A stretch of 64,000 bases of DNA. Origin: Myxococcaceae bacterium (GTDB taxonomy: Bacteria; Myxococcota; Myxococcia; Myxococcales; Myxococcaceae). The stretch is taken from contig JAIBBQ010000004.1 of the NCBI GenBank assembly GCA_019694595.1, forward strand, positions 1 to 64,000. Reading direction: 5' to 3'. The notes under the pieces are model-generated. The model saw only the letters and a list, made by a program, of their open reading frames with translations. It made no database searches and was not told where the DNA came from. Both the position numbers and the translations under genes were made by a program. Below, one piece after another: positions 1-64,000 of this stretch (positions within the stretch are counted from its first letter, which is position 1; each line of letters opens with the position of its first letter).

Positions 1-74
1 GCTCCCTGACGTGGACTCGAACCACGGACATGGTGATTAACAGTCACCCGCTCTACCAGCTGAGCTATCAGGGA
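1..74 (-). tRNA. tRNA-Asn (GTT)
   Basis: Read on the minus strand, positions 74-68 form the 5' acceptor arm (TCCCTGA), which pairs with TCAGGGA at 9-3. A D-arm, an anticodon loop carrying GTT and a T-arm with GTTCGAGTCC follow in the right order. The anticodon GTT decodes AAC/AAT. The discriminator base and one C of the CCA end are the last bases visible, so the extreme 3' end may be cut by the window edge. Confidence 0.95.
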
Positions 75-153
75 ATGAGACGGGCGCGTGAGTAGGGCGC
101 CCGGGCTGCGAAGTCAATGGCGATGCGCAGGCTCCGTGAGCTAGGGCCCGCCC

Positions 154-945
154 ATGGGGTGGATCCTCGGAATCCTGGGCCTGCTGGTCCTCCTCGCGGG
201 CGTCTCCCTCCTCCGGAACGTGCTCCTTCGGCGCTCCCAGGGCCGCCCGGCCTGGAAGGCCTTCCTCGAAGCCACCGGCTACCGCCTCGAGGGCCTCCCG
301 TCCGACGACGTCGTCGCCCACGCCCACGCCCGCGCCGCGAACCCTTCCTTCGACGACCACCTCGTCACCGAGCTCAACGGGCGCCCGCTCCGGTTCACTG
401 CCGTCACCGAGCGCCACCCGCCGACCCAGCAGGCCGTGCTGCACGCCCGGTGGACCCTCGAGCTCGCGGAGGCCCCTGCCTGGTGCCTGGAAGTCTCCGA
501 CCGCAAGCACACCGCCCCAGGAGCGCTCCTCAAGGTCGCCCTCGCCACCGCCCCCGAGGCCGGCGCGCCGCTCCCGGTGAAGCCGCCCACCGACCGCGAC
601 GACTTCAACGCCCGCTTCGAGGTCTTCGCCACCGACCCCGACGCCGCCCGCGCGCTCCTCGCCACCCCGGAGGTCGTCGACCGCCTCCTCGCCCTCGGCA
701 CCGTCTCCCTCGCCGTGCTGCCTGGGAGTGTCGTGTTCGACGACCCCGCGCACTCCACCCTGACCGCCGCCCTCGCGCAGCTCGACCGCGCGCTGCTCCT
801 GAAGGCGCCCTACGCCTACCTGGGGCCCGCCGCGGAGGTGCACCAGAACGTGCTGGCGCTCCTCGGCTGGCTCGCCGACGCGCTCCGCGGTGACGCCGCC
901 GCCGAACCTCCTCTCGACTCCGGCCACGGCGGCGATGGGGCGTAG
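154..945 (+). CDS. membrane-anchored hypothetical protein
   Basis: This 263-residue protein is not recognised. One hydrophobic segment at about residues 3-20 is followed by a basic stretch (RRSQGR), so it is probably anchored in the inner membrane with the rest in the cytoplasm. The remaining 240 residues are a mixed alpha/beta soluble domain with no catalytic motif I can name. The ATG at 154 is the first in-frame start and gives the anchor intact. Its last 11 bases overlap the preferred start of the downstream rRNA methyltransferase, so the two are probably co-transcribed and may be translationally coupled. Codon bias is strongly GC-ending, as in neighbours. Confidence 0.75.
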   Translation: MGWILGILGLLVLLAGVSLLRNVLLRRSQGRPAWKAFLEATGYRLEGLPSDDVVAHAHARAANPSFDDHLVTELNGRPLRFTAVTERHPPTQQAVLHARWTLELAEAPAWCLEVSDRKHTAPGALLKVALATAPEAGAPLPVKPPTDRDDFNARFEVFATDPDAARALLATPEVVDRLLALGTVSLAVLPGSVVFDDPAHSTLTAALAQLDRALLLKAPYAYLGPAAEVHQNVLALLGWLADALRGDAAAEPPLDSGHGGDGA

Positions 946-2137
946 CGCGCCGTTCGACCGCCTGGCGTCGCTGCCCTGGCTCGCCCTGCGCGGCCTGGGC
1001 CCCCTGCTCGAGCCGGCGCTCGACCAGGTCCTCCGCGGCGAGAGCGCGGAGCGCGTGCTCGACCGCTTCCTGCGCGCCCACAAGGACTTCACCGCCGAGC
1101 AGCGCACGGTGAGCGCCGAGAGCCTCTTCGGCGTCGGCCTCTGGCGCCGGCGCCTCGCCCTGGGCCTCGAGCGCCCCACCGCGCTCGTCCTCCTGGCCCG
1201 GCTGGTGCGCGACCTCGCGGGCGTCCAGGACGACGTCCTCGGGGTCGCCGCTCCCGCTTCTCCGGAGCCCACCTCCCTCGCCGATGCGTGGTCGCTGCCC
1301 GACTGGCTGGCCAATGCGCTGACCGAGGCCCTCCCTGCCGGAGAGCTCGAGGCCTGCGCCCGGACCCTGAATGCCCCCGGGCCCATCTGCCTGCGCGCCA
1401 ACCTCGAGCGCGTGAGCCGCCCGGCGCTCCAGCAGGCGCTCGCGGTCGAAGGCATCACCACCAGCCCCAGCGCCCTCACCGAGGCCGGGCTCCTCGTGCA
1501 GTCCCCGGCGCGGCCCAACCTCCTCGGCACCGCCGCTTCGCGCGACGGGCTCTTCGAGGTGCAGGACGAAGGCAGCCAGTGTCTCGGCGAGCTGCTGCCC
1601 AGGAGCGGCGACGTGCTCGACCTCTGCGCGGGGGCCGGCGGCAAGTCGCTCCAGCTCGCCGCGCGGGGCGCCACCGTGCACGCCTGCGACGTCGACCTCG
1701 CCCGCCTCGAGCGTCTGCGCCGCCGCGCCGAGCACGCGAGGACCTCGCGCATCCGCATCGTCGGCGCTGCGCCGCGTGCGGGCTCCACCTTCCCCGCGGT
1801 GCTCGTCGACGCGCCCTGCAGCGAGCTCGGTGCGCTGCGCCGCGGGCCCGACCTGCGCTTCCGGCTCACGCCCGACGACTTCGCCCGCTTCCCGGCGCTG
1901 CAGCAGGAGCTCCTCGAGCGGGCGCTGCGCCACCTGCAGCCGGGCGGCCTGCTCGTCTACGCGACGTGCACCTTCCGCCGGGAAGAGAACGAGGCCGTCG
2001 CCGAGGCCTTCGAGCGCGCCCACCCGCGCCTCGAGCGCACGCCTCCGACGCTCGCCGGGCCCGACGGGTTCCTGCGCCTCTGGCCCCATCGGCAGGGCAC
2101 CGATGGCTTCTTCGCCGCCTGCTGGCGGGCTCCGTAG
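935..2137 (+). CDS. RsmB/NOL1-NOP2-Sun family RNA m5C methyltransferase
   Basis: Predicted S-adenosylmethionine-dependent cytosine-5 methyltransferase acting on rRNA, about 400 residues. An N-terminal helical region of about 110 residues resembles the RsmB pre-domain. The Rossmann-type catalytic domain shows the SAM-binding motif DLCAGAGGKSLQLA, motif IV DAPCSELG, and motif VI ATCTFRREENE carrying the second conserved cysteine. In this family one cysteine attacks cytosine C6 and the other helps release the product. A GTG at 890 would give 15 more residues, but the ATG at 935 fits the usual N-terminus better. I cannot tell whether it is a true RsmB orthologue (16S C967) or a paralogue such as RsmF. 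Confidence 0.85.
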   Translation: MGRSAPFDRLASLPWLALRGLGPLLEPALDQVLRGESAERVLDRFLRAHKDFTAEQRTVSAESLFGVGLWRRRLALGLERPTALVLLARLVRDLAGVQDDVLGVAAPASPEPTSLADAWSLPDWLANALTEALPAGELEACARTLNAPGPICLRANLERVSRPALQQALAVEGITTSPSALTEAGLLVQSPARPNLLGTAASRDGLFEVQDEGSQCLGELLPRSGDVLDLCAGAGGKSLQLAARGATVHACDVDLARLERLRRRAEHARTSRIRIVGAAPRAGSTFPAVLVDAPCSELGALRRGPDLRFRLTPDDFARFPALQQELLERALRHLQPGGLLVYATCTFRREENEAVAEAFERAHPRLERTPPTLAGPDGFLRLWPHRQGTDGFFAACWRAP

Positions 2138-2225
2138 GGCGCGCGCGTCACACCTGGCCCCGAGGGGCTCCAGGCGCGGCGAGGGGTTCCCCGCGGCACG
2201 CCGCGTGCTCCACTTCCACCCTCCG

Positions 2226-3074
2226 ATGCGCGCCCTCGCTGCGGCCGTGGTGCTGCTCCCCACCTTCGCGCTGGCCCAGTCCGAAGGGGAGGTCGTCGAC
2301 GACCGCCCGGTCATGGACCGCTGCTTCTGGGGCCGGGGGGCGTCCGTCTCGTTCCGGCCGGAGCTCGCCGGCTCGTACCGGTACGGCTTCACCGGCAGCG
2401 CCAGCCCGTCGCCCTCGAGCTCCGGGAGCTCGGGCAGCTCCGGGGTGCCCTCGCTCGGCGGCGGTGGCGGCAAGGGCCCGGAGGCGCTGCTGGTCGCCGC
2501 GGTGGTGGTGGCCGCGGCACTGCCCATCATCGTCTACATCGCCGACTCGCCCGCCGACGAGGTGACGATGGCCCGCTACAACTGCCCGCTCTTCGAGCTC
2601 GACGCCTGGGGCGGCGCGGAAGGGCCCACCGGCACGCCCACCTGGGCCGCCGTCGCCTCCACCCGCTTCCGGCTGACCTCCGGGCTCGCGGGCCTGGTGG
2701 CGCAGGTCGACGCGTCGCCCTCGAGCGTGTCGGGCTTCTCGGTGGAGGCCATGCTCCGGCCGCCGCCGCGGCAGCACCTCGAAGGTGGCCTGGCCGCAGG
2801 CTTCCGGCGCTCGGCCTTCGACACCGCGGTGCGCGACGGCTTCGAGGTGGCGCTCCCCCACGAGTACGTGCTGGTGCGCGACGGCCCGCGCTCGCTGGGC
2901 GTCGAGCTGCGGCCCCACGTCTTCTTTCACCAGCGGGGCGTGGACCTCGGCGTGGAGGCCGCGGTGCGCGTGCCGGTGACGGACTTCCTCACCTTCCGCG
3001 CGGGCGCGCGCGCCTTCACCTTCGACTGGCACACCGTCATCGGCTTCAACGCCGGCCTCGCGCTGCATCTCTAG
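2226..3074 (+). CDS. exported hypothetical protein with Ser/Gly linker and transmembrane segment
   Basis: A 282-residue protein with a clear Sec signal peptide (residues 1-18, ending FALAQ). A low-complexity Ser/Gly/Pro stretch follows at about residues 55-80, then a hydrophobic segment near residues 87-107 (ALLVAAVVVAAALPIIVYIA). The C-terminal 150 residues alternate polar and hydrophobic residues and look beta-rich, so an outer-membrane or periplasmic domain is possible. The ATG at 2226 was chosen because it places the signal peptide at the N-terminus. Its 3' end overlaps the convergent membrane-protein gene by 29 bases. No family assignment can be made. Confidence 0.75.
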   Translation: MRALAAAVVLLPTFALAQSEGEVVDDRPVMDRCFWGRGASVSFRPELAGSYRYGFTGSASPSPSSSGSSGSSGVPSLGGGGGKGPEALLVAAVVVAAALPIIVYIADSPADEVTMARYNCPLFELDAWGGAEGPTGTPTWAAVASTRFRLTSGLAGLVAQVDASPSSVSGFSVEAMLRPPPRQHLEGGLAAGFRRSAFDTAVRDGFEVALPHEYVLVRDGPRSLGVELRPHVFFHQRGVDLGVEAAVRVPVTDFLTFRAGARAFTFDWHTVIGFNAGLALHL

Positions 3075-3765
3075 CGCGGCCCAGCGCCTCGACCTCCGCC
3101 TCCTGCGCGCGCAGCTGCGCTTCTCGCTCGGCCTGCGCCACCTGCCGCGCCTTGAAGCGCATCCACCCCCAGGCGGCGAGGATGAGGCCGAAGCCCGGGA
3201 GCGAGAAGATGGCGATGCGCTGTGGTTGCGCGGTGAGCTGGTCGACCGCCCAGCCCTTCTCTCGCACGCCCACCACCAGCCATGGCTGTTCGCGCTGGGC
3301 CCACGCCTGGTAGCGCGACGCCTGCGACTCGGCGCGCATGGTGAGGTCGTAGCTCAGCTTGAGGTGGCGATCGGCGAAGCGCCCGCGCAGCGTCTCGGTG
3401 CGCTCGTGGAGCCACTTCTGCTCCGGCACCAGCCGCGCGGCCTCCAGCACCTCGGTGAAGGCCTTCTCCAACTGCGCGGGCGGGCAGGTGCGGCCGTCGT
3501 CCTTGCCGAGCAGCTCGAGCGCGGCCTGGTAGTGCATCGCCGCCTGGTACTCGGGCTGGCTCCACACCGCGAGGTAGAGGTACCCGAGCACCAGGAGTCC
3601 GTAGAGGGCGAGCACCACGAAGAGTCCGTACGGCACCGGGAAGCGCTGGCGGACCGGGTTCACCTTGGCGGCGGCGATGGGGGCGTTCGGGGCCAGAGGC
3701 GCCGCACGCCGCTGTTTCACCGCGCCGCCGGTGTGCCGCTGCCCGCCTGGGACGTGCTCGTCCAT
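3046..3765 (-). CDS. two-pass inner-membrane hypothetical protein
   Basis: This 239-residue protein has a basic, proline-containing N-terminal tail and two hydrophobic segments, at about residues 44-67 (LFVVLALYGLLVLGYLYLAV) and 185-205 (FSLPGFGLILAAWGWM). Between them lies a loop of about 115 residues with charged helices, probably periplasmic. The C-terminal 35 residues are an Ala/Glu/Arg-rich coiled coil. The 3' end overlaps the convergent exported protein gene by 29 bases, an arrangement that can make the two transcripts antisense at their ends. The family is not recognised; coding potential is strong from GC-ending codons and the coherent topology. Confidence 0.7.
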   Translation of the reverse strand: MDEHVPGGQRHTGGAVKQRRAAPLAPNAPIAAAKVNPVRQRFPVPYGLFVVLALYGLLVLGYLYLAVWSQPEYQAAMHYQAALELLGKDDGRTCPPAQLEKAFTEVLEAARLVPEQKWLHERTETLRGRFADRHLKLSYDLTMRAESQASRYQAWAQREQPWLVVGVREKGWAVDQLTAQPQRIAIFSLPGFGLILAAWGWMRFKARQVAQAEREAQLRAQEAEVEALGRARDAARGRR

Positions 3766-3824
3766 CGAGGCCCTCGAGGCTAGTCGAGGCCCTTTCGGGA
3801 AGGGCCCTGGGGTTTAATGCCCGG

Positions 3825-4715
3825 GTGACCTTCGCTCCCGTCCCCCGGGTGAGTCCCGGCGACCTCGTCGCGGTGGTGGCCCCCGCGGGCCCCTTCGACC
3901 GCGAGAGCTTCGACAAGGGCCTCCAGGTCCTCTCCCGCCGCTACCGCGCGCGTCACGACGCCGGGCTCTTCGCCGCCGAGCGCTACCTCGCGGGCAGCGA
4001 CGCGCGCCGGCTCGCCGAGCTCCAGGGCGCGTACGACGACCCGCAGGTGCGCGCAGTCTTCGCGGCGCGCGGCGGCTACGGCGCGATGCGCTTGCTGGAG
4101 TCGTTCCAGGTCCGCCGGGCGGTGCCGCTCATCGGCTTCAGCGACCTCACCGCGCTCCACGCGGTGGCGCAGAAGGCCGGTCACCGCAGCCTGCACGCTC
4201 CGGTGCTCACCCAGCTCGGAACGCAGGGCGCGGCGGTGGTGGAGCGGCTCTTCGCGACCCTCGAGTCCCCCGCGCCGGCGCCTGCGTTCCAGGGGCTCAC
4301 CACGCTGGTCCCGGGGTCAGTCGAAGGTCCGTTGCTCGGCGGCAATCTCTCGGTCTTCACGCGGCTGCTGGGCACGCCGTACCTGCCGGCGCTCGACGGC
4401 GCGGTCCTCTTCCTCGAGGACGTGGGTGAGCGGCCGTACCGGCTCGACCGCATGTGGACGCACCTGGCGCTCGCGGGCGTCTTCCGGCGCGTGCGCGGCG
4501 TGGTGCTGGGCGACTTCACCAACTGCGAGGAGAAGGACGGGAGCCACACCTCGACCGAGGTCCTCACCTCCCTGGCAAGAGAGACCGGGCTGCCCTGCGC
4601 TTCGGGGCTGCCGGTGGGGCACGGCGCGGTGAACGTGCCGCTGGTGCTGGGTGCGCGGGTGCGGCTCGATGCGTCGCGCGGCGAGCTCACGCCGCTCGAA
4701 GGGCTGGTGGCCTGA
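3825..4715 (+). CDS. LD-carboxypeptidase, peptidase family S66 (LdcA/MccF-like)
   Basis: Predicted serine peptidase that removes the terminal D-alanine from murein tetrapeptides during peptidoglycan recycling (LdcA), or a relative such as the microcin C immunity peptidase MccF. The family signature is present: nucleophile Ser106 in IGFSDLTALH, glutamate in EDVGERPYRLDRMW, and histidine in PVGHGAVNVP form the expected Ser-Glu-His triad. The length of 296 is typical. The start is GTG at 3825. It is followed after one base by a beta-lactamase-fold gene and then by Mpl, so the local cluster points to muropeptide recycling rather than antibiotic immunity. Confidence 0.9.
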   Translation: MTFAPVPRVSPGDLVAVVAPAGPFDRESFDKGLQVLSRRYRARHDAGLFAAERYLAGSDARRLAELQGAYDDPQVRAVFAARGGYGAMRLLESFQVRRAVPLIGFSDLTALHAVAQKAGHRSLHAPVLTQLGTQGAAVVERLFATLESPAPAPAFQGLTTLVPGSVEGPLLGGNLSVFTRLLGTPYLPALDGAVLFLEDVGERPYRLDRMWTHLALAGVFRRVRGVVLGDFTNCEEKDGSHTSTEVLTSLARETGLPCASGLPVGHGAVNVPLVLGARVRLDASRGELTPLEGLVA

Positions 4716-4716
4716 G

Positions 4717-5799
4717 GTGTCGCTCGAGGCGCTGCTCGACGCTGGAGTCGCCGAAGGCGTCTACGGCACGGCGCGCGCGGTGGTGCTGCGGCGGGGCGCC
4801 ACGGTCTTCTCGGGCGGCCCGGCAGAAGAAGACACGCTGTTCGACCTCGCGTCGGTGACCAAGGTGATGGCCACCACCGCGGCGTTCCTCTCGCTGCGCA
4901 AGGCCGGCGCAGTCTCGGGCGCCACGCGTCTCCGGGCGCTGGTGCCCCAGGCGGCTGCTGACGTCTCGCTGGAAGACCTTCTCTTCCACCGCAGCGGGCT
5001 GCCGGCCTTCGTCCCGTACTTCGCGGAGGTGCTGCGCACCTCGCCGGAGCTGCTCCGGGGCGACTGTCCGCGCGCGGTGCGCGAAGCGGCGCGGGAGCAG
5101 GTGGTGGCGGCGGCGCAGGCGACCAGGCCCACCGCGGCGCCGGGCGTGGCGGCGGTGTACTCCGACGTGGGCTTCATCCTCCTGGGTGAAGCGCTGGCGC
5201 GGGCGGCGCGGCAGAGCCTGGAGTCGCTGGCGGCGCAGGTGCTGGCGGACCTGGGCATCGCGGCGCGCTACCGGCGCTTGAGCGCGCGGCTGCCGGTCCC
5301 GGCGCGCCTCGCCCCGACGGGGGCCCGGAGGCCGCGCGAGCCGGCGCCCGGGCAGGAAGGCCTCTGGAGCGTCGCCGACGCGCCGACGCTCCCCGCGGAG
5401 GTGGACGACGACAACGCGTGGGCGATGGACGGCGTCTCGGGTCATGCGGGGCTCTTCGGCACCGCGGGTGACGTGGCCCGCTTCGGCCAGCACCTGCTCG
5501 AAGGCTCGCTGGCGCCGGTGCGCGAGTGGCGGGCTGATGGGCGGACCCCGGGGAGCACGCGGGCGCTGGGCTTCGACACGCCCTCGGCGGAAGGGGCCTC
5601 GGCGGGCCCGCGCTTCGGCCGCGGCCCCAAGGGGGCCATCGGGCACCTGGGCTTCACGGGCACCTCGCTCTGGGTGGACCTCGACCGGGAGCTGGTGGTG
5701 GCGCTGCTCACCAACCGGACGTGGCAGGGGCGGGCGAACGTGCAGATTCGCGCCTTCCGGCCGCGCTTCCACGAGGCGGTGGTGGACCTCTTCGGCTGA
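4717..5799 (+). CDS. serine hydrolase, beta-lactamase / class C PBP fold
   Basis: A 361-residue member of the beta-lactamase-related family (AmpC, DD-peptidases, esterases). The S-x-x-K motif is SVTK (Ser46, Lys49), the second motif is YSD (in VAAVYSDVGF), and a late HLGFTG segment stands for the KTG/HTG box. No signal peptide is visible, so it may act in the cytoplasm or be a promiscuous esterase. The GTG at 4717 lies one base after the LD-carboxypeptidase stop, indicating an operon. The peptidoglycan context (LdcA-like before, Mpl after) suggests a muropeptide substrate, but this is inference; a true beta-lactamase would need export. Confidence 0.85.
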   Translation: MSLEALLDAGVAEGVYGTARAVVLRRGATVFSGGPAEEDTLFDLASVTKVMATTAAFLSLRKAGAVSGATRLRALVPQAAADVSLEDLLFHRSGLPAFVPYFAEVLRTSPELLRGDCPRAVREAAREQVVAAAQATRPTAAPGVAAVYSDVGFILLGEALARAARQSLESLAAQVLADLGIAARYRRLSARLPVPARLAPTGARRPREPAPGQEGLWSVADAPTLPAEVDDDNAWAMDGVSGHAGLFGTAGDVARFGQHLLEGSLAPVREWRADGRTPGSTRALGFDTPSAEGASAGPRFGRGPKGAIGHLGFTGTSLWVDLDRELVVALLTNRTWQGRANVQIRAFRPRFHEAVVDLFG

Positions 5800-5857
5800 G
5801 TGACGGCCAGGGCGACGGAGCTTGCGTTTGCCCCCGCCGCACCGTTTTCTAAGCGCC

Positions 5858-7309
5858 ATGACGGGTGTGGCGAGCGACGACGGCAACGTGGTGCACGGGG
5901 TGAACGCGGCGGCGCTGAAGCGCATTCACCTGGTGGGCGTGGCGGGCACCGGCATGGGCAGCTTCGCCGGCATGCTCAAGGCGAAGGGCTACGAGGTGAC
6001 GGGGAGCGACGAGAACGTCTACCCGCCGATGAGCGACATGCTGAAGGCGTGGGGCATCCGCGCGCTGACGCCGTATGCGCCGTCGAACCTCGACGAGGCG
6101 AAGCCGGACCTGGTCATCATCGGCAACGTGATTCGCCGGGTGAACCCGGAAGCCACCGCGGTGCGGGAGCGCCGGCTGCCGCAGATGAGCTTCCCGGCGG
6201 CCTTCGGCGAGCTGGTGCTGGCCGGGCGGCACTCGGTGGTGGTGGCGGGCACGCACGGCAAGACGACGACGTCGGCGATGATGGCGCACGTGCTGGTGGA
6301 GGCGGGCAAGGACCCCAGCTTCCTGGTCGGCGGGGTGACGCAGAACTACGCGGGCAACTACCGGGTGGGGCAGGGGCCGCACGTGGTGGTGGAAGGCGAC
6401 GAGTACGACACCGCGTACTTCGACAAGGGCCCCAAGTTTCTCCACTACCAGCCGCGCACGGTCATCTTGACCAGCGTGGAGTTCGACCACGCGGACATCT
6501 ACCGGGACCTGCCGCACTACGAGTCGTCCTTCGCCAAGCTGGTGGCGCTGGTGCCGGCCGGCGGCGTGCTCGCGGTGTCGGCGCAGTGGCCGAACGCGGT
6601 GGGACTGGCGCGCGCCGGGAAGGCGAAGGTCGTCACCTACGGCGAAGGCGGCGAGGTGCGGGCCGAAGGGCTGCGTTTCTCCGAAGCCGGGGCGCACTTC
6701 ACGCTGGTCGCGAGCGGCGTGCGCGAGGACCTCTCGCTGCCGATGGCGGGCCGGCACAACGTGGAGAACGCGCTGGGCGTCTGCGCGGCGGGGCTGTCCC
6801 TGGGCCTGACGCCCGCGGAGCTGCGCGCGGGCCTGGCGACGTTCCGCGGGGTGAAGCGGCGCCAGGAAATCCGCGGAGAGGTCCGCGGTGTGCTGGTGCT
6901 GGACGACTTCGCGCACCACCCGACGGCGGTGAAGGAGACGGTGAGCGCGGTGAAGGCGCGGTGGCCGAACCGGCGGCTGTGGGCGGTGTTCGAGCCGCGC
7001 AGCAACACCAGCCGGCGCAACATCCACCAGGAGCCCTACGCGCACGCGTTCACCGGGGCCGCGAGGGTGTCGCTGCGGGTGCCGGAGAAGCACGACAAGA
7101 TTCCCGAAGGCGAAGGGCTCGACGTGCCGCGGCTGGTGAAGGACCTCCAGGCGCAGGGCTTCGAGGCGTCGGGCGACGCGTCGGTGGAGGCGCTGGTGGC
7201 GGAGGTGGCGTCGGGCGCGAAGTCGGGCGACCTGGTGCTGGTGATGAGCAACGGGGCCTTCGGGGGCTTCATCGACAAGCTCCTGGCGGCGCTGGGGAAG
7301 GCGCCGTGA
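5858..7309 (+). CDS. mpl: UDP-N-acetylmuramate:L-Ala-gamma-D-Glu-meso-DAP ligase
   Basis: Cytoplasmic Mur-ligase-family enzyme that attaches recycled tripeptide to UDP-MurNAc, a salvage route into peptidoglycan synthesis. Features seen over 483 residues: N-terminal Rossmann motif IHLVGVAGTGMGSFAG, ATP-binding P-loop AGTHGKTTTSAM (about residues 130-141), the EGDEYDTAYFD motif characteristic of Mpl, and C-terminal DDFAHHPTAV and EPRSNTSRR boxes. EGDEYDTAYFD together with SFAGMLKAKGYEVTGSD separates it from MurC. The ATG at 5858 gives the expected N-terminus. The stop overlaps the start of the thioredoxin-like lipoprotein gene by four bases (GTGA). Confidence 0.93.
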   Translation: MTGVASDDGNVVHGVNAAALKRIHLVGVAGTGMGSFAGMLKAKGYEVTGSDENVYPPMSDMLKAWGIRALTPYAPSNLDEAKPDLVIIGNVIRRVNPEATAVRERRLPQMSFPAAFGELVLAGRHSVVVAGTHGKTTTSAMMAHVLVEAGKDPSFLVGGVTQNYAGNYRVGQGPHVVVEGDEYDTAYFDKGPKFLHYQPRTVILTSVEFDHADIYRDLPHYESSFAKLVALVPAGGVLAVSAQWPNAVGLARAGKAKVVTYGEGGEVRAEGLRFSEAGAHFTLVASGVREDLSLPMAGRHNVENALGVCAAGLSLGLTPAELRAGLATFRGVKRRQEIRGEVRGVLVLDDFAHHPTAVKETVSAVKARWPNRRLWAVFEPRSNTSRRNIHQEPYAHAFTGAARVSLRVPEKHDKIPEGEGLDVPRLVKDLQAQGFEASGDASVEALVAEVASGAKSGDLVLVMSNGAFGGFIDKLLAALGKAP

Positions 7310-7827
7310 GGGCGCTGCTCTTCGGTGCGGTGCTGAGTCTGTCCGCGTGCGTCCGGGTGGCGCCGCCGCCGGCGCTGGGCACGGAGCTGCCCAAGGCGGA
7401 CCTGGGCGCGCTGCGTCTGAAGACGGTCCCGGGGGGCGCCGACTGGAAGCTGTCGGACCTCAAGGGCCGGGTGGTGTTGCTCGACGTGTGGGCGACCTGG
7501 TGTGACCCGTGCCGTGATTCGCTGCCGCTCTACAATGACCTGCAGAAGCAGTACGGGTCGCAGGGGCTGTCGGTGGTGACGGTGAGCGTGGACGCGGATC
7601 CGGCGGTGGTCCCTCCTTTCCTGGCACAGCTCAAGGTGGACCTGCCGGTGCTCACCGACCCGAACGCGGCGCAGGCCGAGCCGCTGCTCAAGGTGCAGGT
7701 GATGCCGAGCACCTACGTCGTCGACCGCGCGGGCCGTCTGCGGTTCTTCCACGAAGGCTTCGCGGGCGAGTTCCTGACGCGCACGACGCAGGAGCTCGAG
7801 CAGCTCCTGGCGGAACCGGCGCAGTGA
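7306..7827 (+). CDS. TlpA-like thioredoxin-fold lipoprotein
   Basis: A 173-residue envelope thiol-disulfide protein of the TlpA/ResA type. The N-terminus is a lipoprotein signal with lipobox LSAC (acylated Cys15). The thioredoxin fold contains the redox motif WCDPC (Cys66, Cys69) after DVWAT, and a cis-proline loop VMPSTYVVD. Such proteins usually keep cysteines of cytochrome-maturation or envelope substrates reduced; the partner here is unknown. The GTG start overlaps the mpl stop (GTGA), so translation is probably coupled. Confidence 0.88.
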   Translation: MRALLFGAVLSLSACVRVAPPPALGTELPKADLGALRLKTVPGGADWKLSDLKGRVVLLDVWATWCDPCRDSLPLYNDLQKQYGSQGLSVVTVSVDADPAVVPPFLAQLKVDLPVLTDPNAAQAEPLLKVQVMPSTYVVDRAGRLRFFHEGFAGEFLTRTTQELEQLLAEPAQ

Positions 7828-8054
7828 CGTTTTCGCTGTCCTGTCCTCCCTGCCCGAGTCGTGGCCTCTCGCGAAGGCGCTCTCTCGGCCCACTCTCTCT
7901 CCTCCCTCCACGCATCGGTGGTGGTCAGTGGAGAAGCATGGGGGGCCGGGGCTGGGGGTGCCCCCGGGCCGGACGCGGGTGGGTGGCGACCGAGTCAGCC
8001 GTTCGATTCAATGGACGAGGAGGTCGAAGGGCCCGCGGAAGGAGCCGGGGGGAC

Positions 8055-8069
8055 GCCCCGCAGCGGGGC
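8055..8069 (-). terminator. GC-rich hairpin downstream of the OPX gene
   Basis: A perfect GCCCC/GGGGC stem with a five-base loop lies 18-32 bases downstream of the OPX stop codon. The whole 7828-8086 spacer holds no convincing gene. There is no U-tract, so termination is only suggested by position. Confidence 0.35.
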
Positions 8070-8086
8070 CCCATGCTCCTCGCCCC

Positions 8087-8695
8087 CTAGAAGAAGCTCT
8101 CCGGCACGAACACGATGTCGCCCGGCTGCAGATTGAAATTCTTCTCGCGGCCGACACCGATGTCCTCCACCGCGATTCGAATCTTCACTTCCTTGCCTTC
8201 CACCGTGCGCGTCACGTTGATGGAGTTCTTCGCCGCCAGCTTGGTGAAGCCACCCGCAAGCGTCACCGCCTGCACGATGGACATGTTCTCCTCGTACGGG
8301 AACGTGCCCGGCTTCTGCACTTCCCCGAAGACGAAGACCTTCTTCGAGTTGTACTCGCGCACCAGCACCGTCACCTGCGGGCTCTTGAGGAAGCCCTGGC
8401 GCAGGCACTCGGTCACCTGGTCGGCCACTGCCGACGACGTCTTGTCCGCCACCTTGAGCCGCCCGCACAGCGGGTAGTCGATGGTGCCTTCGGGAGAGAC
8501 GCGGAAGGCCCCCGAGAGCTCCGCGTCCTGGAACACGCGGATCTCGACCATGTCCCCCGCGCCCAGGGTGCTCGCCGCCACCGGGGCCGCACGCGCCGAT
8601 GCCTGGAGCTGGGTCATCGAGGTGCCCCCGGAGCCGGAGGGCGTCCGGCAGCCCACGAAGGCCACCGCGAAAATGAGCGGAAAATGAAGGCGCAT
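8087..8695 (-). CDS. short polysaccharide-export (OPX/Wza-family) lipoprotein
   Basis: Outer-membrane polysaccharide export component, 202 residues, far shorter than Wza (about 380). It has a lipoprotein signal (acylated Cys16 in FVGC). A PES domain follows, with [18 protein letters not shown] and [11 protein letters not shown], then one SLBB domain ([26 protein letters not shown]). It ends right after [11 protein letters not shown], so the C-terminal amphipathic helix that lets Wza cross the outer membrane is missing. The adjacent upstream gene in the same direction encodes a beta-barrel, matching the published myxobacterial arrangement in which helix-less OPX proteins rely on Wzp-type porins. 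It would accept polymer from the periplasmic chain-length protein. Confidence 0.92.
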
Positions 8696-8700
8696 GGCGC

Positions 8701-9924
8701 TTAGTACTGCAGCGTCAGCCTGACGATCACTTCGTGGCGCGTGAACGCAGCGCCCGCGCTGGCGGAATTCGTCCCGCGCAGCTGCAAGTTGTACCCGGCT
8801 CCGGCGCTCAGCCACGAGGTGAAGGCGAAGGCGGTGCTCACCCCACCCGTCAGCAGCGTGTCCTTGCGGCCCGAGGTGCCGTAGTAGGTGAGGTAGTCGA
8901 AGGCCACGTTCGCGCCCAGCGTCAGCCGCTGGAAGACGAGCGCCTTGGCGTCGAGGTAGCCGCGGTCGTCGCCGTAGGCGCCGAAGACCGGAGCCGGCGA
9001 GACCGAGCGCATGTAGCCCAGGTGAATCGAGGTGCCCTCGGTCGGCAAGAAGCCCAGGTCTGCCTGCGCGATGAGCGTGTTGAGCCCGGTGCCCTGGTAC
9101 TCGCCAGCGTAGCCGAGCGTCGCCAGCACCGAGATCTTCGAGGTCACCAGGCCCGACAGACCCGCCGAGGCGTGGAACACCGTGGCCGGCTTGCCCACCG
9201 TGCCCGAGAAGTAGGTGCGCAGGTCGACGCCGCTGTCGAAGACCACCGCCGTCTTCGGCAGGAAGCGCCAGCGCGCCGCCAGGCCCGGAGACAGGTTGCT
9301 GTAGTTCAGCTGCGAGACCTGGCTCGCCTGGCAGAGCGGGTCGGTCGCGGCGCAGCCCGCTGGCGTGCCGAGGAGCGGCTCGAAGAACTCCACGCCCCAC
9401 GCGAACTTGGGGGTGATCTCGATCGCCCGGCCACCAGGGTGAATCGGCACTGCGACGTGCGCGTTGTTGTACAGCGAGATGACGCCCACCGTGAGGCCCG
9501 GGCTGTTGGTGCGGTCGCTGCGGGTCAGGTTGTCGCCGAGCTGGAACTCCACCGCGCCCAGCTTGTTGAAGGCCGTGTCCAGCGCCACGTCGGTCTGGAA
9601 GCGCGAGGCGTCGCGGGCGCCCGAGAACAGGAGCCCGGTGAACATCACGTACTCGGCGTTGCCGTTGAAGTTGACCGCGGTGTTGTCGTTCTGCAGCTCG
9701 AAGCGGACGCCCGGGCGGAAGCGCAGCGCGATGTCGCCCGCGAGCTGCCCGGTGTTGAAGAACCCCGCAGCGCTGTCGTAGCGGCCTTCGAAGTCGAAGA
9801 ACGGGTGGAGCCGGCCGTCGCCGATCTTGATGCCGTTCGGCGCGTAGGGATTGGGCGCGGCCTCGCCCCACGCGATCGCCGCGGTCAGCGCCACCAGCGC
9901 ACCCCAGATTCGCACCGGAAACAC
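8701..9924 (-). CDS. outer-membrane beta-barrel, probable Wzp-type polysaccharide porin
   Basis: A 407-residue exported protein with an N-terminal signal peptide ([19 protein letters not shown]). It then shows alternating polar/hydrophobic strands ending in the outer-membrane C-terminal signature VRLTLQY with a terminal aromatic residue. Its stop is five bases from the OPX start, so the two form a pair. In Myxococcus xanthus, Wzp beta-barrels next to short OPX proteins are proposed to complete the outer-membrane channel, and this gene is best explained that way. The GTG at 9924 is preferred because a GGGAG box lies about nine bases upstream; a GTG at 9942 would add six residues. Confidence 0.82.
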
Positions 9925-10009
9925 GATTGCCCGCTCCCTCACGTGTGGCCTGCGGCTCTAGCACGAGGGCCGCGCAACCAAAGTCCTTTTTCTGATGAAA
10001 CGAGCCCGG

Positions 10010-10618
10010 CTACATCGTCGGGCTGGCCGGCGGCTGCCGAACCGGCGGCGGCGACACCGGCAGCACCTTGCTCGGGTCACCCTTCGGCAGGTCGTCGGGC
10101 TCGTCGACGTCGAGCATCACCCGCTCATCGACCCGGAACGCGAGCTGGCCGATGCACTGCTCGGCCTCGGAGCGAAGCTCGTTGGTGCGCTTGTAGGCGA
10201 TCGCGACCTTGAAGTACTCGTCGCCCGCGGCCTTCTTGTCGTTGGCCGCCACGGCTTCCTGCAGCGCCACGCTCGCCTGCTCGGAGATGCGCACCAAGCC
10301 CTTGATCTGCGTGAGCTTTTCGTTGACGCAGTTCAGCTTCACCACGTCCTTGGTGTTGCGGGCCTCCTCGAGCTTGTCGATGGTCTCCTTGAGCGCCTGC
10401 CGCATGCGATCGAGGCCCTTCTCGGTCTGCTCGAGCTTCTCCTTGTTGGGCATGTCGTCGATCTCCTGGCGCTGCAGATCGATGCGCTGCTGCTTCTCGG
10501 TCTTGGGGGCAGCCGGGGGCGCGACGGGCGCCTGCACGGCGTCACCGGTGGTCGACGTCGGATCAGCCGCGAACGACACCACCGCCGACAGCACCGCTGC
10601 GATGAACAAGGCACGCAT
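10010..10618 (-). CDS. periplasmic coiled-coil hypothetical protein
   Basis: A 202-residue protein with a Sec signal peptide (MRALFIAAVLSAVVSFAA). A Pro/Ala linker, a charged coiled coil at about residues 38-90 (KEKLEQTEKGLDRMRQAL) and a second helical region with two cysteines follow, then a Pro-rich tail. No enzyme motif is present, so a structural or adaptor role in the periplasm is most likely. A sigma-70-like promoter lies upstream (see 10690-10717). It stands between the export genes and the cyclic-nucleotide/Glt-like block without overlapping either. Function is unknown. Confidence 0.75.
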   Translation of the reverse strand: MRALFIAAVLSAVVSFAADPTSTTGDAVQAPVAPPAAPKTEKQQRIDLQRQEIDDMPNKEKLEQTEKGLDRMRQALKETIDKLEEARNTKDVVKLNCVNEKLTQIKGLVRISEQASVALQEAVAANDKKAAGDEYFKVAIAYKRTNELRSEAEQCIGQLAFRVDERVMLDVDEPDDLPKGDPSKVLPVSPPPVRQPPASPTM

Positions 10619-10689
10619 CGAAAGACCCCAATTCAGTGCTTCGAAAGCTCGCCCGCAAACCCGAGCGACAAGAAATTGACGCGAGACAC

Positions 10690-10717
10690 CTTATGGATCG
10701 CCTGGCGCCGAAGTCAA
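10690..10717 (-). promoter_or_regulatory. sigma-70-like promoter for the periplasmic coiled-coil gene
   Basis: On the minus strand TTGACT (10717-10712) is followed after 16 bases by CATAAG (10695-10690), or after 17 bases by ATAAGG. Transcription would begin near 10684, giving a leader of about 65 bases to the ATG at 10618. The surrounding 10619-10775 spacer is unusually AT-rich for this genome. Confidence 0.5.
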
Positions 10718-10775
10718 CGCAACCGCTTGAAGCGCTGAACGATTTCTCGTCAGTCCCCGGCGGGGGGCCGGCGAT

Positions 10776-11222
10776 TCACAGCCGGGCGGCCAGGCGGGTG
10801 TTGGCCTCGCGCAGGCGGGCCGACAGCACCCGGGCGATGTTGATCACCACGAAGGTGAAGCCGTCGCGGTGCTGCTTGCGGAAGGCGGTGAGGTTCTCCG
10901 CCGTGAGGTGCAAGAGCTCGGCATCGGAGCGCGCTCGCACCGTCGCCGACCGGTACTCCTTGTCGATGAGCGACATCTCGCCGAAGAACTGGGGCGGGGT
11001 CAGCACCGCGATCACCTTGAGCTCGCCCGCCGCGTCCCGGCGCACCACTTCGACCTCGCCGGCCCCGATGACGTACAGGCTGTCGCCGAGCTCGCCTTCC
11101 TCGAAGATGACCTGCCCGGCGGAGAAGCGCCGCGGCCGCGACAGCTCGGCCACGTACTCGAGCTCCTGGTTCGACAGCATCTCGAACAGGGGCGACGTCG
11201 ACAGCACCGGCATCTTGTCCAT
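10776..11222 (-). CDS. cyclic nucleotide-binding domain protein
   Basis: A single CNB domain of the CAP/PKA-regulatory type, 148 residues, with no helix-turn-helix or kinase attached. The phosphate-binding cassette is seen as FGEMSLIDKEYRSATVRA, which keeps the Glu that contacts ribose and the Arg that contacts the cyclic phosphate. The preceding GDSLYVIGAGEVEVV strand is also typical. It probably acts as a small sensor that changes partner binding when cAMP or cGMP binds. It lies 15 bases downstream of the coiled-coil protein gene in the same direction, so that protein and the Glt-like genes above it are candidate partners. Confidence 0.85.
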   Translation of the reverse strand: MDKMPVLSTSPLFEMLSNQELEYVAELSRPRRFSAGQVIFEEGELGDSLYVIGAGEVEVVRRDAAGELKVIAVLTPPQFFGEMSLIDKEYRSATVRARSDAELLHLTAENLTAFRKQHRDGFTFVVINIARVLSARLREANTRLAARL

Positions 11223-11237
11223 GGCAGTCCCCCTTCG

Positions 11238-12194
11238 CTACGCCGCGCCCGGCGCGCCCTGACCCTTGCGGCCCTGCAAGAAGTACTGCTCGAAGCGGCG
11301 GTCGGCCTCTTCCAGGTTCAAGGCCGCCGCCCGCGCCGGCTCGAGGAAGCCGACGCCGCGCGCGCGGTCCACCTGGTACAGGTGCAGCGGCTGCACCTCG
11401 ACGTTGTACGACTCGCGGTCGTCCACCAGCGCCACCGCCCAGGCGAGGCGCTGATCGTCCTTGTGGCGGAAGTAGAGGAAGTCGACGCCGCTGGAGCAGC
11501 CGAAGTTGAGCCGCGCCTGCTCGAGCAGCGCCGAGGCCTTGGCCTTGGCGGCCTCCATCGCCTTCGCCGCAGCGTCGGTCTCCGCGCGCAGCGCCTTGCC
11601 CTTCTGCTTGCGCTCCTCGGCGGTGCCGAAGAGCTTCTCGGCCTGCGAGCGCACCTTCTTGCCCTGGGCGCGCTGCTCGGCGACCAGGAGCGAGACCTCC
11701 GCGCTGCGGCTCCACAGGCGCTCGACCTCGTCCCACAGACGCGCCTTGCGGGAATTCTCCTTGTCGTAGTCCTCGGCCGACGAGCGCAGCGCGCGCTCCA
11801 GCGTCTGGATCTCCGCGGGGTGGCGCTTGGCGTCCTTCGCTTCGTCGAGGCTCTTCTCCGCCGCGCCGAGGCGGTACCAGGCCTCGCTCGCGCGGTAGCG
11901 CTGTTCCTCGAAGTCGGAGACGCCGCGGAAGCTCTTGTTCTCGAGCTCGGTGGCCTCGGCGAGCATGGCCGCCGCGGTGTCCTCGTGCTCGCCCGCCCGG
12001 TACAGGGTGTCGATGGCGTTCTTCTGGCTGAGCTCGGCGCGGAAGTCGATGAGCGTGGCCTGCGCCAGGAGCTCCTCGTAGTGCGCCTCGGTGGTTCCGA
12101 TGGTGGCGCGCGCCTCGAGCAGGCTCTGCCACCAGGCGGTGAATTCCGCCGACTGGATCAGCGCGCGCAGCTCTGACAGGCGCTTGGGCTTCAT
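11238..12194 (-). CDS. long coiled-coil hypothetical protein
   Basis: A 318-residue soluble protein without signal peptide or membrane segment. It is Ala/Glu/Lys/Arg-rich and mostly helical, with likely coiled coils at about residues 80-215. A compact end domain at about residues 228-290 contains VDFLYFRHKDDQRLAWAVAL. No family was recognised. It follows the TonB-like GltG homologue by about 70 bases and precedes the CNB gene by 15, all in one direction. A cytoplasmic accessory role for the Glt-like complex is possible but is inferred only from position. Confidence 0.72.
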   Translation of the reverse strand: MKPKRLSELRALIQSAEFTAWWQSLLEARATIGTTEAHYEELLAQATLIDFRAELSQKNAIDTLYRAGEHEDTAAAMLAEATELENKSFRGVSDFEEQRYRASEAWYRLGAAEKSLDEAKDAKRHPAEIQTLERALRSSAEDYDKENSRKARLWDEVERLWSRSAEVSLLVAEQRAQGKKVRSQAEKLFGTAEERKQKGKALRAETDAAAKAMEAAKAKASALLEQARLNFGCSSGVDFLYFRHKDDQRLAWAVALVDDRESYNVEVQPLHLYQVDRARGVGFLEPARAAALNLEEADRRFEQYFLQGRKGQGAPGAA

Positions 12195-12267
12195 GCGCGG
12201 CGAACACTACCCGTGAACCGCACCCCCGTCGAAGCGGGAGTTCCCTGACGAGGGCGCGAGCCCCGCC

Positions 12268-13587
12268 TCAGGACGCGGGGGAGAAGACGAACGGGAAGGC
12301 GACCGGCGCGGGCGCTTCGGGCTTGAAGGGGAAGACCCAGCCGCGAATCAGGGTGCGGATGCAGCTCGCCACCGCGTCGTTGCCCAGCGAGTTCTCTTCG
12401 ATTTCCACGTCCTGCGGGCGGCCGTTGGTGCCGATCTCGAAGCGCACCACCACCTTGCCCTTGAGCGACGGGTTGCGCTTGAGCTCCTTCTCGTAGCACC
12501 CCTGGATCGCCGCCCGGCGCGCGCGCACGTACTTGGTGAGCGCCTCGCGGTCGACGTCGCCGGAGTCGACCTCGGGCGCCACGTCGGCCACGCGGCCCTT
12601 CACCGCGACTTCCTTCTTGTCGCCCAGGTTGACGTTGCCGCCGCCCGAGGTGCCGAGGTCGCCGATGCCGGCCGCGGTGCCCGCGGCGCCGCCCTTGGGG
12701 CCGCCCGCCATGCCGTCGGCGGTGCCCACCTGCACGCCGCCGGCGCCGGTGAGCGCCTCGGCGATGTTGCCCGAGCCGGTCGAGGAGCCGAGCACGTCGT
12801 CGATGGCGCCGTTGCCGCCCGAGGAGCCGAGGATCTTGAGGAGGCCCTTGCTGGCGACCTTCTTCTCGAGCGCCGCCTTCTTCTCGCCCGCCGAGGTCGG
12901 CTTGGCTTCGGCCACTTCCTTCTTCTCGGTCTTCTCTTCCTTCTTCTCTTCCTTGCCCGGCTTCTCTTCGACCACCTTCGGCTTGTCGACCGGGGTGGGC
13001 ATCATCACCTTGGCGAAGCGGTCGTTGAGCTCGTCGAGCGACAGCTCGCGCTCGGGGGGCATGGGCTGGCAGGCGATGAAGCCGGCGCCGGAGAAGTGCA
13101 CCAGGATCGACGCGGCGAGGATGCTGAAGAACAGCTGGTCGATGCCCGACAGCAGGCTGCCCTTGATGCCGGGCGGCAGCTCGGGCTTCGGGGGCTCGGG
13201 GGGCGGGGTGACGAACTGGAAGAGGAGCGAGACCTCGCCCACGCCCACGCGGCCCTTCATGGAGTCCTTGAGGGGCACCACGTAGACGTTGCCGCGCTTG
13301 ACGGCCATGCCCTGCTGCTTGAGCGCGTCGAAGGTGAGCTCGGAGTCGCCGACCTTGACCTTGCCGTCCATCTGGTCGCTGAAGACCAGGGAGAACTGGT
13401 TGTTGACGTACTCGAAGAGGGTGAAGGTCGCGGGCAGGTTGGAGACCGGCACCACGAAGGTGTTCTTGGGGTCGGTGCCGATGCTCACCGGGCCGCGGCG
13501 CTTGAGCGTGCGATCCTCGGTGATCTTCGCGCCCTGGATGAGGGCGATGCGCAAGTTCTTGAGACCCACCGGAGCCACAGTTGCCAT
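12268..13587 (-). CDS. GltG-like bitopic protein: FHA-like N-terminus, TM helix, AgmX/PglI (TonB-like) C-terminus
   Basis: A 439-residue protein. Residues 1-135 resemble a forkhead-associated domain (KRRGPVSIGTDPKNTFVV). A transmembrane helix follows at about 148-174 (LFFSILAASILVHFSGAGF), then a Lys/Glu/Pro-rich periplasmic stalk and a glycine-rich linker. The last 95 residues are the AgmX/PglI-type TonB-like domain (AIQGCYEKELKRNPSLKGKV, then VASCIRTLIRGWVFP). This order matches GltG of the M. xanthus Agl-Glt gliding machine, where such proteins span the envelope and contact periplasmic and outer-membrane partners. GltF-like and GltE-like genes lie directly upstream, which supports the call. 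Confidence 0.82.
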   Translation of the reverse strand: MATVAPVGLKNLRIALIQGAKITEDRTLKRRGPVSIGTDPKNTFVVPVSNLPATFTLFEYVNNQFSLVFSDQMDGKVKVGDSELTFDALKQQGMAVKRGNVYVVPLKDSMKGRVGVGEVSLLFQFVTPPPEPPKPELPPGIKGSLLSGIDQLFFSILAASILVHFSGAGFIACQPMPPERELSLDELNDRFAKVMMPTPVDKPKVVEEKPGKEEKKEEKTEKKEVAEAKPTSAGEKKAALEKKVASKGLLKILGSSGGNGAIDDVLGSSTGSGNIAEALTGAGGVQVGTADGMAGGPKGGAAGTAAGIGDLGTSGGGNVNLGDKKEVAVKGRVADVAPEVDSGDVDREALTKYVRARRAAIQGCYEKELKRNPSLKGKVVVRFEIGTNGRPQDVEIEENSLGNDAVASCIRTLIRGWVFPFKPEAPAPVAFPFVFSPAS

Positions 13588-13693
13588 GTTCGACGGACCT
13601 CGCGCGCCCTCGAAAAGTTCCGCGCGTCGACGGAGTTTGTAACGAAAGGAAGTTGCTTGGAGATCTAGCCCCGCATGGGGGTGTGGGCAAGGA

Positions 13694-13939
13694 TCAGAAC
13701 ACGTCCTTGTCGACGCTCTTCTCCACCTTGGGAATGAAGGATTCTGCCCGGTTGATCTCGTCGAAGTTCAGCTGGCTGCGCTGCAGGTAATAGAAGGCCT
13801 GGGGCTTCTGGATGCGGCCTTCGACGGTCAGCGCGTCGAGGCGAATGACCTTCTTCTTCTTGGCCGGGGGGGCCTGGGCGACGGCCAGGGCCGAGGCCAG
13901 GAGCGACAGCGCGAGAGCGAGGCGGGGGAGGGCGCTCAT
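13694..13939 (-). CDS. small periplasmic GltF-like protein
   Basis: An 81-residue protein with a Sec signal peptide (LALALSLLASALAVAQA), a Lys-rich patch (PPAKKKKVIRLDAL) and a short domain containing GRIQKPQAFYYLQRSQLNF. Its ATG overlaps the stop of the upstream TPR lipoprotein gene by four bases (ATGA), so the two are translationally coupled. In M. xanthus a small periplasmic protein, GltF, is encoded between GltE and GltG; size, export signal and position all fit. Sequence similarity itself could not be tested. Confidence 0.75.
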   Translation of the reverse strand: MSALPRLALALSLLASALAVAQAPPAKKKKVIRLDALTVEGRIQKPQAFYYLQRSQLNFDEINRAESFIPKVEKSVDKDVF

Positions 13940-15498
13940 TTGTCGTCCGAGAGCTTACCCGCAGGCTTGGCGGGGGTGGGAGCCGGCGCTTCGTCGGTCA
14001 GCTTCCCGGCCGGCTTGGCGGGCTTGGCGGCGGCCTTCTTGGCGTCCTCGGCGGCCTTCTTCTTGGCGTCTTCTTCGGCCTTCTTCTTGTCGTCTTCCGC
14101 CTTCTTGGCGTCGTCGGCCGCCTTCTTCTTGGCGTCTTCCTCGGCCTTCTTGGCGTCGTCGGCGGCCTTCTTCTTGTCGTCTTCCGCCTTCTGGGCCTTC
14201 TTGAGCGCGTCCTTCTTCTCGCGCTCGCGGCGGCGCTCTTCCTTCTCGATGCCCTTGGTGGCGTCCTTCAAGTACTGCTCGACGCGCTCGTCCCTGCCGC
14301 CCTTCTCGCGGAACTTCTGGAAGTAGTCGATGGAGGTCCGGTAGCGCTCGATGGTGTCGAGCCCGGGGACCTCGGAGTCGAGGTGGAGGATGGCGAGGTT
14401 GAAGTAGGTGTCGGGCAGCTCGGGCTTGAGCTTGAGCACTTCCTTGTACTGGGTCATCGCCTTGGGGAGGTCGAGCTTGCCGCGGTAGGCGTTACCGAGG
14501 TTGAGGCGGGCGGCGGCGAAGCCGGGGGCGGCGGCGACGGCCATCTCCAGCTCGCGGGCTGCGGACTCGTAGTCCTGGGCCTCGTTGAGGAGCGCGCCGA
14601 AGTTGTTGCGGGCCTCGGCGAAGTCCGGCTTGAGGGCGGAGGCCTGCTTGAAGGCGTCGAGCGCTTCCGGCTTCTGCTTGAGCGCGAGGTAGACGAGGCC
14701 GAGCGCGTTGTGGGTGGCGGCGTCGCCCGAGTCCACCGCGCGGGCGTTCTCGAGCACCATCTTGGCGAGCTCGGTCTTCTGCTCGCTGAAGTACACCTGT
14801 GCGAGGAGCTGCATCGCCTTCACGTTGCGCTCGTCGGCCTTGAGGACCTTCTTGGCCTCGGCGGCGGCGGGGTCGAGCTTGTTCTGCTGCACGAGCGCGA
14901 AGACGAGCGCCACGCGCAGCGCGAGGTTGGCGGGCTGCTGGGCGATGGTGGAGCGCACCTCGGACTCGAACTGGGCGCAGCGGCCGCGGCGGCAGCTCAG
15001 GCGGGCGAGGGCTTCCCAGGCGGACAGCTGGTCCGGGCGAATGGCGATGGCCTTGCGGTAGTCGCTCTCGGCGTCGGAGTCGTTGCCGCGGTGCTCCTCC
15101 AGGGTGCCGAGGTTGGTCCAGGCGTAGTCGGCCTTGGAGTTGCGGTTGAGGGTGTCCTTGAAGGCGCGCTCGGCGGCGTCCCAGTCGCCCTTGTTGGCGG
15201 CGTCGACGCCGGCGCGGAAGGAGGCCTGGGTGCTGGAGTCGTACTTGGGTTCGGGCGGCGGCGGCGGGGTGGCGGGCGCGGCGGCGGGCGCAGCGCCTCC
15301 GGCGGCGGGCGTGGTCGCGGCAGGGCCGGCAGCGGGCTGAGCAGGCGCGGCGGGCTTCGCCTCGTACGGCACCTCGGGGGTCTCGGCGGGGGCCGGACCG
15401 GAGGAGCCGCTCTGGGTGTTCTGCGACGTGGTGGCGCAGCCCAGGGCGAGCGCGAGGGCGGCGGGCGCCAGGACGCCGCGGCGAGAGAGGAGAGTCAC
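13936..15498 (-). CDS. GltE-like (AglT-like) TPR outer-membrane lipoprotein
   Basis: A 520-residue lipoprotein with signal and lipobox LALGC (acylated cysteine about residue 21). A Pro/Ala-rich linker follows, then a tetratricopeptide array at about residues 85-385 (YAWTNLGTLEEHRGNDSDAE, NNFGALLNEAQDYESAA). It ends in an extremely Lys/Ala/Asp/Glu-rich coiled tail with repeated KKAEDDKKKAEED-type units. TPR lipoproteins of this kind are outer-membrane anchored scaffolds, and gene order matches GltE-GltF-GltG of the myxobacterial gliding complex. The GTG at 15498 places the signal peptide at the N-terminus; in-frame GTG and TTG codons a few positions upstream cannot be excluded. Confidence 0.83.
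   Translation of the reverse strand: MTLLSRRGVLAPAALALALGCATTSQNTQSGSSGPAPAETPEVPYEAKPAAPAQPAAGPAATTPAAGGAAPAAAPATPPPPPEPKYDSSTQASFRAGVDAANKGDWDAAERAFKDTLNRNSKADYAWTNLGTLEEHRGNDSDAESDYRKAIAIRPDQLSAWEALARLSCRRGRCAQFESEVRSTIAQQPANLALRVALVFALVQQNKLDPAAAEAKKVLKADERNVKAMQLLAQVYFSEQKTELAKMVLENARAVDSGDAATHNALGLVYLALKQKPEALDAFKQASALKPDFAEARNNFGALLNEAQDYESAARELEMAVAAAPGFAAARLNLGNAYRGKLDLPKAMTQYKEVLKLKPELPDTYFNLAILHLDSEVPGLDTIERYRTSIDYFQKFREKGGRDERVEQYLKDATKGIEKEERRREREKKDALKKAQKAEDDKKKAADDAKKAEEDAKKKAADDAKKAEDDKKKAEEDAKKKAAEDAKKAAAKPAKPAGKLTDEAPAPTPAKPAGKLSDDK
13946..14200 (-). repeat. low-complexity codon repeat encoding a Lys/Ala/Asp/Glu coiled tail
   Basis: Reiterated GCCTTCTTGGCGTCGTC-type units (plus strand) produce the repeated KKAxDDAKKAEE tail of the TPR lipoprotein. 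It is a coding repeat likely to vary in length between strains, not a CRISPR array. Confidence 0.75.
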
Positions 15499-15736
15499 GG
15501 GTCGAGGTTTCAACACCAGAAGGGGGCCCCTGCAAGCCACGAGAGGGGGCTGTCGGAGGGTGTGGGAGGGGGCGCACGGGGCGCTGTTCGACCCGGGACC
15601 GGGGGCAGCGGCGGCGGCGCTCCGCCTCGGCCGGGGGCGCTCCTCATCGCGGCAAAGGCATGGGGAGGGGGGCCTTCAAAGACCGACGCTCGAATGGCCC
15701 CACGCCAGAGCCCGGGCGGGGGCGACTTTTTCAACT
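15499..15736. other. intergenic region upstream of the GltE-like gene
   Basis: GC-rich spacer with G-runs (GAGGGGGC, GGGAGGGGG). No gene and no convincing promoter were seen. It probably holds the promoter of the leftward GltE-F-G block and ends at the hairpin element that starts at 15737. Confidence 0.4.
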
Positions 15737-15950
15737 ACACCAAACATGAGACCAACGATGCTATTAAAATGCATCAATTCTTGCGCGTATAAGCTCAGGT
15801 TTGGTGTCACAAGAACCAGGTCCCGCCCGGCCCTCATCCCGCTCCAGCACGACCTGGCGCCCTGGCTCGGCCTGATTCTTGAAGCCGCGTCCTTCAGTGC
15901 GCCGCTGCGTCCGCGTCCTCTGCTGCGTGGCCTCGTGGATTCCTCGTTCT
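15737..15950. repeat. dispersed structured element, copy A (71-nt hairpin plus conserved tail)
   Basis: Positions 15737-15807 form an imperfect hairpin of exactly 71 nt. The arms begin ACACCAAAC and end GTTTGGTGT and pair over 13 of 14 positions. An AT-rich centre contains a smaller GATGC/GCATC hairpin (15757-15775). A conserved tail of about 140 bases follows, including CCTGGCTCGGCCTG and CGTCCTCTGCTGCG. The same element recurs at 63605-63813. The AT content of the core is strikingly unlike its surroundings. Strand is undetermined; it may be a small RNA, a MITE-like mobile repeat or a regulatory leader. Confidence 0.75.
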
Positions 15951-15992
15951 CGCTGACTCCGAGGCGCAGACCACGCCTAGGGTCCCGCCACC

Positions 15993-16682
15993 ATGACCCT
16001 CAGCCGGCGCGACATGCTCCTCACCCTCTCCGTCGCCCCCGCCGCGCTCGCGGCCGATGGAGGGACTGCTGCACCTCCCGCGGCCCGCGCCCTCAAGCCG
16101 CTCCCCTTCGACCCCGCGAAGCTCCCCGGCCTCTCCGAGCGCCTCCTCGTCTCCCACCACGAGAACAACTACGGCGGCGCCCTCAAGAACCTCTCCAAGG
16201 TCGAGGCCGAGCTCGCCCGCGTCACCAAGGACACGCCGGGTTTCCTCGTCGCGGGCCTGAAGGAGCGGGAGCTCACCTTCCGCAACTCGGTGGCGCTCCA
16301 CGAGGCCTACTTCGCCAACCTCGGCGGCGACGGCAAGGCGTCCGGCGCGCTGGAGAAGGCGCTCGCCAGGACCTTCGGCTCCTTCGCCCGCTTCGAGGAG
16401 CTCTTCCGCGCCTGCGCCCTCGCCCTGTCCGGCGGAAGCGGATGGACCGTGCTGTCCTTCCACCCCGAGCGGCAGGAGCTCACCATCGACTGGAGCGGCC
16501 ACCACACCCAGTCGCTCTCCGGCGCGGCGCCGCTGCTGGTGCTCGACCTCTACGAGCACGCCTACGCGCTCGACTACGGCGCCGCCGCCGCGCGGTACGT
16601 CGACGCCTTCATGGCCAACGTGCGCTGGGACGACGCCGAGCGCCGCTACGCGCGGTGGAGCGCGAAGTCAGCCCGCGAGTAG
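15993..16682 (+). CDS. Tat-exported Fe/Mn superoxide dismutase
   Basis: Iron/manganese superoxide dismutase, 229 residues including a twin-arginine leader (LSRRDMLLTLSVAPAALA), so it should be exported folded to the periplasm. Metal ligands are visible: His55/56 in SHHENNYGG, His103 in LHEAYF, and Asp185 and His189 in LDLYEHAYALDYG. The HENNYGG and LHEAYF variants mark an atypical branch that replaces the classical HxxxHH and HxNH boxes, so metal preference is uncertain. The gene starts 43 bases after repeat copy A, whose tail could overlap its promoter. Its end overlaps the convergent chromate transporter gene by 15 bases. Confidence 0.88.
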   Translation: MTLSRRDMLLTLSVAPAALAADGGTAAPPAARALKPLPFDPAKLPGLSERLLVSHHENNYGGALKNLSKVEAELARVTKDTPGFLVAGLKERELTFRNSVALHEAYFANLGGDGKASGALEKALARTFGSFARFEELFRACALALSGGSGWTVLSFHPERQELTIDWSGHHTQSLSGAAPLLVLDLYEHAYALDYGAAAARYVDAFMANVRWDDAERRYARWSAKSARE

Positions 16683-18008
16683 CCGCGCCGCGAGCCCGCC
16701 CGCCGAGCAGCCCGCCAGCACCCAGCCCACGCCGACCCTGGTGCGCAGCACCAGCACCAGCGCCACCGCGCAGAGCACCGCCGCCGGCCACTGCACCGTC
16801 GCGAGCTCCGGCCACGGCAGCCTCACCGGGCCCAGCGCGCGCTCGCCCACCTGCGCGAAGAGGGTGTGCAGCGCGAACCACAGCGACAGCTGGGCGATGA
16901 CGCCCACCACCGCCGCGGTGATGAGCCCCAGCGCCCCGCGCAGGCGCACGTTGCCCCGGAGCGCTTCCACCCACGGCGCTCCCGCGAGGATCCACAGGAA
17001 GCACGGCACGAACGTCGCCCACAGCGTCACCGCCGCGCCCAGCGCCCCCGCCCCGAAGGGCGACAGCCCGCCCGGGTGCTGGTGCGCGCTCAGGAACCCC
17101 ACGAACTCCAGCACCAGGATGAGCGGCCCCGGCGTCGTCTCCGCCAGCCCCAGGCCGTCGACCATCTGCTGCGGGGACAGCCAGCCCAGCTCCACCACCT
17201 GGTGCGCGATGAAGCCCAGCACCGCGTACGCCCCGCCGAAGGTCACCACCGCCGCCTCGGAGAACAGCCGCGCCTCCTTGGCCCACAGGCTCTCCGGGCC
17301 CAGCGCCCACGCCACGCCGAGGAGCGGGAGGGCCCACAGCGCGAGCCCAACCGCGAAGGTCGCCACCGTGCGGCGCCACGAGGGCCGCGCGTGGGCGAGC
17401 TCCCCGCGCGCCTCCATCGCGTCGATGAGCGTGGGCACCGCCGTTGCCGCCGCCGCCGCGCCGCCCTGGCCCGCGGCCCGTGCGCCGAGCACCGCGCCCA
17501 GGAGCCCCGTCGCCAGCACCACCGCCGGGTAGGGCACCTGGAAGGCGAGCAGCGCCACGAAGGACGCGCCCGCCACTGCCCAGTGCACCGGGCCCTTGAG
17601 CGCGCGCTTCGCCACCCGCGCCACCGCGTGCACCACCAGCGCCACCACCGCCGCCTTGAGCCCGAGGAAGAGCGCCTCCACCAGGAACGAGCGGTGGAAC
17701 GCGCCGTAGAGCGCGCTCAGGGCCAGCATCACCAGCGCCCCGGGGAGCACGAAGAGGCCGCCCGCCACCAGCGCGCCCGGCAGCCGGTGCATCAGGAAGC
17801 CCACGTACGTCGCCAGCTGCATCGCCTCCGGCCCGGGCAAGAGCGTGCAGAAGGACAGCGCGTGCAGGAAGCGCGCGTCGGAGATCCACCGGCGGCGGTC
17901 CACCAGCTCGCCGTGCATCAGCGCGATCTGCCCCGCGGGCCCGCCGAACGACAGGAGCCCGATGCGCAGCCACACCCGGCTCGCCGCGCGCAGGGAGATG
18001 GGCTCCAT
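16668..18008 (-). CDS. chrA: chromate transporter, CHR family (ChrA), two-domain
   Basis: A 446-residue inner-membrane protein with ten or more hydrophobic segments. Both duplicated CHR halves are present. The first has LSFGGPAGQIALMHGELVD and LLPGPEAMQLATYVGFLMH; the second has VTFGGAYAVLGFIAHQVVE and ETTPGPLILVLEFVGFL. Family members expel chromate by proton-coupled export, though many homologues are untested. It lies three bases after the small hypothetical gene, which itself follows the GltD-like gene by nine bases, so all three may be one transcript. Its 3' end overlaps the superoxide dismutase gene; chromate reduction generates superoxide, so the pairing may be functional. Confidence 0.92.
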   Translation of the reverse strand: MEPISLRAASRVWLRIGLLSFGGPAGQIALMHGELVDRRRWISDARFLHALSFCTLLPGPEAMQLATYVGFLMHRLPGALVAGGLFVLPGALVMLALSALYGAFHRSFLVEALFLGLKAAVVALVVHAVARVAKRALKGPVHWAVAGASFVALLAFQVPYPAVVLATGLLGAVLGARAAGQGGAAAAATAVPTLIDAMEARGELAHARPSWRRTVATFAVGLALWALPLLGVAWALGPESLWAKEARLFSEAAVVTFGGAYAVLGFIAHQVVELGWLSPQQMVDGLGLAETTPGPLILVLEFVGFLSAHQHPGGLSPFGAGALGAAVTLWATFVPCFLWILAGAPWVEALRGNVRLRGALGLITAAVVGVIAQLSLWFALHTLFAQVGERALGPVRLPWPELATVQWPAAVLCAVALVLVLRTRVGVGWVLAGCSAGGLAARLLAG

Positions 18009-18011
18009 CGC

Positions 18012-18464
18012 TCAGCCTCGGCGGCGCTTGCTGCTGCCGCGCCCCACCACCCGGGCCTCGACCACCGGCGCCCCCACGCCGTCGGGCGGGCCGATGGCCG
18101 CGGTCAGCGCGTGGTGCCCTTCGGCGAGCGCGCGCGCCCGCTGCGCCAGCGCGAGCTGCACCTGCCCCGGCATCTCTTCCGTGTAGCGCAGGTACCAGCG
18201 CAGCTCGCCGAGCTGCGCGTAGAACGCGTTCACCGCGCGCTGCTCGTGCGGCGAGAGCGCCGCCAGCTCCGCGAAGGCCACCGAGTCGAACCAGCTGTGC
18301 AGCGGCTCGAGCAACGGCCCGCGCTCGCGCAGCCGGGAGAAGAGCCGCACCATCTCCGCCTGCCGCTCGCCGAGGCGCCGCAGCACGTTCTCCGCGTCGA
18401 GCGCGATGAGGTGCCGGACCCGCGCCGCCGCTTCACTCGGTGCGCTGCGGGCACGGGGCGCCAC
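18012..18464 (-). CDS. small helical hypothetical protein
   Basis: A 150-residue, Arg/Ala/Leu-rich soluble protein, predicted all-helical, without signal peptide or cysteine motif. It ends in a basic tail (RGSSKRRRG) that could bind nucleic acid or membrane. The GTG start lies nine bases downstream of the GltD-like stop, and its stop lies three bases before chrA, so it is translated within that operon. I do not recognise the family; the central stretch SWFDSVAFAELAALSPHEQR is the most distinctive part. Confidence 0.68.
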   Translation of the reverse strand: MAPRARSAPSEAAARVRHLIALDAENVLRRLGERQAEMVRLFSRLRERGPLLEPLHSWFDSVAFAELAALSPHEQRAVNAFYAQLGELRWYLRYTEEMPGQVQLALAQRARALAEGHHALTAAIGPPDGVGAPVVEARVVGRGSSKRRRG

Positions 18465-18473
18465 GGGCCACCC

Positions 18474-21400
18474 TCACTTGTCGTCGTTGCTCTTGAGCTT
18501 CTGCGGCGCTTCCGCCGGGCGCGCCGGGCCCTCGACGCTCTGGACCATGCCTTCGGCGTACACCGAGCCGCCCGCGAGCTGGCTCTTGGGGTCCTTGAGC
18601 ACCGGGTACTCCTTGGGGCGGAACCGGTTGAGCGACTCCAGGGTGCGCTTGGTCCACTCGTTCGAGATGCGATTCTTGCGCGCCTCGGTCAGCGTGCCCG
18701 CGTAGTTCTCGACCGCCTTGTCTTCCAGCGCCACGGTGAAGCCGGCGAGCTGGTCCTGGTAGGCGACCACCGCTTCTTCACCCAGCCGCTTCACTTCCGC
18801 CGGCACCGGCGTCTCGGTCAGCGTCTGCGCGAAGCGCTCGAGGATGTACCCCTTGCGGTAGAAGGCCGCCAGCGTCCACTCGATGCGCTTGTACTTGATG
18901 ACCTTGTCGTAGCTCTCCTGCACCGCCTTCACGCGGCCCTTCTTCGCCTCGAAGCTCTTCTTCAGCGCGTTGCCCGAGCCGGAGATCTTGAGCTTGTCGA
19001 ACTCCTTGAGGTCCGCCTCCGCGAGCTGGAAGCGCGAGTACGCCGCCGCGTCGGCCGCGATGGGCTTGTCCTCGGGCTTCAAGGCCCGCTTGTCGAACTC
19101 GTCCGCGCACGACGCGAACGCCTTGAGCGCGTCGCTTTCCTTGCCGAGCTTCATGTCCGCTTCGCCGATGCGCTTCTTCGCCTCGACCACCAGCTCGCTC
19201 TGCGCCTTCTCGTTGGTGAAGCGCTGGATGAACTCGGACAGGGCGCCGATCTCCTTCGGGTAGTCGCCCTGCTTCTCGTAGATGAGCGCCGCGCGGTACT
19301 GGTTCTTCGGCGCGTCTTCGCTCTTGGGGAACGTGTCCACGTACTTGAGGTACGCGCTCGCCGCCTCGTTGTAGCGCTGCAGACCTTCGAGCAGACGCGC
19401 GGTGTTGTACATCGCCGACTCGCGGTCCTTCGACGTCGGGTAGTCCTTCACCAGCTTCTGGTAGCTGTCGACCGCCTTGTCGAAGTCGTACGAATTCTCG
19501 GCGTTCACCGCGACGCGGAAGAGCGCGGCGTCGGCGAGCTTGGAATTCGGGTACTCGCGGAAGATGCGCTCGTACAGGCGCAGCGCGGAGTCGAACCGGC
19601 GCGTGTTCTCGTAGCAGACGGCCGCGTTGTTGAGCGCCTTGTCCGCGAACTCGTGCTTCGGTTCCTCGTCGACCAGCTCGATGTATTTCTTGGCCGCCGC
19701 GTCGTAGTCGCCCTTGGCCATCAGCTCCTCGGCCAGCTTGAACCGGCCGCCGAGCTTGAACTTGGTCAGCTGGGCGTAGAGGTCGCTCTTGGGGTCGATG
19801 ACGTCCTTGTTGGCCGCCAGCTCCGCGGCGACCTCTTCGACCTTCGCCCAGTTCTTGTCGATGAGGTACGTCTCGATGGTGAGGTTGGTCGCGTACTTCG
19901 CCACCTCGTTCTTCGGGTACGTGGTGATGATCGACTTGAAGCGCTTGCGCGCTTCCTCGAAGTCGTTGTGCACGTAGTACAGCTCCGCGGCCTTGTAGGC
20001 GACCTGCGGGCCCTTCTCGTCGGGCTGGGCCACCTTCTTCAGGTACATGTCGGACGCGTCGACCAGCGCCTGCTCGGTGGCGGTGAGCGGGCTCTTCACC
20101 ACCTTCTCGCCTTCGGGCCGCTCGGTCGACTTGAGCACCTTGCCTTCGGGCTGCTTGCCGGCCGCGATGTCGAGCTGCAGCTGCTTCTGCCACGACAGCA
20201 CCGCGCTGAAGGCCGCGTCGTTCAGGTACTTCACGTCCTGCGACGAGTCGCGCACGTCGGCGTACGCCTTGCCGGCCGCCGCGAACTGCAGCGAGTTGTA
20301 GAGACACTCCGCGTAATAGAACTGCAGCTCGTACGCGTTCTTCGAGCGCGGGAAGCGCTGCAGGTACGTGCCGTACGCCTTGGCCGCCGTCTCGAAGGTG
20401 GTCTTCGCCTGCTCGAACTTGCCTTCCTGCTTGAACACCAGCGCCTGCTGGTGATGGTAGATGGCCGTCGAGTACAGGCTCTTCTCCGCCAGCTCCGCCG
20501 CGGCGGTGATGACGTCGGGGTCGCGCTTCCACTTCTCGTTCCACGGCGTGCCGGGCCCGAACATGTTGGCGAGCTTCGAGCTCTCGGCGAACGCTTCCTC
20601 GAGCTTGCGGTCGCGCTCGTACGCCTGGACGATCTTCTGCTGGATCTGCGGCGCGTCCTTGGTGAGCGGGTCCTTCTGCAGCACCAGCCGGTACGCCTCG
20701 ATGGCCTCCGCGCCCTTGGTCTGGTCGAAGTAGATGTCCGCCATGCGGCGGTAGAGCTCGCCTTCCCACGGGCGGCCGCCGAGCTTGCCGATCTTCTCCT
20801 GGGCCTTGGCGAGGCTGCCCCACTTCTCGTCGACGAAGCTGACCGCGGTGTACTGCATCGCCTCGGCGCGCAGGTCGCCGCCGGCCGTCTCGTCGCCGCG
20901 CTCCTTCGCCTTCGCCTGGTAGTAGTCGAGCAACGCGATGAAGCGGTCGACCGCCTCATCGAAGTTGTCCATGCGGTAATACGTCCACCCGAGCTTGTAG
21001 AGCGCCTTGTCGTAGAGCGGGTGCGTCTTGTCCTCGGTGGCGTGCTCGTAGGCCTCGGCCGCCTTGGTGAGCGCGTCGGGCACGTCGAAGGCGTCGAAGT
21101 AGTACTCGCCCAGGCGGACCCAGGCCTCGGTGGTGAACTTGGACTTGGGGAAGGTCGCGATGAGCGTGGTGTACGCCGCGCGGCTGTCCTCGAACTTCTC
21201 CATCTTCTCCAGGCAGTAGCCGAGCAGGTAGTACACGGCGTCGTTCAGCCGGTACTTGGGGAACTGGGAAATCAGGCGCTGGTAGAGGCCGATGGACTTC
21301 GAGAAGTCGACCTTCGGCTCGGGCGGCGGAGTGGGGTTCTTCTCGGGGTCGAGCTTCTTGGTCGCTTCCTCGAACTCCCGCATCGCCAGCGACTGGTCGT

Positions 21401-22004
21401 CGCTCGAGCGCTCGTAATAGAGCTCGGCCAGACGGAACATCACGTCGGGCGTGTACTTGGGGTCGTCGGGGTAGCGCTGGAGGAACTCCTCGAACTGCGC
21501 GATGGCGTCGAGGCGCTCGCGGCGCTCCAGCACTTCCAGGTCGCGGATCGCCTTCTCGTAGCTCGACGAGAGCCCGGTGCGCTTCTCCTCGTACTTCTTC
21601 TCCACCAGCAGCTGGACCTCGCGCTTGAAGTCCTTCGACTCCTGCTCGTACGTCTCGAGCGCCGCCGACAGCTCCTCGAGCTGCTTCACCTGCTCGGGCG
21701 TCTTGCCCATGCCCTCGAAGAAGCGCGTCTTCGCCTTCTGCTCCGGCTGGGCGTCGGTCTTGGCGTCCTTCTCTCCGCTGGGGCTCGGCGTGCCCGACGG
21801 AGACACCGCAGGCGGGGCGATGGGCGCCGGCTTGCCGTCGGCGTCCTTCGCCGCGGTGCCCGGCTTGGCGTCGGTCTTCTTCGCGTCTTTCTTGGGGTCC
21901 TTCTTGGCGTCCTTGGCCGCGGGCTTCGGGGCGGCCGCGGGCGCACCCTGGGCGAGGGCGGAAGCAGCGAAAGCGAGGATCAGGACGAGGACGGACCGGC
22001 GCAT
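18474..22004 (-). CDS. GltD-like (AgmU-like) periplasmic TPR protein
   Basis: A very long tetratricopeptide protein, 1176 residues, with a Sec signal peptide (SVLVLILAFAASALAQ) and a Lys/Ala/Pro-rich linker. More than a dozen TPR or TPR-like helical pairs follow (LGEYYFDAFDVPDALTKAAE, YNTARLLEGLQRYNEAASAY). AgmU/GltD of M. xanthus is a TPR protein of similar length that moves with the gliding machinery and also occurs in the periplasm. Together with the GltE-, GltF- and GltG-like genes 3-6 kb away it suggests a core Glt complex. The ATG at 22004 was chosen because it gives a clean signal peptide. Separation from gltE by three unrelated genes is unlike M. xanthus. Confidence 0.8.
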   Translation of the reverse strand: MRRSVLVLILAFAASALAQGAPAAAPKPAAKDAKKDPKKDAKKTDAKPGTAAKDADGKPAPIAPPAVSPSGTPSPSGEKDAKTDAQPEQKAKTRFFEGMGKTPEQVKQLEELSAALETYEQESKDFKREVQLLVEKKYEEKRTGLSSSYEKAIRDLEVLERRERLDAIAQFEEFLQRYPDDPKYTPDVMFRLAELYYERSSDDQSLAMREFEEATKKLDPEKNPTPPPEPKVDFSKSIGLYQRLISQFPKYRLNDAVYYLLGYCLEKMEKFEDSRAAYTTLIATFPKSKFTTEAWVRLGEYYFDAFDVPDALTKAAEAYEHATEDKTHPLYDKALYKLGWTYYRMDNFDEAVDRFIALLDYYQAKAKERGDETAGGDLRAEAMQYTAVSFVDEKWGSLAKAQEKIGKLGGRPWEGELYRRMADIYFDQTKGAEAIEAYRLVLQKDPLTKDAPQIQQKIVQAYERDRKLEEAFAESSKLANMFGPGTPWNEKWKRDPDVITAAAELAEKSLYSTAIYHHQQALVFKQEGKFEQAKTTFETAAKAYGTYLQRFPRSKNAYELQFYYAECLYNSLQFAAAGKAYADVRDSSQDVKYLNDAAFSAVLSWQKQLQLDIAAGKQPEGKVLKSTERPEGEKVVKSPLTATEQALVDASDMYLKKVAQPDEKGPQVAYKAAELYYVHNDFEEARKRFKSIITTYPKNEVAKYATNLTIETYLIDKNWAKVEEVAAELAANKDVIDPKSDLYAQLTKFKLGGRFKLAEELMAKGDYDAAAKKYIELVDEEPKHEFADKALNNAAVCYENTRRFDSALRLYERIFREYPNSKLADAALFRVAVNAENSYDFDKAVDSYQKLVKDYPTSKDRESAMYNTARLLEGLQRYNEAASAYLKYVDTFPKSEDAPKNQYRAALIYEKQGDYPKEIGALSEFIQRFTNEKAQSELVVEAKKRIGEADMKLGKESDALKAFASCADEFDKRALKPEDKPIAADAAAYSRFQLAEADLKEFDKLKISGSGNALKKSFEAKKGRVKAVQESYDKVIKYKRIEWTLAAFYRKGYILERFAQTLTETPVPAEVKRLGEEAVVAYQDQLAGFTVALEDKAVENYAGTLTEARKNRISNEWTKRTLESLNRFRPKEYPVLKDPKSQLAGGSVYAEGMVQSVEGPARPAEAPQKLKSNDDK

Positions 22005-22093
22005 ACGCGAGCCGGGCACCTTAGCCCCGCTCGGGCTCCAGATGCAGGAATTGCGAGGGGATGGGGGGAACGGTCCCGCGGGAGCCCCGGGGC

Positions 22094-22837
22094 TCACCGC
22101 CGACGGCGAGACCTGCGCAGGGCCGCGGCCAGCAGCAGCACGAGCCCCAGGCCCGCTCCGCCACCCGGCGCCACGGCGCAGCCGCCGACGATGGGCTCGG
22201 GCCCGAGCTGCGAGGTGAGCCACTTGCTGTTGTCGACGCGCGCCACCACCGAGTACGCGCTGCACTTCTCGTCTCCGGCCGTCACCACGCCCACCAGGCG
22301 GTAGCCACTGCCGTCCTGCACGGTGACCGGGCCTCCGGAATCGCCGTGGCACGAGAACGACGGGGCGCCGTCGAGGCGCAGCCAAGAGGCTTCGACCTGG
22401 GCGACGCGCGCGGTGCCTTCGTTCACCTTCGGCTCGAACCCTTCCACGGGCGCCGCGCTGGCGTCCGTCGCGCCGATGCCCGCCAGCGAGACCAGCGTGC
22501 CCACCTCGGCCGGTCGCGTCGCGAGCGCGAGCGGCTTCGAGGCGAGCGGCTGGTCGAACCGGAGCACCGCGAGGTCGTGCAGGTGCCGCGTGGAGTCGTA
22601 CGACGGGTCGAGCTCCACGCTGGAGGGGACCCGCACATCGCTCGAAGGGGTGCCGACGGATGCCGTCACCGCGTCCTTCGAGACCTGCGCCACGCAGTGC
22701 GCCGCGGTCACCACCACCGTCGGCGCGACCACCGCCCCCGAGCACGCCGGCACGCCTCTGACGTGAAGGACCACCACGTCGAAGTCGGCCGGCGTGGCCG
22801 TCGGATTGATGATGTACGACGGCCCGCCCGGGGTCAT
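22094..22837 (-). CDS. trypsin-like serine protease (S1) with MYXO-CTERM-like tail
   Basis: A 247-residue chymotrypsin-fold protease. The triad is readable: His in VVTAAHCVA, Asp in LHDLAVLRF, Ser in CHGDSGGPVTV. The C-terminus has a Gly/Cys motif (GGCAVAPGGG), a hydrophobic segment and an Arg cluster (LRRSRRRR), the layout of MYXO-CTERM sorting signals that attach proteins to the myxobacterial surface. Oddly no signal peptide is present: the first ATG is at 22837 and an in-frame TGA lies just upstream. The N-terminus is therefore truncated, frameshifted or unconventional. Confidence 0.85.
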   Translation of the reverse strand: MTPGGPSYIINPTATPADFDVVVLHVRGVPACSGAVVAPTVVVTAAHCVAQVSKDAVTASVGTPSSDVRVPSSVELDPSYDSTRHLHDLAVLRFDQPLASKPLALATRPAEVGTLVSLAGIGATDASAAPVEGFEPKVNEGTARVAQVEASWLRLDGAPSFSCHGDSGGPVTVQDGSGYRLVGVVTAGDEKCSAYSVVARVDNSKWLTSQLGPEPIVGGCAVAPGGGAGLGLVLLLAAALRRSRRRR

Positions 22838-22876
22838 GGCGTCACTCGGTGTGAGTCACTCGAGACGTGGCGCCGC

Positions 22877-23224
22877 TCAGCAGAAGGGGAGCCCGCCGGC
22901 GCAGATGCCGCCTTCGCCCGCCGAGTAGTTGTTGCAGCCGGTCAGGTTGCTGACCGGAATGCCGATGTACTCGCACACCTCGAAGCCGCAGCTGCTCCAG
23001 TACCCGGCACGCTCCTTGTAGGTGTACTTATAGTAAATGTGCCAGTAGTAGTAGCACTGGTCGCTCGAGCTCTTGGGGGGCGCCACCTCGCTCGAATACA
23101 CGGGCGCGTTCATCGCCTCGTTCTCGGTGGGCCACTCGCTCTTGTCCACCTGGCCACAGCCCATGCTCCCCACCGCGAGCGCCGCGGCGGCCATGACGGA
23201 CGCCAGCATCGTTTGAGTCTTCAT
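22877..23224 (-). CDS. small cysteine-rich exported lipoprotein
   Basis: A 115-residue lipoprotein: signal peptide with lipobox GSMGC (acylated cysteine about residue 23), then a Tyr-rich segment (CYYYWHIYYKYTYKERAGYW) and five or six further cysteines ending in GGLPFC. The disulfide-rich mature part suggests an extracellular structural or inhibitor-like role. It precedes the serine protease gene by 39 bases in the same direction, so it may be that protease's partner or inhibitor; this is inference. The family is not recognised. Confidence 0.75.
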   Translation of the reverse strand: MKTQTMLASVMAAAALAVGSMGCGQVDKSEWPTENEAMNAPVYSSEVAPPKSSSDQCYYYWHIYYKYTYKERAGYWSSCGFEVCEYIGIPVSNLTGCNNYSAGEGGICAGGLPFC

Positions 23225-23456
23225 CGGTCCTACCCCTTGCCTTGTGAGTGACGGACTTCATGTCCGCGGACAGGGGGCAATGCAGGCGGCGTACCCACAC
23301 CGGCGCCGAGTTGATCTCGTGCCTTGGACGCAGGCAGGGGGCCCGGGCGTCACGCCGCGAAGGACACCGACACGCTCGATGCACCGAGCAGCGCGACAGG
23401 CGCGCAGGGCGTGTATCGCGGCAGTGCGGAGCGTCGTCAGTCGACCGCGCTCGACG

Positions 23457-25082
23457 TCAGCGCACGCCGGCGCCGGGCGGCAGGCGGATCGTCTCGTCGG
23501 TCGGGCCGAGCGCGGTGATGGGCGGCAGCGCCTCGTACTGCGCGCCCTTGCTCGCCGTCGGCGCGGGCCAGGCGCCCAGGCGCACCGCGAGCTTGCTGGC
23601 CACGGCCATCGCCACCGCCATGCCCATGGAGCCGAAGTACGTGCGAGTGCCCATGTCGCCGAAGCACTGATTCGCGTGGGCGATGACCATGAAGATGCAG
23701 GTCATGCAGGCGGTCTGGTCGACGGGGTCGGTCGCCCGCCGGAACGCGCGCGCCGCGAGGAACACGCAGGCCACCATGGGTGCGAAGAGCGCGAAGAAGC
23801 CGAACACCCCGCCGATGGTCCACATCCAGAGAATCGTGTTGTGCGGGTGGTACTGGTACGTCGGCATCGCGAACGAGATGTCGGGCAGCTTCACCGGCTC
23901 GAGGAACGTGTGCCCGAAGCCCGCCGGCATCGGCGAGGCCTCGCTCCACGTGTAGAGCACGTCGAAGTTCTCGATGTCGCGGTAGTCCGCGCCGCTCTGC
24001 GCCTGGTCGCCCTTGATGAGCGACTTGATGAGCTGCGCGCCGCCGAAGACCGGGTTGTTCGAGTTCCACCCCGCGCCCGTGTACACGGCGATGAGCGGCG
24101 AGAGCAGGATGAAGGCCTTGAGCACCTTGCGCCGCGCGGTGTGGCGCGCGTCGACCATCAGCATCAGGCAGAAGAAGCAGCCGCCGAGGCTCACGTAGGC
24201 GAGCCGCCGATCGTTGAGGATCATCCCGTAGACGACGATGGGCATCCACAGGAGCGCGGTGCGCCACGCCGCGCGGATCCGCCGGGTGAAGAAGAAGAAG
24301 GCGATCTGCATGCCGAGCAGCGGCACGAAGAGCAGGGTGTCGGAATGGGACGTGGTGAACTCCACCACCAGCCCTTGCGGCCGCACGACCATGAAGTGGA
24401 AGTACATGCCGCAGAACGACTTGATGACCGCGCCCGCCACCATCACCTTGGCGATGAGCTTCAGGTCCTTGGTGCGGCCGGGAATCGCCGCCATGAACAT
24501 GAAGGTCATCATCGGCAAGAGGAGCAGCTGCCGCAGCTGCCAGAGCGACTCGTTGAAGTTGCCGCCGGTGAGCGTGCCCCACACGTCGAGCCCCACCACC
24601 GCGAGCAGCTCCACCATCAGCACGCCGTTGAGCAGGCGCGCGCCCGGCGCCCGCACGTCGATGCGAATGCCCAGCGCCCGGCGAATGCCCGACAGCGCGA
24701 GCAGGGCGATGACCATCAGGTCGAGGCCGGGGAAGCGCAGCGCGCCGATGCCGCTCAGCGCCGAGAGGTTCAAGAACAGGAACTGTCCGAGGATGTTGAA
24801 CGGCGAGGTCCAGTAGTTCGAGTACGCGCCTTCGGGCAGGTAGTCGGCCACGAACATCAGGAAGAGCACGCCCATCGCCGAGTAGCGCAGCGGCAGCTTC
24901 CACACGCCGTAGAGCGCGCCCACGCCCACCGGCACCGCGAAGGCCATGGCCGGGTTGCCGTTGCCCACGGCGATGAGCAGCCCGGTGAGCGCGGCGAGCG
25001 CGAACAGCCCGCCGAAGAGGACCACCGCGCCCGCGGCCTGGCTCGCCCTGCGGCCGAAGCTCGGCTGGGCGACCGCGGTCAC
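23457..25082 (-). CDS. Wzy/O-antigen ligase-like polysaccharide polymerase
   Basis: A 541-residue inner-membrane protein with about twelve hydrophobic segments and a large periplasmic loop at about residues 345-425 (EASPMPAGFGHTFLEPVKL, YQYHPHNTILWMW). The PHN-type sequence YHPHNTILWM is the conserved Wzy_C/O-antigen ligase signature. In Wzy-dependent pathways this enzyme joins repeat units on undecaprenyl diphosphate at the periplasmic face. The GTG start overlaps the GT2 stop by four bases. With the chain-length protein two genes upstream and the exporter/porin at 8-10 kb, it completes much of one polysaccharide pathway. Ligase and polymerase cannot be told apart by sequence alone. Confidence 0.85.
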   Translation of the reverse strand: MTAVAQPSFGRRASQAAGAVVLFGGLFALAALTGLLIAVGNGNPAMAFAVPVGVGALYGVWKLPLRYSAMGVLFLMFVADYLPEGAYSNYWTSPFNILGQFLFLNLSALSGIGALRFPGLDLMVIALLALSGIRRALGIRIDVRAPGARLLNGVLMVELLAVVGLDVWGTLTGGNFNESLWQLRQLLLLPMMTFMFMAAIPGRTKDLKLIAKVMVAGAVIKSFCGMYFHFMVVRPQGLVVEFTTSHSDTLLFVPLLGMQIAFFFFTRRIRAAWRTALLWMPIVVYGMILNDRRLAYVSLGGCFFCLMLMVDARHTARRKVLKAFILLSPLIAVYTGAGWNSNNPVFGGAQLIKSLIKGDQAQSGADYRDIENFDVLYTWSEASPMPAGFGHTFLEPVKLPDISFAMPTYQYHPHNTILWMWTIGGVFGFFALFAPMVACVFLAARAFRRATDPVDQTACMTCIFMVIAHANQCFGDMGTRTYFGSMGMAVAMAVASKLAVRLGAWPAPTASKGAQYEALPPITALGPTDETIRLPPGAGVR

Positions 25083-26287
25083 TTGGGCTCTTCCTTCACC
25101 TCGGCCTCGCGGGTGGTGCGCACCCACTCGCCCTTCTTCTCGGCGGCGGGCCTCACCATGAGGGCGATCTTCCAAGCCATGTAGAACGGCGCGTACGCGA
25201 GGTCGCCCAGGCCGCGCAGCCCCACGCCCGACAGCATCCACCCGCGCAGCACGTAGAGCACCAGCGTCAGCAGCGCGACGGACAGCGGGTAGAGCGCCAC
25301 CAGCGGCGACGACTGCAGGAGCGACAGCACGCCCGCGAGCGCGAAGCCCAGGAACACCGGCGCCGCCAGCCAGGTGAGCGGCGGCACCAGGATGTCGGCG
25401 GCCAGGTCGACCTGCATCAGGCTGCGGTTGTCGAGCCCCAGCGAGAGCATCGGCCAGCCGTGCTGCTTCATCAGCGCCAGGCGCCCGGCTTCCCAGCGGC
25501 GGCGCTGCGAGCGGCTCGCCTTCTCGCTGGACACCATCTCGCCCAGCACCTCGGCCTCGTGCGCGTACCAGACGCGGATGCCCTGCTTGCCGATGCGCAG
25601 GCCGTATTCCACGTCTTCCACCACGCTGAAGGCGTCGTGCGGCACCTTCTCGATGAGCGCGTGCGCGAAGCACATGCCGTTGCCGCGCAGGCCGCAGCTG
25701 ACGCCGAGCCGCTCGCGCGCCAGCGAGCGCACGCCGTGGAAGACGCTGAAGGCGATGCGCATCAGCCGGGTGCGCCACGACGACTTCTCTTCCAGCACGC
25801 CGTAGTGCGCCTGCACCGCGAGCGCCCCCTGGGCGAGCCGGCTGGCGTACGCGCGCAGCAGGTTCTTCGACACCAGGGTGTCGGCGTCGACCACTACCAC
25901 CGCGTCGGCCCGCTTGTCCTTGAGCGACTGGGTGAAGGCGTGGTGCAGCGCGTAGCCCTTGCCCTTCTCGGTGTCCGAGAAGCGCTCCAGCACCGTGGCG
26001 CCGGCGTCGCGCGCCTTCTGCGCGGTGGTGTCCTTGCAGTTGTCGGCCACCACCAGCACCCGGAACTGCGCCTTGGGCCAGTCGAGCTCGAGCAGGTTGT
26101 TCACCGTGCGGCCGATGCCCAGTTCCTCGTTGTGCGCGGGCACCACGAGGTCGAACCGCAGCTGCTCGCCGCCGGGCTTGGGCGCCGGGAGCCGGCCAGA
26201 GAGCAGGGTCAGGAAGCCCAGGTAGCCCACGGGCACCAGCAGCAGCAGCGCCGCCAGGGTGAGCAGGGTGTCGAAGAGCCAGAGCAT
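25079..26287 (-). CDS. membrane glycosyltransferase, family 2
   Basis: A 402-residue GT2 enzyme that adds sugars to a growing lipid-linked polysaccharide. One N-terminal membrane segment (WLFDTLLTLAALLLLVPVGY) precedes the GT-A domain with DLVVPAHNEE, the metal-binding VVDADT, the acidic VVEDVEYG and the product-site SQRRRWEAG (Q-R-x-R-W motif). Two or three C-terminal membrane segments follow (about residues 285-375). This topology resembles processive synthases, so it could also initiate or extend a chain. It is coupled to the polymerase gene downstream and follows the chain-length gene by 19 bases. Confidence 0.9.
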   Translation of the reverse strand: MLWLFDTLLTLAALLLLVPVGYLGFLTLLSGRLPAPKPGGEQLRFDLVVPAHNEELGIGRTVNNLLELDWPKAQFRVLVVADNCKDTTAQKARDAGATVLERFSDTEKGKGYALHHAFTQSLKDKRADAVVVVDADTLVSKNLLRAYASRLAQGALAVQAHYGVLEEKSSWRTRLMRIAFSVFHGVRSLARERLGVSCGLRGNGMCFAHALIEKVPHDAFSVVEDVEYGLRIGKQGIRVWYAHEAEVLGEMVSSEKASRSQRRRWEAGRLALMKQHGWPMLSLGLDNRSLMQVDLAADILVPPLTWLAAPVFLGFALAGVLSLLQSSPLVALYPLSVALLTLVLYVLRGWMLSGVGLRGLGDLAYAPFYMAWKIALMVRPAAEKKGEWVRTTREAEVKEEPK

Positions 26288-26306
26288 GCGGCGTGGGAGG
26301 CCTTCT

Positions 26307-27791
26307 TCAGACCTGGCGGATGTCGGCGAGCACGGGAATGCCCAGCTTCTTCTCGACCTGCCACACCTCGACCACCTTGCCGCGGAAGGTGTCGATGGCC
26401 GCGGAGGCGAAGAACGCGAAGATGATGCCGCCCAGGAAGCCGCCGATGACGATGAGCGGCACGTTGGGCGAGACCGGCTTGCGCGGCGTCTGGGCGGGGC
26501 GCACCACGCTGTAGCGGTACTTGAAGGCGGCGCGCGCGGTGTCGAGCTCGATGCGCGCGGCGTCGATGCGCATCAGGATGTCCTGGTAGCGGGCGGTGGC
26601 CATGCGCAGCTGGTCGCGGGCCGCGGTCACCGCGGGGTCGTCGCGCAGGTCGGGGAGCACGTCGCGCAGCACGTTGTCGAGCTCCAGCTCCACGTTGCGC
26701 GGGCGCGCCGAGCCGGGCTCGGCGTTGGCGTTGACGTCCTTGCCGCCGCGCGACTTGTACTCCTCGATGAGCGCTTCTTCGTCGCGGCGCAGCTGCTGGA
26801 TCTGCGGCGATTCCTTCTGCATCGCCTCGATGCGCTCCTTGATGTCGAGCACCACCGGGTGGCTGTCGGAATAGATGACCTTCTGTTCCGCGAGCTGGCC
26901 CTGGAGCTCGGTGAGGCGCCGCGAGCGGAACTCCTCGAGGTCGGAGATGGCGCGCCGCTTGTTGCGGATGAGGAACTTGAGCTGGCTGAGCTCCTGCTGC
27001 GGCGTCTCGGTGGTGGCGGTGGCCGCCTTGGGCTTCACCGGGGCCGCGGGCTTGGGCGACTTCTCCTTGCCGCCCTTGGTGCGTTCCTCGGCGACCTTCT
27101 GCACGTTCTCGATCGACTCGTCGATCGCCTGCTGCGCTTCGCCGGCGCGCAGCTCGAGAATGGAGATGGCCTCGCCGATGGCGTTGACCTCCCCGGAATG
27201 CCGCATCTCGAGGAAGTTCTGCTGCGCGGTCTCCACCAGCTGGCGCGCCATCGCGGCGTGCGGCCAGTAGATGGTGATGGTCACCGTACCGTTGGGGCCG
27301 GTGAAGACGTTGAGCCGCTTCTCGAGCGTGCCCACCATGTTGTCGAACTTCTGGTCGGCCGGCGCCTCGCCGAAGAGCTTGTCCTTGAGCTTGAGCACCG
27401 GGTGCCGGTTCTGGTCCCAGTGCTCGATGAGGTTGGTGCTCTTGATCATCGCCTCGAGGTTCTGGCGGCTCAGCACCTGCTCCTGGGCGGCGCGGGTCGG
27501 CCCGTCCATGTCGAACGACTGCATGCGGTGCGGGTTGCCGAGCTGCGCCATCAGGTCGTCGCGGTTGGCGAGCAGCGTGGTGGTGGACTCGAACTTCTTC
27601 GGCACCACCCAGCTGAAGAAGCTGGCGAGGCCGAGCACGAGCACGAAGGTGACCGCGGCCACCACCCGGTGGCGGCCCACCGAACGCCAGATGAACCCCA
27701 GCCAGGCCTTGATGGCCGCGTAGTCGAACAGGTCGGCGTCAACCTGGTCGTCGGTGCCCTGGGACTCGGGGAGCTGCGGTGCCTTGGTCAT
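26307..27791 (-). CDS. Wzz/GumC-type polysaccharide co-polymerase, no kinase domain
   Basis: A 494-residue chain-length/export protein with transmembrane segments at about residues 42-65 (VAAVTFVLVLGLASFFSWVV) and 458-480 (VIGGFLGGIIFAFFASA). A large periplasmic domain full of coiled coil lies between them, and the Pro-rich PAQTPRKPVSPNVP motif precedes the second helix, as in Wzz and GumC. No C-terminal BY-kinase (Walker A) is present, so any phosphorylation switch must be a separate protein. It bridges the polymerase and the outer-membrane OPX protein. The ATG at 27791 is preferred; an in-frame ATG at 27839 would add 16 residues before the natural N-terminus. Confidence 0.9.
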   Translation of the reverse strand: MTKAPQLPESQGTDDQVDADLFDYAAIKAWLGFIWRSVGRHRVVAAVTFVLVLGLASFFSWVVPKKFESTTTLLANRDDLMAQLGNPHRMQSFDMDGPTRAAQEQVLSRQNLEAMIKSTNLIEHWDQNRHPVLKLKDKLFGEAPADQKFDNMVGTLEKRLNVFTGPNGTVTITIYWPHAAMARQLVETAQQNFLEMRHSGEVNAIGEAISILELRAGEAQQAIDESIENVQKVAEERTKGGKEKSPKPAAPVKPKAATATTETPQQELSQLKFLIRNKRRAISDLEEFRSRRLTELQGQLAEQKVIYSDSHPVVLDIKERIEAMQKESPQIQQLRRDEEALIEEYKSRGGKDVNANAEPGSARPRNVELELDNVLRDVLPDLRDDPAVTAARDQLRMATARYQDILMRIDAARIELDTARAAFKYRYSVVRPAQTPRKPVSPNVPLIVIGGFLGGIIFAFFASAAIDTFRGKVVEVWQVEKKLGIPVLADIRQV

Positions 27792-27878
27792 TGTGTGGTC
27801 TCGTACCGGACGGAAGGGCGCCGGAACCGCGGGCACCATACCACCCGCTGCGACGCCCGCTCGGACCGTTGCGTTCCG

Positions 27879-28364
27879 TCACAGCTCGCGGGTGAACTCC
27901 ACCATGGTGCGGCGAAAGCCGAGCTTCTCGAAGAGCGCCTGGCCTTCGGTGTTGGACTGGGCGGACGAGAGCACCACCCGCGGGGCGCCCAGGGCCTTGA
28001 GCCGCTCGAGCGCGGCGGACATCAGCGCCCGGGCCACGCCTTTCCCCCGCTGGTCGGCGTCGACGTAGACGTCGTGAATGGCGCCGCACGCATCGCGCAG
28101 CGACGGCCAGTCGCGGTCTTCGAGCGCGCCGTAGAGGTAGCCCACGCAGGCGCCGCGGCGCAGCGCGACCAGGAGCACCACGCCGCTCTGCCCGAGCTGC
28201 GAGGCCAGGAAGCGGCGGTAGCCGGCCTCCAGCGGCTCGACGAGCATGAAGCGCCGCGAGTCCCAGCGGTGGTGCAGGCGCACCAGCTCGGCGGCGCGGC
28301 GGGCCACCTCGGTGAGGTCGGCCTCGGTGACGTCGCGGATCTCCAGGTCGCTCGGCGCGCTCAT
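27879..28364 (-). CDS. GNAT-family N-acetyltransferase
   Basis: A 161-residue acetyltransferase of the GNAT fold. Motif A is visible as VYVDADQRGKGVARALM (acetyl-CoA pyrophosphate loop, Q/R-x-x-G-x-G/A). It is preceded by GYLYGALEDRDW and followed by LSSAQSNTEGQALFEKLGFR. The substrate is not predictable from sequence. It stands alone between the chain-length gene and a small membrane protein gene, all on the same strand with short gaps, so it may be co-transcribed with either. Confidence 0.88.
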   Translation of the reverse strand: MSAPSDLEIRDVTEADLTEVARRAAELVRLHHRWDSRRFMLVEPLEAGYRRFLASQLGQSGVVLLVALRRGACVGYLYGALEDRDWPSLRDACGAIHDVYVDADQRGKGVARALMSAALERLKALGAPRVVLSSAQSNTEGQALFEKLGFRRTMVEFTREL

Positions 28365-28370
28365 GCGGCG

Positions 28371-28586
28371 TCAGTCGTGCACGGTGTGCGAGAGCAGCTC
28401 GGTGGGGTCGCGGCCGACGATGAGGAAGAAGTACACGTAGACCACGGCGATCCAATAGAAGAAGCAGTAGGCGAGGTAGCCCCCGAGTGCGCGGCGTGCC
28501 CCGACGAGCGGGTTCTTCGCCTTCGACGCCTTCACCGGAATGACGACCATCATGATGATGATCGACAGGAGCAGCAGCTTCGACAT
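28371..28586 (-). CDS. small two-pass membrane protein
   Basis: A 71-residue protein with two hydrophobic helices, at residues 3-17 (KLLLLSIIIMMVVIPV) and 38-58 (YLAYCFFYWIAVVYVYFFLI), joined by a basic loop. It ends six bases from the GNAT start in the same direction. The family is not recognised. The coherent topology and the close spacing support a real gene despite its size. Confidence 0.6.
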   Translation of the reverse strand: MSKLLLLSIIIMMVVIPVKASKAKNPLVGARRALGGYLAYCFFYWIAVVYVYFFLIVGRDPTELLSHTVHD

Positions 28587-28636
28587 GGCGCGCGCAGTGT
28601 AATGCCGGGACGCGCCCGTTCGCCTCTCAATCCTGC

Positions 28637-30316
28637 TCAGGGCGAGAGGCGGCCGTACGCGCCGCGCGGGAGCCCGGCCACCTCCGCGTCGACGGCAGGC
28701 CGGCCCGCGGTGGTGACCCGTTCCACGTCCCACGTCGTGCCGGCCCGGCGGAGCGTCACCTGGTTCGCCGGCTCGCTCCCGCGGTCGATGGTGGTGCTCG
28801 GCCGGCCCCAGGTGGTGGCGGCGTACGGGAGCAGGTGGAGCGTCTGCAGGCCCGGCAGCGCGTCGGCCTGGGCGCGCCACTGCGCGATGGGCGCGTGCCG
28901 GTCGACGTAGAGCTCGCGCACCCGGGCGAAGGCGGGCGCGGTGAAGAAGCGCGAGAGGTCCGCGGGGGCGCCGCGGTGGCCGTGGAGCTGGAGCACCTCG
29001 AGGGCGGGCAGGGTGGCTGCCGCGAAGGCCTTGGCGAGCGCGTCCGGCTGGACCGACGGGCCGCTCACCGCGAAGCCGAGGGCGCGCAGCTTTGGGCGCG
29101 CGCGTCCGAGCGCCGGGAGAATGGCGCGGCCGGCGAGGCCGCCCAGGCGCAGCAGCCCGTCGAGGTGGGGACCTTCGAGGAGCGCGCCGAGCGCGGGCAC
29201 GAAGGTGGTGTCGAAGTCGAGGTCGAGCTCCTCGAGGAGCTGCACCGGCGCCACGGCCGGGTCGGGCACGCTGCCGGCGTTGGGCGCGCTCCCCACCAGG
29301 CCCACCACGAAGCCGCCGCGGAACACCTCGGTGCCCTTGCGGCGGAAGCGCGCGAACGGCGCGGCCCACTGCGCGCCGTGCTTCTTGAGGAGCTGCTGCT
29401 CGCGCTTGGCCTGCGCCGGGGTGAGGGGCGCCTTCAGGGCAGCGAGCTGCAGGGTGATGAACTCGCCGCGCGGGTCGTCCCGCCCGCTCAGCCAGTCGGC
29501 GAAGAGGCGCCGGCGCTCGAGCTCCTCGGGGGCCGCGGCGCAGAAGGCGATCCACCCGGCCTCGCTCGAGGGCGCGCCCTTGGACTTCGGCTTCTCCGGC
29601 GCGCTCGGCGCCGTGGGCGTTCCTCGTGCGAGCGCGTCAACGAAGTGTGCGGCGGAGAGGAAGGTGGGCTGCTGGCGAGCGAGCGTCTGCAGCGCCGCGG
29701 TGGCCGCGCCGTCGGCGTGCGCGCCGAGGCAGAAGACGAGCGCCGGCCAGAGCGGCTGGTCGGTCTCCGAGCGGACCGGAGCTGCGAGCGCGAGCGCGCT
29801 CACCGCGGCGCTGATGCGCGGGTCCCTCGGGAAGCCAGCGAGCACCGCGCAGCGAAGGCCGAGGTGCGTGCCCGGGCCGTAGGGCAGCGCGGCGAGCAGC
29901 GCCGAGAGCCCCTGCTTCTTGTCCGCGAGCGCGAGCCATGGCGCCTGCACCTTGGTGGGCGAGCCGATGGGCAGCGCCGGGACGTCTTCGTCGCCGACGG
30001 GCGGCTGGCGCGCGGGCCGGGACAGGTAGGCCTCGGCGGCGTCGAAGGCGGCGGCGCGCCAGGCGAGGACGGCGGCGTTGGGACCGAGGGGCTTCTTGCG
30101 GCGCAGCTTGGGCAGCAGCGCGGCGAGCGCGGCCCCCTGGTGGAGCGCGAGGAACAGGAGCGCCGCGAGGTACGTCGCGGTGGTCTCCCGCGCGGCCCAC
30201 GGCCACTCGGTGAGGACGGAGGTGGCGAGCGCGAGCTGCGCCTGGGTGGGCTTCCCGCCGAAGGCGGCTTCGAGCTGGGTCCGGGCGTCGGCCGAGGAGA
30301 GCGACCACTTGGGCAT
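28637..30316 (-). CDS. TIGR02996-domain protein with repeat regions
   Basis: A 559-residue soluble protein. The first 240 residues are Ala/Leu-rich helical repeats. A central TIGR02996 repeat-companion domain follows at about 255-300, with the hallmark ERRRLFADWLSGRDDPRGEF followed by ITLQLAAL. The C-terminal 230 residues look like leucine-rich-repeat material (LEVLQLHGHRGAPADLSRFF). This paralogous family is expanded in myxobacteria and planctomycetes and its function is unknown. The gene starts ten bases after the stop of the upstream DUF2236-like gene. Confidence 0.8.
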   Translation of the reverse strand: MPKWSLSSADARTQLEAAFGGKPTQAQLALATSVLTEWPWAARETTATYLAALLFLALHQGAALAALLPKLRRKKPLGPNAAVLAWRAAAFDAAEAYLSRPARQPPVGDEDVPALPIGSPTKVQAPWLALADKKQGLSALLAALPYGPGTHLGLRCAVLAGFPRDPRISAAVSALALAAPVRSETDQPLWPALVFCLGAHADGAATAALQTLARQQPTFLSAAHFVDALARGTPTAPSAPEKPKSKGAPSSEAGWIAFCAAAPEELERRRLFADWLSGRDDPRGEFITLQLAALKAPLTPAQAKREQQLLKKHGAQWAAPFARFRRKGTEVFRGGFVVGLVGSAPNAGSVPDPAVAPVQLLEELDLDFDTTFVPALGALLEGPHLDGLLRLGGLAGRAILPALGRARPKLRALGFAVSGPSVQPDALAKAFAAATLPALEVLQLHGHRGAPADLSRFFTAPAFARVRELYVDRHAPIAQWRAQADALPGLQTLHLLPYAATTWGRPSTTIDRGSEPANQVTLRRAGTTWDVERVTTAGRPAVDAEVAGLPRGAYGRLSP

Positions 30317-30326
30317 GGCGGCAGTC

Positions 30327-31568
30327 TTACCGCGCGAGGTGCTGCGCGGCCTCGCCGACCTTCGCCTCGTGCGCGCCGCTCATCTGCGCCAGCACCGCGC
30401 GGATCTGCGCCTTGCCCTTCGCCTCCAGGCGCGCGCGCCCGCCGGGCACCAGGCGCGCCGCGAGGTGACGGCCCAGGTTCACCGGTACGCGCAGCAGCGG
30501 GTACCAGGGCAGGGTCGACGTCGGCAGGCCGAGGTTCTTCAGGCCCTGCTTGCCGAGGAAGAAGCGGCTGAGGCTCAGGTGACGCTGGCGCTCGAGCGGC
30601 CCGCGCAGGCCGCCGAGGAACGCGTAGTGCCGGGAGAGCGGCTCGTCCATCAGCGCCTGGCCGAGCTGCACGCTGGTGGCGTCGGCATTGGTGATGCTGA
30701 GGCTCAGCCGGTAGAGCAGGGTGAGGCCTTCCTGCTCGTCCCACGGCAGCCAGCGCGGCTCCACCCCCATGAGGTGGCCGACGTAGCGGCCGAGGTGCAT
30801 CGCCGTCTCCACCTCGCGCGAGGACACCGGCACGCCGAGCAGCCGCCCGGCGACGAGCATGATCATCGGGAACGCGAGCGCGGTCGCCGCCATGTCGGTC
30901 TGGTTCACCGGCAGGCCCCAGTCGCGGGTGTTCCATTCCGGCAGCCGCTGCACCGCGCTGCGCACCAGCGCGTGGATGAAGCGCACGCGGACGGTGGCCT
31001 TGAACCCCACGCCGAAGCGCTCCAGCCCGCCGTCGGTGGTGCAATCGCGCCACCAGGTCGAGGTCTCGGCGACGCGGCGCGTGGGCCCCTTCTGCAGCGC
31101 GCCGGTGATGAGCAGCGTCTTGTTGAACGCGGACGCCTGGTACCCGCCCATCAGGGCGAGGTCGCGGCCGACGTAGAAGTAGTCGATGCCGCCGCGGTGA
31201 ATGATGGGGAGCGCCTCGCGCAGGAGCCGCTCGCTCACCCACGGCGGCCGCGTGTCGACGAGCGCGAAGAAGTCGCGCAGCGGGCCCGGCGCGTCCTTCA
31301 CCGTCTCGATGCCGTGCTCCAGCGCCTGCTCGAAGCGCTCCCGCTGGCGCGCGAGGCCGTTGGCCTGCATCCACGCCACCAAGCGGTCGGCCGGCGGGTC
31401 GCCCTGCATGAGCGCGAGACCGATGTCGCGCCACAGCGCCCGCGAAGGCTCCGGCTCTCCGCGGATGGCGAGCCGCACGAGCCCGAGCGCCGCGCGGGCG
31501 TCGTCGCGCCGCGCGCCATGGCGGGTGGGGATGAAGTCGGGAGGAAACGTGGGCGCCGCGCTGGCCAC
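30327..31568 (-). CDS. DUF2236 / MpaB-like oxygenase family protein
   Basis: A 413-residue protein resembling the DUF2236 (MpaB, latex-clearing-protein-like) family of haem oxygenases. Features seen include RRVAETSTWWRDCTTDGG, RVRFIHALVRSAVQRLPEWN and LPVNQTDMAATALAFPMIM; histidine and arginine residues in these helices are the kind that bind haem in the family. No signal peptide is visible. The GTG at 31568 lies 32 bases after the stop of the upstream multi-pass DUF3556-like gene, so the two probably work together. The substrate is unknown; lipid or terpenoid oxidation is a guess from the family. Confidence 0.72.
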   Translation of the reverse strand: MASAAPTFPPDFIPTRHGARRDDARAALGLVRLAIRGEPEPSRALWRDIGLALMQGDPPADRLVAWMQANGLARQRERFEQALEHGIETVKDAPGPLRDFFALVDTRPPWVSERLLREALPIIHRGGIDYFYVGRDLALMGGYQASAFNKTLLITGALQKGPTRRVAETSTWWRDCTTDGGLERFGVGFKATVRVRFIHALVRSAVQRLPEWNTRDWGLPVNQTDMAATALAFPMIMLVAGRLLGVPVSSREVETAMHLGRYVGHLMGVEPRWLPWDEQEGLTLLYRLSLSITNADATSVQLGQALMDEPLSRHYAFLGGLRGPLERQRHLSLSRFFLGKQGLKNLGLPTSTLPWYPLLRVPVNLGRHLAARLVPGGRARLEAKGKAQIRAVLAQMSGAHEAKVGEAAQHLAR

Positions 31569-31600
31569 GCCCGAGCCTTGTCGCGAGAGGCTTGCCCGGG

Positions 31601-33244
31601 TCAAGTCGGCCAGGGCTGCAGCGCCTCCAGCGCGCGCACCTCGAGCTCGCCGCGCTCGAAGACACCGGTCGTCGCGTCGGCGAGGCGGTAGCTCAGGGTG
31701 CTTCCGAAGAGCGGCTGCGCCTCGACGAAGAGGCAGCGCACCTCTCCGGCCTCGAAGCCGCACTGCGCCTGCAGCGCCGCGAGGAACGACTCGTCGTGCA
31801 GGTGGCCGTCGCCGAAGTTCCACCCCAGCGCGAGGCCGGCGACGAGCTCGCCGTCGACCCACTCGAAGTCCTCCACGCGCGTCACCAGCTTGGGCACCAG
31901 CCGCTGCAGCGCGCGCCCGTGCAGATGCATCGCGCGGAAGGCGAGCACCCGGCCCACCAGGCCCACCGCGGTGCGCCGGTCGTAGAAGTGCTTGAGCTGG
32001 TCGTGCACCCAGGGGGCGGCCTTGGTGAGCCGCTCGAGCTTCCGGTGGCTGTCGCCCTTGAAGAGCCACACCCCGTACGCCCAGTTCCCCGCGTAGTACC
32101 GCATGGCGCAGAGGAACGAGATCCACCCGGGCTTGAGGTTGCCCAGCAGCGGCACCACCACCAGGAGCCCCACCAGCGCTGCGGCGAGCCACCAGGGCTG
32201 CACCGACAGGAAGGACACGTCGGCGTGGGCGCCGAAGAGGAAGAAGCCGCCGTAGAGGACGACCACGTTCCACTCCAGCGGCACCGCCATGGGCACGGAG
32301 CTCAGGATGAAGCCGTGCAGCGCGCACATCATCACCAGGCCCACGAGGGTGAGCGTGGGGCCGCCGCCGCTCGCGGCGAGCACCAGCGGCACGCCGAGCT
32401 CGAGCGCGGTGCCTCCGTGCGAGAGGAGCGTCGCCAGCGAGGAAGGCCGCAGGTCGTCGGGGTACGCGCGGTAGAGCCGCTTGCGCAGCCACTCGAAGCG
32501 GGTGACCGGGCTGTTGCTCAGCATCACGCACACCACCGCGGGGAAGTGGCGGTTGAGCTTGGAGACGCCGGCCCAGAACCACAGCGCGAGCTGCACGCAC
32601 TTGGCGCCGGCCATCCACTCGGGGGCGAAGGCGAAGCAGAGCGTCACCGTCCAGTAGTGCTCGGCGCGCGCGGCGAGGAAGAGCGTGCGGTCGGCGAGCC
32701 CGAGCACCGGCACCAGCAGCGCGATGGGCCAGAGGTGCTCGCTGGTGAGCTCGCTGGCGAGGAGCGCGCGGCCGAGCAGGCCCAGGTGCAGCGCGTAGAG
32801 CGCCACGTCGAGCCAGGTGCGCCGCGTGCCGCCGAGGAGCGGGAGCGTCTCGAAGAGCGGCCGCTTGGTGGTGCCGGGCCGCAGGAAGTGGAGGAAGCCG
32901 CCGACCGGCGGCAGATAACGCCCGGTGAGCGGCCCGCTGCCGCAGCCGAGGCCGAGCGACTCGAAGGCCATCGCCCAGAGGATGGCCTTCTGGAATGCGA
33001 GCGGCTGCGCCCACCAGGCCCCGATGGAGGAGAGCCCGCCGAGCGAAGGCGACAGGCTGCAGAAGCCCACCCACGCGGCGGCGAAGAGGACGATCTTGAG
33101 CGCGTAGACGGCGAGGACCGCGAGCGGCGCGCCGTAGCCCTGCAGCGCCCACGTCTGGCAGACGAGGCGCGTCTTCTGGGCGAACGGGAGCTTCTCCCAT
33201 TCGAGCGCGTCGTACGGCGGCGGGGTGGGCGCGAGGAGGTTCAC
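31601..33244 (-). CDS. multi-pass membrane protein, DUF3556-like
   Basis: A 547-residue protein with about ten hydrophobic segments in its first 400 residues. The distinctive EKLPFAQKTRLVCQTWALQG lies near the N-terminus and LALWFWAGVSKLNRHFPAVV in the middle. A soluble C-terminal domain of about 130 residues follows (WVDGELVAGLALGWNFGDGH). The pattern matches what I remember of DUF3556, a transmembrane family best known from mycobacteria; this is not confirmed. The GTG at 33244 gives the cleanest N-terminus. It is followed closely by the DUF2236-like gene and diverges from the GH44 gene at 33312, so promoters for both lie in 33245-33311. Confidence 0.7.
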   Translation of the reverse strand: MNLLAPTPPPYDALEWEKLPFAQKTRLVCQTWALQGYGAPLAVLAVYALKIVLFAAAWVGFCSLSPSLGGLSSIGAWWAQPLAFQKAILWAMAFESLGLGCGSGPLTGRYLPPVGGFLHFLRPGTTKRPLFETLPLLGGTRRTWLDVALYALHLGLLGRALLASELTSEHLWPIALLVPVLGLADRTLFLAARAEHYWTVTLCFAFAPEWMAGAKCVQLALWFWAGVSKLNRHFPAVVCVMLSNSPVTRFEWLRKRLYRAYPDDLRPSSLATLLSHGGTALELGVPLVLAASGGGPTLTLVGLVMMCALHGFILSSVPMAVPLEWNVVVLYGGFFLFGAHADVSFLSVQPWWLAAALVGLLVVVPLLGNLKPGWISFLCAMRYYAGNWAYGVWLFKGDSHRKLERLTKAAPWVHDQLKHFYDRRTAVGLVGRVLAFRAMHLHGRALQRLVPKLVTRVEDFEWVDGELVAGLALGWNFGDGHLHDESFLAALQAQCGFEAGEVRCLFVEAQPLFGSTLSYRLADATTGVFERGELEVRALEALQPWPT

Positions 33245-33311
33245 GTTTCGCGTGGTCGTTCTTGCATGACAGGCCCTCCGGTGGCTGGTCTCATGCCCAC
33301 CGGCTCGTACC

Positions 33312-35417
33312 ATGCTCGCCCGGCTCCCCACCGTTCTCCTGGTCGTCTTCCTCCTCGCCTGCGAGTCGAAGGCGGCGCCCAAGGTGCCGGCGCTGGTCGG
33401 CCCTCCGCCGGACATCGAGGAAGAGCTGTACACGGGGGCGCTCAAGAACGGCTGGCTCGACTTCGGCTGGAGCCCGCGCGAGCTGGGCAAGGGGCCGGCC
33501 ACGGTCGACCTCTCGGAGTTCGGCGGGTGGATCCTCGGCAAGCAGACGTCGGGCACCCACTTCGGCGGGCTGCGCTTCAAGGTGAGCGCGCTCTACGCGG
33601 AAGGCGTCGAGGTGCGGCTCGACGGGAAGTCCAAGTTCCCGCGGGTGAGCCTCGACCAGCTGACTCCCATCTCCGAGGTGCGGGGCTTCCGCGAGTACTT
33701 CATTCCCATGGCGGCGCTGAACCCCAAGGCGGTGGACTTCGAGCAGCTCGTCTTCCAGGGCAAGCGCAAGGGCGCCTTCAAGGGCGTGCAGCTCGACGAC
33801 GTGGGGCTGACCGCGCGCGGGGCGGCGGCGCTCTCGGGGCCGGTGGCGGAGGCGAGCTTCGCGGTCGACTGCTCGGGCCCGGGGCGGCCGGTGAGCCTGG
33901 GCATCTACGGCGTGGCGTTCGACCCGCAGCGGCCGCAGGACGACACCGCGAAGGTCATCGGCGCGACCGGGCGGCGCTGGGGCGGCAACCTGAGCACCCG
34001 GTACAACTGGCAGCTCGGCAACGCCTGGAACACCGCGAGCGACTGGTACTTCAAGAACGTCGACTACACCGGGCTCGAGGGCTACTCGTACGAGACGTTC
34101 CTCGGCCAGCAGCGCGACTTCGGGCTGAAGACGGCGCTCACGGTGCCGATGCTGGGCTTCATCGCCAAGGACAAGTCGAGCTGCGGCTTTCCGCAGGCGC
34201 TCTTCGCGCAGCAGCAGCACTTCGAGAACGCGGAGTCGGGGTGCGGCAACGGGCTGTCGCCCGACGGCCGGGAGCTCAAGCCGGGGACGCCGTCGTTGAC
34301 CTCGATTCCCGGGCCGCCGTCGCTCATGGGCGAGTGGGTGCAGGCGATCCGCACCGAGGACGCCAAGGGCCGCGGCCGCAGCGTGCACCTCTACTTCCTC
34401 GACAACGAGCCCAACCTCTGGAGCCAGACGCACCGCGACGTGCACCCGGAGCCGCTCACCTACGACGAGCTGTGGGAGAAGTCGCTCGCGCTCTCGCGCG
34501 CGATTCGCAAGGCGGACCCCGACGCCATCATCGCGGGGCCGGCGGAGTGGGGCTGGACCAACTACTTCGACTCCGCGGCCGACATCCGCGCCGGGGGGCT
34601 CTTCGGCAAGAAGGACCGCAAGGCCCACGAGAACCTGCCGCTCATCGCCTGGTACCTGAAGAAGGCGGCGGAGCACGAGAAGAAGACGGGCGAGCGGGTC
34701 ATCGACGTGCTCGACCTCCACTACTACCCGCAGGGCAAGGGCATCGGCATCGGCTCGTCGGGCAACACCGACCCGGAGACCAACGCGCTGCGCATCCGTT
34801 CCACGCGCTCGCTGTGGGACCCGAGCTACCGCGACGAGTCGTGGATCGGCGACCAGGTGCGGCTGTTGCCGCGCATGCGGGAGTGGATCGACCAGTACTA
34901 CCCGGGCCGCGGCATCAGCATCGGCGAGTACAACTTCGGCGCGGACACGCACCCGTCGGGCGGGCTCGCGCAGGCCGAGGCGCTGGGGCACTTCGCGCAG
35001 GAAGGCGTGGGGTTCGCGTACGTCTGGTACTACCCGCCGAAGAAGAGCGCGGGGGCGCAGGCGTTCCAGGCGTTCCGCAACTACGACGGGCAGGGCGGCC
35101 GCTTCCTCGACACCAGCCTGCCGACGCGCACCTCGGGCCCGGTGGCGCTCTTCGCCTCGCGCGACGTGAAGGCGGGCAAGCTGGTGCTCGTGGCGCTGAA
35201 CGAGGACCCGGTGAAGGGCGTCGACGCGCCGCTCGACGTCGGCAGCTGCGGCAAGGTGGCGCTGGTGCGCGAGTTCCAGACGGTGTTCGGCGCCAAGGGG
35301 CTGGAGCAGCTCAAGCGCGCACAGTCGGACCGGCTGAACCTGCCGCCGTACTCGTTGACCGTGATCGAACTGACCCTCGCGACCCCTGACGGGGCGAAGC
35401 CTGGAGGCACCCGGTGA
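33312..35417 (+). CDS. glycoside hydrolase family 44 lipoprotein
   Basis: A secreted or surface lipoprotein endoglucanase/xyloglucanase, 701 residues. The lipobox is VFLLAC. An N-terminal beta-sandwich region (about 30-190) may bind carbohydrate. The GH44 catalytic domain follows, with GGNLSTRYNWQLGNAWN, the acid/base Glu366 in YFLDNEPNLWSQTHRDVHPE and the nucleophile Glu539 in GISIGEYNFG. A C-terminal beta domain closes the protein. GH44 enzymes cut beta-1,4-glucan and xyloglucan backbones. The last four bases overlap the start of a GT4 glycosyltransferase gene, an unusual coupling of an exported hydrolase to a cytoplasmic transferase. Confidence 0.87.
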   Translation: MLARLPTVLLVVFLLACESKAAPKVPALVGPPPDIEEELYTGALKNGWLDFGWSPRELGKGPATVDLSEFGGWILGKQTSGTHFGGLRFKVSALYAEGVEVRLDGKSKFPRVSLDQLTPISEVRGFREYFIPMAALNPKAVDFEQLVFQGKRKGAFKGVQLDDVGLTARGAAALSGPVAEASFAVDCSGPGRPVSLGIYGVAFDPQRPQDDTAKVIGATGRRWGGNLSTRYNWQLGNAWNTASDWYFKNVDYTGLEGYSYETFLGQQRDFGLKTALTVPMLGFIAKDKSSCGFPQALFAQQQHFENAESGCGNGLSPDGRELKPGTPSLTSIPGPPSLMGEWVQAIRTEDAKGRGRSVHLYFLDNEPNLWSQTHRDVHPEPLTYDELWEKSLALSRAIRKADPDAIIAGPAEWGWTNYFDSAADIRAGGLFGKKDRKAHENLPLIAWYLKKAAEHEKKTGERVIDVLDLHYYPQGKGIGIGSSGNTDPETNALRIRSTRSLWDPSYRDESWIGDQVRLLPRMREWIDQYYPGRGISIGEYNFGADTHPSGGLAQAEALGHFAQEGVGFAYVWYYPPKKSAGAQAFQAFRNYDGQGGRFLDTSLPTRTSGPVALFASRDVKAGKLVLVALNEDPVKGVDAPLDVGSCGKVALVREFQTVFGAKGLEQLKRAQSDRLNLPPYSLTVIELTLATPDGAKPGGTR

Positions 35418-36604
35418 AGGTGTTGATGGCGATGCCGTTCAGCCCCGTGCCGCCCGACTTCGGCGGCGCGCTGCGCGTCTTCCACCTGGTGCGCCAGGTG
35501 GCGCGGCGCCACGAGGTGACGGTGCTCACCTACGGCGCGCCGGAGGACGCGGGCCGCATCCGCGCCGAGCTCAAGTTGAAGGACGTGCAGGTGGTGAAGC
35601 CGCTGTGGAAGTCGACCAGCCGGCGGCTCGGGCAGCTGTACTCGACGTTCTCGCCGCACAGCTTCTTCCAGCTGTCGGTGGTGGGCGCGCCGTTCCAGGC
35701 GGCGCTCGACCGGGTGCTGTCGGAGAACGACTTCGACGTGGTGCAGACGGAGTTCAGCCACCTGGGGCCGTTCGAGCTCAGGACGAAGGCGCTCAAGGTG
35801 CTCGACACGCACAACGTCGAGTACGACAACTTCCGGCGCATGTGGGAGACGAGCAAGTGGGGCGTGAAGAAGCTCCACTACCTGCTCGAGTACCGGAAGA
35901 TGAAGGGCGACGAGCTCGCCTGGCTGCGCGCGCAGGACGCGGTGCTGACCACGAGCGAGCGCGACAAGGAGCTCTTCGGCAAGGACGTCAGCGTGCCGCT
36001 GCACGTGGTGCCCAACGGGGTGGACTCGGCGTACTTCGCGCCTCCCGCGCAGCAGGCGGTGGAGCCGTACAGCATGGTCTTCACCGGGATGATGGCCTAC
36101 ACGCCGAACCACGACGGCATCGGCTGGTTCCTCGACGAGGTGATGCCGCGCATCGTGGAGAAGCAGCCGCAGGCGCGCCTCTACGTGGTGGGGAAGAACC
36201 CGCCGCCGCACATCACCTCGCGCGCGAGCGAGCGGGTGGTGGTGACCGGCACGGTGCCCGACGTGCGGCCCTTCGTGCAGCGCGCGAGCGTGTACGTGGT
36301 GCCGCTGCGCATGGGCGGCGGTACGCGGCTCAAGATCGCCGAGTCGCTCGCGGCGCGGAAGCCGATGGTCACCACGCGCGTGGGCTGCGAAGGCATCGAC
36401 GTGAAGGACCAGGAGCACTGCCTGATGGCCGACGAGCCGCAGGCCTTCGCGGACGCGGTGCTGGGGCTGTGGAAGGACCCGGCGCGCGGCGAGGCGCTCG
36501 CGAGCGCGGGGCAGGCGCTGGTGACCGCGCGCTACGACTGGTCGGTCATCGGCGACCTGGTGGAGCGCATCTACGCCGAGGCGAAGGCGCGCCGCGCGGC
36601 GTAG
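35414..36604 (+). CDS. glycosyltransferase family 4 (GT-B fold)
   Basis: A 396-residue retaining glycosyltransferase. The N-terminal domain has SPVPPDFGGALRVFHLVRQV and LDTHNVEYDNF. The C-terminal donor-binding domain has VVPNGVDSAYF, FTGMMAYTPNHDGIGWFLDE and the GTRLKIAESLAARKPMVTT motif with the conserved E. The GTG start overlaps the GH44 stop (GTGA), so translation is coupled. It probably adds a nucleotide-activated sugar to a surface glycan; donor and acceptor are not predictable. It is followed by an inverted repeat that may terminate the transcript. Confidence 0.9.
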   Translation: MKVLMAMPFSPVPPDFGGALRVFHLVRQVARRHEVTVLTYGAPEDAGRIRAELKLKDVQVVKPLWKSTSRRLGQLYSTFSPHSFFQLSVVGAPFQAALDRVLSENDFDVVQTEFSHLGPFELRTKALKVLDTHNVEYDNFRRMWETSKWGVKKLHYLLEYRKMKGDELAWLRAQDAVLTTSERDKELFGKDVSVPLHVVPNGVDSAYFAPPAQQAVEPYSMVFTGMMAYTPNHDGIGWFLDEVMPRIVEKQPQARLYVVGKNPPPHITSRASERVVVTGTVPDVRPFVQRASVYVVPLRMGGGTRLKIAESLAARKPMVTTRVGCEGIDVKDQEHCLMADEPQAFADAVLGLWKDPARGEALASAGQALVTARYDWSVIGDLVERIYAEAKARRAA

Positions 36605-36619
36605 GGGCGCTCGTGCCAT

Positions 36620-36661
36620 CTGGGGAGTGAAGGACCGGAATCCCAGCTTTTGACTCCCCAG
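36620..36661. terminator. inverted repeat between convergent genes
   Basis: A perfect 9-bp stem (CTGGGGAGT at 36620-36628, ACTCCCCAG at 36653-36661) encloses a 24-base loop. It lies between the GT4 stop and the convergent hypothetical gene's stop, so it could act as a bidirectional terminator. It may instead be a dispersed repeat, since part of it resembles 43519-43540. Confidence 0.45.
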
Positions 36662-36670
36662 TTCGCGGCG

Positions 36671-37303
36671 TCACTGCCAGTCGGTCGAGCTCTCCCGGAG
36701 TGGGACCATCGGGAGCTCCGCGAGGCGACGACGGAGCACGTCGATGGCCGCGGGCTCGAGGCGCGCCTGCCACTCGGTGGGGTTGCGCTTGAAGCTCCAG
36801 AGGTTCATCGGGCTGCCGCCGACATCGAAGATCGGACCGACGAGCATCTTGTTCACTAGGGAGGCTTCCTCGGCCGGCGTGATGGAGGCGCCCTCGGCGC
36901 GGAGCTTCTCGAAGCTCGCCAGGCCGGTCTCGATGTCGGCCTTGGTCACCTTGCCCTTCTCCCAGGCATCGAAGACCTGGCCGAAGGATCGCTGCTCGAC
37001 CCGGTGCGTGTCCTTGAGCCCGAGCTCCTGGCGGAGGACGACGTCGGCCTCGCCGGTCAAGACGCCGGGGGGAAGAATGTCCTTCACCTTGGTGCTGCCG
37101 ATGATTAGGAGCGAGGTGTCGTAGTCATCGGACTGGATGCAGTCTTTCAGGAGGGCGCCGGCCTGTGTCCGGAACGCCCCTTCGGCGATCGCCTTCGCGA
37201 TGGGCTTCACTTCGTCGGGGTCGATCTTCCCGTCGTTCTTCAGGGCCTGCTGGACGCTCGACTTGATCGCCTCGAGGTCTTTTCGAGCTCTTCCGATGGC
37301 CAT
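36671..37303 (-). CDS. hypothetical protein with EF-hand-like N-terminus
   Basis: A 210-residue cytoplasmic protein of unknown family. The N-terminal segment VQQALKNDGKIDPDEVKPIA resembles a degenerate EF-hand or calcium-dependent helix-loop-helix. The middle is helical and charged (FDAWEKGKVTKADIETGLAS), and the end contains FDVGGSPMNLWSFKRNPTEW. No signal peptide or membrane segment is present. Codon use is less GC-biased than that of the flanking housekeeping genes, hinting at acquired DNA. No partner is obvious. Confidence 0.65.
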   Translation of the reverse strand: MAIGRARKDLEAIKSSVQQALKNDGKIDPDEVKPIAKAIAEGAFRTQAGALLKDCIQSDDYDTSLLIIGSTKVKDILPPGVLTGEADVVLRQELGLKDTHRVEQRSFGQVFDAWEKGKVTKADIETGLASFEKLRAEGASITPAEEASLVNKMLVGPIFDVGGSPMNLWSFKRNPTEWQARLEPAAIDVLRRRLAELPMVPLRESSTDWQ

Positions 37304-37403
37304 GTGGCCTCCTGCTTCTCAGTCACCTGAGGCAGGACTTGAGGCTCAGTTGGCTGCCGATCGACTTGATGCAGCGCGCCAGAGCTGGAGCTCGGGGGCC
37401 CCC

Positions 37404-37778
37404 TCAGGAACCGCAATGCACGAAGCGCTCGACTGAACGGTCTGCACTGACCTCCACGTAGAAGGCGCTCATTCGTCCGTACAGGTTCACGCTCGAGCTC
37501 GGCTTCAACGACGCACTGAGCGCGCGGCACTCGTCGCAGGCCCATCCCTCGCGGCACTCGAAAGACCCGGTCCAGACCTCAGATGGCTTTCCGAGGCCGA
37601 TCGACTCGATGGGCGCGCGCCGATCGACAGCCAGCTGCAGGCGAATGAAGATGTCCAACTCGAGGAGGTAGCCCGCGGTCAGCCCCAACAGGGCGACGCT
37701 GCCTGCAATCACGACCGCTGCTGCTGCGCGCTCCCGCGTGCTCTTCACGATCCGCACCGGCCTGGCCTTCAGCTCCAC
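37404..37778 (-). CDS. single-pass membrane protein with extracytoplasmic Cys cluster
   Basis: A 124-residue protein with a basic N-terminus (KARPVRIVKSTRERAA), one hydrophobic helix (AVVIAGSVALLGLTAGYLL) and a soluble domain containing four cysteines in FECREGWACDECRAL and FVHCGS. The GTG at 37778 overlaps the end of the YkgJ-like gene by ten bases, so they are co-transcribed. The family is not recognised. The short size and overlap leave some doubt, but topology and coding bias favour a real gene. Confidence 0.6.
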   Translation of the reverse strand: MELKARPVRIVKSTRERAAAAVVIAGSVALLGLTAGYLLELDIFIRLQLAVDRRAPIESIGLGKPSEVWTGSFECREGWACDECRALSASLKPSSSVNLYGRMSAFYVEVSADRSVERFVHCGS

Positions 37779-38242
37779 CCGTGAAACGTCTCGGTCAGGA
37801 AACGCTGGGTCGCGCGCGCCTCGGCCATCCACGCGTCGTCGTACGGCGGCAGCGGTGACGCGAGCGCGACGCGGACGTGGGTCATCACATCGGTCGTCCT
37901 CGGCGGGTCGAGCTTCGCGCCCAGCGCGAGCACCCGCGCCTGCGCGTCCCTGACGACCGCGAGCGCCGCCTCCGCGGTCACCGTCCCAGCGACGAGCTGC
38001 TTGCCGAGCGCGCAGACGAAGCTGCGGCACCCGCTCGGGCGCACCTCGTACTTCGTGCAGGTCGCGCCCTGGAGCGCTCCGCAGCGCAGGCGCAGGCCAA
38101 GCCGGCCCGCCTTCTCCACCACCGCGAGGCCCATGTCCTGGCAGGCGCTCGCCTCGCTCTCGCTGATGGCCACGAAGTCGAAGAGCGAGCCGTTGCAGCA
38201 CAGGCCGCACTGCACGCAGAGGTCGGAGAGGGCCTGGCTCAT
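37769..38242 (-). CDS. YkgJ-family cysteine cluster protein
   Basis: A 157-residue protein with the CxxCxxCC cluster CVQCGLCC near the N-terminus (Cys9, 12, 15, 16), and further cysteines in RLRCGALQGATCTKYEVRPS and CRSFVCALG. This is the pattern of the YkgJ family, proposed to hold zinc or an iron-sulfur cluster. No signal peptide is present, so it is cytoplasmic. The ATG at 38242 puts the cluster at the usual N-terminal place. Its function in any organism is poorly known. Confidence 0.85.
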   Translation of the reverse strand: MSQALSDLCVQCGLCCNGSLFDFVAISESEASACQDMGLAVVEKAGRLGLRLRCGALQGATCTKYEVRPSGCRSFVCALGKQLVAGTVTAEAALAVVRDAQARVLALGAKLDPPRTTDVMTHVRVALASPLPPYDDAWMAEARATQRFLTETFHGWS

Positions 38243-38359
38243 GAGGTCGCCCCGCTCATCGCGGGTTGTCCGCGAAGGCGCAACCCCTCCCATCGCGAAA
38301 ATCTGAGACGGCCCGGGCGCTTCCAGGCCGCCGCGCAGTCACTTCGCGCGGTTGCCCGC

Positions 38360-38375
38360 TGGCGCATCGCTTGCT
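38360..38375 (+). promoter_or_regulatory. possible sigma-54 promoter
   Basis: TGGCGC, five bases, then TTGCT matches the -24/-12 consensus (TGGCAC-N5-TTGCW) with one mismatch and correct GG/GC spacing, 69 bases before the ATG at 38444. Myxobacteria use sigma-54 widely. A chance match in GC-rich DNA cannot be excluded, and no activator site was recognised. Confidence 0.35.
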
Positions 38376-38443
38376 CAGCGCCCTGCGGAAGTCGGCCGGA
38401 CTCCGCCGCGCGCACCGCGGTGGTCTTGCTCGAGGGGAACTCC

Positions 38444-39421
38444 ATGTCGCTCAGGTCCGTCACCGCTGCTGCACTCGCGCTCGCGTTCATCGGCTGTGGT
38501 CCCGCCCGCCAGCTCGAGGCCGGCGGCAACGCCTCCGTGCCTCGTACCACTGACGGCGCGCCAGCGCCGGCCGACACCTCCACGCCCTCGCTCCCGCGCC
38601 CGCTCGGCGTGCCGCACCTGCCGGAGCTCGACTGCGGCAACGTGCGCAGCAGCGTGGTGCAGTCGGAGATCGGCCCCGCCATCGACGCGCTCAAGCAGGC
38701 CCTGGGCGCCGGCCGTGCGGAAGGCCACCAGTACTCCGGTTGGGACGGCATGGAGTGGTTCACCGACTTCGACCACACCGTGCTCCCGGGCGCGACCTTC
38801 AAGGAAGCGCTCGAGGCCCGCCTCGCCGCGCTCCCGGGCACGCCCATCGACGTCGGAGCGCTGCGGCTGCTCGAGACGCGGGGAGACGCGCAGAGCGCGA
38901 TGCTCTTCTACGGCCTCACCCGCGTGGGCGCCCAACCCGCCAGCTTCCGGCGCCCCGTCCTGTACGCGCTTCTGCAGCGCTCGGGCTCCGGCGCCACCAT
39001 CCTCTCTCTCAACCTCGACGTCGCGCAGTGGAAGACCACCGAGGACGAGGCCGTGCGCCTCGCCGCCTGCACGCCGCCGTCGAACCGCGACTTCATCGAC
39101 CTCGTCCCCGAGTGGACGTTCAAGTCGCTGCAGCTGATCGGCTGCGGCCCCGGCGAGACCGTCACCTACCGCGCCACCCGCGACGACCACCTCGCGTGGA
39201 CCGGCGAGGCGTCCTGGGTCGCCAGCGCGGGCCCGAACGGCACGCTGCGGTGGAGACTCGTGCGCTCCGGCACCTACACCATCAGCCCCGAGAACTACTG
39301 GCCGCACATGACGCAGGCCGACTGCTACTGCGGCAAGGACGCCGGCTGGCGCATCGAGGTCGACTTCGTCACCGGCGAGCTGCTCAGCGCGCAGGCGGGC
39401 ATCAGCTGCGTCGTCTGCTAG
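38444..39421 (+). CDS. exported lipoprotein of unknown function
   Basis: A 325-residue lipoprotein: signal peptide with lipobox AFIGC (acylated cysteine about residue 18), then a Pro/Ser/Thr-rich linker and a globular domain of about 265 residues. The domain includes FTDFDHTVLPGATF and WTGEASWVAS, and ends in cysteine-containing strands (ADCYCGKDAGW, ISCVVC). The GAGGGGA box upstream of the ATG is a good ribosome site and decides the start. A sigma-54-like promoter may lie 69 bases upstream. No enzyme motif was recognised. Confidence 0.78.
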   Translation: MSLRSVTAAALALAFIGCGPARQLEAGGNASVPRTTDGAPAPADTSTPSLPRPLGVPHLPELDCGNVRSSVVQSEIGPAIDALKQALGAGRAEGHQYSGWDGMEWFTDFDHTVLPGATFKEALEARLAALPGTPIDVGALRLLETRGDAQSAMLFYGLTRVGAQPASFRRPVLYALLQRSGSGATILSLNLDVAQWKTTEDEAVRLAACTPPSNRDFIDLVPEWTFKSLQLIGCGPGETVTYRATRDDHLAWTGEASWVASAGPNGTLRWRLVRSGTYTISPENYWPHMTQADCYCGKDAGWRIEVDFVTGELLSAQAGISCVVC

Positions 39422-39481
39422 CGACTTCGCACGGTTACGCGCGGGACAGATCGAACGCGGGGGTGGGGCGTTCGAAGCGGC

Positions 39482-40594
39482 ATGAACCGACTCGTCTTCG
39501 CCGCCCTCTCGCTCCTCGCGCTCACCCTCCACGCCGCGGAGCCCATCGCGGCGCCCCAGGAGCGCCCGGTCCTCGACGTCGTCTTCGTCCTCGACACCAC
39601 GAGCTCCATGGGCGGCCTCATCGAAGGGGCCAAGCAGAAGATCTGGTCCATCGCCTCGCGCCTGGCCTCCGGCACGCCGACCCCGCGCGTCCGCGTGGGC
39701 CTGGTGGCCTACCGCGACGTGGGCGACGCCTACGTCACCCAGGTGGTGCCGCTGAGCGAGGACCTCGACGCCATCTACGCCAAGCTGCGCGGCTTCCGCG
39801 CCGAGGGCGGCGGCGACGGCCCCGAGGCCGTTCAGGACGGGCTCCACGACGCGGTCACCAAGATGAAGTGGAGCGACTCCAAGCGGGTGGCGAAGATGAT
39901 CTTCGTCGTCGGTGACGCGCCCGCCCACGAGCAGGACAAGCCCAAGCTCCTCGCGGCCGCGAAGACCGCCATCAGCCAGGGCATCGTGGTGAACACCATT
40001 CGCTGCGGCGCCGACGAGGTCGCTGCCGGCCAGTTCGCCCAGGTGGCGAAGCTCGCCGACGGTCACTTCGACTCCATCCAGCAGAGCGGCGGCGTGGTCG
40101 CGGTGGCGACCCCGTTCGACGCCGACCTCGCGCGCCTCAACGGCGAGATGATGGACACCGCGCTCTACGGCGGCGCCCGCCCGGCGAAGGCCGCGGCCGA
40201 GGTCCGCCGCGTGGAGACGAAGGCGCTCGCCGCGCCCGCCGCGGCCGACCGCATGAGCTACTTCTCGAAGGGCATGGCCGGTGCCGGAGCCAGCGCCAGC
40301 GCGGGCGCCTCCGCGGTGGGCGCGGTCGACCTCACCGCGACGCCGGAGAAGGCCGCCGCGCTCAAGGACGACGAGCTGCCCACCGAGCTCCAGAAGCTCT
40401 CGCCCGAGGAGCGCGTCAGCTACGCCAAGGCGAAGCAGCAGAAGCGCGCCGAGCTCAGCAAGCAGATCGCCGAGCTGTCGAAGAAGCGCGACGAGTACGT
40501 CGCCAAGGCGGCCAAGGCCGACAAGAGCTCCTTCGACGCCCGGGTGTTCGAGGCGGTCGCGGAGACCGCGAAGCGCGCCGACGTCGCCTACTGA
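39482..40594 (+). CDS. exported von Willebrand factor A-domain protein
   Basis: A 370-residue protein with a signal peptide (LVFAALSLLALTLHAA) and a VWA domain at about residues 28-220. The metal-ion-dependent adhesion site is FVLDTTSSMGG, a D-x-T-x-S variant, with later threonine and aspartate residues in GGGDGPEAVQDG and VGDAPAHEQ. The C-terminal 100 residues are a coiled coil (AKQQKRAELSKQIAELSKKR). VWA domains mediate protein binding; the partner is unknown. It stands alone, with a convergent small gene six bases downstream. Confidence 0.88.
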   Translation: MNRLVFAALSLLALTLHAAEPIAAPQERPVLDVVFVLDTTSSMGGLIEGAKQKIWSIASRLASGTPTPRVRVGLVAYRDVGDAYVTQVVPLSEDLDAIYAKLRGFRAEGGGDGPEAVQDGLHDAVTKMKWSDSKRVAKMIFVVGDAPAHEQDKPKLLAAAKTAISQGIVVNTIRCGADEVAAGQFAQVAKLADGHFDSIQQSGGVVAVATPFDADLARLNGEMMDTALYGGARPAKAAAEVRRVETKALAAPAAADRMSYFSKGMAGAGASASAGASAVGAVDLTATPEKAAALKDDELPTELQKLSPEERVSYAKAKQQKRAELSKQIAELSKKRDEYVAKAAKADKSSFDARVFEAVAETAKRADVAY

Positions 40595-40600
40595 GCGGGA

Positions 40601-40972
40601 CTACCGCGCCTCGCGCGGGATCTCGAGCCACCGCCGCACGGTCGCGATGCGGTGGGCTGCCGACGGCACGCCTTCGGTGTCGAAGGTGGAGAAGGGGTCG
40701 GCCTCGTCGCCCCACGCCCGGTCCACCAGGGTGACCTCGGTGGCGCCGTCTTCCACCACTTCGACGAGCGGCAGCGGGTTGGGCGCGGTGACCGACTCGC
40801 GCGCCAGCGCCATCAGCTCGCTGGGAATCTCGAAGCCGCGGGTGGTGCGCACGCAGTCGTCGGGGTTCGAGAGGAACTCCGACGCCAGCGTCAGCCGCTC
40901 TTCGTCGAGCAGCTCCACCGCCAGCTCGGTGAACTCGGTCCGGAAGGGCTCGACGCTCTCGTGCAGGCTCAT
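40601..40972 (-). CDS. acidic hypothetical protein
   Basis: A 123-residue acidic soluble protein, no signal peptide. Its most recognisable part is FEIPSELMALARESVTAPNP, followed by VDRAWGDEADPFSTFDTEGV. The ATG at 40972 was chosen over an upstream ATG at 40993 because it starts a compact domain. It ends six bases from the convergent VWA gene. The family is not recognised and no operon partner is evident; GC-ending codons support it being real. Confidence 0.65.
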   Translation of the reverse strand: MSLHESVEPFRTEFTELAVELLDEERLTLASEFLSNPDDCVRTTRGFEIPSELMALARESVTAPNPLPLVEVVEDGATEVTLVDRAWGDEADPFSTFDTEGVPSAAHRIATVRRWLEIPREAR

Positions 40973-41025
40973 GGCGGAACGCAGACGTAGCACCGGCGCG
41001 AGGCTTCTGAGAAGACCCTCCCCCC

Positions 41026-41361
41026 ATGTGGACCATTCCGCTGCTGCTGGTGGCCAACGTCTTCATGACGTTCGCCTGGTACGGGCACCTCAAGAACCAC
41101 CGCGACACCCCGCTGCCGTACGTGATCCTGATCAGCTGGGGCATCGCCTTCTTCGAGTACTGCCTCCAGGTGCCGGCGAACCGCATGGGCGCCGCCAGCG
41201 GCTTCTCCACCGCCCAGCTGAAGACCATTCAGGAAGTGGTAACACTCGTGGTGTTCGCCGTCTTCTCGGTGTTCTTCCTCGGCGAATCGCTCAAGTGGAA
41301 CCACGCCGTGGGCTTCGGCCTCATCGCCTGCGGCGCGCTGTTCGTCTTCAAGCCCTGGTGA
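41026..41361 (+). CDS. DUF486-family (DMT-like) membrane protein
   Basis: A 111-residue inner-membrane protein with four hydrophobic segments, matching the small DUF486 branch of the drug/metabolite transporter superfamily. Characteristic stretches are LLVANVFMTFAWYGHLK, ISWGIAFFEYCLQVPANRMG and VFSVFFLGESLKWNH. Members are half-size and presumably work as dimers; no substrate is established. Its stop codon abuts the stop of the convergent EF-hand protein gene with no gap. Confidence 0.9.
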   Translation: MWTIPLLLVANVFMTFAWYGHLKNHRDTPLPYVILISWGIAFFEYCLQVPANRMGAASGFSTAQLKTIQEVVTLVVFAVFSVFFLGESLKWNHAVGFGLIACGALFVFKPW

Positions 41362-42279
41362 TCAGGTGTGGCCTTCGCGGCCGTAGAAGCCGACGACCTC
41401 GCCTGACTTCTCGTTGAGGAAGAGCGCCAGGCCGATCTTGTTGTTGCCCGGGAAGCCGTTGCCGTCGGGCACCGAGGCCGTCGCCACCGCCGCCTTGAGG
41501 TCCTTGCCCAGCGCCTTGGTCGCTTCCTTGAGCCCGACCATGTGCTCGCCGCCGTCGTCGGAGCCGTTGAGGACGCCCTTGAGGTTGTCGGGGTTGGTGG
41601 TGTCGAAGGCGTTGCCGATGGCGATGAACTCGGCGCCCTGCTGGAGCGCCGCGGTCGCGCTGCCGCTCGACGCCTTCAAGTTCCGCGGCTTCTCGCCTTC
41701 GGTCTCCTGCAGGGTGTCGGCGAGCAGCGAGCGGGCGAGGGCTTCCAGCTCGGCCGGGGTCACCTTGCCGTTGGGCAGCTTGCCGGAGATGGCCGTCACC
41801 ACGCCCGACATGATGTTGCCGTCGGCGAGCTGCTGGTCGAGCGTGCGCACCAGGTCGCCGAGGGTCGAGCCGTCGGGCAGGGCGCGGTTGTAGATGACGT
41901 CGAGGCGCTGGTCGTGGCTGAGCAGCTCGCGCGGCGTGTCGACGATGGTGAGGCCCGACAGCGCCCCCACCTCGTCGGACAGGTCCCTGGGCAGCTTCTT
42001 CTGCTCGGTGGCGCTCAGCACGCCGTCGCCGTTGGTGTCGGCCCGCTTGGCCACGGCCGCGACGTACGCGCCGTAGGTCTTGATGAAGTCCTCGGCCTTC
42101 ACCGTGCCGCCGTGGGCCTTCTGGTAGTTGGCGAAGTTGTCGCGGAGGGCGACCGGCAGCTTGAGCGCCTCGGCCTTGGTGAGGTTGGCGTTGCCGTCGA
42201 CGTTGGCCTGGTGCACCGCGTTCTTCGCGATGGCGGCGGACTTCCCGATGAACTGCGAGACCTGAACCTTGGCGACCAT
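41362..42279 (-). CDS. EF-hand-containing hypothetical protein
   Basis: A 305-residue protein without signal peptide. A canonical EF-hand loop, ADTNGDGVLSATEQKKLP, lies at about residue 80, and a weaker one, ANVDGNANLTKAEALKLP, near residue 25, so it probably binds calcium. The rest is mixed and ends GEVVGFYGREGHT. A strong GGGGAGGAG ribosome site precedes the ATG at 42279 and decides the start. The function is unknown; calcium-responsive enzymes or surface proteins are possible, but export would need a non-classical route. Confidence 0.8.
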   Translation of the reverse strand: MVAKVQVSQFIGKSAAIAKNAVHQANVDGNANLTKAEALKLPVALRDNFANYQKAHGGTVKAEDFIKTYGAYVAAVAKRADTNGDGVLSATEQKKLPRDLSDEVGALSGLTIVDTPRELLSHDQRLDVIYNRALPDGSTLGDLVRTLDQQLADGNIMSGVVTAISGKLPNGKVTPAELEALARSLLADTLQETEGEKPRNLKASSGSATAALQQGAEFIAIGNAFDTTNPDNLKGVLNGSDDGGEHMVGLKEATKALGKDLKAAVATASVPDGNGFPGNNKIGLALFLNEKSGEVVGFYGREGHT

Positions 42280-42408
42280 GTGGACGGCTCCTCCCCTGGG
42301 TTTGGAGGATTGTCGCATGAGGTAGGTATTGAGGCTCGCGGCCCGAAAGTTCAAGGATTTGGCAGCCCGCGCCGGCGGGCCGCGGTGACACGAGGCCGGA
42401 AAACCGGC

Positions 42409-43398
42409 TCAGGCCGCGTCGACCCGGCGCAGCTTCGGCTTGGGGTCCGCGGAGGAGTCCTTGAGGACCTCGTAGTAGTACTTCCGGAACTGGAGCGTTC
42501 CCCGGTCGGTCGGGACCGAGACTTCCTGGCTCGCCGGCGGCACCTCTGCGGGGGAGCTCGACTCGACGATGGCCTTGTCCTCGTAGGCGATGAGGCGGTT
42601 CACCTCGTCGAACATGCGCACGAAGGGGTTGAAGCGGCCGAAGTCGCGCGTGCCGGTGAGGAACATGCGGGTGTGGCCGTCATCGACGGGCACGCAGTGG
42701 ACGTGAATGCGCATGCGCTTTCCCGGGATGGGGATGTGCAGGACCATGCCGTTGGGCTTGTTGAACTCCAGGAGCGCGCCCTGGCGCGGCGCGCCCTCGA
42801 GCTCGAAGCCCAGGCGCCCGCCCGTCGCGGTCTCCTCGTAGGTCACCACCGCCTTCGACTCGCGCGTCATGCGCCGGCGAATCGGGAAGCCGATGGTCTT
42901 GCGGTGCACGAAGGGCAGGTGGGGCGAGTCGAGCATGTTCTCCATCGCCCGCGTCCAGTGCGCGTTCCACCGGAGGTCGATCCGCTGCACCACGAAGGCC
43001 GGGTCCTCGAAGGCCTCGGGCACCACCGGCTCCGACGGCGGCTGCTCGACGGGCGCGGTGTAGAGCCAGATGAAGCCGCCGCGCTCGCGCACCGGCAGCG
43101 CGGTGGCGAAGAGGCGCTCGCGCTTGGCGTCGGGGTTGAAGGGCACGTGGCCGCACTTGCCCTGGGCGTCGAACTCCCAGCCGTGAAACGGGCAGGACAG
43201 GCAGCCGTCGGCGGTCACCTTGCCCAGGGACAGCGCCACGCCGCGGTGCGGGCAGCGGTCGATGAGGGCCGCGGGGGCGCCCTTGGCGTCGCGGAAGAGG
43301 GCCACCTTCTCGCCCGCCACGGTCACCTGCATGGGCGCCTTCTTGAGGTTCCTGGACAGCTCGACCGGCGTCCAGACGTTCGCAAACCCTGAGAACAT
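42409..43398 (-). CDS. Rieske [2Fe-2S] aromatic-ring oxygenase, alpha-subunit type
   Basis: A 329-residue Rieske non-haem iron oxygenase. The Rieske cluster is CPHRG (Cys49, His51) plus CPFHGW (Cys69, His72). The catalytic iron site follows as NMLDSPHLPFVH, with candidate ligands Asp157, His160 and His165. Length and layout resemble VanA-, KshA- or pheophorbide-oxygenase-like enzymes rather than two-subunit dioxygenases. It needs a reductase, and none is encoded nearby. The ATG at 43398 starts exactly at the domain. The substrate (aromatic, sterol or alkaloid) cannot be told. Confidence 0.9.
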   Translation of the reverse strand: MFSGFANVWTPVELSRNLKKAPMQVTVAGEKVALFRDAKGAPAALIDRCPHRGVALSLGKVTADGCLSCPFHGWEFDAQGKCGHVPFNPDAKRERLFATALPVRERGGFIWLYTAPVEQPPSEPVVPEAFEDPAFVVQRIDLRWNAHWTRAMENMLDSPHLPFVHRKTIGFPIRRRMTRESKAVVTYEETATGGRLGFELEGAPRQGALLEFNKPNGMVLHIPIPGKRMRIHVHCVPVDDGHTRMFLTGTRDFGRFNPFVRMFDEVNRLIAYEDKAIVESSSPAEVPPASQEVSVPTDRGTLQFRKYYYEVLKDSSADPKPKLRRVDAA

Positions 43399-43628
43399 GA
43401 CCGTTTCCTCCCGAAAGGCGCGCTGATCCGCCCGGAAGACGGTCGAGCGGCGATCGTGTTTCACCAGGGGCCGTGTGGGTGCGGCGCTCTCGCCAGGCGC
43501 CTGGCACCTCCACGCAGGAATGGGGAGTCGACGACCGGAATTCGTCACTCGACCTGCCCCGGCGGCGTGCAACCTGCGCGATTGCTGCGCGCGCGCGGTG
43601 GAACGGAGGTTGCTCCTTCGTTCTGCCA

Positions 43629-44189
43629 ATGTTCGGCGCGCTGGCGGTGGTGTCGGTGGCAGTGCTCCAGGTGGCGCCGGATGCCCCACTGGCGAACGAC
43701 GGGTTCGACCCCGCGGCGCCGCTGGTCGCGCTGCTGAGCACCCAGGAGCGCCCGGTCGCGCCTCAGGCCGACGAGCAGCTGCGCGCGGGCATGGAGCTGG
43801 TGCGGCTGGAGGCGAGCGTCGAGCACTTCGACACCAGCGGCCCGGCGTGGTCCTCGTACATGCGGGGCGTGGGCTACGTGTTCCTGCCCATCGGGCTGCT
43901 CACCGCGCCGTACCTCGCGAACGGGCAGAGCCCCATCTCGAGCCTGGTGCCGTCGACGCTGCGCTCGATGCCGCAGGTGAGCGGGCCGCTGGGCACCATG
44001 CACACCGCGGGCTGGTGGGTGCTGGGCTCGTCCATCGCGGTGCTCTCGGTGGGCGTCATCGCCGGCGTCACCGGCTGGGTGATGAAGACGCTCGAGCTGG
44101 GCGACCTGGAAGATCGGCTCGCGGTGGCGCGGCTGCAGTGGGACCTGGTGAAGCCGCCCGGCGTCGAGGTCCTCGCGCAGCGAAGGTGA
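43629..44189 (+). CDS. two-pass membrane hypothetical protein
   Basis: A 186-residue protein with an N-terminal hydrophobic segment (MFGALAVVSVAVLQVA) that may be a signal or anchor. Two helices follow, at about 83-98 (GVGYVFLPIGLLTAPYL) and 132-155 (VLGSSIAVLSVGVIAGVTGW), then a charged coiled tail. The ATG at 43629 was chosen because it begins the hydrophobic segment. The 230-base spacer before it (43399-43628) has no other gene. The family is not recognised. Confidence 0.65.
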   Translation: MFGALAVVSVAVLQVAPDAPLANDGFDPAAPLVALLSTQERPVAPQADEQLRAGMELVRLEASVEHFDTSGPAWSSYMRGVGYVFLPIGLLTAPYLANGQSPISSLVPSTLRSMPQVSGPLGTMHTAGWWVLGSSIAVLSVGVIAGVTGWVMKTLELGDLEDRLAVARLQWDLVKPPGVEVLAQRR

Positions 44190-44371
44190 GGGCACGCAAC
44201 GTCGGCGTTGACCGACTGTGCCGTGGCGAAATGACCGCAAGTGGATCAGCGATAGGCGTTGGACCATCACTACACTGAAGCTTCGGCCACGGGGCCAACT
44301 CGGCCCGGTGGAGTGCACTTGAGATGCGCAAATATGGCGAATGATGCTTTCATCGGTTTGGAGGCGTTGAG

Positions 44372-44566
44372 TTGGCAACGAATATGCAAAGCATGGCCCC
44401 TGAGGCCGTTCCAGCCATCGGCTACGGCCTGGCCGAGATGCGCAACGCGAACGGCCCAACCCAGCTCGAGGTGGTCGAGGCACCCAGTTTCGCTCAGAGT
44501 TTCTATCCAAGTACGAGCGTGTCCAACCGCGACGCCTTCCTCGTGAAGTCCCGCTTGGCCTCCTGA
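44372..44566 (+). CDS. small ORF coupled to the NYN nuclease gene
   Basis: A 64-residue protein starting at TTG 44372, preceded by a perfect GGAGG seven bases upstream (44360-44364). Its stop overlaps the ATG of the NYN-domain gene in ATGA, implying translational coupling. It lacks signal peptide or membrane segment and resembles nothing I know (AEMRNANGPTQLEVVEAPSF is the central part). Size and coupling fit an antitoxin, regulator or leader peptide for the nuclease, but that is inference. An internal ATG at 44384 is an alternative start. Confidence 0.55.
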   Translation: MATNMQSMAPEAVPAIGYGLAEMRNANGPTQLEVVEAPSFAQSFYPSTSVSNRDAFLVKSRLAS

Positions 44567-45255
44567 TGCTTCGGCTCAACAGCGTCAATTCGGCCACTCG
44601 TCTCAGTCGGTGGATGCTGTTCGTGGACGGCGAGGGCCTCGCCATTCGCGGCCGGGAGTTCCTCCGCTCTCGTGGCTACGAGCCCAAGTTGGGCCAGTTC
44701 TTCGAGCCCGATGTCTTCCTCTGGCTCTTCGGTGCAGAGCCCCGCCGAGTCTTCAAGCCGCTGCACGAAGTGAAGCTCGAAGACTCTGCGGTGCGCTGGC
44801 ACTTCTACACGGCGGTTCAAGGAGCCCTCGAGAGGGTCGATCAGGTCCGAGACTCCCTGCTCGCCTTCGGCTTCGACCCTCACGTGTTTCACAAGGACAA
44901 GGGGAAGAAGAGCAAGCAGGTCGACATCACTCTGGCGCGCGACTTTCTCGGCCACGCTTACAAGGACAACTACGACGCGGCCGTGCTGATCGCAGGCGAC
45001 GAAGACTTCGTTCCTCTCGTCAAAGAGGTGAAGGCCCTCGGAAAACAGGTCTTCGTGCTGTTCTTTGCCAGCCAAGGCCTGAGCCCAGAGCTGCGACGAC
45101 ACGCTGACATCTTCATCGACTTCGAGACCGTCTTTGGTCAGGTCTGGCTCGACATGAAGGAGCACTGGCAGGCTCCTGGCCCCAAGCCGTCGCGGCCACC
45201 CGGTCCATGCCCACGGTGTGGCGCTCTGCCCTCTGGTGGCGAAGATGCTCAGTGA
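44566..45255 (+). CDS. NYN-domain (PIN-like) ribonuclease, LabA/DUF88 type
   Basis: A 229-residue protein. The NYN/PIN-like fold is shown by LFVDGEGLAIRGRE (catalytic Asp about residue 21), KSKQVDITLARDFLGHAYKD with its conserved aspartate, and AVLIAGDEDFVPLVKEVK with the final acidic triad, then KQVFVLFFAS. These acidic residues bind Mg2+ for RNA cleavage in the superfamily. The last 35 residues (PGPKPSRPPGPCPRCGALPS) look like a separate tail with a CPRC knuckle, or sequence contributed by the anomalous spacer that follows. It is coupled to the small ORF upstream and lies in the lower-GC island, consistent with a defence or toxin role. Confidence 0.85.
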   Translation: MLRLNSVNSATRLSRWMLFVDGEGLAIRGREFLRSRGYEPKLGQFFEPDVFLWLFGAEPRRVFKPLHEVKLEDSAVRWHFYTAVQGALERVDQVRDSLLAFGFDPHVFHKDKGKKSKQVDITLARDFLGHAYKDNYDAAVLIAGDEDFVPLVKEVKALGKQVFVLFFASQGLSPELRRHADIFIDFETVFGQVWLDMKEHWQAPGPKPSRPPGPCPRCGALPSGGEDAQ

Positions 45256-45853
45256 AGGCGGCCAGCTCGCGCGGCTCGCAGTAGGCCGCGCCGACGTCGC
45301 CGCGCTCGCTGGCCGCAGGGTCCGCCACCACCGCCCGCGCTTGAGCGCGCTCTGCATCGAAGGCGTTCCCGCGCTGCGCGCCGGCATCGCCGGCGTGCTC
45401 GCGCTCGAGCTCCAGCAAGAATGGCCCCGGCCGGTTCGCTGCGCGTCCGTCCTCTGCACCCCCAGCCCACCCCAAGGCCGGCCTTCTCTTGAAGCAAAGG
45501 GTCGCGCCGCTCGTTCCCCCCGCCGCGGTTTCCCCCTTAAGAAACCCCCATCCGGGCGCCCCCCTGAATCGATTGTCCTTAAGGGGGCAACCCCTCCTTC
45601 CCTCGGCTTCTGCTCGCTTTCGCTCGCGGTGCCGTGGGGCCCTTTGGGGGGACTTCGCGCGGGCCCTATGACCGGGCCCGGCCTTCGGCTCGCGCCCTTT
45701 GCACTGAAGTCGGAATTCACGGCGTCCACGAGGCCGGCCCCGTCCGGCCCCCTCCAGGGGGCCTCCCCAGCCCGCGCGCCTGAGCGCGCTCTTGCGGGGA
45801 CGTGCTGCCCGCCGGCTGCGGCCGGCTCTCGCGCGGAGTGCGGGTAGCTCGCC
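45256..45853. other. anomalous palindrome-rich spacer, no confident gene
   Basis: A 598-base stretch without a convincing gene. It has C- and G-runs and several palindromes: GGGCCC flanking 45662-45680, GGCCCCC/GGGGGCC near 45748-45770, and the inverted repeat 45532-45587. Open frames exist on both strands over 45256-45430 with high GC at third positions, so that part may be a decayed gene; no homologue is recognised. The composition is unlike both the flanking island and the core genome. Confidence 0.5.
45532..45587. repeat. inverted repeat CCCCCTTAAG ... CTTAAGGGGG
   Basis: A perfect 10-bp inverted repeat (45532-45541 and 45578-45587) encloses 36 bases. Beside it a shorter GGTTTC/GAAACC hairpin sits at 45528-45546. 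There is no U-tract or attC/attI consensus. It may be a mobile-element remnant or a cruciform-forming site. Confidence 0.6.
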
Positions 45854-46630
45854 ATGGTCTCCACGAAGCGCACGCCGAAGGCGGGCATGGACACGTTCAT
45901 CCGCAGCGTCGAGCTGCTGCGCGACAAGGTGCCCGACTTCGAGCGCTACCCGTTCAACATCCCAGCCGTCCGCCACCTCTCCACACTGCAGCTCCACCCG
46001 AAAGTCACCTTCCTCGTCGGCGAAAACGGCAGCGGCAAGTCGACGCTCATCGAGGCCATCGCCGTGGCCGCCGGCTTCAATGCCGAAGGCGGAAGTCGAA
46101 ACTTCAACTTTGCTACTCGGCGCTCAGAGTCGGAACTCCATCAATGCCTTCGAATGGTTCGCGGCGTTCGGCGCCCACGCACTGGCTACTTCCTTCGCGC
46201 CGAGTCCTTCTTCAACGTCGCTTCCGAGATCGAGAAAAACTCGGACGCAATGGCCGGACACGGCGGGGTTCATCACCACGAGATGTCCCATGGAGAGGCC
46301 TTCCTGGCGCTGGTTCAACACCGGTTCTGGGCGAAGGGGCTCTACATGCTCGACGAACCCGAAGCAGCGCTCTCTCCTCAGCGGCAGCTCGCTCTTCTCA
46401 AAATGGTGCACGACCTGGTTCAACAGGACTGCCAGTTCGTCATCTCAACGCACTCGCCTCTGCTGCTCGCCTTTCCTCAGGCCAAGATTCTTCACCTGTC
46501 CGAGAAGGGAATGGTTGAGGTTCAGTACGAGGACACCGAGCACTTCGCGCTCACGAGGGACTTCCTGCTTAATCGAGAGGGCTACCTGAAGCGGCTCTTC
46601 GCGCCTGACCATCAACCAGCAGAAGGATGA
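45854..46630 (+). CDS. AAA/ABC-type ATPase, COG3910-like
   Basis: A 258-residue predicted ATPase. Walker A is GENGSGKST (residues 56-64), followed by FNAEGGSRNFNF and YFLRAESFFNVASEIE. The signature-like MSHGEAF precedes Walker B YMLDEPEAALSPQ (Asp167, Glu168) and the H-loop STHSPLLL. This is the standalone RecF/SMC-like ATPase family, whose members often sit in defence or mobile islands, but whose function is unknown. Compared with the remembered pattern, about ten residues are missing after EIEKNS. It lies after the anomalous spacer and converges on the immunity-like gene with no gap. Confidence 0.88.
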   Translation: MVSTKRTPKAGMDTFIRSVELLRDKVPDFERYPFNIPAVRHLSTLQLHPKVTFLVGENGSGKSTLIEAIAVAAGFNAEGGSRNFNFATRRSESELHQCLRMVRGVRRPRTGYFLRAESFFNVASEIEKNSDAMAGHGGVHHHEMSHGEAFLALVQHRFWAKGLYMLDEPEAALSPQRQLALLKMVHDLVQQDCQFVISTHSPLLLAFPQAKILHLSEKGMVEVQYEDTEHFALTRDFLLNREGYLKRLFAPDHQPAEG

Positions 46631-46984
46631 CTACTCGAACTTTGGCAGAGGGTCGGAGCTCAACCCGTTCTTGTGATCGAAGTAGCGACGCACCAGCGCC
46701 ATCGCGTTCATCAGCGAATCGACCTCATTGGTTCCGATGATCGTGCGGACTCCCGGAAACAGCCCTTCGACTTCCAGTGGACAGTAGTAGCCCTCTTCGA
46801 AGGCACGGGGTGTTCCTACCTTCACCTCGAAGCTTCCCCGGGCCCCATTCCTGTCACGAAACTCAAGCCGCCCGGCAGCGACCGGATCGGTAATCGCTTC
46901 AACCTTCGGCCTCCAGTCCGACATCCGATCGATCCTCCAACTGAACGCACGGGTCAGTGCGTCGATGAGAAAATCGCGTAGCAC
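46631..46984 (-). CDS. immunity-like protein, DUF6968-like
   Basis: A 117-residue protein with no signal peptide, so cytoplasmic. The core SFEVKVGTPRAFEEGYYCPL followed by VRTIIGTNEVDSLMNAMALV matches my recollection of the DUF6968 fold, common among small genes beside polymorphic toxins; this is unverified. Its start overlaps the end of the displaced Rhs tip by 31 bases, the standard toxin-immunity arrangement. I infer that it neutralises that tip. Its stop abuts the convergent ATPase gene. Confidence 0.68.
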   Translation of the reverse strand: MLRDFLIDALTRAFSWRIDRMSDWRPKVEAITDPVAAGRLEFRDRNGARGSFEVKVGTPRAFEEGYYCPLEVEGLFPGVRTIIGTNEVDSLMNAMALVRRYFDHKNGLSSDPLPKFE

Positions 46985-47526
46985 GCGTTAACGCAGCGCT
47001 GCTCCGACTCGTAGATGGACGACCAAGAGAGTTGTTTCGCCCATGGATCTGTCAGCCTGCGACACACGTCCTCACGCATGTTCTCAGTGCCAGCGCAGGC
47101 GTTCAGACAATCGTTGAGGTTGGGCGGCTTCCGTCTGCCGCCGCACATTGCAGGTTCCCGTGAAGGCCCGGGCGTGTACCTGGGAGTGTCATCGCCCCCG
47201 AGGGGAGAGGGCCACAACAGGCCAATCACGCCACCAGCAGCCCCAACGCCTCTCAGGATGCCACTGCCAAGCCCCCCACCGACGTCCTTGCCGAGCTCAG
47301 CCAAAGCTCGTTCTGCAGCATCAATCACGGCGCCGCTTGGATACCGACCGTCACGGTCAATTCGGTTGATCGGATCGTTGCTCGCATAGGCGTACGGCAA
47401 CGTTTGCCGCCCCAACTCCGCCATGCCCGCGACGTACGCAGGCTTCTGCAGCATGGGTTCTGGGGAGAGGTACCTTCCGGTGGAGGGGTCGTAGAAGCGG
47501 TTCCAGTTCTCGTGGCTAGTCGCCTG
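46954..47526 (-). pseudogene. displaced (orphan) Rhs C-terminal tip
   Basis: This open frame of 190 codons begins after an in-frame TAG (47529-47527) and immediately enters Rhs core sequence, HENWNRFYDPSTGRYLSPEP. It continues through PYAYASNDPINRIDRDG, the end of the Rhs shell, into a unique tail of about 125 residues with six cysteines (NDCLNACAGTENMREDVCRR). It has no Rhs N-terminus. The only good internal start is ATG at 47454. It is a stored toxin tip rather than a full gene, related to the parent at 48755-48784 by an exact 30-base repeat. The immunity-like gene follows. The toxin activity is not recognisable. Confidence 0.8.
47486..47515. repeat. 30-bp direct repeat, orphan-tip copy
   Basis: Identical over all 30 bases to 48755-48784 inside the parent Rhs gene, in the same orientation and reading frame (it encodes HENWNRFYDP). 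Similarity to the parent ceases immediately upstream, marking the junction where the tip could be joined to the parent by homologous recombination. Confidence 0.9.
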
Positions 47527-48304
47527 CTACAACCTCATGCGGCAGAACCTCCTGAATCCCCTCCAGCACCTCCTGGACCGAACATTCCGGCCCGACTCCT
47601 CCGCGAGTCGCAACGGGGGCTGGAGGCACCGGAGCAAAGAGCGAGGGGCCATCTGGAACGGGTTGCGCGTGCACTACACTCTCGCGGCAACGCAGGACTA
47701 GAGCGACCAGCGGCTCTGTGCACTGCATCGCGTCACGTCCCATGCTGCGAAGGTCAGCGACACTTCGGGCAATCACCGAATCAAGGGTTCGCGTGCGAGC
47801 TGAGCTGGCGCGAGCTGGTTGAGCTCGCGCGGAGCAGATGGTCGCAGATCGCCCCGCAACGATAGCTGTCACTCTTCGATCCCCCGAGGGGGAACCAGGG
47901 GCCGCGCCACGCCAAACGACAGAGCAGTCGAGGAGTTCGGGTGTCTGTTGTGCAGACAAGTGCCCTATCCCGCGGACGATAACCAGTTGCCCAACGGACG
48001 CAAGTCGGTTGCCTGCCGCCTCGGGCTCGCCCTCAGCGCGCAATGTCAGTCGGCATCGCACGGCAATCGGGGGCGATGTCGTGCCCAAGTCCAATTGCTT
48101 GGCGGCAACATCAGCTGCCACGACGACTCCCACCACATCGATAGGCTTCTCGCGATGCAACCGATCGGCTCGGCTCTTCCCGTTGACCTGTAATCGAAGA
48201 AACTCGGAGGCAGAAACTGGTGCTGTGGAGACTTGGGCCAACGACTGGGTCGCACACCCTAAGACTGAAAGGAGCAGCACCGCAGAAACTGCCATGGATT
48301 TCAT
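47516..48304 (-). CDS. OB-fold-like lipoprotein coupled to the Rhs gene
   Basis: A 262-residue lipoprotein: signal peptide with lipobox SVLGC (acylated cysteine residue 17). It then has a segment resembling tRNA_anti-like OB-folds (PIDVVGVVVAADVAAKQLDL, ASVGQLVIVRGIGHL). The C-terminal 110 residues are Arg/Ala/Pro-rich and poorly structured. Its ATG overlaps the Rhs stop (ATGA), so it is made with the Rhs protein and is the natural candidate for its immunity or chaperone partner, acting in the periplasm. The stop lies inside the start of the orphan tip, so its C-terminus may have been altered when that tip arrived. Confidence 0.75.
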   Translation of the reverse strand: MKSMAVSAVLLLSVLGCATQSLAQVSTAPVSASEFLRLQVNGKSRADRLHREKPIDVVGVVVAADVAAKQLDLGTTSPPIAVRCRLTLRAEGEPEAAGNRLASVGQLVIVRGIGHLSAQQTPELLDCSVVWRGAAPGSPSGDRRVTAIVAGRSATICSARAQPARASSARTRTLDSVIARSVADLRSMGRDAMQCTEPLVALVLRCRESVVHAQPVPDGPSLFAPVPPAPVATRGGVGPECSVQEVLEGIQEVLPHEVVAGD

Positions 48305-51300
48305 ATGCCCACGCCCGTCTTGCCAAGGTCACATTTGTCGACGCATCGAATTCGGTAATACTTGATCGTCGGCGAATGCGGGTCGACGCAGGTAAGCCCA
48401 CGCTTGTCCACGTCCTTGCACTGAAGAACTAGGCAGGCATAAATCTCGGCGATACCGCTAGGGCAGTCACTCGCCGGCACCAAACCCGAACTACATTCCT
48501 TGACGATCGAGCCCGGAGCGAGCCCAGTAGCGTCTGTTTCGTTGACTGGATTATTCCGAGCGTACGCGTACGGTAACAAGGGCATGATCGAGGCGAGCTG
48601 AGGAGGCTGCGATCGCCGGTCCGGAAATTCAGGTAGATCTAGCAGCCGAACAGGCGGGCCGCTCTTGAGCCTCCTCAACGCCCCATCGAGAATCGCGGCT
48701 ACAGAAGGACCTTGTAGCAGCATGGGCTCAGGAGAGAGGTACCGGCCTGTCTGAGGGTCGTAGAAGCGGTTCCAGTTCTCGTGGAGCCCGGTCTCCTCGT
48801 CGAAGTATTGACCCGGAAAACGGACAGGAGGCCACCATGGGGTGGCGCCGGCCTCATACCGCTGAAACTGGTATCCCGACATTGCGACGCCCCAGTGGGT
48901 CGCAGCAACGTTGCCGCAAAACAGGCCGGCAATCTGCTCATGAGTCGAGTTGCTGACCCAGCTCACGCCAAAGCTCGATGCGACCGGATACCACGGGGTC
49001 CACAACGCCCTGAGGCCAGAGGTGCTGCTGTTGTAGAGGGGCGAGACTTGGGTTCCGGGGAACGCACCGGTGTAGATGGCGGCGCCATCGAAGTTGCCAG
49101 CTCCCGGACACTTCGGGTCGGTATCCAGCGATGAGAGATTGACCCGGACACTCATGTTCAAGCCCACCTTGGCGGGCGTGAGTTCGACGAGAGAGAAGTT
49201 CTGGTTGTTCGCGTACGGGTGACCCGTCTGGGTCCAGAACTCCACGCGATTCACGTTCCCAAGCGGGTCGTACTCGCCCGTGCCGGTCAGGCGACCAACT
49301 CCGTCGATCGCGACAAGCGGCTTCGGGAGATAGTCGTTCACGAGAAACACGAGACCACAGGGTTGTGACACGTCATTGCGGGTGCAGGTGGTCGAGTAGG
49401 CGTCATTCGTCCTCGCCCAGGACGTGTTCGTGGTGCTCTTCCAAACGGCGACGGCCTTGCCATCGAGCCAGATGTACTCGTCGATCGTGTAGCCCGTCGC
49501 AGTCGACAAGGAGCGGTTGCCGCGGTCCTCGAGGAGCTGATGACCTTGGTCGTAATAGTACTCATCGCTCACCGCTCCGTAGGCAGCGCTGTAGGCCTTC
49601 TGCCGGCGGCGGCTCCGAGCGTCATAGTAGTACTGGTAGCTGACCCCGTTCACGTTCACATTTCGGTACACAGAGTCCGAACCCGGGGTCGTGGTCAGGT
49701 AGCCGAACGACTGGGAGAAGCTCGGTGCCGATGTCGAGTCAACCAGGCCCTTCTTCGTCAAGGTCCGACCGTCGGTGTCGTAGGTGAATGTCGCTCCAAC
49801 TGTCTGAGGCAGGGCGCCCGAAGTCCAACTTGCGAGCTGATCCTGGCGCGGCGCACCGAGATACGAGGCGAAATATCCAGCGCCCCAAGGGTCTACGTAA
49901 CGTGTCGTCCGGTTGCTCCGGGCATCGAAGACGAAGTAGTTCGAGTAGCCCCAGCCACCGCTCGTGGAGAAATTGTCGACGTACCCCGAGACGTTTCTCT
50001 GGACTCCGTCGTAGCCCGGATACTGGGCCGCGAATGCCCCGATTCCGTACTCCTCAATCTGTGGCGTCCCGAAGTTCTTTATCGTGGTGCTCGTCTGACC
50101 CACGAGTTCGCCCTTCCAGAGATAGGTGCGCTTGTAGATGTCGCCGCTGCCAGAGGAGGTGGAAACGAATAGCGATCCAGGCCGGCCGGTAAAGTCGTGG
50201 CCTGCGGTTGGAGTTTGGCCGAGCCCGTATTCGACCTTCAGATTTCCGCTCTGAATCAGTGGTTGGTACGAGCGAAGTCCTCCGTACGGTTCCCAAGTCG
50301 CGTTTGACAAGAGAGTGACGGTCCCCAGTCCCCACGTCGTCGAAGTGACTGATGCGACTCGATCGCGAAGGCTGAGATCGCTGTTGTACACGTACGAAAC
50401 GAGCCTCCCGTGTGGATACTTCACTGAACTGAGGTTGCCGTTTCCGGTGTACGTGAAGCTTGTCACTGTAGGACTTTCTGCCCCCGCGATACATGCCGTC
50501 TCGCCCCTGGTCGTGGCGTCGAGGACGACATTCCCCACATGATCGTAGGCAAAGTAGTGAGCTCCGATGGCATCGCTTTCGCTGACCAGCCGTCCCTTTT
50601 GGTTGAGGTCGGTTGGTGCACCGCAGCTGGACGGGAAAGCGATTGCCGGCGATACGACGGCATCCCAAGTCTTTGAAACCACCGTTGTGACCACCGAGCC
50701 GTTGACGCTGTCCTGACGCAGCATTCGTCCCAACTGGTCATAGCTGTACTCCCAACGCGTATTGGCCAGAGTCATCTCGGGAGTCCTGCGAGTGATAACA
50801 TTGCCCATCGCATCGTATTGGTACTCGAAGCTTCCTCGATTCGCGCCGGAACCCGAGTTTGACGCAGTCACAAGGACGACATTGCCGAAGTCGTCGGTGG
50901 AGTAGTCGATGGGTGAACTGTCACAACTGGACAATGCACCAGGGGTCGCGCACGTTGCCGTCGTTGCACAGCCACTGCTGACCCGGGTCACGTTTCCGTT
51001 GGAGTCGTGATCAAGGCAGCTTCGAATCGCGTTGGACGTCGTCAGAGTGGGGAAGTCGTCGAGAACGGCAAGGCGATTTGCTCCGTCCCACTGCATCTGG
51101 GCGCATAGCGGCGACAGGTTACCGCTGCCATCGAGGCAAAAGGGAGGAGAGGACGCGAACGACTTTCCGAGGGCGCGGAGGTTGTCGGTGGCGTCGAAGC
51201 CGCGTGGAATCGAGTAGGCGAACCCACTGCCTCCGTCGCCGAATGCATCCCACGTCGGACGTCGCTCAGAATCCACGGCATGCCACATCAGTCGCCGTGC

Positions 51301-53670
51301 TCCGTCCGCTGCAGTCTCGAACGACTCGGACCTCACCGTCCCGTCAGGCCAGTAGGAGTAGCGAATTCCTTCCTTCCATACCGTACCAAGTGCATCAGCC
51401 GACCGAGCCTTCCAAGCGACAAGCTTCGACAGAGGCGCAGATGTCGAACAAGTCCCGATCGCTGGCCCTGCGCCGCCGGTGACGCCTCGATTGCAGTACG
51501 ACTCAAAATTGCCGTCCGGGAGTTGGACCGAGCGAAGAAATGGCCCGTCATACGTGTAGTTCCAGACCAGGGTAGGAAATGTTGCTTTTGCGACCGTGCG
51601 CTGGGTGACCTGATGAGGCCCCGCGTTGTATTGGAGAGTCGTGGTCGTTCCGTTGGCGTCGACAATGGTCGTCGGGTCGCCCAAGTCATTATATGCAGTG
51701 TATTGGGTTGTCAGTGCCGCGACTGGCGGCGGAGACGAAGAGCAACCACCAGGGAAGCGCGAAATCGTCGCGATCCGGTTCGCTTTCTGGTCCAGTCCAC
51801 TGCCGTGGTACGTGATCTCAGTCACCGGGTAGCTTGCTCCGATGCACTGGCTGCCATTGGACTCGCAAGGGCCCTCGATTCGAACGACGCGCCCGAGTGG
51901 GTCGTTCGTGTAGGGGGCCGTGCAGACGCGAGCAATCTTGTAGAAGGTGCTGATCCTCTTTGGGACGATCGCGCCGCCAAAAATCCTGGTGAATCCGAGC
52001 TTTTCCGACTGGATGAGTTGGCCGTTCGTGTTGTCGTAAGTGTAGGTGTCGACGGAAGCATCCGGAGCAAGGAGTGAGCGGCGGGATACGGATGCAACGT
52101 GTTGGACGCCAAAGTTGTCGTACACGTAGCTGATGTCCTCGCGCTCGATCGCATCGACCCCGGCATCCGTGGTTGCGCCACGCATCCTCGCCCGTGTCTC
52201 CCAAGTTTCGACGCTCTGACCTGCTGGAATCGAAAAATAGCGATCGAACAGGTCGTAGTACCCGCGACGGTTCCGCACGCCTCTCTGATACTTTCGCGTA
52301 GACGTAGAAGTGCAGACGAAGTCTGACCTGTCGTTCGCGGCCCAAATCAGCTCTTTGACTCCGGGGCTGCACGAGTTGGCGACGCTGCATCCAAACTGTT
52401 GAAAGTAGGGTTCGCTGCCATGTGCGCTCTGGAACTTTGCTGAAATGAACGCGGTCTTCACAGAGAAGTTTGTGGCTCCCGGTTGCCCGTCGCCTCTCCC
52501 TGCATACATGTCTGTGCTCGTCGTCGAGTAAGGGGCGGGTTGGTTCGTTTCTTTGCTGCACTGAGGGACGGCGGGAACAATGGGATCGTCGTCGGCAATT
52601 TGCAGATACTCGGTCGTTCCCTGTGTGGCCGTTGCGGTTGGACCGGAGCTCGACAGCGGGTAAGTGGTCGTTTCGCTACCTCGCACCACCTGAAACTGGT
52701 TGGTTGCATATGAGTATGTCTCGGTTTCGAGTCCACCGACCGAACTGACGATCTTTCCAGTCCGTTCAACGCCAGAACTCGAGTCGTAGGTGTACACAAC
52801 CAGGGTGCGACTCCCACCGGTCCACTGTAAATCCACCTGCCGAAGAACGCAGGCCTGCGAAACGAGCGCACCGGCGAAGGTTGCTAGAGTCGCATAACTG
52901 AACTTCAGCCAGGTGCCGCCCTGCAACGTCACCTTGTCGATGTAGGGTGCTCCGTTCGCAGCACTTCCTGGGCAGTTGGCGCCTCCCGGCATCGTTGGGG
53001 TTGCGTACGAAACGTCAAAGCGCTTCTCGCCGTTGGCGTTGTAGGCGGAGGTCAGAAAGTACGCGGGGGAGGCAAGTGCTGCCCCCGCGATGTTGTTGGT
53101 GATCTGCGCTGTGTAGACCCGCCTGACGCTCTTGTCGTCGATCCACTCGTAGCCGCTCCCGGTCCACTTGATGCGATCGGGGATTGACGGCGAATCGACG
53201 TGGCGGGCTACCCACGTGTTGGGTGCAGTCGAAGCCAGAGAGAAATCGACGACAGAGGCGCCGGGCGCCAGCACCAGGAGCGACCCACCGGAGCCGTATT
53301 GGTTGTTTCCCCGGACGAAGGAAAAGAAGTTGTGGGTCCAGAAGGTCCCTTGGTCGGTTCTTCCAAATGGCGTGGCCAGGTCGTCAACGATTCCGTTCTG
53401 CCCCATCGTTGCGGCCTGCGATTGATAGGTGCGGAAAAACTCAACGGTGCCCGTGGCCGTGTTGATGTCGGCTTCCTTCGTTCTGTGGAAGACCGCTCGA
53501 GTCAGAAGATTGACCGGGTCCCCCGCGACGAAACCGCCGCAGCACTTGAAGTCGTTGCACCGGGGTGGGTTCTGGTTGCCCGGACAGACGGGCTGTGAGG
53601 CCTCAACGAAGGGTGCGAGGCACAGAGTCCCCACGAGCGCTGCCGCGAACCCGCTACGAATCGTTGTCAT
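48301..53670 (-). CDS. Rhs/YD-repeat polymorphic toxin-like protein with Sec signal
   Basis: A 1789-residue protein. A signal peptide (SGFAAALVGTLCLAPFVEA) is followed by a Cys-rich patch and the Rhs-type N-domain (AGDPVNLLTRAVFHRT, TVEFFRTYQSQ). Long YD-repeat shell sequence follows (YDQLGRML, YDAMGNVI, YDHVGNVV, YDPLGNVN), then the shell end HENWNRFYDPQTGRYLSPEP and PYAYARNNPVNETDATGL. The variable tip of about 70 residues has seven cysteines. Such shells encapsulate a cleaved C-terminal toxin. The Sec signal rather than a PAAR domain means export through the general pathway, not T6SS. Both neighbours overlap it by four bases. Confidence 0.92.
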   Translation of the reverse strand: MTTIRSGFAAALVGTLCLAPFVEASQPVCPGNQNPPRCNDFKCCGGFVAGDPVNLLTRAVFHRTKEADINTATGTVEFFRTYQSQAATMGQNGIVDDLATPFGRTDQGTFWTHNFFSFVRGNNQYGSGGSLLVLAPGASVVDFSLASTAPNTWVARHVDSPSIPDRIKWTGSGYEWIDDKSVRRVYTAQITNNIAGAALASPAYFLTSAYNANGEKRFDVSYATPTMPGGANCPGSAANGAPYIDKVTLQGGTWLKFSYATLATFAGALVSQACVLRQVDLQWTGGSRTLVVYTYDSSSGVERTGKIVSSVGGLETETYSYATNQFQVVRGSETTTYPLSSSGPTATATQGTTEYLQIADDDPIVPAVPQCSKETNQPAPYSTTSTDMYAGRGDGQPGATNFSVKTAFISAKFQSAHGSEPYFQQFGCSVANSCSPGVKELIWAANDRSDFVCTSTSTRKYQRGVRNRRGYYDLFDRYFSIPAGQSVETWETRARMRGATTDAGVDAIEREDISYVYDNFGVQHVASVSRRSLLAPDASVDTYTYDNTNGQLIQSEKLGFTRIFGGAIVPKRISTFYKIARVCTAPYTNDPLGRVVRIEGPCESNGSQCIGASYPVTEITYHGSGLDQKANRIATISRFPGGCSSSPPPVAALTTQYTAYNDLGDPTTIVDANGTTTTLQYNAGPHQVTQRTVAKATFPTLVWNYTYDGPFLRSVQLPDGNFESYCNRGVTGGAGPAIGTCSTSAPLSKLVAWKARSADALGTVWKEGIRYSYWPDGTVRSESFETAADGARRLMWHAVDSERRPTWDAFGDGGSGFAYSIPRGFDATDNLRALGKSFASSPPFCLDGSGNLSPLCAQMQWDGANRLAVLDDFPTLTTSNAIRSCLDHDSNGNVTRVSSGCATTATCATPGALSSCDSSPIDYSTDDFGNVVLVTASNSGSGANRGSFEYQYDAMGNVITRRTPEMTLANTRWEYSYDQLGRMLRQDSVNGSVVTTVVSKTWDAVVSPAIAFPSSCGAPTDLNQKGRLVSESDAIGAHYFAYDHVGNVVLDATTRGETACIAGAESPTVTSFTYTGNGNLSSVKYPHGRLVSYVYNSDLSLRDRVASVTSTTWGLGTVTLLSNATWEPYGGLRSYQPLIQSGNLKVEYGLGQTPTAGHDFTGRPGSLFVSTSSGSGDIYKRTYLWKGELVGQTSTTIKNFGTPQIEEYGIGAFAAQYPGYDGVQRNVSGYVDNFSTSGGWGYSNYFVFDARSNRTTRYVDPWGAGYFASYLGAPRQDQLASWTSGALPQTVGATFTYDTDGRTLTKKGLVDSTSAPSFSQSFGYLTTTPGSDSVYRNVNVNGVSYQYYYDARSRRRQKAYSAAYGAVSDEYYYDQGHQLLEDRGNRSLSTATGYTIDEYIWLDGKAVAVWKSTTNTSWARTNDAYSTTCTRNDVSQPCGLVFLVNDYLPKPLVAIDGVGRLTGTGEYDPLGNVNRVEFWTQTGHPYANNQNFSLVELTPAKVGLNMSVRVNLSSLDTDPKCPGAGNFDGAAIYTGAFPGTQVSPLYNSSTSGLRALWTPWYPVASSFGVSWVSNSTHEQIAGLFCGNVAATHWGVAMSGYQFQRYEAGATPWWPPVRFPGQYFDEETGLHENWNRFYDPQTGRYLSPEPMLLQGPSVAAILDGALRRLKSGPPVRLLDLPEFPDRRSQPPQLASIMPLLPYAYARNNPVNETDATGLAPGSIVKECSSGLVPASDCPSGIAEIYACLVLQCKDVDKRGLTCVDPHSPTIKYYRIRCVDKCDLGKTGVGI
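48755..48784. repeat. 30-bp direct repeat, parent Rhs copy
   Basis: Exact partner of 47486-47515. Recombination between the two would delete the 1269-base interval between them, removing the current tip and the OB-fold-like lipoprotein and fusing the Rhs shell in frame to the orphan tip. Confidence 0.9.
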
Positions 53671-54461
53671 TGGAAGCTCACCAGTTTCTTGGGCGCCTTT
53701 CCGGGCGCCGTGATTACAAAGAGTCCAGTCTTGCCTTGAACCAAGATTTCCCCTGATGGGGTTCGCCGAATGTGGGAGTCGCCGACGGGCTCCGTGACCT
53801 CGCCCCACTCGACGTCTCCACGTTTCGTGGGCACGACGATCTTGAGTTTGGCGTAGTCGCGACGAACCACCGCCCGCCCAGCCGACGCTTCGGTGAACGA
53901 GTCGAGAGCAGCGTCTGGAGCCGTCAGGTCAGACTCAACGGCGGGTGAAGACCCCACGTCGAGCTTTCCAACCCTGAAGTGGCCACGGCAGTCAGCATGG
54001 AGGAAGTAGAGATGCTCTCCCTGCCAAGAATAGGGGCCGAGGTGACAGCCGGGAGTCCCGGACAACCTGGTCGCTGGTCCGCCGTTCCAGGACACGCGCC
54101 AGACCTGAGACCAATCCATGACATGTTTCACTTCAACTGGTCGCTCTTGATGGTTGAAGTACACCGAGCCGTCCGGGGCAATGAAGGGGTGACGAATCAG
54201 CCCGCCGTCACTCACCAGTTCCCGAGCTTCGCCGCCGGGCGACCAGGCCAGGAGGTGGAGTCGATCTTCCGAAATCAGAGCGAACTTCTTGCCGTCGTCC
54301 GAAACCGCGACCTCATGCGCTCGGTGTCCGCCGAAGTCGGTGTGGCGTGACACCTCTTTCCCGAAGTCGTTGGTGACGACCCAGAGCTCAGGCGTACCCC
54401 AGGCGTAGTGATGAGCTGGCACTGCCGAAACGATGGCAGTCAGCAGGGCTTCCGCGACCAC
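53667..54461 (-). CDS. exported beta-propeller-like protein
   Basis: A 264-residue protein with a signal peptide (VAEALLTAIVSAVPAHHYA). Its repeated blades are of the TolB/WD40-like type: AVSDDGKKFALISEDRLHLL, FIAPDGSVYFNHQE, YSWQGEHLYFLHAD, RTPSGEILVQGKTGLF. The GTG start overlaps the stop of the upstream lipoprotein gene by one base, and its stop overlaps the Rhs ATG by four (ATGA). Propellers usually bind proteins or glycans, so a role in presenting or escorting the Rhs protein in the periplasm is likely but inferred. No catalytic residues are evident. Confidence 0.78.
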   Translation of the reverse strand: MVAEALLTAIVSAVPAHHYAWGTPELWVVTNDFGKEVSRHTDFGGHRAHEVAVSDDGKKFALISEDRLHLLAWSPGGEARELVSDGGLIRHPFIAPDGSVYFNHQERPVEVKHVMDWSQVWRVSWNGGPATRLSGTPGCHLGPYSWQGEHLYFLHADCRGHFRVGKLDVGSSPAVESDLTAPDAALDSFTEASAGRAVVRRDYAKLKIVVPTKRGDVEWGEVTEPVGDSHIRRTPSGEILVQGKTGLFVITAPGKAPKKLVSFQ

Positions 54462-54904
54462 TACAGTCCCCCGTCCGTGTATTTGTAGATGTCGGGTGGC
54501 CCGATCTGGGTCGGCGCAGGGTCTGAGCCGGGCAGCTTCGTTGGCGCCAGCTTGGTGGCGACACTTGCTTTGGCCGCAACCCAGTTTGTTGGCGGCACAC
54601 AGAGTTTCGTCGGGGCGCTCGGCATGATCGGGATGCAGTTCCAGCGGTCGGGGCAGTCGTCCTGGACTTCACACTGAATGCTGCAGAAGTGACCCACGGC
54701 AGGTCGGGCACCGGTGTGAATACAGGTTCCAGTCAGACAACTGCCCGCTCCGAAGCTGTCGCACGCTTCGCCCAGGTCTTGGGACGCGCTGAGCGCCTCT
54801 TTGAACTGATGCGCCTTGAACTTTGGCTGTTCAGCCTTGTCGCATCCGCCGAGGAGCGCAGTTAGCAGCACAGCCCAGAACAGGGCGGGCAGGTGTTTTG
54901 ACAT
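54461..54904 (-). CDS. cysteine-rich lipoprotein at head of the Rhs operon
   Basis: A 147-residue lipoprotein: signal peptide with lipobox LLGGC (acylated cysteine residue 21), then a cysteine-rich domain (CDSFGAGSCLTGTCIHTGAR, FCSIQCEVQDDCPDRWNC) typical of myxobacterial surface lipoproteins, and a Thr/Pro/Lys tail. A GGGGGA ribosome site precedes the ATG. It is the first gene of a four-gene chain with overlaps at every junction, so the operon promoter should lie within 54905-55078; no clear consensus was seen there. It may anchor or receive the Rhs product at the outer membrane. Confidence 0.78.
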   Translation of the reverse strand: MSKHLPALFWAVLLTALLGGCDKAEQPKFKAHQFKEALSASQDLGEACDSFGAGSCLTGTCIHTGARPAVGHFCSIQCEVQDDCPDRWNCIPIMPSAPTKLCVPPTNWVAAKASVATKLAPTKLPGSDPAPTQIGPPDIYKYTDGGL

Positions 54905-55078
54905 GTGTTCCCCCGGAGAGACGTCACGTTCAAGGCTGACGGGTCACATGCCTGCTACCAGACCTGCTGACTGAGTTCACCAACGAACCAACCACACGAC
55001 GTTCATGAAGCGGTTCGGATGAACACCGCCGCATTTCATGACTGCGAATGTATTGTTCCGAAATCGGCTGGATTGACG

Positions 55079-55915
55079 CTAGCGGACACCCGAATCCGGC
55101 GTTCCCGCGTCGCTCGTGCCCCCATCGCGCGCCGGAGGCGTAACCACGCCCTCCCGGCAGCTCGGGTCGAGCAGCTCCGGGCGGTACTCGAAGTGCATCG
55201 TGTCGAAGTGCACCCAGCGGCCGCCCCAGATGAACCCCTCGGCCTCGAAGGCGTCGACGATCTCCTGCGGAAAGCGGTTCTTCCACTTGAGCGGCTTCCG
55301 GGGCCGCACCCAGCGCCAGTAGTGCGAGAGGTCGACGTTCAGGTCCACCGCGATGCCGAAGGCGTGGGTGGACATCACCTTGGTGCGCGCGATGGTGCGC
55401 CAGGACCACGTCCCGCCGATGTTCTCCACGAACTTGGACAGCTTCGGCTTCTCCTTGAGCAGCGCGTCGATGCGCACCGACACGCGGTCGAACGCCGCCA
55501 CCGCGCGCTCGTGCACCGGGTAGCGCACGCCGCGGAAGCGCCAGCGGCCGAGCCGCTCCTCCACCTCGCGGCGAGTCGCCCCGTAGGTCGCCTTGAAGAG
55601 CCCGTCGACGCGCGTGCGCCCGGGGTCCTCGGCGTCCTCCGGGCCTTCCACCGGGGTGATGGGGCCGGTGACGTACGGCACGCGGAAGAGGTCGGACAGC
55701 GCGGTGGCGGCGCCTTCCAGGTCGGGGCCGTCGGGCGACTCCCACGGCAGCTCGCCTTCCTTGCCGAGCGACAGCCACCAGCGGCCGTCGTGCTTCACCG
55801 CGCTGCCCAGGTAGTAGCGGGCGAGACACTCGAGTCCCTTCGGCGGGGACTCGTCGGCCTTGAGCTGCTCCAGGGCGGTCACCTGCCCCAGCACCAGGAG
55901 CAGCGCGAAGGTCAC
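55079..55915 (-). CDS. M15-family D-alanyl-D-alanine/LD-carboxypeptidase
   Basis: A 278-residue zinc peptidase of the M15 (VanY/DacL-like) type, acting on peptidoglycan. The zinc ligands are in MSTHAFGIAVDLN (His, Asp) and WVHFDTMHFEY (His). A hydrophobic N-terminus (MTFALLLVLGQVTALEQ) looks like a signal peptide, and a Gly/Ser/Asp tail ends the protein. The GTG start overlaps the stop of the biotin carrier gene (GTGA), so it is at the end of the carboxylase operon, an unexpected functional pairing that may simply be read-through organisation. Confidence 0.87.
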   Translation of the reverse strand: MTFALLLVLGQVTALEQLKADESPPKGLECLARYYLGSAVKHDGRWWLSLGKEGELPWESPDGPDLEGAATALSDLFRVPYVTGPITPVEGPEDAEDPGRTRVDGLFKATYGATRREVEERLGRWRFRGVRYPVHERAVAAFDRVSVRIDALLKEKPKLSKFVENIGGTWSWRTIARTKVMSTHAFGIAVDLNVDLSHYWRWVRPRKPLKWKNRFPQEIVDAFEAEGFIWGGRWVHFDTMHFEYRPELLDPSCREGVVTPPARDGGTSDAGTPDSGVR

Positions 55916-56436
55916 TCCACCACCACCAGCTTGGCGCCGTTCTCCACCGCGGTGCCTTCGCTGGTGTGGACCGAGAGCACCGTGCCCGCCTTCGGGCTCT
56001 TGAGCTCGTTCTCCATCTTCATCGCCTCCACCACCACCAGGCCCTGGCCTTCGGTGACGGTGTCGCCGGGCTTCACCAGCACCCGCACCACCTTGCCGGG
56101 CATCGGCGCGAGGATCTCCTGCTTGCCCTCGGCGGTGAAGCCGGCGCTCGCCGCGCGCAGCCGCAGCTTGCGCTCGTCGGCGATGTCCACGCGGGTGACC
56201 TGGCCCTTCACCAGCACCGCGACCTGGCCGTCTTTCTGGGGCTCGAACTCCACCGCGTAGCTCTCGCCGTCGGCGAGCATGGAGACGGCGCCGTGCGGCA
56301 GCACCACCGCGTCGAGCGTGTGGCGCACGCCGTCGAGGCTCACCGCGTAGCGGCCGTTGCCCAGCGGCTCGACGTCGAGCGTGCGGGCCGCCTGGCCCTT
56401 CACCGTCGCCACGTAGCGGGTCGTCTTGGGGGCCAT
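55912..56436 (-). CDS. biotin carboxyl carrier protein of an acyl-CoA carboxylase
   Basis: A 174-residue protein whose C-terminal 70 residues are a biotinyl domain with the signature VVEAMKMENELKSP; Lys140 is the biotinylation site. The N-terminal half (GNGRYAVSLDGVRHTLDAV) resembles the linker domain of propionyl/acetyl-CoA carboxylases rather than E. coli AccB. It pairs with the biotin carboxylase encoded two bases upstream. The carboxyltransferase subunit is not in this window. Substrate acetyl-, propionyl- or methylcrotonyl-CoA cannot be decided. Confidence 0.92.
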   Translation of the reverse strand: MAPKTTRYVATVKGQAARTLDVEPLGNGRYAVSLDGVRHTLDAVVLPHGAVSMLADGESYAVEFEPQKDGQVAVLVKGQVTRVDIADERKLRLRAASAGFTAEGKQEILAPMPGKVVRVLVKPGDTVTEGQGLVVVEAMKMENELKSPKAGTVLSVHTSEGTAVENGAKLVVVE

Positions 56437-56438
56437 GG

Positions 56439-57962
56439 TCAGACTCCCTTCCGGAAGAGCGCGCGCTCGCGGCCCAGGGTGCGCCAGCGGCCAGGCGCCT
56501 GGGTGGAAGCGGCGGCGGTGGTCACCTTGGCCTGCGCCTTCTCGGCGGCCTGGTGCGCGTGCACCGCGGCGGCGAGGAGCGCGACCTCGGTGAGGTGCGG
56601 GTCTTCCTTGCCGAGCAAGGTCTGGTGCGCGCGGGCGAGCAGGCCGGTGTCGTAGTCGCCCTTCACGAAGTCGGGCGCCTCGAGGATGCCGCGCAGGTAG
56701 CGCAGGTTGGTGGTGATGCCCTTCACCACGTACTCGCTGAGCGCGCGGTGCAGCCGGGCGATGGCCTCGGCGCGGGTGGGCGCCCAGACCGAGAGCTTGG
56801 AGATCATCGGGTCGTAGGTGCTGGGCACGGTGAAGCCGGCGTACACGCCGGAGTCGTCGCGCACGTTGGGGCCGCCCGGCACGCGCAGGTATTCGATCTT
56901 CCCCGGCGACGGCATGAAGTTCTGCGCGGGGTCCTCGGCGTAGACGCGGGCCTCGATGGCGTGGCCGTGCGGCGCGCGCGGCTCCTTCCACGGCAGAACG
57001 CCGCCCTGGGCGACGTGGAGCTGCCAGGCGACGAGGTCGACGCCCATCACCCACTCGGTGACCGGGTGCTCGACCTGGAGGCGGGTGTTCATCTCCAGGA
57101 AGTAGAAGTGGCGGTGCTTGTCGACGAGGAACTCCACCGTGCCGGCGCCGACGTAGCCCACGGCCTTGGCGGCCTTCACCGCGACCTCGCCCATCTGCGC
57201 GCGCAGCTCGGGGGTGAGGATGGGCGACGGCGTCTCCTCGATGACCTTCTGGTTGCGGCGCTGGGCGCTGCACTCGCGCTCGTTCAGGTGAATGCAGTTG
57301 CCGTGGGTGTCGGCGAAGACCTGGATCTCCACGTGGTGCGGCTCCTCGAGGAACTTCTCGAGGTACACCGCGTCGTTGCCGAAGGCGTTCATCGCCTCGT
57401 TGCGCGCGGTCTTCCACGCGGCCTCGAGGTCCTCGCGGCGCTCGACGCGGCGCATGCCCTTGCCGCCGCCGCCGCCGGCCGCCTTGAGCATGATGGGGTA
57501 GCCGACCTTCTCGGCGAAGGCCTTGGCCTCGTCGACCGACTTGAAGGGCTCGGTGGCGCCGGGGACGACCGGCACGCCGGCCTTCACCATGTGGGCGCGG
57601 GCGCGGGTCTTCTCGCCCATGGCGTCCATCGCGGAGGCGGGCGGGCCGATGAAGACGATGCCGGCCTGGTCGCAGGCGCGCACGAAGGCGGCGTTCTCGG
57701 ACAGGAAGCCGTAGCCGGGGTGAATGGCGTCGGCGCCGGAGCTCTTCGCCGCCTGGAGGATCTTCTCGATGACCAGGTAGCTTTCGCGCGACGGCGCGGG
57801 CCCGACGTGCACCGCGCGGTCGGCCTGGCGCACGTGGAGCGCGGAGCGGTCGGCGTCGGAGTAGACGGCCACCGTCTCGAGGCCGAGCTCCTTGCAGGTG
57901 CGCATCACGCGGATGGCGATTTCCCCGCGGTTGGCGATGAGGACTCGTTTGAACCGTGCCAT
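56439..57962 (-). CDS. biotin carboxylase subunit of an acyl-CoA carboxylase
   Basis: A 507-residue ATP-grasp enzyme that carboxylates the biotin of the partner carrier. The family features are all seen: KRVLIANRGEIAIRVMRTCK at the N-terminus, the ATP-binding loop AAGGGGGKGMR, EEPHHVEIQVFADTHGN, the catalytic EMNTRLQVEHPVTE, and a C-terminal domain with GHAIEARVYAEDP. The 60-residue Ala/Gln-rich tail is longer than in AccC of E. coli. It lies two bases from the carrier gene, giving an operon. Propionyl-CoA-type carboxylases in myxobacteria feed methylmalonyl-CoA and polyketide pathways. Confidence 0.93.
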   Translation of the reverse strand: MARFKRVLIANRGEIAIRVMRTCKELGLETVAVYSDADRSALHVRQADRAVHVGPAPSRESYLVIEKILQAAKSSGADAIHPGYGFLSENAAFVRACDQAGIVFIGPPASAMDAMGEKTRARAHMVKAGVPVVPGATEPFKSVDEAKAFAEKVGYPIMLKAAGGGGGKGMRRVERREDLEAAWKTARNEAMNAFGNDAVYLEKFLEEPHHVEIQVFADTHGNCIHLNERECSAQRRNQKVIEETPSPILTPELRAQMGEVAVKAAKAVGYVGAGTVEFLVDKHRHFYFLEMNTRLQVEHPVTEWVMGVDLVAWQLHVAQGGVLPWKEPRAPHGHAIEARVYAEDPAQNFMPSPGKIEYLRVPGGPNVRDDSGVYAGFTVPSTYDPMISKLSVWAPTRAEAIARLHRALSEYVVKGITTNLRYLRGILEAPDFVKGDYDTGLLARAHQTLLGKEDPHLTEVALLAAAVHAHQAAEKAQAKVTTAAASTQAPGRWRTLGRERALFRKGV

Positions 57963-57995
57963 GGCGCAGCGGTCTAGCGCCGCGGGCGCGCTGCG

Positions 57996-59156
57996 TCACT
58001 CGTTGTCGGCGTCGACGTGGGTCATCGGCTTCTCGGCGCACTCGGTGACCCGGTCGGGCACCGCGGCTTCCTGCTCCTCGGACTTGGCGCGGAAGTCCTT
58101 GCCGTTGACCGAGAAGCGCTTGCCGCCGGCCTCCACCGCCACCACCACGTCGTCTTCCACCAGGCCGGGCGCGACGTGGGCCTTCACCTTCGGGTCGGCG
58201 CCGCCGGTGATGTAGACGCGGCCGTATTCCTGGAGCGCGTCGAACACCCGCGGGGTGGGGTGGCCGTAGTTGTTCTCGCCGGACGAGATGATGGCCACCT
58301 CGGGGCGCAGGACTTTCAGGAAGCAGGGGTTCGAGGAGTGCTGCGAGCCGTGGTGGTCGGCGCGGTAGATCTCCACGTCACCCACGCGCGCGGCGGTCGA
58401 CGATTCGATGTCGTGGTAGCCCTCGCGGTGGCCCTTGAAGTCGCGGTGCTTGGTGGAGCCGGTCAGGTCGCCGCCGGCGAAGAGCTCGAAGTCGCCGTAG
58501 GTCACCTTGAGCGCCACCGAGTAGTCGTTCTCCGAGGCGGGGAAGTGCTGCAGCTCGCTGGGGTCCTTCTGGTCGAGCGCCTCGAGGCGGCCGTTGCCGT
58601 TGACCGCCACCACCTCGACGGTGAGGCCGTCGCCCATGGGGATGAGGTCGCCCACCTTCACGCTCTGGTGGGCCTTCACCTTGCCGCTGGAGAGCCAGCC
58701 GGGCAGCGCCTTCTCGTACTCGCGCTGGGTCTCGCCCTTGCCGCCGCCGCCGTAGATGACCTCGCCGCGGTCGTAGAGCGTGGAGATGGTGACGCCGTCG
58801 TCGAAGAGCATCCACATGCCGCTGCGGGGCTTGGGGTCGCCGACGTGGTCGCGGTGGTAGTGGCTCACCACGAAGGCGTCGAGCCTGGTGTTGCCGGCTT
58901 CCTCCAGCGCCTTGGAGATGTGGTGCACGCGCTGGGCGTCGTCCTCGACGCGCGACTCGCCGCTGTCCATGAGCAGGGTCTTGCCCTGGTAGCGGATCAA
59001 CATGCCGTCGGCCTGGCCGAGGTCGAAGAAGGTGATGGTGAGCGGCGCGTTCTCGATGCGCGAAGGCCGCTTGCGGTTGGCCCGCTCGCGCTTGGTGTGG
59101 GAGCAGCCGGCGACGGCCAGCGCGAGCAAGAGGGCGAGCGAGGTGCGGACGTTCAC
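57996..59156 (-). CDS. ComEC/Rec2-like metallo-beta-lactamase-fold lipoprotein
   Basis: A 386-residue lipoprotein: lipobox AVAGC (acylated Cys18), basic linker, then a metallo-beta-lactamase domain. Metal-binding motifs are FVVSHYHRDHVGDPK (HxHxDH), LFAGGDLTG (bridging Asp) and YRADHHGSQHSSN, the arrangement of the ComEC-type and competence-related hydrolases. It would act outside the cytoplasm, possibly on nucleic acids or phosphoesters. The GTG at 59156 places the signal peptide at the N-terminus. No competence gene lies nearby. A Glu/Asp-rich tail ends the protein. Confidence 0.87.
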   Translation of the reverse strand: MNVRTSLALLLALAVAGCSHTKRERANRKRPSRIENAPLTITFFDLGQADGMLIRYQGKTLLMDSGESRVEDDAQRVHHISKALEEAGNTRLDAFVVSHYHRDHVGDPKPRSGMWMLFDDGVTISTLYDRGEVIYGGGGKGETQREYEKALPGWLSSGKVKAHQSVKVGDLIPMGDGLTVEVVAVNGNGRLEALDQKDPSELQHFPASENDYSVALKVTYGDFELFAGGDLTGSTKHRDFKGHREGYHDIESSTAARVGDVEIYRADHHGSQHSSNPCFLKVLRPEVAIISSGENNYGHPTPRVFDALQEYGRVYITGGADPKVKAHVAPGLVEDDVVVAVEAGGKRFSVNGKDFRAKSEEQEAAVPDRVTECAEKPMTHVDADNE

Positions 59157-59350
59157 GGTGCCCGAGTGGTAGCCCAAGGGCCCTCGTCGTGGCCAGCCCG
59201 GTGCCTGGCAAGAACAGCTGCCGGAGGGCGTGGGACATGGCCGCTCCCGGCTCCCGGAGGCGTCGGAAAAGCACAGGAGGCACGGGCGGTTGGCGCTGGC
59301 CCCGGTCCTGCTTTGGGAAGGCTCGTCCTCGCAGTCCAACGGAGAACGCC

Positions 59351-60739
59351 ATGCGCACCTGGAACCTCATCGCGGCGAGTTTGGTGGTGACCGCCTGCGG
59401 CGTCGAAGGCCCCATCGACGTGCAGAGTGAAGGCGAGCAGGGCCTCACGGCCCAGGCGCTGCCGGGCACGCTGAAGGCGGAGTCGTACAAGGCGGGCGGC
59501 GAGGGCGTCGGCTACCACGACACCACGAGCAAGAACCTGGGGGGCGCGGGGAGCACCACCAGCGCGGTGGACCTCTTCGCGCAGGCGACGGGCGGCGTGG
59601 CGGTGGGGTGGATCGCCCAGGGCGAGTGGCTGGAATACGACGTCACGGTGGCGAGCGCGGCGGTCTTCACGCCGACGGCGCGCGTGTCGTCGGGGAAGAC
59701 GGGCACCAAGGGCCTGCACCTGGAGGTCGACGGGGTGAAGGTGAGCGAAGGCACCTTCACCAGCGAGGCCGGCTGGGAGGCGTGGGTGGACCTGAAGCTC
59801 CCGGCGTTCCCGCTCGGCGCGGGCGCGCACCGGCTGCGCTTCGTGGCGGACACCGCCTCGTTCAACCTGGACACGCTGGGCTTCACGGCGCAGGCGCTGT
59901 GCAAGGCGCGCTTCCCGGGCGACCCGGGCTGCTCGGGGAAGCTGTACTACGGCGCCGCGGTCGAAGGCGGGCAGCCGTCGAAGCTGGAGTCGCAGACGGG
60001 GCGCGGCATCACCGTGTTCCGCTCGTACTTCTCCGGTGACGACGCGACGTCGAAGTTCGTCACCCGCGCGAACGACGACGTGAGCCACGGCCGCATCCCC
60101 CTGATGTCCACCAAGCTGCCGGGCACCTGGGCGGACATGGCCGCGGGCAAGTACGACGCGTGGCTGCTGGAGCGCATCAAGGCGCTGGCGGCGGTGCCGG
60201 GGCCGGTGTGGCTCTGCCTGCACCACGAGCCGACGGGCGACGGCGCAGCGGCGGACTGGGTGAAGATGCAGCAGCACGCGCGCAAGCTCATCGACGCCAA
60301 CTCGAAGAACATCGCGCTGGTGGGCATCCTCAACGGCTACCCGTTCACCACCAAGACGCCCGAGGTGCAGAACGCGTACAACCACCCGGTGGGCACGGGC
60401 GTGCACGTGATGGGCTTCGACTCGTACAACCCGTGGAGCCCGACCAACGGCAAGGCGTGGCAGACGGTGGACCACGTGTTCGGGCCTTCGACCATCATCC
60501 AGAGCTGGGGCTACCCGACGCTGCTGGGTGAGTACGGCGTGCGCAGCGACCCCAAGAATCCGGGCAAGGCCGCGCAGTGGATGGCGGATGCGTACAGCTA
60601 CGCGGTGGCGCACGACTTCGTGGCGCTCTCGTACTTCGACTCCGGCCAGAACTCGCCCGACGGCACGTGGGCGCTCGACAGCGAGACCTTGCCGGCGTTC
60701 AGCAAGGCGCTGGCGCGGACGGAGACGGCGCACCCCTGA
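59351..60739 (+). CDS. CBM6-like plus GH26-like glycoside hydrolase lipoprotein
   Basis: A 462-residue lipoprotein: lipobox VVTAC, a carbohydrate-binding module of the CBM6 type at about residues 35-175 (VAVGWIAQGEWLEYDV, LHLEVDGVKVSEGTF), then a TIM-barrel catalytic domain. Candidate acid/base Glu293 is in CLHHEPTGDG, and the candidate nucleophile Glu394 is in LLGEYGV; this spacing fits clan GH-A, nearest GH26 (beta-mannanase). It probably digests beta-mannan or a related wall polymer at the cell surface. The next gene begins 25 bases downstream in the same direction. Confidence 0.82.
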   Translation: MRTWNLIAASLVVTACGVEGPIDVQSEGEQGLTAQALPGTLKAESYKAGGEGVGYHDTTSKNLGGAGSTTSAVDLFAQATGGVAVGWIAQGEWLEYDVTVASAAVFTPTARVSSGKTGTKGLHLEVDGVKVSEGTFTSEAGWEAWVDLKLPAFPLGAGAHRLRFVADTASFNLDTLGFTAQALCKARFPGDPGCSGKLYYGAAVEGGQPSKLESQTGRGITVFRSYFSGDDATSKFVTRANDDVSHGRIPLMSTKLPGTWADMAAGKYDAWLLERIKALAAVPGPVWLCLHHEPTGDGAAADWVKMQQHARKLIDANSKNIALVGILNGYPFTTKTPEVQNAYNHPVGTGVHVMGFDSYNPWSPTNGKAWQTVDHVFGPSTIIQSWGYPTLLGEYGVRSDPKNPGKAAQWMADAYSYAVAHDFVALSYFDSGQNSPDGTWALDSETLPAFSKALARTETAHP

Positions 60740-60764
60740 CGGCGGAGGCTGGTATGCCACCGCG

Positions 60765-62561
60765 ATGACCCGGTTCATCGCGGTGGCGGCCACGTTCGTG
60801 GCGGGCTGTTCGGTGGTGCCGAGTCCGGTGGACTCGGGAGTGCCGGTGGTCGACGCAGGGCCGCGCACCTTCGCGGAGCTCGAGCGGCGCGGAGGGGATG
60901 ACGGGACCCTGCGCTGTGATGGGCTCGGCGGGCCGCTGTCGCAGTCGCTGGCCTGTCCGGTGGCGAAGTCGCCCTCGGGAGCGCCGTTTCCTCCTGCGGC
61001 GCGGCCGACGCTGGAGTCGCCGGTGTCGCCGACCGAGGTCCCGGAGCAGGCGGCGGGCCGGGTGGCGGTCTACCTGGGCCAGCTCCCCACCTCGAGCCAG
61101 CTCCCGGTGCTGGTGGTGGGTGACACCGCGGTGCCCCTCGGGAGCGTGCTGGTGCCCGGGCGAGGTCCGGTGGCGGAAGGCGAGCTGCCGCCGCTCAAGG
61201 CGGGCACGTACGACGCGTTCCTCATCACGGTCGGCGCCGATGGCGGGCTGCTCAACCTGAAGGTGCCGATGGTGGTGCGGCCGCGGCCGGTGCTTGTGGG
61301 GAGCGAGGTGGCACCTCCGTTCGGCGTCACCCCGTGGGAGACGTGGGTGCTCCAGGCGGGGTTCTTCAACAACGGAGGCGAGGCGCTGCCCGGGCTGGAG
61401 GTGGAGGCGACGCCGCCGCTGCAGGTGAGCAGCAACGGGTGTGGCGGAGGGCTGGCGCCGTACCAGGGCTGTCTGGTGGAGGTGCGCGCGTCGCCGGGGG
61501 CGCGCGAGGTCTGTGGGGGCGTCCGCGGACTGGCGCGGCTCGCGGACGGCGGCGTGGTGGAGTCGTGGAGCACGGTGTCGCTCACCTACGAGCCGTCGGT
61601 GTTGCCGGTGGAGCCGGGCGTGGGGTGTACCGGCGTGGTGCTGGTGGATGCGGGCTCGGCGGAAGGGGTGTTGCCGGTGAGCGACGAGTCCCTGTGGATG
61701 TTCGGCCGGTTCCCGGTGGACCGGCTGGAGCGGGTGACGGCGAGCGGGCGGGTGCTGGCCGGCAGGACGCTCCCCATGGGAGTGACGGGCTGGGTGGAGC
61801 AGGTGGGCCGCGGGGTGGTGGTGGCGGCGGCCGACGGGCTGCACCGGCTGGACCTCGACGGCGGTGACGACCTCACGTTCGGCGATGGCGGCGTGGTGGT
61901 GTTCGCGCGGGGGCAGCGGCCGATTCGCGTCGCCTCGAGCGCCGACGGCGCGCTGGCGGTGGTGGCGTCGCAGGACGCGTACGCGCTGGAGCTGCAGTGG
62001 CTCGACGCGCAGGGCGCGCGGGTGGCCGATGCGGGGAACGCGCTGCCGGGGCTGTTCGAGGGAATCGAGCTCGCGCTCTCGGCGAGCGGGACGCGGGCTC
62101 GGGTGGTGAGCGTGCCGGACCTCAAGGGTGTGCGCAGCGAGGTGTACGAGCGCGACGGCAGCCAGGTCCGCACGGGGTACCTCCCGCTGGTGGACAGCTC
62201 CGGGCTCGTCCGGGTGCGCCAGGCGGGAGGCCTGGTGGTGGCCACGGCGGTGAACGACTTCAGTCCGCAGTCGCGGGTGGCGTGGCTCCGGGAGGACGGG
62301 AGCTTCGGCGCACGGGCGAACATCGCGACCACGACGAACTTCCTGACGCCGCTGCCGGCGGGCGTCGTGGGCGGGACGGAGTCCGGGGCGCTGACGACGT
62401 TCGGCTACGACGGCCACGCGTTCGCGGACGCGGGCTCGGCGAACGGCACGCTGGGGACCTTCGGGCGCGGGCCGATGACGTGGGACGGGCGCGACCACCT
62501 GTGGCTGGTGAGCGTGCGCGCGGGCTTCCTCGAGGTGATGCGGCTGCGGCTCTCGCCGTGA
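60765..62561 (+). CDS. large exported lipoprotein, beta-rich, unknown function
   Basis: A 598-residue lipoprotein: lipobox FVAGC (acylated cysteine about residue 15), then a Pro/Val-rich linker and a long beta-rich region. The region has a CARDB/Ig-like segment (WETWVLQAGFFNNGGEALPG) and later propeller- or kelch-like repeats (LRVRLSP-type endings, VFARGQRPIRVASSADGALA). DAG/DSG motifs (VVDAGP, VLVDAGSAEG) are common in myxobacterial surface proteins. No catalytic motif was seen. It is probably co-transcribed with the glycoside hydrolase and may bind the same polysaccharide. The ATG at 60765 gives a clean signal peptide. Confidence 0.75.
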   Translation: MTRFIAVAATFVAGCSVVPSPVDSGVPVVDAGPRTFAELERRGGDDGTLRCDGLGGPLSQSLACPVAKSPSGAPFPPAARPTLESPVSPTEVPEQAAGRVAVYLGQLPTSSQLPVLVVGDTAVPLGSVLVPGRGPVAEGELPPLKAGTYDAFLITVGADGGLLNLKVPMVVRPRPVLVGSEVAPPFGVTPWETWVLQAGFFNNGGEALPGLEVEATPPLQVSSNGCGGGLAPYQGCLVEVRASPGAREVCGGVRGLARLADGGVVESWSTVSLTYEPSVLPVEPGVGCTGVVLVDAGSAEGVLPVSDESLWMFGRFPVDRLERVTASGRVLAGRTLPMGVTGWVEQVGRGVVVAAADGLHRLDLDGGDDLTFGDGGVVVFARGQRPIRVASSADGALAVVASQDAYALELQWLDAQGARVADAGNALPGLFEGIELALSASGTRARVVSVPDLKGVRSEVYERDGSQVRTGYLPLVDSSGLVRVRQAGGLVVATAVNDFSPQSRVAWLREDGSFGARANIATTTNFLTPLPAGVVGGTESGALTTFGYDGHAFADAGSANGTLGTFGRGPMTWDGRDHLWLVSVRAGFLEVMRLRLSP

Positions 62562-62571
62562 GCCTCGGGCT

Positions 62572-63420
62572 TCAGCGGGACTCGGCCCGCCGCTCGACGA
62601 GGAAGCGGGGGAGCAGCAGGTTCCAGGGCTGGTCGTAGCTGTAGGTGGGCTCGCCGCGCTTGCGACGGGGCTCGAGGGCGGCGGCGGGGTCGCGGTCGCT
62701 GCGATCCCAGGGGACGGGCGTGGCGGGGCGGAAGCGCTGCAGGGCCTCGACGTGGCGCGTGGTGGGGCGGAACTCGGGGTGGGTGGAGAGGAAGAAGCCG
62801 ACGCGCAGCGCGGTGATGGCGCTGTCGAGGCGCAGGGTGTGGCGGACCATGGCGTCGTGGTCGAGCGTGCGGCCGTGCTCGAGCCAGAAGCGCCAGAGGG
62901 TGGGCAGCTCGGGGCCCAGGCGCGGGCGGTCGAGGACGTCGACGAACGTGCGCTCCATCGTGGTGACGCGGACGGGCTGGCCGTCGCGGAGCAAGGTCTG
63001 GACGCCGAAGCCGTCGTCGGCGCGGCGCTGGAGCGCCTCGGGGATCCACGCGGGGATGAAGGTGGCGCCGCTTGGCCGGTCGCTGAAGCGCTTGGGGGTG
63101 CGCTGGCGGGAGGTCCAGGTGACGAGGCCCTCGTCGTCGACGAGGTCGTGCACCGCGAAGGCGCTCAGGTAGGCGACGGCGGCGTCGGGGGCGAGGTGGC
63201 TGGCGAGGACATACGGGTCGGTGGTGGTGGTGTAGCGGCCGCGGTGCACCTGGCGCAGGCCGTTCTTTCCGAGGTGGTAGCGCAGGAGCGAGAGGGCGGA
63301 GACGTGGCTGCGCTTGCGGCCGCGACCGTGGGCCTCGGCGAAGTCGGCGACGGTGAAGACGGGGTGGGCGGCGATCCACTCCGCGGCGTCGAAGGGGGCA
63401 GTGGCTTTCTTTCGGCTCAT
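62572..63420 (-). CDS. orphan AbiEi-type antitoxin-like protein
   Basis: A 282-residue protein resembling AbiEi antitoxins. An N-terminal winged-helix-like region (HPVFTVADFAEAHGRG, LLRYHLGKNGLRQVHRGRY) is followed by a domain with VAYLSAFAVHDLVDDEG, VTTMERTFVDVLDRPRLG and a C-terminal basic tail. AbiEi proteins repress their own operon and counter AbiEii nucleotidyltransferase toxins. No AbiEii gene is adjacent: the next gene downstream is convergent. It may therefore be a solitary transcription factor or a remnant. The spacer upstream (63421-63604) shows no other gene. Confidence 0.72.
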   Translation of the reverse strand: MSRKKATAPFDAAEWIAAHPVFTVADFAEAHGRGRKRSHVSALSLLRYHLGKNGLRQVHRGRYTTTTDPYVLASHLAPDAAVAYLSAFAVHDLVDDEGLVTWTSRQRTPKRFSDRPSGATFIPAWIPEALQRRADDGFGVQTLLRDGQPVRVTTMERTFVDVLDRPRLGPELPTLWRFWLEHGRTLDHDAMVRHTLRLDSAITALRVGFFLSTHPEFRPTTRHVEALQRFRPATPVPWDRSDRDPAAALEPRRKRGEPTYSYDQPWNLLLPRFLVERRAESR

Positions 63421-63604
63421 GGCGTGACTCCGGTGCGGCGTCGCGACGCGGTGCTGGCGAGGAAGCCCTGGGCGTCGCGCGAAGGCGGGAGGAGGGGGTG
63501 GGGTGAAACCAGGGCGGGTGTGCCGGGGGCGCGTCCGGCGCTCCCGCGACCGGAGAGGCCTGGCTGGCGTTCAGGAGGGGAGGCCAGGGGCAGGTTTTTG
63601 AGCG
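63421..63604. other. intergenic region upstream of the AbiEi-like gene
   Basis: A 184-base GC-rich spacer with G-runs (GAGGAGGGGGTGGGGTG). No gene is seen. It probably contains the AbiEi promoter and, by analogy with AbiE systems, could contain operator repeats, but none was identified. It ends in TTTTTG at the start of repeat copy B. Confidence 0.4.
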
Positions 63605-63813
63605 ACACCAAACATGAGACCATCAATGCAATAAAAGCACATCTTTTATTGCAAGTAAGCGCTCAAGTTTGGTGTAACCAAAAAACCAAGTCCGGCCGGG
63701 GAGGCTTCCCCGTTCCAGCGGGCCCGAATTTCCTGGCTCGGCCTGCTTCTTGAAACTTCGCTCATCGGTGCGCGCCGTTCCCGCGTCGTCTGCTGCGCTG
63801 CCGAGCGGAATCC
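63605..63813. repeat. dispersed structured element, copy B (71-nt hairpin plus conserved tail)
   Basis: Positions 63605-63675 form a 71-nt hairpin with the same arms as copy A (ACACCAAAC ... GTTTGGTGT). In its centre lies a perfect 11-bp inner stem, TGCAATAAAAG (63627-63637) and CTTTTATTGCA (63643-63653). The tail to about 63813 shares CCTGGCTCGGCCTG, TTCTTGAA and CTGCTGCG blocks with copy A in the same order. The core is AT-rich. The element ends next to the stop codon of the thermonuclease gene, on whose 3' side it sits. Confidence 0.75.
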
Positions 63814-63818
63814 CGACC

Positions 63819-64000
63819 CTATTCGCAGGTGACGACCGAGCACGCGCCCCAGAGGCCCACGCGGTTGGTCTTCGCGACCACCTCGAGGTCCTCGAACTCC
63901 TGCACCCGGCTCATCCCGTCCGGCTTGACGTACAGCACGCACGCCAGCCCCTCGGTCATCAGGGTGGAGTTGACCTCCACGCCGTCGACCTTCACGTACG
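63819..64000 (-). CDS. thermonuclease (SNase) family protein, C-terminal part
   Basis: The last 60 residues of a staphylococcal-nuclease-like protein; the rest lies beyond the window. The visible portion reads VKVDGVEVNSTLMTEGLACV, then MSRVQEFEDLEVVAKTNRVG and LWGACS, matching the end of the SNase OB-fold (the x-N-x-x-L-x-x-x-G-x-A strand and the G-L-W-G end). The catalytic arginine-glutamate region is outside the window. The stop at 63819-63821 lies about six bases from the end of repeat copy B. It is read leftward and is partial at its 5' side. Confidence 0.82.
   Translation of the reverse strand, partial: YVKVDGVEVNSTLMTEGLACVLYVKPDGMSRVQEFEDLEVVAKTNRVGLWGACSVVTCE

Follow-up and report, generated by a model that had tools for sequence, protein, structure and literature searches.

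A family of mosaic intergenic repeats with a long AT-cored quasi-palindrome in a Myxococcaceae genome

Two related elements in the window

The window analysed here, a 64,000-nt stretch of DNA from a Myxococcaceae bacterium, contains two related non-coding elements, copies A and B, which are separated by 47,868 bp and display 74 % identity over 102 nt and 72 % over 65 nt. The initial annotation described two loci about 48 kb apart that share a 71-nt hairpin, and this description holds: the hairpin core is of the same length in both (15737-15807 and 63605-63675), its arms, ACACCAAAC and GTTTGGTGT, are conserved, and an AT-rich centre is present in each. Copy B is moreover recovered by blast on its own with an E-value of 8e-23, placing its similarity to copy A above chance. 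The components of the two copies are as follows, with the strand of a whole element being that on which it reads from tail A into tail B.

15600-15946 (-): copy A, whole element (oriented alignment; tail A model match)
15712-15829 (+): copy A, outer quasi-palindrome of ~118 nt (covariance model, 114.7 bits; fold z -4.07)
15737-15807 (+): copy A, inner hairpin core of 71 nt, ACACCAAAC...GTTTGGTGT (alignment)
15839-15946 (-): copy A, tail A, GAGGAATCC...CGCAGCAG...GGCCGAGCCAGG (model R2, E-value 1e-18; fold z +0.82)
15600-15711 (-): copy A, tail B of the C302/C329 subtype (alignment; 85 % match to C302)
63434-63815 (-): copy B, whole element (oriented alignment)
63580-63699 (+): copy B, outer quasi-palindrome (covariance model, 123.8 bits; fold z -8.00)
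63605-63675 (+): copy B, inner hairpin core of 71 nt (locally perfect inverted repeat GCAATAAAA/TTTTATTGC)
63710-63814 (-): copy B, tail A (model R2 match, E-value 2e-20)
63434-63579 (-): copy B, divergent tail B (alignment of oriented copies)

Copy A thus has tail A at its high end and tail B, which includes GCCTTTGCCGCGATGAGG at 15642-15659, at its low end, where the boundary is fuzzy and perhaps lies at ~15588. Its core is in the P orientation on the + strand, opposite to its tails; the core of copy B likewise has the P orientation on the + strand. Whilst the hairpin and tail A had been recognised in the initial annotation, the second conserved arm beyond the hairpin, tail B, had been overlooked.

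Copy A sits between two divergent gene starts. Approximately 47 bp past it begins a gene (15993-16682, +) for a Sod_Fe_C protein (E-value 5e-24) with an apparent twin-arginine-like N-terminus, which is adjoined by a chromate transporter gene (16668-18008, -). Copy B must lie in the upstream region of the gene at 62572-63420 (-), the start codon of which is ~14 bp from the edge of the element; its 282-aa product, for which Pfam gives no match, by eye resembles AbiEi-type antitoxin-like proteins. Elsewhere in the window, an ORF at 48301-53808 (-) encodes an RHS-repeat protein of 1835 aa (Pfam RHS_repeat), and its 3'-terminal core segment is duplicated ~1.27 kb downstream (47448-47515 versus 48717-48784, 85 % over 68 nt), with the second segment looking like a displaced or orphan RHS tip.

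Size and layout of the family

The genome to which the window belongs (7.28 Mb in 394 contigs, 99 % complete) is the sole member of its genus amongst those searched. Within it, the 214-base query matched copy B and further places, and queries built from C293 and C329 recovered C81, C11 and C329. A covariance model of the hairpin returned exactly nine loci, each above 114 bits, with no others to an E-value of 10: copies A and B (C164A and C164B, both on contig C164), C293, C302, C279, C86, C187, C99 and C81. Three remnants, C11, C329 and C22, have no palindrome, the last of these (C22:49394-49485) being added by the tail A model. The family therefore comprises 12 loci, nine with a hairpin and three without, and what had been presented as a two-copy element has further copies in the genome, the lack of which the initial annotation had named as a refuting outcome.

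All copies are non-coding, dispersed and intergenic. The unit consists of tail A (GAGGAATCCGCGCGGCGGCGCAGCAG ... GGCCGAGCCAGG), followed by an AT-cored quasi-palindrome of ~120 nt and then tail B, often GTCCGCCGCGGGAGCGGAGGACG followed by CCCCCTCCTCATGCCTTTGCCGCGATGAGG ... CCGNCGCCGC. In the window the unit measures ~340-380 bp, more than had been described; across the family whole copies span ~294-407 bp, and the hairpin-less C11 and C329 ~165 bp.

Distribution beyond this genome

The initial annotation proposed searching relatives with a covariance model; the hairpin model finds no copy in any of 194 further genomes from the phylum. Similarly, a DNA search with the hairpin across 145 genomes from the order recovers no copy, nor does a DNA search of 98 relatives recover any homologue, although only seven candidates were scored per genome in the latter, which is weak for the GC-rich tails. 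The tail A model produces only matches of 18-23 bits in 142 genomes of the order, and those inspected look unrelated. Pattern scans, of collections from which records of this genome itself may be missing, yield two matches in IMG/VR, neither of them a palindrome, and three in GTDB r220 contigs, which are in unrelated phyla and approximate the chance expectation. Rfam 15 contains no match over the gathering score, the best being chance hits to miRNA models far under the cut-off; a riboswitch or other known RNA was rejected on this basis, and the earlier view of a dispersed structured element matching nothing named is borne out. A search of the literature on such repeats in myxobacteria returned nothing. 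As far as the collections searched have shown, the family is private to one lineage.

Anatomy and folding of the quasi-palindrome

In the P orientation the alignment of all nine hairpins is gap-free across 120 nt, except that copy A is 2 nt short in its 3' outer arm; conservation of length, as originally noted, hence applies to the 71-nt core and not to the outer arm. Pairing reaches ~118-120 nt, beyond this core. From the outside inwards, the palindrome is composed of GC-rich arms, GGTTTTT/AAAAACC, spacers, the inner arms ACACCAAAC/GTTTGGTGT, a stretch in which pairing is partial and, at the centre, a conserved but poorly paired core, CATCAATGCAATAAAATGGCATCAATTCTTGC. The spacers between the outer and inner arms, of 4-6 nt on each side, are variable and unpaired, and within one copy the spacer words (A1 columns 22-25 and 97-100) pair worse than shuffles, 500 of 500 being at least as good. 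The centre had been described as variable and self-complementary; the variable part is in fact these unpaired spacers, whilst much of the centre (CATCAATGCAATAAAA) is amongst the most conserved sequence and is only partly paired.

When set against dinucleotide shuffles, the hairpins fold strongly (z -4.07 for copy A and -8.00 for copy B), and 85 % of cells in the dyad pair, versus 30-44 % in slid controls. The tails show no excess of folding (z +0.82 and -0.06, respectively), so that of the structured, conserved tail originally proposed only the conserved sequence blocks stand, tail A of copy A being conserved in sequence and unstructured. Covariation among the hairpin copies is weak: double-sided pair changes number seven, compared with 5.1 on average in column shuffles, 85 of 500 of which reach this count, and the covariation score is 0.147 versus 0.128 in column shuffles (43 of 500 as high). 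Within the inner arms, the wobble cells on the P strand are G-U in eight cases and A-C in none, which arises because the nine copies all carry an unchanged 3' arm, GTTTGGTGT; this contrast, with a basis of about five columns only, is a hint of strand-specific constraint. The 71-nt core is ungapped throughout, with invariant blocks and an identity of 64-84 % between copies.

Core inversion, spacer exchange and mosaic tails

Relative to the tails, the core is inverted in three of the nine copies. The core and tail models (R1 and R2) fall on the same strand in C293, C302 and C279, and on opposite strands in C164A, C164B, C86, C187, C99 and C81. Assignment of orientation is clear, as the two readings differ by 29-75 bits in at least eight of the nine copies (114.7 versus 47.7 for copy A). 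The three same-strand copies form a group in the tail A tree (support 0.955), and a single inversion of the core therefore suffices without repeated flipping, whilst the spacer swaps need more. C164A carries TTGTG next to tail A and CAACT next to tail B, and C86 and C81 show the converse arrangement with an identical core orientation. The tails are mosaic also, since the tail B of C164A is common to C302 (0.75), yet its tail A is nearest to the other subgroup. As in REPs and BIMEs, core orientation, spacers and tail subtypes are thus reassorted as modules.

Certain arms look homogenised, judging from their sequences. In copy B the inner 3' arm reads TTTTATTGC and complements GCAATAAAA perfectly, AATTCTTGC being found at this position in other copies; C302 and C279 harbour GGTCTC, complementary to GAGACC. 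Template switching between short inverted repeats is known to cause both homogenisation of arms and inversion of the segment between them, with inversion found only where arms exceed 9 bp (PMC8604942). As this process can keep arms complementary in the absence of selection, conserved pairing need not mean a selected structure. The initial annotation took the retention of pairing between copies A and B as the mark of such selection, a conclusion that we do not retain given the lack of excess covariation, the unstructured tail, the apparent homogenisation of arms and the inverted core. In C329, which has no palindrome, the ends meet as a perfect palindrome (GAGGCCGG|CCGGCCTC); such a junction is what deletion between the arms would leave, although it may instead be an older state that precedes gain of the hairpin.

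Genomic setting and signs of insertion

The neighbours of the 12 copies are unrelated genes with no shared class, and the elements are usually found just past stop codons. The position of copy A upstream of the superoxide dismutase gene, whilst real, is accordingly incidental. Tail A begins 3-9 nt past a stop codon in C293, C164B, C187, C279 and C329, and 22 and 39 nt past one in C11 and C302, respectively. In C99 the element starts 3 nt past the yqeY stop and fills most of the 437-nt gap between yqeY and dnaG, whilst in 29 relatives this gap measures 14-342 nt and contains no element; this empty-site comparison is of one copy with distant relatives. The repeat at C99 (L111), located at ~5971-6340, thereby separates yqeY from dnaG in the macromolecular synthesis operon, a housekeeping operon that now contains a palindromic element of ~370 bp.

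There are no terminal inverted repeats, as the ends, GAGGAATCC... and ...CCGNCGCCGC, share a short GC-rich partial match in which the variable bases are not complementary. Nor does a target-site duplication stand out above control, the longest flank match averaging 4.27 nt versus 4.35 nt in mismatched controls, with the right boundary being fuzzy; in MITEs such duplications may fade with age. A MITE bearing both features was accordingly not recovered. Neither a Y1/REP transposase (PF01797) nor a reverse transcriptase (PF00078) was found in the genome, whilst positive controls were detected; the search for mobilising enzymes covered these two families only, and no autonomous partner of the repeats emerged from it.

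Discussion

The observations for this family are dispersal to unrelated intergenic sites, mostly just past a stop codon, loss of the palindrome in three cases, inversion of the core, mosaic tails and absence from all relatives searched. We consider it probable that these are lineage-private, non-autonomous, mosaic intergenic repeats, of ~12 loci per 7.3 Mb, which are like MITEs or BIMEs in kind. Copies would have spread by transposition or in a copy-paste manner, using an inferred trans-acting enzyme that has perhaps since been lost. Once in place, the palindrome would be reshaped by replication template switching, leading to homogenisation of arms and inversion of the core, and may sometimes be deleted after insertion. 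The 3' ends of mRNAs may be affected as a by-product. Against this explanation count the lack of terminal inverted repeats, of a target-site duplication above control and of a Y1 transposase or reverse transcriptase, together with an empty-site comparison of one copy with distant relatives. The ungapped 71-nt core with its invariant blocks likewise counts against it, as it suggests constraint beyond passive drift; passive remodelling does not account fully for a core of constant length with such blocks, which leaves some room for readings as an RNA or as a binding site.

That the copies are small structured RNAs or mRNA 3'-end elements, with the P-strand hairpin transcribed and its fold under selection, appears unlikely. 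It would accommodate the strong hairpin (z -4.1 and -8.0), the fixed core length, the eight G-U wobbles of the inner arms with their invariant GTTTGGTGT, and the five copies with tail A 3-9 nt past a stop codon. Compensatory changes are, however, no commoner than in shuffles, the tails are unstructured, the G-U/A-C contrast involves only those five or so columns, and Rfam offers no match. In addition, copy A has no promoter or terminator by simple sigma-70 or intrinsic consensus, although this is a weak test for myxobacteria. Relative to the tails, moreover, the P strand runs in the sense direction in three copies and in the antisense direction in six, and thus no common transcript from the upstream genes could carry the hairpin. 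We regard as quite unlikely that the palindromes are sites for a host protein (a recombinase, nucleoid-associated protein or regulator), with their dispersal a by-product. An invariant core that is AT-rich although the genome is GC-rich, an invariant half-site (GTTTGGTGT), the absence of any partly decayed hairpin amongst nine copies, and spacers of 4-6 nt that are less complementary than shuffles, recalling crossover spacers, would all suit such a role; yet the family is absent from all relatives searched, which is unusual for a core chromosomal site, long conserved tails superfluous to a binding site flank it, and there is no shared gene class near the copies.

A hairpin substrate of known single-strand machinery (REP/RAYT, IS200/IS605, retron or integron attC) is highly improbable, despite the palindromic, intergenic, species-private and BIME-like mosaic character of the copies. 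Neither of the enzymes required by REP/RAYT, IS200/IS605 and retrons is detected in the 99 %-complete assembly, which refutes systems dependent on Y1 transposase or reverse transcriptase unless the enzyme lies in the ~1 % absent from the assembly or was lost, and there is no GTAG or GTGG head at the foot of the palindrome. The attC R-box has the consensus GTTRRRY, to which the arm GTTTGGT is mismatched by eye, and no cassette array is apparent near the copies. That the quasi-palindromic core is actively flipped at its own locus, across nested levels of arms, through a dedicated enzyme or hairpin-primed replication, with core, spacers and tails reassorting, is decidedly unlikely; if true, myxobacteria would harbour a novel type of mobile or recombination element that is carried on a hairpin.

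With non-autonomous mosaic repeats as the preferred reading, comparison with known systems reveals partial likeness to several. BIMEs and REPs are alike in being extragenic, palindromic, species-private, mosaic and often downstream of genes (PMC2817692), but REPs usually exceed 100 per genome, compared with ~12 copies here, and their palindromes are GC-rich and of 20-40 nt, in contrast to the AT-cored ~120 nt of this family, which also has no GTAG head and no RAYT/Y1 transposase in its genome. MITEs, including the ERIC and RUP types, are similarly small, non-coding, dispersed and intergenic, with an AT-rich centre and a strong hairpin (PMC10969869); in the present family the inverted repeat is central rather than terminal, neither terminal inverted repeats nor target-site duplications are found, and the enzyme families searched point to no parent insertion sequence. 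Unlike retrons (msr-msd), it has no reverse transcriptase in its own genome. Template-switched quasi-palindromes share its homogenisation of arms and inversion of the inter-arm segment, although the segment here is of ~50-70 bp and inferred among dispersed copies, whilst spacer inversions in yeast are of a few bp (PMC8604942). The family resembles BIMEs and MITEs but lacks defining features of each, and is therefore filed under neither; it is new to the collections searched, and we place it as a variant among the palindromic repeats of bacterial intergenic regions, broadly defined.

This bacterium thus possesses a private family of intergenic repeats that none of the relatives or public collections searched contains, and its nine aligned copies offer a direct view of how a long quasi-palindrome is inverted and its arms homogenised. 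The family also counsels caution, in that pairing conserved between two copies of a repeat need not signal a selected RNA structure.

Follow-up and report, generated by a model that had tools for sequence, protein, structure and literature searches.

A probable silent Rhs tip cassette beside a full-length signal-peptide Rhs gene in a Myxococcaceae genome

The window analysed here comprises the first 64,000 nucleotides of contig JAIBBQ010000004.1 from a Myxococcaceae bacterium (assembly GCA_019694595.1; genome 7.28 Mb, 99% complete). Reading along its minus strand, a full-length Rhs/YD-repeat gene is followed by a gene for a lipobox protein, a C-terminal Rhs fragment and a small gene, P0003. 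The full-length gene (48301–53670) lies in a frame that is open to 53808, and its start is most likely the ATG at 53670, which would give the product a predicted Sec-type signal, MTTIRSGFAAALVGTLCLAPFVEAS. It contains both YD/RHS repeats and an Rhs core-associated domain, with matches to RHS_repeat (PF05593, E=6e-9), YD_repeat_2x / TIGR01643 (1e-8) and TIGR03696 (58 bits, 1e-15). Homologues at E<=1e-20 are present in 19 of 60 relatives, and a search of the genome returned a single locus of this Rhs type. The Rhs region (46000–54000) has a G+C content of 57–64%, compared with ~62–74% in the preceding 10 kb, which suggests horizontal acquisition. On the opposite strand an AAA/ABC-type ATPase gene (45854–46630; AAA_21, E=3e-17) ends right at the end of P0003.

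The parent protein ends in a cysteine-rich tip (tip 1; 48304–48537, minus strand, from TDATGL to the C-terminus) that has no Pfam match and no homologue in the 95 other family genomes, apart from a doubtful 35% match in G014. Tip 1 is thus almost unique among the 96 genomes while the core that carries it is widespread, and it is followed by a small partner gene, an arrangement of variable tip and partner. The partner (47516–48304, minus strand) is predicted from its translation to be a lipobox protein (VLGC), and its start overlaps the Rhs stop codon as ATGA, so that the earlier description of a Sec-type parent coupled to a lipoprotein stands. It is presumed to be the partner, or immunity protein, of tip 1. 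Its only homologues are weak ones in G028 and G084, both 258-codon lipobox reading frames, and a role as a conserved Rhs partner was rejected because these two best homologues sit away from Rhs genes. Domain searches for function returned no match for the lipobox protein or for either tip.

Beyond the lipobox gene lies the Rhs C-terminal fragment (46954–47514, minus strand; 186 codons plus stop), referred to below as the orphan. Its residues 1–56 match TIGR03696 at 36.5 bits (curated cutoff 32.5), and its frame carries an in-frame stop five codons before HENWNRF. There is neither a start codon nor an export signal at its head, and the first ATG (47454) is inside the core motif. Nothing between parent and orphan resembles the decaying remains of a second whole Rhs gene. 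Like an orphan rhs-CT/rhsI module, it joins the end of a core to a tip and has downstream a partner gene that co-occurs with that tip. The analysis supports the earlier claim of an orphan Rhs tip that shares the frame of the parent and is followed by a partner gene of its own. The base composition of the two tips gives no pointer to which of them is the newcomer.

Parent and orphan share an exact 30-mer, CCACGAGAACTGGAACCGCTTCTACGACCC, at 48755–48784 and 47486–47515 respectively. Both copies are on the minus strand and spaced by 1269 nt, or 423 codons, so they are read in the same frame. Translated, the 30-mer reads HENWNRFYDP, which is the conserved end of the Rhs core and falls within the TIGR03696 match of the parent. 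Alignment extends the repeat to 68 nt at 85% identity (48717–48784 and 47448–47515); all mismatches fall within the tip-side 38 nt, and similarity ends directly upstream of the orphan copy, where the lipoprotein stop codon occupies 47516–47518. The sequence-only reading was therefore accurate on orientation, frame and the abrupt upstream end of similarity, and the 30-mer, with two copies in the genome, is not a low-complexity or widely repeated sequence. That reading had also placed the start of the displaced tip at the repeat; the orphan does carry the exact repeat, but the true boundary appears to lie ~45 residues further on. Because TIGR03696 also scores the orphan and core-like sequence runs on, the 30-nt repeat is, on the profile evidence, mostly a conserved core-end motif of the carrier and not the tip boundary. 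In the orphan, core-like sequence continues ~45 residues past the repeat to PYAYASNDPINRIDRDG (DRDGR), and in the parent, after an insertion, to PYAYARNNPVNETDATG (DATGL), each the equivalent of DPxGL.

The last ~63 residues of the orphan form a five-cysteine domain (tip 2; 46960–47178, minus strand), which a seven-row profile (A1, the window's own sequence among the rows) matches 47 times in 30 of 145 genomes of the order; several of these matches were found independently by a single-sequence search. P0003 (46631–46924, minus strand) is presumed to be the immunity gene of tip 2. Its start is most likely the ATG at 46924 and not the GTG at 46984, since homologues begin at about that position (M-x-(D/N)WRPK), and from this ATG there is a gap of 29 nt after tip 2, as in relatives. 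At 32 of the 47 tip-2 loci, the window included, a same-strand P0003 homologue comes immediately after the tip-2 domain, the gap ranging from -24 to 50 nt. P0003 resembles DUF6968 (PF22302, E=1.3e-4), at 22.2 bits for P0003 and 24.9 bits for a homologue against a curated cutoff of 27 bits, and it is accordingly referred to only as DUF6968-like. The literature searched yielded no mention of DUF6968. No family in Pfam, NCBIfam or PDB meaningfully matches the tip-2 domain, solved structures gave no meaningful match to the profiles of P0003 or tip 2, and an AlphaFold prediction of P0003 alone was a poor model (pLDDT 61).

Tip-2 carriers in relatives are mostly short reading frames, the majority of 90–230 codons, and a simple rule recognises a lipobox signal in 16 of 32 inspected carrier frames; these short carriers matched no NCBIfam family. 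In G096 the domain instead occupies the C-terminus of a full-length Rhs frame of 2063 codons, and a related-looking gene lies downstream of this carrier (L145, G096:C1:6355711-6355899). At G061:C1:7012003-7012535 and G062:C305:37782-38305 the cysteine domain and the DUF6968-like gene converge from opposite strands, which sets these two loci apart from the other pairs.

Orphan core-tip fragments are frequent among relatives, either adjoining full-length Rhs genes or apart from them. The repeats shared by main and orphan copies in their tandem arrays include 1089 bp at ~90% identity (G028), 451 bp at 91% (G022), 310 bp at 92% (G007), 259 bp at 82% (G008) and 102 bp at 81% (G005). Related tips also occur both orphaned and loaded: in G034 a 287-aa orphan and a 1771-aa full-length protein are 76% identical over 124 aa, and the tip of a 349-aa orphan in G028 is 51% identical to that of a 2035-aa full-length protein in G008. 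The G028 tandem array (L037/L038, G028:C1:5195500-5225000) contains two nearly full-length Rhs genes with 89% DNA identity over 5.9 kb, further core fragments of 0.9–1.1 kb at ~90%, and repeated non-core segments at 93–97%, and is a better place than the window to look for tip exchange. By reading, nine full-length Rhs proteins of relatives have a signal sequence at the N-terminus, and many of the downstream partners, again judged qualitatively, resemble lipoproteins, signal-peptide proteins or membrane proteins; a strict lipobox rule flags 4 of 45 downstream partners, including that in the window.

On these features the locus is of a known kind, a predicted silent rhs-CT/rhsI cassette beside a full-length Rhs gene. 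The reading we prefer, at a probability of roughly 0.8, is a main/orphan Rhs toxin locus in which a Sec-exported carrier bears tip 1 and is coupled to its lipoprotein, and a downstream untranslated tip-2 cassette serves as a reservoir. In the displaced cassette, tip 2 would be preceded by ~55 codons from the end of a core and followed by a DUF6968-like immunity gene. The cassette probably originated through insertion of another tip/partner cassette at the end of the core, or through addition of tip 2 together with a core remnant of its own. With neither a start nor an export signal at its head, tip 2 is probably silent in its present state, and the cassette would keep immunity to tip 2 while acting as a reservoir. 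By analogy with Salmonella LT2, tip 2 could be loaded onto the main gene in rare recombination events at the end of the core. We infer toxicity, immunity and loading by recombination at this locus; neither tip matches the enzymatic families searched, and the toxin and immunity roles are putative. Several observations argue for the main/orphan reading: the TIGR03696 score of the orphan, its lack of a start and signal together with the stop just upstream in its frame, the conservation of tip 2 and its partner as a pair, the frequency of orphan core-tip fragments among relatives, the presence of related tips both orphaned and loaded within the family, and the tip-2 domain on a full-length Rhs frame in G096. 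Against it count the sub-cutoff DUF6968 score of P0003, the absence of an enzymatic family match for either tip, and the exact identity of only 30 bp, compared with 522 bp at 95% in Salmonella. In E. coli, RecA-dependent exchange has its lower length limit near 30 bp of identity, so that homologous recombination would be rare and a regular switch unlikely, leaving occasional loading possible.

A rival reading takes the 30-bp repeat for the ready-made switch of the sequence-only reading, maintained or used so that cells regularly lose 1269 bp and thereby expose tip 2. The repeat is exact, in frame and restricted to two genome copies, and, judged from the coordinates, the shell would be joined in frame to tip 2 by the deletion, with the partner gene of tip 2 retained. 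How surprising the exact match is depends on the null that is chosen. Dinucleotide shuffles predict zero 30-mer matches, and chance was replaced as the null by a homologous-junction sample of 71 junctions from 41 of the 96 family genomes. Of 823 junction pairs that come from different genera and encode an identical decapeptide, 39 (4.7%) show no difference over 29 nt, although some of these identities may themselves reflect transfer, and a further 25% differ at one base. In a codon model using the sample frequencies, a second copy encoding the same peptide would match the exact sequence with probability 0.19, or 0.055 when averaged over sequences. The exact 29-mer is absent from the other 95 family genomes, and near-identical forms of the junction exist in relatives, for example with one mismatch in an Archangium MAG. 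Measured against homologous junctions the match is a 5–19% event, and therefore no special maintenance of the repeat is needed; most main-orphan repeats in relatives' arrays are also longer, at about 100–1000 bp. The exact repeat is thus weak evidence of recombination, is accounted for in large part by conservation of the protein together with codon bias, and is compatible with a recent shared origin of the two copies without requiring one. The deletion that would fuse the shell to tip 2 is possible in principle, since the frames agree, but the repeat as a ready-made, dedicated switch sequence is not supported, and we regard regular switching as improbable. More generally, conserved protein sequence and codon bias can together yield exact short repeats at toxin-tip junctions, and such repeats should be read with caution.

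The cassette could alternatively be dead, a remnant of an older Rhs gene or a failed insertion with no role beyond possibly immunity. Its lack of a start and export signal would be expected of such a remnant, and fragments of many lengths litter the genomes of relatives; against this, the frames of tip 2 and its partner are intact, the cysteines are kept, the spacing between the two genes matches that in relatives, and there is no other core remnant upstream. A dead remnant is on balance somewhat unlikely. It is also conceivable that, instead of toxin and immunity protein, the pair comprises a small exported protein with a structural or binding role, in the form of tip 2, and a helper encoded by the DUF6968-like gene, given that tip 2 is short, cysteine-rich and matches no toxin family, and that many relatives carry the domain as a short lipobox reading frame. 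This is unlikely, because the domain occupies precisely the variable-tip position in two Rhs carriers and has a conserved partner gene running in the same direction, as is usual for polymorphic toxins. Within the main/orphan reading, the new element would be this small cysteine-rich tip module with its DUF6968-like partner, apparently common to Rhs proteins and short lipoproteins. More tentatively, and at somewhat less than even odds, the pair may be a so far undescribed toxin/immunity module of myxobacteria with two vehicles between which it moves, large Sec-exported Rhs carriers and short lipoproteins, the latter of which could pass between cells by outer membrane exchange. As such it is a compact, testable candidate toxin family linking the two types of carrier.

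Tip-2 relatives resemble the SitA/SitI lipoprotein toxins (PMC5562445, PMC8546572) in that they are often found on lipobox proteins with an adjacent partner, as in sitAI pairs. They differ in that the short carriers have no room for the ~375-aa escort domain, and the orphan in the window has neither a lipobox-bearing type II signal sequence nor a family-specific escort domain of that length. The parent is similar to Rhs4 and Rhs5 of Myxococcus xanthus (PMC10433427), which are large surface-type Rhs proteins with signal sequences in a myxobacterium; those are ~4000 aa, encoded on Mx-alpha units and have demonstrated roles in kin discrimination, whereas any activity of the present locus is putative. 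Since signal-peptide Rhs proteins are documented in M. xanthus by that review and nine full-length Rhs proteins of relatives carry such signals, the suggestion that a Sec-exported Rhs with a lipoprotein partner is distinct carries little weight, and it is weakened further by lipoprotein- or membrane-type partners appearing common in the family and by the frequency of orphan arrays. The rhs-main/rhs-CT-orphan locus of Salmonella Typhimurium LT2 shares the layout, and loading recombination that removes the main immunity gene is likewise predicted there. Koskiniemi et al. (PMC3967940) give evidence for loading in evolved Salmonella through a repeat of 522 bp at 95% identity, compared with 30 bp exact within 68 bp at 85% here, and the Salmonella orphan rhs-CT fragments also have no start or export signal. 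Poole et al. (PMC3150448) described orphan modules, placed their proposed loading in CDI/Rhs loci at sequences conserved at the tip boundary, and noted that the main immunity gene is lost in the process. The enterobacterial orphan rhs-CT/rhsI modules of Dickeya dadantii 3937 and Yersinia (PMC3150448) share with this locus a displaced core-tip fragment and small downstream gene after a full-length rhs gene, and tip families that are orphaned in some genomes and loaded in others. They differ in that the carrier here is myxobacterial and of the large signal-peptide kind, and the toxin and immunity functions are putative. Orphan Rhs cassettes have been studied best in enterobacteria, and the present findings add signal-peptide Rhs loci across a myxobacterial family to their range.
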